From: a virus
Virus record (IMG/VR): IMGVR_UViG_3300024433_000058
Span: 1-22,863 of that record
Length of the DNA: 22,863 nucleotides
Reading direction: 5' to 3' (one strand)
The position numbers were made by a program, and so were the translations under genes. The notes under the pieces are model-generated. The model was not told the origin of the DNA. It saw only the letters and a list, made by a program, of their open reading frames with translations, and made no database searches. Each line of letters starts with the position of its first letter. Position 1 is the first letter of the stretch. Below, piece after piece: positions 1 to 22,863 of the stretch.

Positions 1-705
1 TAGACCACTCTCACCCGCCATAACAGTAATGGCTTGTTCCTGCTCACCCAATCTCTCTACGGATGCAGCAGTGGCTTCACCCACATTGAATCTATCGTAT
101 TGTTGCTTCAGTCTTCCTCTGAGTTCGTTTACAGTAACGAAGTCGTTAGGGTTTTGGCTAAGTTCCATAACATTTGTTGCTGCGTTCTTTGTTTTTTTAC
201 CAATACTTACAACGCCATTGGTTGGATTGATGTACCCGCCTGATGACCTTAGATTGGCAAGACCTTCGGCTTGTTCCATTTCCCAAACCTCACGACCTGA
301 AGATTCGCCATCCTGCCAACGCTTCATCTTTACACTGTACTCATTTTGATACTCTTGAGCAAGGTCAAAGATTTGATTGGTTCCGCTATTTACATTCTGA
401 CGTGAAATTAAATAATCTTTAACGTTCAACTGCCCTGACTTGAGCAGTCTATCTTGCATCAATCTAATCTCTTGTGCAGAATTTGCATAGTCCAATGCAA
501 AGGTATTACCCGCATCGTAGTCCCCTGTGGGAGCATTAGCCAAAACCTCACCAAACTCTCTCGATGCTTGGTCAATGGCTGCTTTCTTTTCTTCACGGAT
601 ACGAGCCTCTTCCAAGAGCATATCCGACATATTCTTGCCGACCTCTGCCCAATTTATTTGGTCTTGTGCGTTCCTTTCTGCGTATTTAAAATAAGTACCT
701 GCCAT
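1..705 (-). CDS. Ejection-type internal virion protein, N-terminal part (cut by left edge)
   Basis: An open frame starts at ATG 705 (protein MAGTYFKYAERNAQDQ...) and reads 235 codons without a stop to base 1, so only the N-terminal part is visible. The visible part is hydrophilic and mostly helical, rich in Glu, Gln, Asn and Ala, with coiled-coil-like stretches (for example EEARIREEKKAAIDQASREF) and no signal peptide or membrane segment. It lies 10 bases after the Ala/Gln-rich gene at 716-1540, at the promoter-distal end of the tail genes. That is where podoviruses usually place internal or ejection proteins that leave the capsid with the DNA. The role is inferred from position and composition. 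No enzymatic domain can be seen in this part; a lytic or peptidase domain could lie in the missing C-terminus. Confidence 0.8.
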   Translation of the reverse strand, partial: MAGTYFKYAERNAQDQINWAEVGKNMSDMLLEEARIREEKKAAIDQASREFGEVLANAPTGDYDAGNTFALDYANSAQEIRLMQDRLLKSGQLNVKDYLISRQNVNSGTNQIFDLAQEYQNEYSVKMKRWQDGESSGREVWEMEQAEGLANLRSSGGYINPTNGVVSIGKKTKNAATNVMELSQNPNDFVTVNELRGRLKQQYDRFNVGEATAASVERLGEQEQAITVMAGESGL

Positions 706-715
706 CTTTTATTCT

Positions 716-1540
716 TTACGGGTTGGTAACTCCAAACCCTGCTTGAGCAAATGGATTCTGATACAAGTCCGTGTACTGCTGATTCATATACAACATCTGT
801 CTCTGCTGAGGTGTAAGTGCCCTATTAAATTGTCTAAATTCTCTACCTGACATTTGACCAATCGCAGTGGGGTCTAATCCAATACCCTGTGCTGATTTTG
901 TATCTACAGTTTCAAATGCATCAACTTGTGATTGGTCAAAAGTCATTTGACTAATTGCCCCTTGTTGTGCTGCTCTGTTTTGTTGGTACAAAGGAATAAA
1001 CTGAAGTCCTTGCTGAACCATAGAAGTAGCACCTTGAATACCTTGTTGCATTGCTTGTGCTCTGTTGATTGCTGCTTCTCTTGATGCAATTTGAGCACCC
1101 TCAACTTCACCCAAGTCAAGTTGTACACCAATATCTCTTAGGCGTGATTCTTCTGCAGCCGTAAGTTTTTCAAGGTCCCTGATTTCTTGAGACATTGCAG
1201 CACGAGTTTGCGCCTGTCCTGCCTGTTGAGCCATTTGAACTCTACCTGCCGTGGCTGCTGCACCTCTTGCCTCACCCTCAACACCTGCCTGAAGAGCAGT
1301 TGCGCCTTGAGTTAGAAGTGCCTCTCTTTGTAATTCATAAGGTTCTTTTGCAATTGCAAGTTCTTCGTAGACGTTTACCTCAAGTTTCTTTCTTGCCTCT
1401 GCCATCATTTCAGCAGCCTTTCTGTCCGCTTGTTCTTGAAGTTTTCTTTGTGTTCTTGCCTGACCAAATGATGCAGCAGTAGAAACACCTGTGGCTGCTA
1501 AAGAACCAATTGCTAATGCCGTTGCCGTTGCGATTGCCAT
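716..1540 (-). CDS. Putative internal virion protein (T7 gp14-like style), Ala/Gln-rich
   Basis: A 274-aa protein. Residues about 3-25 are a continuous small-hydrophobic stretch (ATATALAIGSLAATGVSTAA), long enough to cross a membrane. Residues 26-180 are strongly helical and rich in Ala, Gln, Glu and Arg, consistent with coiled coil. The C-terminal 90 residues are Gln/Phe/Tyr-rich and look less ordered. This layout is typical of short-tailed-phage ejection proteins that enter the cell envelope during DNA delivery. The neighbours agree: tail genes upstream and a second ejection-type gene downstream. It starts one base after the stop of the GNAT-like gene, so translation is probably coupled. 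The assignment rests on architecture and position, as no diagnostic motif is present. Confidence 0.7.
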   Translation of the reverse strand: MAIATATALAIGSLAATGVSTAASFGQARTQRKLQEQADRKAAEMMAEARKKLEVNVYEELAIAKEPYELQREALLTQGATALQAGVEGEARGAAATAGRVQMAQQAGQAQTRAAMSQEIRDLEKLTAAEESRLRDIGVQLDLGEVEGAQIASREAAINRAQAMQQGIQGATSMVQQGLQFIPLYQQNRAAQQGAISQMTFDQSQVDAFETVDTKSAQGIGLDPTAIGQMSGREFRQFNRALTPQQRQMLYMNQQYTDLYQNPFAQAGFGVTNP

Positions 1541-1541
1541 A

Positions 1542-1952
1542 TTATAATGCTTTTATCATTTCTGTAGTGTAACTATCTCCTTGCGTATACCCTAATCTTT
1601 TGTACACTTCAATTAATGGTTTACTCTTTATCAATGCGTACACATATTTGTGTCCCGACTTTTTGCATATCTCTGTTAACGATTCAATCAAGCCCTCAAG
1701 TGCTTGACTTCTCTCAGGTTTTTTTCGGTAATTTTTATTAGAAATTATCCAATCAACCCAAGCAACTCCTGAATTAGTTGTGTAGGTAAATCCTGCACAA
1801 ATGGGAGTTTCATCATCTAAAACCATCATACCACCCACTCCATTTAGCGGGAGGAAGTCTTTTTTTGGCGGTTCCCACCCCCAATCTTGCCACCAATCAG
1901 TCAGAATTTCATCGTAATCAGTGTCTATTAATGGTCTTATTTTTAACGACAT
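1542..1952 (-). CDS. GNAT-like N-acetyltransferase
   Basis: A 136-aa protein that fits a compact GNAT fold. It has an N-terminal strand MSLKIRPLIDTDYDEI. A central strand then runs into an acetyl-CoA-loop-like segment (VDWIISNKNYRKKPERSQAL, about residues 70-89) followed by an amphipathic helix. The C-terminal YKRLGY block resembles the usual 'YekhGF' motif B. The pyrophosphate loop is degenerate compared with the canonical R/Q-x-x-G-x-G/A: it has basic residues but lacks the glycines. Activity is therefore uncertain. GNAT enzymes transfer an acetyl group from acetyl-CoA to an amine on a protein or small molecule; the substrate here is unknown. The gene sits between tail and ejection protein genes and has a promoter-like box just upstream, so it is expressed late and could modify a virion or host protein. 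Confidence 0.65.
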   Translation of the reverse strand: MSLKIRPLIDTDYDEILTDWWQDWGWEPPKKDFLPLNGVGGMMVLDDETPICAGFTYTTNSGVAWVDWIISNKNYRKKPERSQALEGLIESLTEICKKSGHKYVYALIKSKPLIEVYKRLGYTQGDSYTTEMIKAL

Positions 1953-1960
1953 ACGCTATA

Positions 1961-1968
1961 CAAAGATA
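1961..1968 (-). promoter_or_regulatory. Bacteroidota-type -7 promoter box (TATCTTTG) before the GNAT-like gene
   Basis: On the minus strand the short gap before ATG 1952 contains TATCTTTGTA, which matches the TAnnTTTG -7 element known for Bacteroidetes primary sigma factor. The match ends 8 bases before the start codon, so a transcript starting there would have almost no leader. No clear TTG -33 element is seen at the usual spacing of about 17-23 bases, which lowers confidence. Nearly the same decamer occurs before the genes starting at 11216 and 14725. Confidence 0.4.
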
Positions 1969-1974
1969 CAATTT

Positions 1975-2790
1975 TTAAGGATAAGATTTCATCACCTCAG
2001 ACTCCACTGCAAACAACTCACTTGGGTTCTGTGCTTTGCCCACAGGAAGTTCTACGGTAAACTGACAATAGTGTCCCAATACCCCGTGAGATTCTGCAAT
2101 TGGATTCTTGATATACAAGTAGTACGCATCTTGAATCGGGATGGGACCTACCACACCCGGCAGAGTTGTATCGATGTAAATTCTATTTATTCCATTTGGC
2201 TTATTCACACTAATTTGTGTGACCTCACCCGCAAACTGCGGGGTATCGTATGGTGGCACTGCAAAATACAAGTAGTCACCAACACTAATGATGCTTCCAA
2301 TATTAATAGCCAAGCCAAAGTTTATCTCTGCAGAAATAAAAGGAACTTCAACAATAGAAGTGCTACGGGCAATGCCATTCAAAGAACGCAGTTCCCATTC
2401 TGATTCATTTGTAGCAGCACCTGTTGGTCCATCGTTTCTAACAAACGCAAACCACGATGCTTCTTTTCTCTCAAACCAATCATCGTCAATATACCCTGTA
2501 GTTTGAATGTCTGTGAGTAGAGTGGTTTCCCAAGAATCATCTGACTCTAAGTTGATGGTTTTAAACAACTTGTTCTCAAGAGGTGATTCATTGAATACAC
2601 TCGTCAATGTAGAGGGGTAGTTTATACCATAGAATTGGTTGTATGTATTGTTTGTATTATGACGATACAAATTACCACCCTTCCAAGTATAGAAAAACTG
2701 ATTCATACCCATCATAAAATCAGGGTAGAATGAATAGAAAGAGGGAAACCCTTTCACTCCTTCGCTATATGTTATTGTGTAATCTGCCAT
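1975..2790 (-). CDS. Putative tail/muzzle-associated virion protein with FPSFYSFYPDFM signature
   Basis: A 271-aa protein rich in aromatic residues and beta structure. It opens with YSEGVKGFPSFYSFYPDFMM and then FYTWKGGNLYRHNTNNTYNQFYG. From memory, this kind of block (W/F-x-SF-YSF, then a short strand, then K-G-x-LY-x-HN and FYG) is found in large tail/muzzle ('stabilization') proteins of Bacteroidota short-tailed phages. Here it is a separate gene 5.5 kb of coding sequence downstream of the muzzle start. No transmembrane segment or enzymatic motif is visible. The start is ATG 2790, preceded by the palindrome and 16-mer module at 2793-2831, so this gene may have its own control. A tail role follows from signature and position; exact placement in the particle is unknown. 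Confidence 0.65.
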   Translation of the reverse strand: MADYTITYSEGVKGFPSFYSFYPDFMMGMNQFFYTWKGGNLYRHNTNNTYNQFYGINYPSTLTSVFNESPLENKLFKTINLESDDSWETTLLTDIQTTGYIDDDWFERKEASWFAFVRNDGPTGAATNESEWELRSLNGIARSTSIVEVPFISAEINFGLAINIGSIISVGDYLYFAVPPYDTPQFAGEVTQISVNKPNGINRIYIDTTLPGVVGPIPIQDAYYLYIKNPIAESHGVLGHYCQFTVELPVGKAQNPSELFAVESEVMKSYP

Positions 2791-2792
2791 TA

Positions 2793-2808
2793 TTAATACA
2801 ATTTAATA
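2793..2808 (-). promoter_or_regulatory. Shared 16-nt pre-start element TATTAAATTGTATTAA
   Basis: On the minus strand this sequence lies two bases before ATG 2790 and 7 bases after the palindrome at 2816-2831. A copy differing at one base (TATTAAATTGTATCAA) touches the start codon of the gene at 12046 and follows another copy of the palindrome. The pairing suggests a leader or promoter element used by both genes. It does not fit the standard TAnnTTTG box well, so its role is open. Confidence 0.5.
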
Positions 2809-2815
2809 CTTTTTT

Positions 2816-2831
2816 GTGTCTTCAAAGACAC
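2816..2831. repeat. Palindrome GTGTCTTTGAAGACAC, intergenic copy 1
   Basis: Perfect inverted repeat with 7-bp arms and a 2-base centre, in the 47-base gap between the 310-aa and 271-aa genes. The minus-strand reading is AGTGTCTTTGAAGACAC followed by AAAAAAG. It lacks a downstream T-tract on the minus strand, so it is not an ordinary terminator for these genes. Other copies are at 12062-12079 and, inverted, at 19229-19246. Confidence 0.75.
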
Positions 2832-2837
2832 TTTATG

Positions 2838-3770
2838 TTATGGTGGACACGCTGCTATGCTTGTAATTACACCATTTACATCTACTGTAATTTCTTTTCT
2901 TCCTGATGGTGGGTCAATCGTATAGTCACCCGCAACTACTTTATTTAGACCATACACATCACGAACAAAGAACTCGTTCAATGCAGGTTCACCTGCCGTT
3001 CCACCACGATTAGGTACATTATAATAAGTGTTTGCCATAGGTGCAGCGTTACAATCCGCAGGGAACAATCCTGAAGTTAGAACACCTGTCAATTGCACAG
3101 GACAATTCACCTCTATATTGAAAGCCGTACCACCACAAGGACCAAACATTTCAACTGTGAAATCTTCAGGCGTAGCCACAGGCTTTGGAATGTAGAGCGT
3201 ACAATAATCAGGGTCGTTTGCCGTTAGTTGAACGTCACCTGCTGCTCCTGTTACCACACCCGAACTGCCTTGCAGCACAAATGTTGAGCCGTCCCACAAG
3301 TATTCGTTTTGACCTGAGTATCCACCGCCACTAAGTGCAGCAGCAATACTACAATCATTTGCAGTTCGTCCTACAAATGTGAAGTGGTTTGGACTTGCCG
3401 TACTTGCAAGGAAACCGTATACGGGACTCGTGAGTTCGTTGTAGGTGTTGCTATTGTATTGCACTCTGATACCATCAGGAATGCTGAATGGTTCAAAATA
3501 AACAATAGTACAACCTGTACTGTTTCCTGTATTAAAGTCAAGGGTATAAATACCTTGATTACCCGAAGTGTTGATTCCACTACCACAAGGGAATGTACAC
3601 GATGGGCACGTTTGCACAATACTAAGAATTCCACCTATCTGCTCCCTAACCGATGTACCATCAGCATACCACCCATCAGGTGCTGCAATGGTCATATCAG
3701 CGTCTGTAAACACTGCCGTAGCACTCGCTAATGTTGGTCCGTCTATGTAATAACTACCTAATGTTGCCAT
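2838..3770 (-). CDS. Putative virion/tail protein, Cys-rich
   Basis: A 310-aa protein that starts 11 bases after the muzzle-type gene ends. It begins MATLGSYYIDGPTLASATAV with VFTDADMTIAAPDGWYADGT following, a conserved-looking N-terminus that I associate with structural proteins of Bacteroidota phages but cannot name. It is Gly/Ser/Thr-rich and beta-like, with many cysteines (CPSCTFPC around residues 55-62, then scattered pairs) and ends in a small strand-rich domain (KEITVDVNGVITSIAACPP). A DCNAAP motif around residue 240 also occurs in the third muzzle repeat. There is no signal peptide. The likely role is a distal tail or adhesion component, inferred from position next to the muzzle gene; other structural roles are possible. 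Confidence 0.65.
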   Translation of the reverse strand: MATLGSYYIDGPTLASATAVFTDADMTIAAPDGWYADGTSVREQIGGILSIVQTCPSCTFPCGSGINTSGNQGIYTLDFNTGNSTGCTIVYFEPFSIPDGIRVQYNSNTYNELTSPVYGFLASTASPNHFTFVGRTANDCSIAAALSGGGYSGQNEYLWDGSTFVLQGSSGVVTGAAGDVQLTANDPDYCTLYIPKPVATPEDFTVEMFGPCGGTAFNIEVNCPVQLTGVLTSGLFPADCNAAPMANTYYNVPNRGGTAGEPALNEFFVRDVYGLNKVVAGDYTIDPPSGRKEITVDVNGVITSIAACPP

Positions 3771-3781
3771 ATCTATTTAAT

Positions 3782-6700
3782 TTATTCTATACATCCACAA
3801 CTTAATTGTGTTATTGTTACATCGAGTGGAACACCTGTTAACTCCCTTGCACAGAAAATAAACGAACCTCCGCTTTGTGGAATAATTACTGTGGTGGGGG
3901 TTCCATCACAATCAATGTAATCAACTGTCTCTTCTACTGTATTGTTGTTTGTAGCTTGAACGGTAAAGCAAACAGGGGCAGCATTACAATCCGTAACCAA
4001 CGGCTCTACCGTATAAGGACTAATCGTCACAGGGTCAGAAGTGTAAGAAACAACTTGCCAATTGCAACGCTGAGGGTCTGCATTATCAGAGATAAAGTCA
4101 CCAATGACTGCTCCGCCACCTGCAAAATCAATTACCTCTTCATTAACGATTCCATCAATTCTACACTGTCTTATCAAAAGGTTGCTTGGACAAGTACAAG
4201 AAAGAAATGCTATACCTGTACCCGCTACTTTTTGAATCTGCGTTGCACACACATCAAATGTTCCTCCATTTTCAATTAGTGGTGTAGTCTGTGGAAGCCC
4301 ATCACAATCGTTGTAATCTATCGTTAACGGAGCACCGCTAAAGTTTGAAAGTCTGTAGTAGTTACAGACTTGAGTACAATCAGTAACATCTGTTTCAACC
4401 GCATTCAATAAATCTGTTATTGGGTCTTGAGTTTGATACAACACCTCGTATCTACAAGCAGGGTCACTATTAAGAGACACAAAATCTCCTGTAGTAATTA
4501 ATCCTGCACCGTCAATTACTTCTTGTGCAGTAACGCCATCATCATCACATCTTTCAACTACCCAAGTATCGCCACAAGCACAATCTAACAACGTAAGAGT
4601 GATACCCGCATCAAGACTCTCTACCTCTCTCAAGCAAACAGTAGTGCTTTCTCCTGTTTCTAACGGTATGATTACACTATCAGGATAGCCACACGGTATA
4701 ATCTGTGCTTCTTGTTTTGGTATTGCTGAAGACTCAATTAAGTACATCAAACAAACATCATTACAATCTGTGATGTCTCCTCTAATTGTCGTCAAAGACG
4801 CAGTAGATGGCTCTTCACTCAATGCCGCTACTTGATACACACATCCGGGGTCAGTGTCAATTTCTACGAATTGTCCTACTGATACTCCAAGATTGTTTTC
4901 AGAAATGACACTTACTACAGGTGCAGATGGGTCGTGCTGACATTTTTCTAATAGCAATTGAGTTGATGCACAATTACAACAAGCATCGAACTCATCAATA
5001 GTTGAGTAACACAAGTCGGCTCCTGTAGCGTTTCTGTAGTTGTAAATAAAGTACAGATATTGGTCGTTACTTGTTGGCATTGTAAACGCAGCCTCGTAAG
5101 TAGGTGCGCCACCCGTAATTGGTGTTGCGTCACTTGCCGCAACCAACAATGCTGCCATATTAGCAGGAGTGTTGTTGTACAATGTAGCCGACCTTAGATA
5201 CTTAAATCCATCGGTTGAAGGATTAAATACAAAGTCATCAATAGGCGCAATCTTATTCGAAATAATCGAAATGACTGCACCATCAGCAGGGATGAATCCT
5301 GCACCTTGAGGTCCTGAAATCACATCGTATTGAGACACAAGTGGGTTCGTTGTTCCTGATACCAATTCAACAGGTGCTGAATGTAATGGAGAAATGTATG
5401 CCCCATCCACCCATCTGTACTCGTTGTGGATGAATTGACCTGCTTCATTATCGTTAGAGAAACAAACCTGAATAATGGTAATGGTTTGTGCTTCAGGACA
5501 ATTTACGGTAATCTGAACTTCAGCAGTTCCCAAAGTGGTAACATTGATGTCTATTGTGTCTACACTAACGGTGTCTTTGTCAACAAGGACACTGCCCGAC
5601 AATCCTGAGCCTACATATGCAGTGGCATTGTAAGTTGCCGTTACCGTAACTGCATCTCCTGATATAACATTAAACTGTACCTCTGTTTCTCCAACAAGGT
5701 ATCCTACATCTACACAGAAATCAGACGAGTCCGCAGAGGTCACAAACAATGTTCTTGAAATACCACATTCAATACATTCTGTAATTGATGGTAGCAGTTC
5801 ATCATTTGAACTCAAAACAAACTCATTCATATACGGGTCATACCCACCAAGTTTCTGAGTATTAAAGGATTCAAGGAACAAGTCTCTAAACCAAGAACGC
5901 ATCCCTGCTTCAGAGATGACACTTAGTTGTTCGTTTTGTCCTGCCGTTCCTTTTAGTTGGATTACCGCACCTCGTTTAGCATCGGTAAAGAACTTATCGT
6001 ATCCCCACTTTGCATAACTCTCAGGATGGAAACTGATTCCATATTCTTCGGTTCTTGCAACCTGAGTACCCAACACTTGTGGAACCGATGCTACCGTGCT
6101 TTCCCCTGTAGAGTCTGTAAGTAAATTCTTACCCGCCAATACAAAAGAAATCTTGTCTTCTTGTAGCGTAAGAATATCTGTCTCTCTACCATCAAGTTTG
6201 TAAACAGGACCGTAACTGTCTTCCAATGGCTTAAAGTTTAGTAAGCCAAGGTTGAACTCGTTTAGTTTGTTTACGTTACTCTCATCGTTGTATACACCGC
6301 TATAGGTGAGGTCAGCAAATCTTCTAATCTCTCCGTAGTCTTGAGCAGAAGTAGTGGTAACCCTGTTACCCAACAACAACTCTTTGGTATCTACAAAGTC
6401 TCTAATCTGATAACTCTCTACTCCATTACCAAATGCATAGCAGTTAAAGAACTGCGTATCCACAATAGCAGGAGTAGAGCCTGTTTGGTTTTGCACATTT
6501 CCTTCGTGGTATCCTGTAGCGGTATCGATAGGGTATGATACTGAAGATTCATACCACACATCAGGAGCAGCGTCTTGAGGTTCTGTTTCAAATACCATTA
6601 AAGCGGTACTTCTGACAACCTCAATAGATACTTTTAAAGTGGTCTTTTTCTTTTTTCCGCTATACCCTTCGGAACTTCTCACACCGAACTGAGTTCTACC

Positions 6701-9325
6701 TCCGAAGGTTCTAAAGAAAGAAGAGATTTTATCCGCGCCACAAGATTGGAAACCACCATTCAATACATTGTTATAATTAGGTCCTGTAACACCTGTACCA
6801 TCGGTAATTGCTTGTGCTTCTAATGCCGCGGCGATATTGTCGCCATCAAACCAATCCTTAAAATTGGCATACTCTTGAGATGCCGTAAATGTAGCATCAA
6901 CAAACCATTTCTTTGGAGGCACATTGCCTAAAAATGAATCTAAATTTCCTCGTCTAAAGTTGTCTATAACTATGGTAATACGAGAACCCGCAGGTATCGT
7001 ATAATCAATATAGGTTCCGGGGGTGGCAGGGTCTTCTCTATCTACATAATAGAATACATCTCTACAACCGCTTCCTGAACTACTTACTTCTCCATAGTTT
7101 ACAACAGGCAAGTCACCTACTGTTGTGGCAAATTGCGTGGCTCTAATTTTCATATACACCCCCGCAGGTACAGGAATCTCTACTCCTGTAGCGTCCACAG
7201 GGCGTGGGTCCAAGAAGTCTGATGACTGCGCTTTCTTTTCTAATACCGATGCATAAGCACACCGTGGAAGTGCTCCGTTCGTATCTGCCTTAACAATAAG
7301 CAAATCACCCTCTTCAACCTTTCTTGAGTTCTGCCCTTCAAGTAGGAAATAATCCGCACTTGATGTGGGGTCCCTAAAGAATAGAGAACTGTAAACGGTA
7401 AAGTAATTTTCTTTATCTGCTTTTACCGCAAATTTGTATCGTGTTGCCCAACTTGGTGCAAGTTGAGTAGTCGGTATAGTTACCCTGATGTTATTTGCTA
7501 CATCAGATAAACTACAAGGAACGTGAACAGTATTATTCTCACTTACCAAAGCCGTAGTAGCACGATTAAACTCGTCCATATAGATGATACCTACCTCGTA
7601 ACTTCTATTAGTATGCAAACTTTTAGGGTCGCCTAAACTTTGATATGATGCAGACACAAAAGTGGTGCTATAGTATTCGTATGCCCATTGCGTAATTGCC
7701 AATGGGTCATCTACATACCTCATAAATGGCAATTGGAACCCTATCTCTGTAGATGCGGGTGACGTAATGATTGCAATAGGCTCGTTTGGAGCGTTAATTC
7801 CTGACTCAAATTTTTCAAGCGCATCCAATGTAGTTGGCACAGAACAATTAAACAGGTCTGTTAATGTTGTTCCTACACCACAATTTGCAACCGTTTGAAT
7901 ATTTGCAATAGTGCCTATTTTTTCAGTAAAATCTACACTTGTTGCAAGGTCATATGGACTTGCAAAATCTTGATTCAAGATGTACTGAAAGTTTATCTCT
8001 GTCTCTGCAGTAGTAGCAGCCGGTGGGTTTGGTCCTGTAAAGTTGAAGTGTTTAAATCGAAATTGAATATCAATAACTGCTCCTGCAACTAAGCCAATAC
8101 CATTAAAATCAAGAGAAAATATTCCATTGACCACCGTGTTTACACCATCAACATTATAAGTACCATCAGATGCTGAATCAGGAACTGCCTCTAATCCAAT
8201 TGCCTTTGATACAAGTTCTGTGGTGTATTCAAGTTTTGTTGGGAATCCCCCAAGAGTTATAATATCGTACTGCTCCAAATAGTTACCATACACCAATCTA
8301 TTGCCCATCATTGTTTGAGCCTTAGCGAGTCTTGGCACATTATCGTATAGCCTAAGAATCTCACTCTCAGGAAGCACGGTAAATATTTTACTATTACTGA
8401 ATGTGTAGGTGTAGTTGGTATTATTTAAAAGACCTAAATCATCTTTGTTTAGTTTCTCAATAACACGAATACTTCCTGTTTGCATATCCTTCCAAAGAAG
8501 GTCAATTCCTTTCACAAGAGGACCGCCTGAGTTATAGGTTAGGGTTGAAACATTTGTGATGTTAAGCATCCCCGTATTACCACCTGTGGCAAAATCATAT
8601 CTAAAAGCCCCCGGCAAAAACGATGGATTAGAAAACTGAGAGGTTGCTGAATACTCTCCATCTTCATATCTGTATCTATATCCAAAGGATACAAATCGGT
8701 CTTCCAAGAAGTTGTTCTGTGAAGCGGTACTGATTGGTGTAACGGTCAAAGAGTTTACAGGTGGTTTCTTGATAACAAGAAGGTCTTCTGCAATAATACC
8801 ATCTGTTGTGCCTACAGGGTTTGGATAGTTTCTTTTTATATTGATAAATCTTGGAGGATTGTAATCATCCGTCCAAAACAACAACTCATTGTCTACAAGG
8901 TTAACACCCGTGATGAGGTATTGTTTGTCAAAATTTAGAACCGTGTCTGTTCCACCGCCATCATTAATACTAATAACGTGATACGTCAGTACATTGGTTT
9001 GTACATTCAAAGAAACAACTAAGTCAATTTTTCCTGTTGGCGAAGTAACATATGATGAATCGGTTACAAACCAATAAAGGGTTTCATTTGCCCCATCTTC
9101 GTATGCGCCAATACATTTTGCCGCACTCGATAGCGGTACACCGTTGTAAGAAAGAGTAGTAAGTTTAGTATTACCCTTACTATTTTCTACGGAACCAACC
9201 TCTGAGTCTTCGGTAGAGCCAAGGCGGACATTGAGTGCATCAACGTACTCTCCATTAGGAACAAGTCTCTCATCGAGACTTTTATTCATCCTACCTAAAA
9301 CAAAATTTCTTGACGTATTTGCCAT
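3782..9325 (-). CDS. Giant tail muzzle / stabilization-type protein
   Basis: 1847 aa, the largest gene here. The N-terminus (NFVLGRMNKSLDERLVPNGE, then YVDALNVRLGSTEDSEVGSV and ENSKGNT) matches the style of muzzle or 'stabilization' proteins of crAss-like and related short-tailed phages: a G-M-N-x-D-x-x-L-x-P-x-x-Y-x-x-A-x-N-x-R start followed by a G-x-V-E-N-x-x-G-N block. Residues about 1-1150 are beta-rich. Around 1190-1300 there is an Ig-like stretch of alternating Val/Thr strands. The C-terminus from about 1454 is a triple Cys-rich repeat. The protein probably forms the nozzle below the ring proteins that holds the DNA channel and contacts the cell surface. It starts one base after the stop of the 307-aa ring gene and is followed after 11 bases by the 310-aa gene, so it is within a tail operon. 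The muzzle name is inferred; a large structural tail protein is near certain. Confidence 0.75.
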   Translation of the reverse strand: MANTSRNFVLGRMNKSLDERLVPNGEYVDALNVRLGSTEDSEVGSVENSKGNTKLTTLSYNGVPLSSAAKCIGAYEDGANETLYWFVTDSSYVTSPTGKIDLVVSLNVQTNVLTYHVISINDGGGTDTVLNFDKQYLITGVNLVDNELLFWTDDYNPPRFINIKRNYPNPVGTTDGIIAEDLLVIKKPPVNSLTVTPISTASQNNFLEDRFVSFGYRYRYEDGEYSATSQFSNPSFLPGAFRYDFATGGNTGMLNITNVSTLTYNSGGPLVKGIDLLWKDMQTGSIRVIEKLNKDDLGLLNNTNYTYTFSNSKIFTVLPESEILRLYDNVPRLAKAQTMMGNRLVYGNYLEQYDIITLGGFPTKLEYTTELVSKAIGLEAVPDSASDGTYNVDGVNTVVNGIFSLDFNGIGLVAGAVIDIQFRFKHFNFTGPNPPAATTAETEINFQYILNQDFASPYDLATSVDFTEKIGTIANIQTVANCGVGTTLTDLFNCSVPTTLDALEKFESGINAPNEPIAIITSPASTEIGFQLPFMRYVDDPLAITQWAYEYYSTTFVSASYQSLGDPKSLHTNRSYEVGIIYMDEFNRATTALVSENNTVHVPCSLSDVANNIRVTIPTTQLAPSWATRYKFAVKADKENYFTVYSSLFFRDPTSSADYFLLEGQNSRKVEEGDLLIVKADTNGALPRCAYASVLEKKAQSSDFLDPRPVDATGVEIPVPAGVYMKIRATQFATTVGDLPVVNYGEVSSSGSGCRDVFYYVDREDPATPGTYIDYTIPAGSRITIVIDNFRRGNLDSFLGNVPPKKWFVDATFTASQEYANFKDWFDGDNIAAALEAQAITDGTGVTGPNYNNVLNGGFQSCGADKISSFFRTFGGRTQFGVRSSEGYSGKKKKTTLKVSIEVVRSTALMVFETEPQDAAPDVWYESSVSYPIDTATGYHEGNVQNQTGSTPAIVDTQFFNCYAFGNGVESYQIRDFVDTKELLLGNRVTTTSAQDYGEIRRFADLTYSGVYNDESNVNKLNEFNLGLLNFKPLEDSYGPVYKLDGRETDILTLQEDKISFVLAGKNLLTDSTGESTVASVPQVLGTQVARTEEYGISFHPESYAKWGYDKFFTDAKRGAVIQLKGTAGQNEQLSVISEAGMRSWFRDLFLESFNTQKLGGYDPYMNEFVLSSNDELLPSITECIECGISRTLFVTSADSSDFCVDVGYLVGETEVQFNVISGDAVTVTATYNATAYVGSGLSGSVLVDKDTVSVDTIDINVTTLGTAEVQITVNCPEAQTITIIQVCFSNDNEAGQFIHNEYRWVDGAYISPLHSAPVELVSGTTNPLVSQYDVISGPQGAGFIPADGAVISIISNKIAPIDDFVFNPSTDGFKYLRSATLYNNTPANMAALLVAASDATPITGGAPTYEAAFTMPTSNDQYLYFIYNYRNATGADLCYSTIDEFDACCNCASTQLLLEKCQHDPSAPVVSVISENNLGVSVGQFVEIDTDPGCVYQVAALSEEPSTASLTTIRGDITDCNDVCLMYLIESSAIPKQEAQIIPCGYPDSVIIPLETGESTTVCLREVESLDAGITLTLLDCACGDTWVVERCDDDGVTAQEVIDGAGLITTGDFVSLNSDPACRYEVLYQTQDPITDLLNAVETDVTDCTQVCNYYRLSNFSGAPLTIDYNDCDGLPQTTPLIENGGTFDVCATQIQKVAGTGIAFLSCTCPSNLLIRQCRIDGIVNEEVIDFAGGGAVIGDFISDNADPQRCNWQVVSYTSDPVTISPYTVEPLVTDCNAAPVCFTVQATNNNTVEETVDYIDCDGTPTTVIIPQSGGSFIFCARELTGVPLDVTITQLSCGCIE
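3785..4966 (-). repeat. Three tandem 8-cysteine protein repeats (C-terminus of the muzzle-type protein)
   Basis: Encodes residues 1454-1585, 1586-1713 and 1714-1847, three units of 132, 128 and 134 aa. Each has eight cysteines in register. The spacings between successive cysteines are 33/31/33, 26/26/26, 4/4/6, 20/20/20, 19/19/19, 18/17/18 and 2/2/2. Shared motifs are EVID..G....GDF, a DP-x-C segment, TDC-x(3-5)-C, a DY-x-DCDG-x-P segment in units 2 and 3, and a terminal C-x-C. DNA similarity between units is low, so the duplication is old or the fold is under constraint. A CCNC just before unit 1 may be the end of a worn fourth unit. Confidence 0.85.
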
Positions 9326-9326
9326 A

Positions 9327-10250
9327 TTACTTTAACCATTTATCCTTCCCTCTCATATTCATCAAGAGTCTTCCGGGATGTATGTTGCTTAATCTAATTT
9401 TAGCATTTCTCAAAAGAGCACCTTTACGTTTTCTTGCTCTATTGATGATATACTCTTGGACTCCCAACTTTGAGTTCAAAATGGTGTATTCAATATATGC
9501 GTACACATAATCTTCAAACAGTTTATTGACTGTAATTAATGAGTTGTCTCCACCTTCCATTCCATCTGATACATACTCAAGGATACATAACTCGCCTGAC
9601 ATTCCTGAACTAAAATTGATTACACCTGCTTTTTTGTCTATTCTAAAAGTAGGATTGAAGTTGGCAGTCTCTGTGTTCAAACCAAATCTTGCACCAATCT
9701 CATAATCAAAGTACCACAAACCACCGTAGTAGTAACCTTCCATTCCATTGAATGGACTACCTTGATTTAGATAGATGCTTTTCTTAGACCCTGTAATTCT
9801 GTCGTAATCGATTCCCGAATACTCAGGTTCTAAAATGTTTTTGTCTTCGTCAAACAAAATTCTACAGTCGTTGTCCTGTAGGTATGCTTTGCTCCAATTG
9901 GTTTGAATGTTCTCTGTAAGTGGTCTAAGAATACCATCTTTGTACAGGGAGATTCTCACCCAATTCACATAATCGTGTGGCAAAACATATCTGAGTGTGT
10001 CACAAACCGACAACTCCAAGATTTTGATTTCCTTGAACGCATCATAGTTGAGTTCTTGGATTGCTCGTTTTGCGTGAAATAAAATCTTATATCTCTCTTC
10101 GTTATTGACAAGACTATGATTACCTGCGTACATCAACATAAAATTGTTAACGATGTCCTGCAATGAGACATACTGATAACTCCCCCAATTGGCATCCAAT
10201 GGAAGGTTACCGTCATTTTCATAGTATTGATATGTAGTTAGGTATGCCAT
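9327..10250 (-). CDS. Head-tail connector / tail ring protein (tail tubular protein A-like)
   Basis: A 307-aa protein with an N-terminal helical section (VSLQDIVNNFMLMYAGNHSL and RYKILFHAKRAIQELNYDAF), a strand-rich middle that begins LPHDYVNWVRISLYKDG, and a helical C-terminus with IEYTILNSKLGVQEYIINRA. Connector rings of T7 gp11 / P22 gp4 type and the ring proteins of crAss-like phages have this plan: a helical bundle that docks on the portal with an inserted beta domain. The gene lies between the 319-aa connector-like gene (6-base gap) and the muzzle-type gene (1-base gap), which fits a place between portal and muzzle. The residue-level homology is recalled rather than tested. The C-terminus ends in a basic stretch. 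Confidence 0.7.
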   Translation of the reverse strand: MAYLTTYQYYENDGNLPLDANWGSYQYVSLQDIVNNFMLMYAGNHSLVNNEERYKILFHAKRAIQELNYDAFKEIKILELSVCDTLRYVLPHDYVNWVRISLYKDGILRPLTENIQTNWSKAYLQDNDCRILFDEDKNILEPEYSGIDYDRITGSKKSIYLNQGSPFNGMEGYYYGGLWYFDYEIGARFGLNTETANFNPTFRIDKKAGVINFSSGMSGELCILEYVSDGMEGGDNSLITVNKLFEDYVYAYIEYTILNSKLGVQEYIINRARKRKGALLRNAKIRLSNIHPGRLLMNMRGKDKWLK

Positions 10251-10256
10251 ATTCTA

Positions 10257-11216
10257 TTATTTTTCATCCATATCGTTTTTCTGCTCAGCCGCTTGAGCAA
10301 ACTGAACTGCTGAAATTTCCCTAATAGACATTCCTGCGTACTGCAAAATCTTCAATATTAGTGTTGGCTCATCTTCAAGTGGCAACTCAAAATCCTGATA
10401 GTCAGGCTGAGATTGGTCGAATGACGGCTCTCCACCAAGAAGATTCACATATGTCCATTTGGGGTCCCTTGGGTATCTGATATACTGACACTGCACTGCA
10501 CCCACCGTATTGATACTCACAGGGAACATTGACAATATTGTTGACTCTTGGGTGTACGCAGGGAACATAGTAGATGGTGCGGTCAACATTGAATTGTTAA
10601 GCATAGTAATTTTACTATGAGTTACCTTCTCTGCTTCTGTTACAATAGCATCATCATACACCACATACCCTTCACCAAGTACCGTAAAAATATCGGCAGA
10701 TGTTCCGTCAATGTTTATCAACGTCAAAATGGTTGGAGTTACATTAGAAACAAAAGCAGTTTGATTCGTAGTTGTGTTGCCCACAATATCTCCTACCTGA
10801 ACCCCTGCTGCTTGAAAATCTGTAGTGGTATCCTGCAGCGTTCCAAGACCTAAAGCATCGTTTGTTCCACTCGCAAGTAGTCTTGTGTACACAAGAACCT
10901 TATTCAAGAGAAAGTAGTCATCTCCTGTAGTAAGTTGGTTAGGGACAAAGAACCTATTTGAATTGCTATGATACAAAAAGTTGGTTACCGAAAAGGTATC
11001 AATAACTTCTTCGTATTGCTTCTTAATATCGGCAAACCCCGTGCCCGACTGACGGGCATTCTCTTTGTTTATTTGGTAATTGTACTGATAGAAATAGTCC
11101 TCGAAAATATCCATCTGAGCCTGTTTTGCAAACAGGTTGAAATCAGACGGTGATATGTAGCCGTAATTGTTTTTATTCAGTACAGATAATACCGTATTTC
11201 TAACTGAGTTAATCAT
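10257..11216 (-). CDS. Second connector/ring-type tail protein (start moved to ATG 11216)
   Basis: 319 aa from ATG 11216 (MINSVRNTVLSVLNKNNYGY...). An upstream in-frame ATG at 11285 would add 23 residues, but those codons coincide with a rho-independent terminator and a promoter-like box, so the shorter form is chosen. The N-terminal 90 residues are helical and include SPSDFNLFAKQAQMDIFEDY, a pattern I associate with portal-adjacent ring proteins of Bacteroidota phages. Residues about 105-190 are beta-rich (NKVLVYTRLLASGTNDALGL, then the FQAAGVQVGDIVGN and TILTLINIDGTSADIF segments). The C-terminal region is a mixed helical part ending NDMDEK. It is first in the tail operon and is followed by the other ring gene. 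The connector role is inferred from architecture and order. Confidence 0.7.
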   Translation of the reverse strand: MINSVRNTVLSVLNKNNYGYISPSDFNLFAKQAQMDIFEDYFYQYNYQINKENARQSGTGFADIKKQYEEVIDTFSVTNFLYHSNSNRFFVPNQLTTGDDYFLLNKVLVYTRLLASGTNDALGLGTLQDTTTDFQAAGVQVGDIVGNTTTNQTAFVSNVTPTILTLINIDGTSADIFTVLGEGYVVYDDAIVTEAEKVTHSKITMLNNSMLTAPSTMFPAYTQESTILSMFPVSINTVGAVQCQYIRYPRDPKWTYVNLLGGEPSFDQSQPDYQDFELPLEDEPTLILKILQYAGMSIREISAVQFAQAAEQKNDMDEK

Positions 11217-11233
11217 CTGCAAATTCTTTGATA

Positions 11234-11241
11234 CAAAGATA
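11234..11241 (-). promoter_or_regulatory. Bacteroidota-type -7 promoter box (TATCTTTG) before the tail operon
   Basis: Minus-strand TATCTTTGTA immediately follows the T-tract of the terminator at 11245-11277 and lies 17 bases before ATG 11216. It matches TAnnTTTG. No TTG -33 box is seen at normal spacing, because that position falls inside the terminator stem. The order terminator, promoter box, gene suggests that tail genes are restarted here. Confidence 0.45.
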
Positions 11242-11244
11242 ATC

Positions 11245-11277
11245 AAAAAAAAAGAGGAGTCTTTTTCAGACCCCTCT
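11245..11277 (-). terminator. Rho-independent terminator after the 245-aa gene
   Basis: Read on the minus strand: AGAGGGGTC, loop TGAAAAA, GACTCCTCT, then nine Ts. The 9-bp stem has one G-U pair and can be extended by one A-T pair. It lies about 30 bases after the stop at 11309 and before the tail operon. Confidence 0.85.
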
Positions 11278-11308
11278 TCAACCATAAATCCAAAACAGTA
11301 TGATAAAC

Positions 11309-12046
11309 TTACAATTGACTCTCAAGGAAAGCCAAAACGTCTACCCCCTCATCAGTTTTAAACCATTCAGTTAGAAATTCAATAGGACTTGCTCCATATG
11401 GAATACTAACCATTCGTTTTTTGTTGCCGTCCATATTGAAGTGAACGTCTTTTTTCTTGTTTCGGTATACCAAGAGTTTCTTGTCAAAGAACTGCTGAAC
11501 AGTAGACTGAAGTTTAATACTTGGGTCTGACAACGCTCTCAAGAATACCGATGGGTTTCTTTTTACAAACACCAAAACATCACGCTTTAGTTCCGCAGTA
11601 GTCATCAAACTAACATCTTTATTGAATAGAACTCGACCCATTGTTTCGAGTTGGTCAATGGTAAGGTTTTTAGCCTCAACCAATGCGTCAACCTCAGCAG
11701 TAAGAAAATCAACCTCTTCTTGTGCATCTCTGCTCATATCCACCTCAACAAACTTCTTACCATTCAAAGGGTGGTACTCTAAGAATTGTTGTAGTACGGG
11801 ATTGTTTTTAGGAACACGCAATAGACCATCTTCAAAGACGATTGGCTCGACAATAATGTTACCGTCTTGCTCGTCCTCAAATGGACTCTTTTGGTTTCTT
11901 GAATATCTAATTGCTCGGTTGTACCCTTTCTCCTCATCAAAGTAAAGCAAAGGTGCTCTACGAGAGTTTCTTGAAGGGATGATACAAGACAAAGGTGCTC
12001 TGTCCCTTGTCAATTTGTAGATTCTGTCTTTCGATTCTAATTTCAT
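11309..12046 (-). CDS. Conserved-looking phage protein of unknown role, next to the capsid gene
   Basis: 245 aa from ATG 12046 (MKLESKDRIYKLTRDRAPLS...). A TTG three codons upstream is in frame but lies in the 16-mer pre-start element, so ATG is preferred. Visible segments are a basic N-terminus, then NQKSPFEDEQDGNIIVEPIV with FEDG following, then VLQQFLEYHPLNG. A helical middle (EEVDFLTAEVDALVEAKNLT, TTAELKRDVLVFVKRNP) could be a small helix-extended-helix unit. The C-terminus is basic (NKKKDVHFNMDGNKKRMVSI). I do not recognise a named family, though the SPFEDEQDGN block looks like a phage-conserved signature. The gene lies between the capsid and connector genes and is enclosed by terminators on both sides, so it is probably expressed as a single-gene transcript. 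A head-associated or DNA-binding role is possible, but neither is shown. Confidence 0.8.
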   Translation of the reverse strand: MKLESKDRIYKLTRDRAPLSCIIPSRNSRRAPLLYFDEEKGYNRAIRYSRNQKSPFEDEQDGNIIVEPIVFEDGLLRVPKNNPVLQQFLEYHPLNGKKFVEVDMSRDAQEEVDFLTAEVDALVEAKNLTIDQLETMGRVLFNKDVSLMTTAELKRDVLVFVKRNPSVFLRALSDPSIKLQSTVQQFFDKKLLVYRNKKKDVHFNMDGNKKRMVSIPYGASPIEFLTEWFKTDEGVDVLAFLESQL

Positions 12047-12062
12047 TTGATACAATTTAATA
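12047..12062 (-). promoter_or_regulatory. Shared 16-nt pre-start element TATTAAATTGTATCAA
   Basis: Directly abuts ATG 12046 on the minus strand and overlaps the last base of the palindrome at 12062-12079. It is identical at 15 of 16 bases to the element at 2793-2808. It is the only candidate control element between the capsid terminator and the 245-aa gene. Confidence 0.5.
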
Positions 12063-12079
12063 GTGTCTTCAAAGACACT
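12062..12079. repeat. Palindrome AGTGTCTTTGAAGACACT, intergenic copy 2
   Basis: Perfect 8-bp arms with a 2-base centre, between the terminator of the capsid gene and the start of the 245-aa gene. The core 16 bases equal the copy at 2816-2831 and have the same orientation relative to the downstream gene. Confidence 0.75.
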
Positions 12080-12090
12080 GTGATTTAAAA

Positions 12091-12120
12091 TAAAAAAAAG
12101 GGGAGGGAGTTTCCCTCCCC
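12091..12120 (-). terminator. Strong rho-independent terminator after the major capsid gene
   Basis: Minus strand: GGGGAGGGA, loop AAC, TCCCTCCCC, then eight Ts and ATTTTA. The 9-bp stem is perfect and GC-rich in an AT-rich setting. It starts 22 bases after the capsid stop codon and would close the head-gene transcript. Confidence 0.93.
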
Positions 12121-12142
12121 TTCTATTGTTTTGCCTTTGGGC

Positions 12143-13603
12143 TTAGGCTTCGAACAATACGAAGTTGTTAGCACCCATAGTACATACTGCTCTTTCAGAC
12201 AAGAAGTGTACCTCCATTGCATCCAAGTCAGAAGTGGCTGCACCACCTGCTGAACCTGTAATCCAAGTCTTGTAACGTCTGTCTTCAGTTTCTGAAGCAC
12301 GGTAACGAACGTGCAAGAATGGTCTCTTAGCGTTCTTACCAAGGATTTGGTCGTACACGCTTGTTGAACCTGCAGGAACCAAAAGACCGTTGATGTGACC
12401 TGAAGAAACACCCGTAGCGTTTCCGCCACGCATAGTTGGGTCGTTCAAGTATTTCCAATCAGTCTTGTAGAAGTCATATCCTCTACGGAAGCCTGTAAAT
12501 CCAAGATTCAAAGCCATATCCACATCGTTGTCAAACAAACCGTAAGAAGTACCATTTGCAGCAGACTGAGCAGCACCGTTAAGTTCTGCCAAGAAGTCAT
12601 CGATGTCAAAGCCAAACTGTCTGTCAAGGAAGATTACGTTTTCCTCGATAGCACCTTGCTTGTCCAAACGCTGAATGATAGTATCCCAATCTGCAAGAGT
12701 TGATGGATTACCACCCGTCCAAAGGTTACCTCTTTGTCCTACAGTGTAGAATACACCTTCAGAACCTTTGTTACCATAAGTTGGGTTAAGACCCGCAGTG
12801 GCTACACCTGAATTTGCTTCTGCAGGAACTGCTTCAACCATTGCAGTCTCAAGATAATCGTCAAATCTCAAACGAGTTTCGTGCTCAGATTTCAAATACC
12901 AAAGGTATCCTGTTGCTCCGTTCTCAGTGGTTACTTCTACCCAACCGATTTGAGCCATATCAGAACCTGATACTGCGTACTTGTCTTTAATGATGATAGG
13001 AGAGTTCTCGAAGATTTCATCGTCAGCCTCAAGAGACCCTTGCATTCCTGTAGTACCTTTCTTGAATTCAGAACCGTAAATGAATACACTTACGTCTGCA
13101 TTTGCAACACCTGTACCTGCAGTCACAAGACCACCTGCTTCATAGAAAGCAACTGTGAACTGAATTGGTGAAGTAGTCAAGTCAACATCGGTAACGATAC
13201 CTTTGTTTTCTCCTGTTCCACCATTCTGAATAACAACTACTGTCTGTCCTTCACGAAGTGCGATACCATTACTTGAAGTAAACGCAGGAACACCTGTATC
13301 ATTCACTTGGAACACTGCTGAATCAGCTGCAGCTGCAGCAGCAGTACCTACATCCGTGTACTTAACGTGCAATCTACCTTGCTCTGCCCATTTGATAAGG
13401 TCAGAGTTAGAAGGCAACTCTGCACCTACCATTCTCAAAAACGAACTAATCGTTCTGTTACCATATCTTTCAAATTCTTTCTCGTAGGTATCAGGAAGAT
13501 ACTGATTCAAGAAGTCAAAGTTGGTAATATAGTTACTTGCCAAAGGCACTTGTTGTGCTGAAGGCTGAAGGTCATAACCGGGACCTGAAAAATTTCCTGC
13601 CAT
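12143..13603 (-). CDS. Major capsid protein (probable HK97 fold)
   Basis: 486 aa, start ATG 13603 (MAGNFSGPGYDLQ...). The N-terminal arm carries YITNFDFLNQYLPDTYEKEF and RYGNRTISSFLRMVGAELPS (about residues 25-65). Residues 80-190 are beta-rich and may form an inserted or E-loop domain. The C-terminal part with AMEVHFLSERAVCTMGANNF and a final VLFEA resembles the P-domain spine and C-terminal strand of HK97-type shells. Size, the preceding scaffold gene and the immediately following strong terminator all fit the main shell protein. Codon use is smooth and there are no frameshifts. No protease-cleaved delta domain is visible; the scaffold is a separate gene. The HK97 fold is assumed from family knowledge of tailed phages. 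Confidence 0.85.
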   Translation of the reverse strand: MAGNFSGPGYDLQPSAQQVPLASNYITNFDFLNQYLPDTYEKEFERYGNRTISSFLRMVGAELPSNSDLIKWAEQGRLHVKYTDVGTAAAAAADSAVFQVNDTGVPAFTSSNGIALREGQTVVVIQNGGTGENKGIVTDVDLTTSPIQFTVAFYEAGGLVTAGTGVANADVSVFIYGSEFKKGTTGMQGSLEADDEIFENSPIIIKDKYAVSGSDMAQIGWVEVTTENGATGYLWYLKSEHETRLRFDDYLETAMVEAVPAEANSGVATAGLNPTYGNKGSEGVFYTVGQRGNLWTGGNPSTLADWDTIIQRLDKQGAIEENVIFLDRQFGFDIDDFLAELNGAAQSAANGTSYGLFDNDVDMALNLGFTGFRRGYDFYKTDWKYLNDPTMRGGNATGVSSGHINGLLVPAGSTSVYDQILGKNAKRPFLHVRYRASETEDRRYKTWITGSAGGAATSDLDAMEVHFLSERAVCTMGANNFVLFEA

Positions 13604-13624
13604 AATTTCTAAATTTTAAAACTT

Positions 13625-14725
13625 TTATTTTTTACTTTTTATCCTTAGCCCTTTACCCTCGGAAGGATTAAGTGCCCTAATTTGCAATCCATCCTTACTT
13701 CTTGCAACTTCAGGGGTTCTTCGCTCGGACATATTTACATTTTTAATCTTCCTTGCGACATCCTCCGTTGCATCTGATTTACCTTGCTCATAAAAGAACT
13801 TGGCAAATCTTTCAGGATTCATTGCGATGGCTAAAGACTTGTGGTAACCCGCAGCATCTTTAATCAACCCTTGGTCATCCAAGAACTTCTTGATGAAGTT
13901 GTTAGTGTCCATTTGAGTTTCTTTGATGTCATTGGCATTACCGGGATTATAAGTCAAAGTGGTATCTCCTACTTTGAAGTCAAAACCTTTGAAATCTTGG
14001 AACACCTCATTGGTCTTTTTTACGAACCAATCACGTTTTCTTTGAACTTCTTCCTGTTGGGTTTTAGCCGTATTCAAATATTGCTTGTACGCTTCAAGTT
14101 CTTCTTGGTCCTCTTTGGAAATACCAACCGTACTTGACTCAAGGGGTTGTTTGTACATTTCCTTTTGTTCCTCAAAAAACTTTTGAGCCTTAGCAACAAT
14201 TTTCTTTTTCTTCAACTTTATCTTTTTGATGTCGTTCTCTTCATCCAATTCTTCATCGTATGAATAGTCCTCCATCAAAACATCAACATCTTCATTATCA
14301 AGGGCCTCCCCTGATGCCAAAAGATATTCTTTCAAAAGTTGGTCTTCGTTCATAGAAGAGAAATCTCGACTTAGTTTCACATAGTCTTCGATGCCTCTTC
14401 CTGTTTTCTTTTTATACTCAAAATAAGCAGCCACATCTTCAGGTAACTCTTCACTGTCTTCTCGTTCAGCAAATAGTTGGTCTACAGATGTAATCTCCTT
14501 ATTGTATCTGTTTTTAATAAATGAAAGAACGCCTTCCTCATTTAACTCTGAGGATGGAGTTTCAATATTTTCTTTTACCTCTACTTCCGAGTTTGGCGTG
14601 TTTTCACTTCCGAGTTCGGCAGTTTCAGTATTTTGTTCTTGCTCGTGCTTGTCAAGCAATTCTTGTTCCACTTGTTGTTGAGATTTCTCCTCAACAGATG
14701 TAACTTCTCTTACCTTGAATTCCAT
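13625..14725 (-). CDS. Capsid scaffolding protein
   Basis: 366 aa between portal and capsid genes. The first 65 residues are Glu/Gln/Ser-rich and probably disordered. Residues about 70-250 are highly charged helix, including a lysine run (KKIKLKKKKIVAKAQKFFEE). The C-terminus is basic (NPSEGKGLRIKSKK), the usual shape of a scaffold's shell-binding tail. Scaffolding proteins nucleate the procapsid with portal and capsid protein and leave or are digested before packaging. No serine-protease motif is visible, so self-cleavage is not supported. A TAACTTTG promoter-like box lies between this gene and the portal stop, so scaffold and capsid may receive extra transcription, as their high copy number would need. 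Assignment is by composition and gene order. Confidence 0.75.
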   Translation of the reverse strand: MEFKVREVTSVEEKSQQQVEQELLDKHEQEQNTETAELGSENTPNSEVEVKENIETPSSELNEEGVLSFIKNRYNKEITSVDQLFAEREDSEELPEDVAAYFEYKKKTGRGIEDYVKLSRDFSSMNEDQLLKEYLLASGEALDNEDVDVLMEDYSYDEELDEENDIKKIKLKKKKIVAKAQKFFEEQKEMYKQPLESSTVGISKEDQEELEAYKQYLNTAKTQQEEVQRKRDWFVKKTNEVFQDFKGFDFKVGDTTLTYNPGNANDIKETQMDTNNFIKKFLDDQGLIKDAAGYHKSLAIAMNPERFAKFFYEQGKSDATEDVARKIKNVNMSERRTPEVARSKDGLQIRALNPSEGKGLRIKSKK

Positions 14726-14741
14726 TTGATTTTATTTTTTA

Positions 14742-14749
14742 CAAAGTTA
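14742..14749 (-). promoter_or_regulatory. Bacteroidota-type -7 promoter box (TAACTTTG) before scaffold and capsid
   Basis: In the 44-base gap after the portal stop, minus-strand TAACTTTGTA matches TAnnTTTG and lies 16 bases before ATG 14725. A short AT-only inverted repeat (AATTAAA...TTTAATT) precedes it. The -33 TTG is not evident. Confidence 0.4.
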
Positions 14750-14769
14750 ATAATTAAATTCTGTTTAAT

Positions 14770-17205
14770 TTACCGTGGTGAGAACTCTGCCAAATCAAAG
14801 CCATCTAAACTATCTTCATTGGATTCAAAGCTCAAAGGTGGTAAATTATTCTTTCTCTGATTAATCATTTTTGATTGCTCAGAATTCTGCTGACTGATGC
14901 GTTTTGACTTAGCAACTTCACGAGCAGACTCTCTTTCATTTAGTGCGTTTTCCTGCATACCGTGTAGTTGTTGATTGTAGTTAAACTCTTCAGCCATCAA
15001 CTGACTCTTTAGTTGAGCCTCATTGTTCATCTTCTCAATCTCAAACGCTATCTCGGCTTGTTTGAGTTGCATCTTGCCCTGTAGTTCTGCCTGTTGTTTT
15101 TGCATCGCAAGTTGAGCAGCCATCTCTTGAGACTTCAAGTTTTGTTGCGCCACCATTGCTTGTTGCTGCATTTGCATCTGCTCTTCTCTATCTTGCTTCT
15201 GCTTACGCTTCAACTTCAGCAACTGATTGGCAAGTTTCAGGTTTTTGATTTCCCGAATGTCAATAGCATCCTCAAGGTTAATGTCTCCCTTAGATAATGC
15301 CATCTGAATATTCTGCTCAAGTTGCGCTTTCTGCTCTTCATCAGGAGCAACTTCAATAAAGATTCCAAAGTCGTAGATGTACAAATCTGAAATCTCATTA
15401 AGGATACTTACATTGTACTTACCAATTTTATTGACAAAATCATCTTTGAAATCTGAATACTCCAAAATGTCAGCAACACGATAGGTCAATGCTTCAGAGA
15501 TACTTCTGAAAATGTAAAGACTACCATCAAGAATGTGTCTTGTGGCAGTATTTGAATTTAGTGCAGCCAACTTCTGTAATCCAACCAATGAATCAGGGTC
15601 AGGAGTTGAAGCATCTCGTGCTTCATTTAGACCTGTCACCGTTCTAATCATATTCAAATAGTGATTGTAGTTGGTGATGAGCATCTGTGTTTTCGATGCT
15701 CCTGAGTTAGATGTAAGTTGCTGAATAGGAACTCTTGCATTGTTAAACTCACCATCTTGCGTGTAAGACCTACCAATAACAGAACCTGTTTGGAAGTAAA
15801 GCCTTAGTGCGTCTTCAGGATTGTATGCATTGCCTGTACCCAAATCCACTTCATTGAGTCCATCGGCATCGATGTAAACACCATCAGGAACCACCCTTGA
15901 AATAACTTGTTGTAGTTTCAAGTGGGTCATCTGAATCAAATCCGTAAAAGGAATCATTCTTCTAACAAGCGATTCAATCACACCTTTGTACATTCTTGGT
16001 GCTACCGCTACATAATTAGGTAGTGCGTGTTGACTTGCAGATTTTGGTCGTACCATATTTTGAGCCAACTCCCATTTCAAAAGGTAGTTCGTGCCCATAA
16101 CCATTACACCATCATACCAAACATCAATTCTCTTGGAGATTTTTTCAAATCTTCCTTCCTCCATCATTTCAGCAGGTGGATTGAATTGGTCATCTTTTTC
16201 AACTACTTTAGAACCACCCGTCTCAAGAATCTTTTTCTTATAGACCATATTCTTAGTGGTCTTGTAGTTGAAGTACATTACAGTGACGGTGTCACGATAA
16301 AAAATATCATTCTCATAAAACTGAGCCACATTGTAGTAATCATACCAAGACTGACTGTACTTTGAGATTTCTTCCAAATCCTCATTGGTAAGTGTAGGGT
16401 CAATCTTCAATAACTCTATGATTGGCATAGTTTTAATTTCACCCCAATAGAAACAATCTTTGAAGTGAGGGTCTTCTGTATAACTGTATACGATGTTTGC
16501 GGGGTCTACATACTTCACCTCAACACCTGCTCCCGGTAGGAACTCGTGCTTGGCTACTGCAATACCCAACGTCATTAAGTCATAATCACATCGCTTTCTA
16601 AGGTCGATGTAATGATTCTCTTCAAGAATTGTATTGATGGCTTCCTCTTCTGCAATCTCAATTGCAGGTTTGTAGTTGAGTTGCATATACAATGACAACT
16701 CATCATCAGACTTCGGAAGTTCTTCAGGGGGCATAATAAACGGGTCAACCCCTGATTTCTTTTGAATGATTTCAAGGGTATCTTTGGCTACCATCTGACC
16801 TTCCATTAGGTCTTGGTATTTGCTTCTCTTAGATTGAGATAATGCGTCTTGTGCGTAGGCTTTTACTTTGAACAACCTATCTGACATACCATTGACTACA
16901 ATGTCAACAAATTTAGGGATGATAGGAACAGGTGTCCAATCCAAGTTCAAATACGACAAATCACCATCAACAGCAATTTCGTCTTTGTATTTTTTAATGG
17001 ATTGTTCGCCTCTTGCGTATAGTCTCAATCTATGGAAGTCTCTCCATTGATTGTAATACCTGCATTGGTTTCCATCCTTTTTAAACCATTCGTATTGAAT
17101 GGCTTGTCCAATCTGCAATCCAAATTCATCTGATGCTTTTTCTGCATCAGAAACGAATTGGCTTGGAAACCCTGCAGATGTAATATTTATTTTTACATCT
17201 TTCAT
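14770..17205 (-). CDS. Portal protein
   Basis: 811 aa, beginning MKDVKINITSAGF and overlapping the terminase gene by four bases (ATGA). Portal-like features include WTPVPIIPKFVDIVVNGM at residues 90-107, a long helical clip/stem region, and TGLNEARDASTPDPDSLVGL followed by an Asn/Ala-rich helix near residue 550. The portal is the dodecameric ring through which DNA is pumped and on which the connector rings and tail assemble. Residues about 655-785 are an unusually long Gln/Lys/Met-rich coiled coil, with an acidic tip at the C-terminus. This would make an extended barrel or crown reaching into the capsid. The size near 800 aa and this tail resemble portals of crAss-like and similar Bacteroidota phages (recalled, not tested). 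Confidence 0.88.
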   Translation of the reverse strand: MKDVKINITSAGFPSQFVSDAEKASDEFGLQIGQAIQYEWFKKDGNQCRYYNQWRDFHRLRLYARGEQSIKKYKDEIAVDGDLSYLNLDWTPVPIIPKFVDIVVNGMSDRLFKVKAYAQDALSQSKRSKYQDLMEGQMVAKDTLEIIQKKSGVDPFIMPPEELPKSDDELSLYMQLNYKPAIEIAEEEAINTILEENHYIDLRKRCDYDLMTLGIAVAKHEFLPGAGVEVKYVDPANIVYSYTEDPHFKDCFYWGEIKTMPIIELLKIDPTLTNEDLEEISKYSQSWYDYYNVAQFYENDIFYRDTVTVMYFNYKTTKNMVYKKKILETGGSKVVEKDDQFNPPAEMMEEGRFEKISKRIDVWYDGVMVMGTNYLLKWELAQNMVRPKSASQHALPNYVAVAPRMYKGVIESLVRRMIPFTDLIQMTHLKLQQVISRVVPDGVYIDADGLNEVDLGTGNAYNPEDALRLYFQTGSVIGRSYTQDGEFNNARVPIQQLTSNSGASKTQMLITNYNHYLNMIRTVTGLNEARDASTPDPDSLVGLQKLAALNSNTATRHILDGSLYIFRSISEALTYRVADILEYSDFKDDFVNKIGKYNVSILNEISDLYIYDFGIFIEVAPDEEQKAQLEQNIQMALSKGDINLEDAIDIREIKNLKLANQLLKLKRKQKQDREEQMQMQQQAMVAQQNLKSQEMAAQLAMQKQQAELQGKMQLKQAEIAFEIEKMNNEAQLKSQLMAEEFNYNQQLHGMQENALNERESAREVAKSKRISQQNSEQSKMINQRKNNLPPLSFESNEDSLDGFDLAEFSPR

Positions 17206-19454
17206 CTAACAATTTGACTTAATGTCCCCGCATTAGTATACCTTGCAAAGTTAACTTTTATTTTTGACTCTTTCTTTTCAGGTTGATATAGGTGTTTTTG
17301 ACACGCCATAATAGCCAATCCCGAACTAATAGAAGCATCAAAACGAGTTCTGTTAGAAATATCAAACTTTGCCCAATCTTCTAATGTCCTTGTGAAAGGC
17401 ATACTACCCATCTCGGACTCTTCTCTGTAAGTCCCATCAAAATCTATCCCAACATACTTTTCAATGTAAGACTCGATAGCCGCAGCGTGTGCCTGTTTTA
17501 CATCTTCAGACGAGTTTGGTATTCCCCCTAACTCTCTTTCTGTTTTGGATAGTTTGTTGAATGATTTGTCAGGGCGGTTCAAACAGAATCCTCTGTATCC
17601 CCTGTTCTTGAAATGGTATAGCAATCGAGGTTTGTTATTCTCAATCAAAATTGGCATACCGTAAAACACACAAGCCATCAGAACTTCTTCAAAGAAAATC
17701 TCTGCAGTTTGCGGTCTTGCGACATACTCTAAAAAAAACTCATTGCTCGGAGCCTCGTCCATATTGAACTTGGTCAATCCGTGTAGTGCGCCATTAGACC
17801 CCTTACCGCCCACTGTTCCACTGATGTCATAGGAGTCGCATCCAAATGCGCCAATGTGCTCATTTGCAGGATACCTGATTCCATTCCTAAGTACATACCT
17901 GTTCTGTAAGTTTTTGTTTGGAGTCCAACTAACCAAAAATCTTCCACGCCTATCGGGTGACCAAACAACTTCTGTATCCTTGATGCCGTCTTTCCAATGA
18001 AAAGAACCACGAGTAAAATAGTGCTCAGGTATAACAGAATCGTTATAATCGATTTGTTGGTAGATTTTTGTCAGGTTAAATAGCGATGCACGGCTCTCAT
18101 CTCTGAATGCGTGAGACTCGGTTCTTGGAAACTGCCTGTAGTATTCATTCAATGCGTCAGCATCATTCTTCAATGAATCTACTTCAGCCTCCCAATAGTC
18201 AATCGCTCCCTGATGGATAAATGCATCATCAATGCCTCTTATGGGGTTATTGGTGGTTTTATGCATCACGGGCATACCGTATCTATCAATGAATCCTTCC
18301 ATATTCCATTCCATTGGAATGAATAATGAATACAACCCACTCTTCGTTTGACCGTTTGCATTACGATTGGTTGTATCAGAATCGTAGTACATTTTCTTGA
18401 AATTATCACCACCCTTGTTCAATGCGTTAGATGTGGAACCCATCATACATTTTCCAATAACCTTACTGCCCAAACGCAAACAGGTTTTTGTGACACGCCA
18501 ATTGTTAAGAATGTTATTAGGCTTCACCCACTTACCACTCTCATCGTGCGCTAAAAGCAATAGTTTCTCACCATCGTAACTGTTGTCGTCCGTGTTCTTC
18601 CAATCAATCGTGGTATCCAAGCCCTCAATAAAGTCCTTGTCCACGTTGTACATATTCTTCTTGGTAATCTTGGATGCGGGAACACGATACGCCAATTCAG
18701 TTTTTGGCTTGTCCATACCGTCCATAATTGGCTTGAAGAAAAACGGAAGTCGGTTGTTAATAGGAACAACCTTGTCGGTAAACATCTTCTTGGCATCCGA
18801 ACCCGTCTTAGACAGTATCCCAACTCTTGCATCTTTTGCAAGGGTTGCGGTATTAACACACTCAGATGATGACATAAAGGAAAATCCTGAACGTCTAATC
18901 TTGAGGTAAATCATTCCGTAACTGCGTTTGTCTGCTTTACAGGCTTCCCAAAAAATGTAGAATAATCTGTTGGCTTCACGGTAGTCAGGGTAACCCACAT
19001 CAATGCTTGTCCATTGAAGGTACATATAGTGTGAGCCTGTGATGTAGGTAGGAACTCCGTTGTTCATAAACCAAGCCCCTTCCTCTCTGTAGTCGAACTC
19101 TTGCTCGATATAATCTACCCACCTGTTCTTGAACTCAGTAGGCATCTCATTCCATTGAAAAATAGATTGGATTTTGGTCAGTGGCTTTGGCAACTCTCTT
19201 CGTTCCCAATATTGTTCTGTCTTGTCTGAGTGTCTTTGAAGACACTCTTTAGGTGCTTTAGGTAATGCAATCTTTAGTCCTGAGATTTCAATTACCTCAT
19301 CTATTTCTCCGGTCTTGGAAATAACAACAAAGTCGTACTTGTCATTGTACCCGTACAACCAAGACTTGTTTCTGTTCTTATTGGCAAGTACGTTTTTAGG
19401 TACATAATCTTGTACAACTCTGTATAGTTCGTTATTTAGACCTGCGCTCTGCAA
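17202..19454 (-). CDS. terL: Terminase large subunit (packaging ATPase and nuclease)
   Basis: 750 aa with the two expected domains. In the ATPase, K185-IRRSGFS at 185-192 fits the deviant Walker A of lambda gpA (K-S-A-R-V-G-Y-S, lysine at the front). LLLLAHDESG at 298-307 is Walker B with catalytic D304-E305, and GSTSN near 339-343 is the coupling motif. In the RNase H-like nuclease, D540 in FGCDSYD, E605 in ILIEN and D706 in FDASISSG are candidate metal ligands. It cuts concatemeric DNA and pumps it through the portal encoded next to it. The start is TTG 19454: a stop lies five codons upstream and the first in-frame ATG is codon 104, well into conserved sequence. The gene overlaps the upstream gene by 23 bases and the portal by four. 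The 19229-19246 palindrome lies in codons 70-76. Confidence 0.93.
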   Translation of the reverse strand: MQSAGLNNELYRVVQDYVPKNVLANKNRNKSWLYGYNDKYDFVVISKTGEIDEVIEISGLKIALPKAPKECLQRHSDKTEQYWERRELPKPLTKIQSIFQWNEMPTEFKNRWVDYIEQEFDYREEGAWFMNNGVPTYITGSHYMYLQWTSIDVGYPDYREANRLFYIFWEACKADKRSYGMIYLKIRRSGFSFMSSSECVNTATLAKDARVGILSKTGSDAKKMFTDKVVPINNRLPFFFKPIMDGMDKPKTELAYRVPASKITKKNMYNVDKDFIEGLDTTIDWKNTDDNSYDGEKLLLLAHDESGKWVKPNNILNNWRVTKTCLRLGSKVIGKCMMGSTSNALNKGGDNFKKMYYDSDTTNRNANGQTKSGLYSLFIPMEWNMEGFIDRYGMPVMHKTTNNPIRGIDDAFIHQGAIDYWEAEVDSLKNDADALNEYYRQFPRTESHAFRDESRASLFNLTKIYQQIDYNDSVIPEHYFTRGSFHWKDGIKDTEVVWSPDRRGRFLVSWTPNKNLQNRYVLRNGIRYPANEHIGAFGCDSYDISGTVGGKGSNGALHGLTKFNMDEAPSNEFFLEYVARPQTAEIFFEEVLMACVFYGMPILIENNKPRLLYHFKNRGYRGFCLNRPDKSFNKLSKTERELGGIPNSSEDVKQAHAAAIESYIEKYVGIDFDGTYREESEMGSMPFTRTLEDWAKFDISNRTRFDASISSGLAIMACQKHLYQPEKKESKIKVNFARYTNAGTLSQIVR
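19229..19246. repeat. Palindrome AGTGTCTTTGAAGACACT, copy 3 inside terL (opposite orientation)
   Basis: Same 18-base sequence as at 12062-12079 but with its asymmetric TG centre read on the plus strand, so inverted relative to the genes. Arms extend to 9 bp (GAGTGTCTT and AAGACACTC). No TATTAAATTGTAT element accompanies it. It encodes part of terL codons 70-76. Confidence 0.7.
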
Positions 19455-19713
19455 AACCTTGTTTTGTATTTACTTTCTCATTTACAACCACTCCATCGTT
19501 TAATGCTTCTTTCTCTTCTTCAATCCTTTTGAGGATTTCAAAAGCATCGAATATTGCTAACTTTTTGGTTGCAGCAGCATTCTTTAATCTGTCTGCAGCC
19601 AAATCGTCTTCAGGATTAGGTTTGATGATTTCTTCTTTAGCAACCTTAATCAGTTGCTCCACCGCTCTGTGTCCCGCTTCGATTATTTTTTTCTTTATTT
19701 CTTTTGAATTCAT
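19432..19713 (-). CDS. Possible terminase small subunit
   Basis: 93 aa, almost entirely helical and highly charged. The N-terminus (MNSKEIKKKIIEAGHRAVEQ) is lysine-rich and could be a small DNA-contacting helical unit. The middle, with LKNAAATKKLAIFDAFEILK, could be an oligomerising helix pair, and the C-terminus is basic (FAERRSK). It overlaps terL by 23 bases and begins inside the stop of the upstream gene (ATGA). Small terminase subunits recognise the packaging start on viral DNA and are usually encoded immediately before terL, so position is the main argument. No clear helix-turn-helix can be read by eye. It could be another small packaging accessory. Confidence 0.45.
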   Translation of the reverse strand: MNSKEIKKKIIEAGHRAVEQLIKVAKEEIIKPNPEDDLAADRLKNAAATKKLAIFDAFEILKRIEEEKEALNDGVVVNEKVNTKQGFAERRSK

Positions 19714-20273
19714 AACACTAATGTTACTGCGTGGTCAAAAATCCTATACATCAAAGCATCGTCAACTCTAAACTCGTATTCACTTTCAGGTTTGAAAGAA
19801 ACTATATCTCCAACCTTAACGCCTTGTTTTTCTAACGACTCATTCAATATAGTCATTTTTCCCATTAAAGGCTCGTGAGAAAAAGGCTTGTGGATGTAAC
19901 TGTCTTCTGCGGGAATAGGTTCAACAAAGCAAAATCTATCATACCCATACCATTCTTCATCGTTCTTGTAGGCAAAGAGTTGGTCGTAGTCAATCAAGAA
20001 AATGTTTTCCTTGAGAAAACTCTTACCGCTTTTTCTCCTGCCCTTCATATCGTTGTAGAACTTGAACACATTATGATGTACCAAAATGGTACTCCCCTCT
20101 TTAATGGGTCCACTGTAACTCAGTGGTGTGGCAATGACTTTTGCTTCTCGATTCGCAAATCGAAAATCTTCTTCCGAAGTATTTACAACAAAGTCAATAC
20201 CTGCAATATTCTTTGTGTTGTTGTACCTACTGTCTCCCATTGGAGACACTATGAATTGATTTATAGATTTCAT
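19710..20273 (-). CDS. Putative co-chaperonin with two GroES-like domains
   Basis: 187 aa. Residues 1-100 follow the GroES plan. A first strand (INQFIVSP) is followed by a mobile-loop-like NNTKNIAGIDFVV (compare TKSAGGIVL of GroES). Next come AKVIATP (compare GEVLAVG), IKEGSTILVHHNVF (compare VKVGDIVIF) and IFLIDYDQLFAYK (compare VLIMSESDILAIVE). Residues about 105-187 repeat the plan, with RFCFVEPI, then MGKMTIL, GVKVGDIVSFKP, EYEFRVDDALMYRI and AVTLVL, but the loop region differs. GroES caps the GroEL chamber; phage versions (T4 Gp31) allow folding of bulky capsid proteins. The gene is within the packaging/head cluster, overlapping the next gene by four bases. The comparison is by eye, so other small beta-barrel folds remain possible. 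Confidence 0.6.
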   Translation of the reverse strand: MKSINQFIVSPMGDSRYNNTKNIAGIDFVVNTSEEDFRFANREAKVIATPLSYSGPIKEGSTILVHHNVFKFYNDMKGRRKSGKSFLKENIFLIDYDQLFAYKNDEEWYGYDRFCFVEPIPAEDSYIHKPFSHEPLMGKMTILNESLEKQGVKVGDIVSFKPESEYEFRVDDALMYRIFDHAVTLVL

Positions 20274-20279
20274 TTCATT

Positions 20280-20447
20280 TTACGAGCCACACCCAACACA
20301 CTCTACATATGAGTCCATTGGTCGTACCCCATTCAATTTCATTTTAATGTTGTGAATTTTATCAGCAATATTCAGTTGCTCTTCAAAATCATCAGTTTGT
20401 GCTTTCTGCGTTTCTAAGATTTCAAGTTCTTTCTGAAGGTCATCCAT
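20280..20447 (-). CDS. Small coiled-coil protein with C-terminal CxxC
   Basis: 55 aa from ATG 20447 to TAA 20280. Residues 1-38 form a heptad-like charged helix (MDDLQKELEILETQKAQTDD, then FEEQLNIADKIHNIKMK), and the protein ends VECVGCGS. It is in the same orientation with gaps of three bases to the gene before and six bases to the gene after, which supports it being real despite its size. The CxxC close to the C-terminus could bind metal as a dimer or be redox active. No family is recognised. A role in folding or head assembly is only suggested by the adjacent GroES-like gene. Confidence 0.75.
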   Translation of the reverse strand: MDDLQKELEILETQKAQTDDFEEQLNIADKIHNIKMKLNGVRPMDSYVECVGCGS

Positions 20448-20450
20448 AGT

Positions 20451-20678
20451 TTAAAAGTTTATGTTGTATTCAATAGAAACAGGCATAGTATGTGTGAACT
20501 CTTTCCACAACATCACTACGCCTTCATCGTCTTCAATCCAAATTTTTATTGATTCAGTCTCTTCGTAGAATTTGATTAGGTGAATAGTGTGTTTACCACC
20601 CAATACTTCTTGACCTACTATATAGTGCATTGCCCCCGACTTATAGTCAGGACCAATGGAAATTTTTCTAATGTCCAT
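20451..20678 (-). CDS. Hypothetical 75-aa beta-rich protein
   Basis: 75 aa beginning MDIRKISIGPDYKSGAMHYI. It reads as alternating strands: AMHYIVGQEVLGG, HTIHLIKFYEE, SIKIWIEDDEG, VVMLWKEF and a terminal VSIEYNINF. This suggests one small beta domain without signal peptide or membrane segment. It sits 16 bases after the C1q-like fibre gene and three bases before the 55-aa gene, within the same tight cluster. The ending FTHTMPVSIEYNINF and the start look conserved-like, but I do not recognise a family and assign no function. Confidence 0.75.
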   Translation of the reverse strand: MDIRKISIGPDYKSGAMHYIVGQEVLGGKHTIHLIKFYEETESIKIWIEDDEGVVMLWKEFTHTMPVSIEYNINF

Positions 20679-20694
20679 TTTATTTTATTTAAAA

Positions 20695-21309
20695 TTACAC
20701 ACCTATCTTGTAGATGAATACATCTGCTGATGGTACGTTACTCCAACCACCTAATACAGTATGAGTATATAGTCCACCTCCATTTACTCCTGAACTGTCT
20801 CTCATAATCTCCCAAGTCAACACATCTCCTGCACTTACTTGTATAGGAATGGTCAGTTCATAAGGGAACATAAGACCTGTGCCTGATAAGTCAACACCTT
20901 TTGTTCGACTTACTTGAGCACCGTTTAATAATATTCTAAATAAAGTAACCGTTACACCGCCTGAAGAACCTTGTCTCTCAAAGTTACTGTAACCATTAAA
21001 TAGATAAAGACCTGCTTGATTAAATGTAATGTTTCCAAGAGCGTCTAACTGAACAGGGTCTGAAGGTCCATTTTGTGCAGGACCAAAGGTTACCTGCAAT
21101 GGTGTATCTAATCCTGCAGGTTCTTGGTTGGTAGTATCCGTTGCTGATAATACTTGAGTTACTCCAAGATTCAGAGTTGATTTAGTATATGCAGAGATAG
21201 AATCGATTCGATAGTTCTTGGTGATGTTTGCATCATCGGCATCACTACCAATTAAAATATCTAATCCATTTACACTACTGTCTACGGGGTATGTACTAAT
21301 TCGTGCCAT
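20695..21309 (-). CDS. Putative tail fibre / receptor-binding protein, C1q/TNF-like C-terminus
   Basis: 204 aa. The N-terminal 40 residues (MARISTYPVDSSVNGLDILI, then GSDADDANITKNYRIDSI) resemble a virion-attachment segment common at the start of Bacteroidota and marine phage fibre proteins. Residues about 60-204 are a strand-rich jelly-roll like C1q/TNF trimers: LDALGNITFNQAGLYLFNGY corresponds to the typical 'F.i...G.Y.f' C1q strand pair, with TVTLFRILLNGAQV and FPYELTIPIQVSAGDVLTWE following. Such domains form compact trimeric tips that bind host surface sugars or proteins. The start overlaps the end of the S74 fibre gene by 14 bases, so both fibre components are probably made together. 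Family assignment is by pattern only. Confidence 0.68.
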   Translation of the reverse strand: MARISTYPVDSSVNGLDILIGSDADDANITKNYRIDSISAYTKSTLNLGVTQVLSATDTTNQEPAGLDTPLQVTFGPAQNGPSDPVQLDALGNITFNQAGLYLFNGYSNFERQGSSGGVTVTLFRILLNGAQVSRTKGVDLSGTGLMFPYELTIPIQVSAGDVLTWEIMRDSSGVNGGGLYTHTVLGGWSNVPSADVFIYKIGV

Positions 21310-22863
21310 TCTTCAATTCGTTTATTTCTGCCTTTAGTTCTTGAATTGCTTTTACAAGCACAGGAATAAGTACAGATGGTGCTGCCCAATATTGGTCAGC
21401 GTTTGTTTTGTCTACAAGTTTATGTAAGATGTCTTCTACACTGTATTCACTTCTGACAGAGTCCAACTCTTGAGCCACAAATCCCACGTCCTTGTATCCT
21501 TTCATTGACTCATCTCTTCTGTCCCAATCCCAACTAACAGGATTCAAGTCCATCAAAAAGTCAACTCCCAATCCTAAAGGTTGGATGTTTGTTTTATCTC
21601 TTTGGTCTGATAGTGCGGAGATAACAGGGGTGTTACAACGAAGTGTTGTAACAAATCCATCACCTAACACAACCTCATCATTTCCCAACGCTTTTGCATC
21701 CTTACCAAGACAAGTAGTGTTTGATGCGGTTGTCAAACCGTTTCCTGCACCTTTTCCAACTGCAGTGTTGTTCACCCCGCCTACAATATCAAATCCTGCA
21801 TCATTACCTACGGCAGTATTGTATTCTCCATTTCCTGTTTTAGACAAAGCACCGTATCCCATAGCCACATTGAAACTACCTGTGAAAGAAGCAGCTGTAT
21901 CTGTCATTGAGAGTCCACCAACGGTGATATTTCCTTCTCCGTTATTTCTCTGTTGAGACTCAAATCCAATAGCGATATTATGAATACCTCCGGATGTTAA
22001 CTCACGACTCTTATTGCCAATTGCAATGTTTTGTTGTTTTACAGTTATACCAATCAATGCGCTGTTCCAATCTGCTCTTGTTCCAATAGCAATATTGTCG
22101 TTATCTCCAACATTATATTCTCCCCCTGATTCTTTTCCTATGGCAATGTTGCGGTCACCGTAAGCATTATCAAGGGCGTTATCTCCTATAGCAATGTTGT
22201 CGAATCCACCACTTTGATAATATGCTGCATTACCAATCCCGACATTTCTGTCTACGGACCAATTATTCAAAACACTATAAGGTCGTAATCTATGACCTGC
22301 TTGATGCCCAATAAAAGTGTTTAAAGACGCTCCTTGAAAGGTACCTGCTGCTTGTCCGGGTTGTACAGTGAAAGACGAATGCCCAAGTGCGGTGTTATAG
22401 GACACACCTATAGCATTACCATTAATTGTATTACTACCTATATTAGAGCCGACAATGGTATTAAAGTTGAATTGCTCTTCAATGCTTTCATCATTAAGAG
22501 TATTAGCACCAATTACAGTATTGCTCTGACAGAATGATGCCAAACTAAATCCTGCATTGTATCCAACGCCTACATTGTTTGATTGGTTCTTTAGATTGGT
22601 CAATGCATAAGCACCAAGAGCCGTATTGCCACTATTGTTATCGGTACCCGCAACAGTATCAGAAAGACTCCTGAGTGCTGATGAACCGATTGCAGTATTG
22701 TACCAAGAAACTTTACCGTTCCAAGCTACACCACCAAACATAGCCTGATGTCCAATAGCAACGCTCTCTCTTGCATTGAATTGGTGGTATTGTGCCTGAT
22801 AACCAATAACAGTATTCTTAAACCAACTGCTCAAAGCGTTACCACCTGCTTCAACCCCAATAT
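21296..22863 (-). CDS. Tail fibre with YadA-head-like repeats and S74 chaperone domain (5' end outside window)
   Basis: The frame is open to the right edge; nine codons beyond TTG 22834 read IGVEAGGNA and continue the repeat, so that TTG is not the start. The visible 521 residues hold many NxAIGxxA-type units spaced about 20-30 residues (NIAIGKESGG, NIAIGTRADW, NIAIGNKSRE, NTAVGNDAG, NTAVGKGAG), as in the left-handed beta-roll heads of trimeric YadA-type adhesins. The last ~104 residues, from SDQRDKTNI at 21610 downward, are an intramolecular chaperone of peptidase S74 type. Conserved features include the S-D-x-R-x-K start, FVAQELD and a final coiled coil QELKAEINELKNG. S74 domains help the fibre trimerise and usually cut themselves off before the serine. 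This is the likely host-recognition fibre. Confidence 0.9.
   Translation of the reverse strand, partial: IGVEAGGNALSSWFKNTVIGYQAQYHQFNARESVAIGHQAMFGGVAWNGKVSWYNTAIGSSALRSLSDTVAGTDNNSGNTALGAYALTNLKNQSNNVGVGYNAGFSLASFCQSNTVIGANTLNDESIEEQFNFNTIVGSNIGSNTINGNAIGVSYNTALGHSSFTVQPGQAAGTFQGASLNTFIGHQAGHRLRPYSVLNNWSVDRNVGIGNAAYYQSGGFDNIAIGDNALDNAYGDRNIAIGKESGGEYNVGDNDNIAIGTRADWNSALIGITVKQQNIAIGNKSRELTSGGIHNIAIGFESQQRNNGEGNITVGGLSMTDTAASFTGSFNVAMGYGALSKTGNGEYNTAVGNDAGFDIVGGVNNTAVGKGAGNGLTTASNTTCLGKDAKALGNDEVVLGDGFVTTLRCNTPVISALSDQRDKTNIQPLGLGVDFLMDLNPVSWDWDRRDESMKGYKDVGFVAQELDSVRSEYSVEDILHKLVDKTNADQYWAAPSVLIPVLVKAIQELKAEINELKNGTN

Follow-up and report, generated by a model that had tools for sequence, protein, structure and literature searches.

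The window analysed here is a 22,863-nucleotide stretch of viral DNA, positions 1 to 22,863 of IMG/VR record IMGVR_UViG_3300024433_000058. Its minus strand carries a long gene for a muzzle homologue and two smaller genes, whose products are called p310 and p271. The features are as follows, with positions given in the window and related loci numbered with the prefix L throughout.

3782..9325, minus strand: muzzle homologue, N-terminal chain of the split muzzle, 1847 aa (P0001; PF25731, phrog_14478)
5810..9325, minus strand: conserved muzzle body, residues 1-1172 (hhalign and blastp against elemovirus gp25)
4970..5809, minus strand: extra region at the split, residues 1173-1452 (not in elemovirus gp25; kept in the lineage and in phi13:2 gp120)
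4574..4966, minus strand: unit 1, residues 1454-1584 (A domain 4772-4966, B domain 4574-4771)
4190..4573, minus strand: unit 2, residues 1585-1712 (A domain 4385-4573, B domain 4190-4384; modelled with AlphaFold2)
3785..4189, minus strand: unit 3, residues 1713-1847 (A domain 3995-4189, B domain 3785-3994)
2838..3770, minus strand: p310, the next gene (conserved N-terminal ~58 aa and exchangeable C-terminus)
1975..2790, minus strand: p271, C-terminal chain of the split muzzle, crAss_MUZ_C (PF25729; alignment to the end of gp25)

A portal and a large terminase subunit are also encoded in the window. Near the large terminase gene, a 187-aa protein (19713-20273, minus strand) matches PHROG 13932 (co-chaperonin GroES). 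A protein resembling tail spikes, which contains an intramolecular chaperone domain of the Peptidase_S74 type, is encoded at 21296-22834 (minus strand). A 136-aa acetyltransferase-like gene (1542-1952, minus strand) lies amid the tail genes. In MW202828 a small gene like it, annotated as an N-terminal acetyltransferase complex subunit, comes after the muzzle genes, and elemovirus gp24, which also follows the muzzle, is a look-alike of it.

Residues 5-233 of the 1847-aa protein match PF25731 (crAss_MUZ; E 8.5e-11, 41.1 bits against a cut-off of 27), and phrog_14478, a virion structural protein family, covers most of its body (E 2e-246). By sequence, this protein is a crAss-type muzzle homologue, and both matches bear out the initial annotation, which had called it muzzle-type. 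About 80 relatives of it were found in IMG/VR. Flavobacterium, Cellulophaga, Maribacter and Tenacibaculum are the hosts of those muzzle relatives that are in culture, which makes a host among the Bacteroidota likely. The muzzle of phicrAss001, gp44, forms a hexamer that gates the tail tip and has variable insertions exposed at its surface; contact with the cell surface has been suggested for it, and its length variation affects surface properties (PMC10172136).

The C-terminal end of the protein (residues 1454-1847) consists of three repeats with eight cysteines each. These stand at residues 1462, 1495, 1521, 1525, 1545, 1564, 1582 and 1584 in unit 1 (spacings 33-26-4-20-19-18-2), at 1593, 1624, 1650, 1654, 1674, 1693, 1710 and 1712 in unit 2 (31-26-4-20-19-17-2), and at 1721, 1754, 1780, 1786, 1806, 1825, 1843 and 1845 in unit 3 (33-26-6-20-19-18-2). 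The distances of 26, 20 and 19 are thus identical in all three units, as had been noted at the outset, and the last spacing of 2 (CxC) is likewise invariant. Global alignments between the units gave identities of 27.8%, 32.0% and 39.8%, with 7, 7 and 8 cysteines in register and scores of 13.9, 14.2 and 20.3 SD over shuffled sequences. These scores (14-20 SD) reject a chance periodicity and, together with the cysteine positions, confirm that the three repeats are in register. The DCDG-x-P segments that had been pointed out are present in units 2 and 3 and absent from unit 1.

An iterated profile search over 129 related loci, some of which overlap, yielded about 150 unit matches. In many of the relatives the last 71 aa or so correspond to the second half of a unit alone, with exactly six cysteines, and by inspection L008 and L046 end in the first half alone. 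Tails with A only, B only and AB are therefore all found, which indicates that the unit is a domain A with two cysteines (C1, C2) followed by a domain B with six (C3-C8). The initial annotation had described one eight-cysteine module; at the sequence level this is to be corrected to two domains, each of which also occurs by itself. AlphaFold2 predicted unit 2 as all beta with a mean pLDDT of 95.8 and a pTM of 0.85, and the B domain alone with a pLDDT of 88.1 and a pTM of 0.72.

The cysteines are well conserved in relatives. In 36 whole units each of the eight reaches at least 90% conservation, and in 90 B domains thinned for near-identity each of the six is invariant or at least 90% conserved, with at least 82 of the 90 domains keeping all six, so the modules are under constraint. 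Where cysteines are lost, they are lost in pairs: C4 and C5 in unit 2 of L002 and in L047 (also L054), C6 and C8 in L102, C3 and C7 in L012 and L013, and C1 and C2 in two copies of L106. In L013 the remaining upstream cysteine is, by inspection, the last cysteine of p310. Apparent cysteine gaps in unit 5 of L102, in L122 and in L127 were ends clipped during extraction, and the full sequences have the CxC. The pairwise losses therefore imply a disulfide ladder (C1-C2, C3-C7, C4-C5, C6-C8) rather than a metal site. Support for the pairing is good, and for the exact C3-C7 link it is weaker, because the loss events are few and two degenerate copies in L106, which are without C3 and keep C7 and C8 beside extra cysteines, are left unexplained by the ladder.

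The cysteines had been described as a disulfide- or metal-style pattern, of which only the former part stands. Coordination of zinc or iron would suit the CxC and CxxxC spacings, which are known from metal sites, and the assembly of virions in the reducing cytoplasm. However, loss of a four-ligand site should take four cysteines and not C4 with C5, C6 with C8, or C3 with C7, and no conserved histidine column was seen in the alignments of the 36 units or the 90 B domains. We rejected a metal site on the pairwise losses and consider it very improbable. Such a pattern had also been thought unusual for a structural protein of this kind, but there is precedent in phicrAss001, a related virion in which disulfides hold the tail together and are present in tail and portal-vertex proteins (PMC10172136). 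The disulfides are presumed to exist in the virion here.

Profile searches with a unit against Pfam, PHROGs and PDB sequences gave weak, scattered matches, none of them convincing. The initial annotation knew of no named domain with this spacing, and no family covering the unit was found in these searches either. No match to the units was found by tblastn against 50,697 phage records or in the Big_9, cadherin-like and bacterial Ig families of Pfam, and a scan of genome contigs returned no cellular relative. PF13004 (BACON) matched neither the whole protein nor any of the 36 units at E up to 1. With Foldseek against the PDB, neither the unit nor the B domain alone had a match at E <0.001, while BFVD gave one match (E 8e-5), to a protein of 841 aa from an uncultured Caudovirales phage. 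The best structural likeness of the A domain, bearing on a possible OB-fold or SH3-like barrel, was PriA (4nl4; Z 4.9, rmsd 3.2, 65 residues), and for the B domain alone VIA ranked Ena1C first (Z 4.1, rmsd 2.8, 62 residues), with the unrelated TRAP tied at Z 4.0; both likenesses are too weak for fold assignment. Like the Bacillus endospore appendage Ena subunits (PDB 9t3p, 7a02), the B domain is predicted to be a small, disulfide-rich beta-sandwich. Unlike them it shows no sequence similarity and would not be expected to form a donor-strand fibre, and a Z of 4 lies within the range of common arrangements. Profile and structure searches found no enzyme motif, carbohydrate-binding family or binding partner for the modules. 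A and B are thus domain families unnamed in Pfam and PHROGs, to which they could be added.

The position of the repeats becomes clear from comparison with muzzles that are one chain. Such a muzzle is elemovirus gp25, in which PF25729 lies at 1279-1350. By blastp, gp25 1-1216 corresponds to residues 1-1172 here, and hhalign pairs residues 1-1173 with gp25 1-1217 at a probability of 100. The remainder corresponds to p271, which has PF25729 at 48-119 (E 2.6e-18, 66.7 bits), matches the last 35 positions of PF25731 with its residues 3-37, and aligns to gp25 1237-1469 with residues 5-270 and to phicrAss001 gp44 1199-1284 with residues 3-89. In gp44, whose sequence we read by eye, a short turn alone separates the two halves; the turn has a few residues in gp44 and about 20 in gp25. 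From these alignments to the two halves, residues 1173-1847 and p310 thus occupy a break in the muzzle. Rather than forming a single continuous polypeptide, the chain is broken between residue 1172 and p271, and for this reason we use the name split muzzle homologue. The initial annotation, while right about the repeats, had missed that this tail sits where the muzzle splits into two genes and that modules are also carried by the next gene. The protein pair resembles gp44 in that its N-terminal 233 residues match PF25731 and p271 matches PF25729. It differs in being encoded by two genes, with about 675 aa and p310 at the break, and in having cysteine modules, which gp44 is without. The length variation of gp44 was reported in its crass and IG2 domains and not at the split site (PMC10172136).

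The split might have no function, with p271 and p310 being ordinary neighbouring tail genes and the modules a neutral C-terminal accretion. Domains are easily gained at C-termini, and p271 has no direct sequence match among solved structures, its link to gp44 being made through the crAss_MUZ_C profile and profile alignments. Yet the full length of p271 can be aligned with the end of gp25 and its start with gp44, all 68 of its homologues in the related loci are separate from the muzzle ORF, which represents a stable state, and the B domains retain their six cysteines as described above. We therefore hold this explanation to be extremely unlikely.

The muzzle gene of L046, L072-L076 and L081 has a second break, which falls after residue ~171 in window-protein numbering and near the position of the IG1 insertion in phicrAss001 gp44 (residues 163-292). 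The p271 homologue of L072-L074 and L076 has an extra N-terminal part of about 215 aa.

The extra region at the split, residues 1173-1452, ends in an ACCNC motif (residues 1448-1452), and the tails of relatives part ways just past the CCxC. Residues 5-1439 of P0001 align to gp120 of Cellulophaga phage phi13:2. In phi13:2, one of the Pachyviridae, the muzzle shows the same split into a long chain (gp120) and a crAss_MUZ_C protein (gp121), and the first chain bears an extra C-terminal array. The array of gp120, which matches Big_9, consists of Big_9/cadherin-like modules and another beta-domain, without the eight-cysteine pattern, and no p310 lies between gp120 and gp121. Culturable relatives with the same split muzzle thus exist. 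A tRNA-Cys was seen slightly downstream of the split muzzle genes of phi13:2 (NC_021803.1 63386-63457, L130).

Searches seeded with a unit (47 loci) gave muzzle tails and p310 homologues only. L117 appears to be a frameshifted muzzle contig and was not counted as a gene type of its own. The first ~58 residues of p310 are kept while the remainder is replaced in other phages, and in relatives its homologues carry B or AB units at their end. In L063, p310 is fused to the muzzle. A fusion of the two in the window by readthrough or frameshift was dropped, as the genes are 11 nt apart and in different frames.

A survey of copy number in related phages, which had been proposed earlier, gave a range of 0 to about 12. 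No unit copies were found in L003 and L080, one in L012, two in, for example, L060 and L068, three in the window, L111 and L113-L116, and six in L102, while the 3258-aa protein of L106 had twelve unit profile matches. Many relatives have zero modules or a single B, so the module is dispensable. The muzzle cores of L062 and L105 share 54% protein identity with a saturated dS of 2.5, whereas their tails have a dS of 0.32 and are 83-88% identical in DNA from the A1/B1 border into p310. The presence of a shared array on divergent cores therefore indicates that module arrays are exchanged, and the sequence pattern is that of recombination at a domain border. In L110/L112, dN was 0.082 in the tail against 0.010 in the core (8-fold) with equal dS. 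L113/L115 showed the reverse, the tail not being faster, and dN/dS of the tail was below 1 in all nine pairs tested. Since the tail is not always faster across these pairs, the dN rise in L110/L112 is only suggestive.

Taken with the split, these data lead us to propose that the modules are an exchangeable tail-tip adhesion or receptor-contact array placed at the split of a two-chain muzzle, a reading to which we assign a probability of roughly 0.62. The muzzle would be built from two polypeptides, the first ending in the turn and p271 resuming right after it. The break would free a C-terminus on each of the presumably six muzzle subunits, and this end would display a spacer region of Ig size together with A/B modules in varying number, with p310 drawing on the same module pool. 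The repeats would form a string of alternating small beta-domains, A with one disulfide and B with three, presumably exposed on the outside of the virion at its tail tip. Copy number and module identity would change as modules are duplicated, lost or recombined at domain borders, the disulfide ladder would permit surface residues to vary, and the array is predicted to contact the host surface or a receptor. This prediction is made because of the position, exchange and variability of the modules, which the phages probably swap to vary their grip on bacterial hosts. The external, stable and possibly surface-binding module envisaged in the initial annotation fits the exchange and copy-number data. 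Counting against the proposal are the searches that returned no enzyme motif, carbohydrate-binding family or binding partner, the dispensability of the module, the few cysteine-loss events and the tail dN/dS below 1.

A comparable arrangement is the BACON repeats of crAssphage, which form tandem arrays on tail proteins and spread by duplication and horizontal transfer, and which in bacteria are reported as linkers (PMC6949934). Both are tandem small beta-domains of varying copy number on a tail-associated protein. Unlike BACON, the present modules comprise two alternating disulfide-type domains, are carried by the muzzle and were not found in the bacterial genomes scanned. The linker role of this closest analogy lends some credit to a passive spacer or stalk, in which rigid rods hold p310 or tail fibres off the tip or stiffen the muzzle with no host contact; small beta-domains braced by disulfides would suit a stalk, and p310 follows the array even though nothing lies beyond it in the chain. 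However, a stalk formed by this terminal array would have no covalently attached cargo, and the zero-copy relatives also speak against it. Exchange between divergent phages and the raised tail dN of L110/L112 are better explained by contact with a target that varies. We consider a passive stalk unlikely, and favour the adhesion or receptor-contact array.

A more specific form of this proposal, to which we give even odds, is that a tail-tip gate protein has been cut at a beta-hairpin, with the second chain completing the fold in trans, and that the freed end serves Bacteroidota phages as a fixed docking site for swapped, disulfide-laddered adhesion modules of two unnamed families. The split would then show how a conserved gate protein gains a free end for variable parts while its core is undisturbed. 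Host recognition by crAss-like and related Bacteroidota phages is poorly known, and an exchangeable module array at the tail tip is a concrete candidate for a host-contact element.

The muzzle tails of L044, L055 and L069 (620-640 aa) contain long Pro-Ala linkers and other cysteine-rich modules unlike A or B, so yet more module types use this site.
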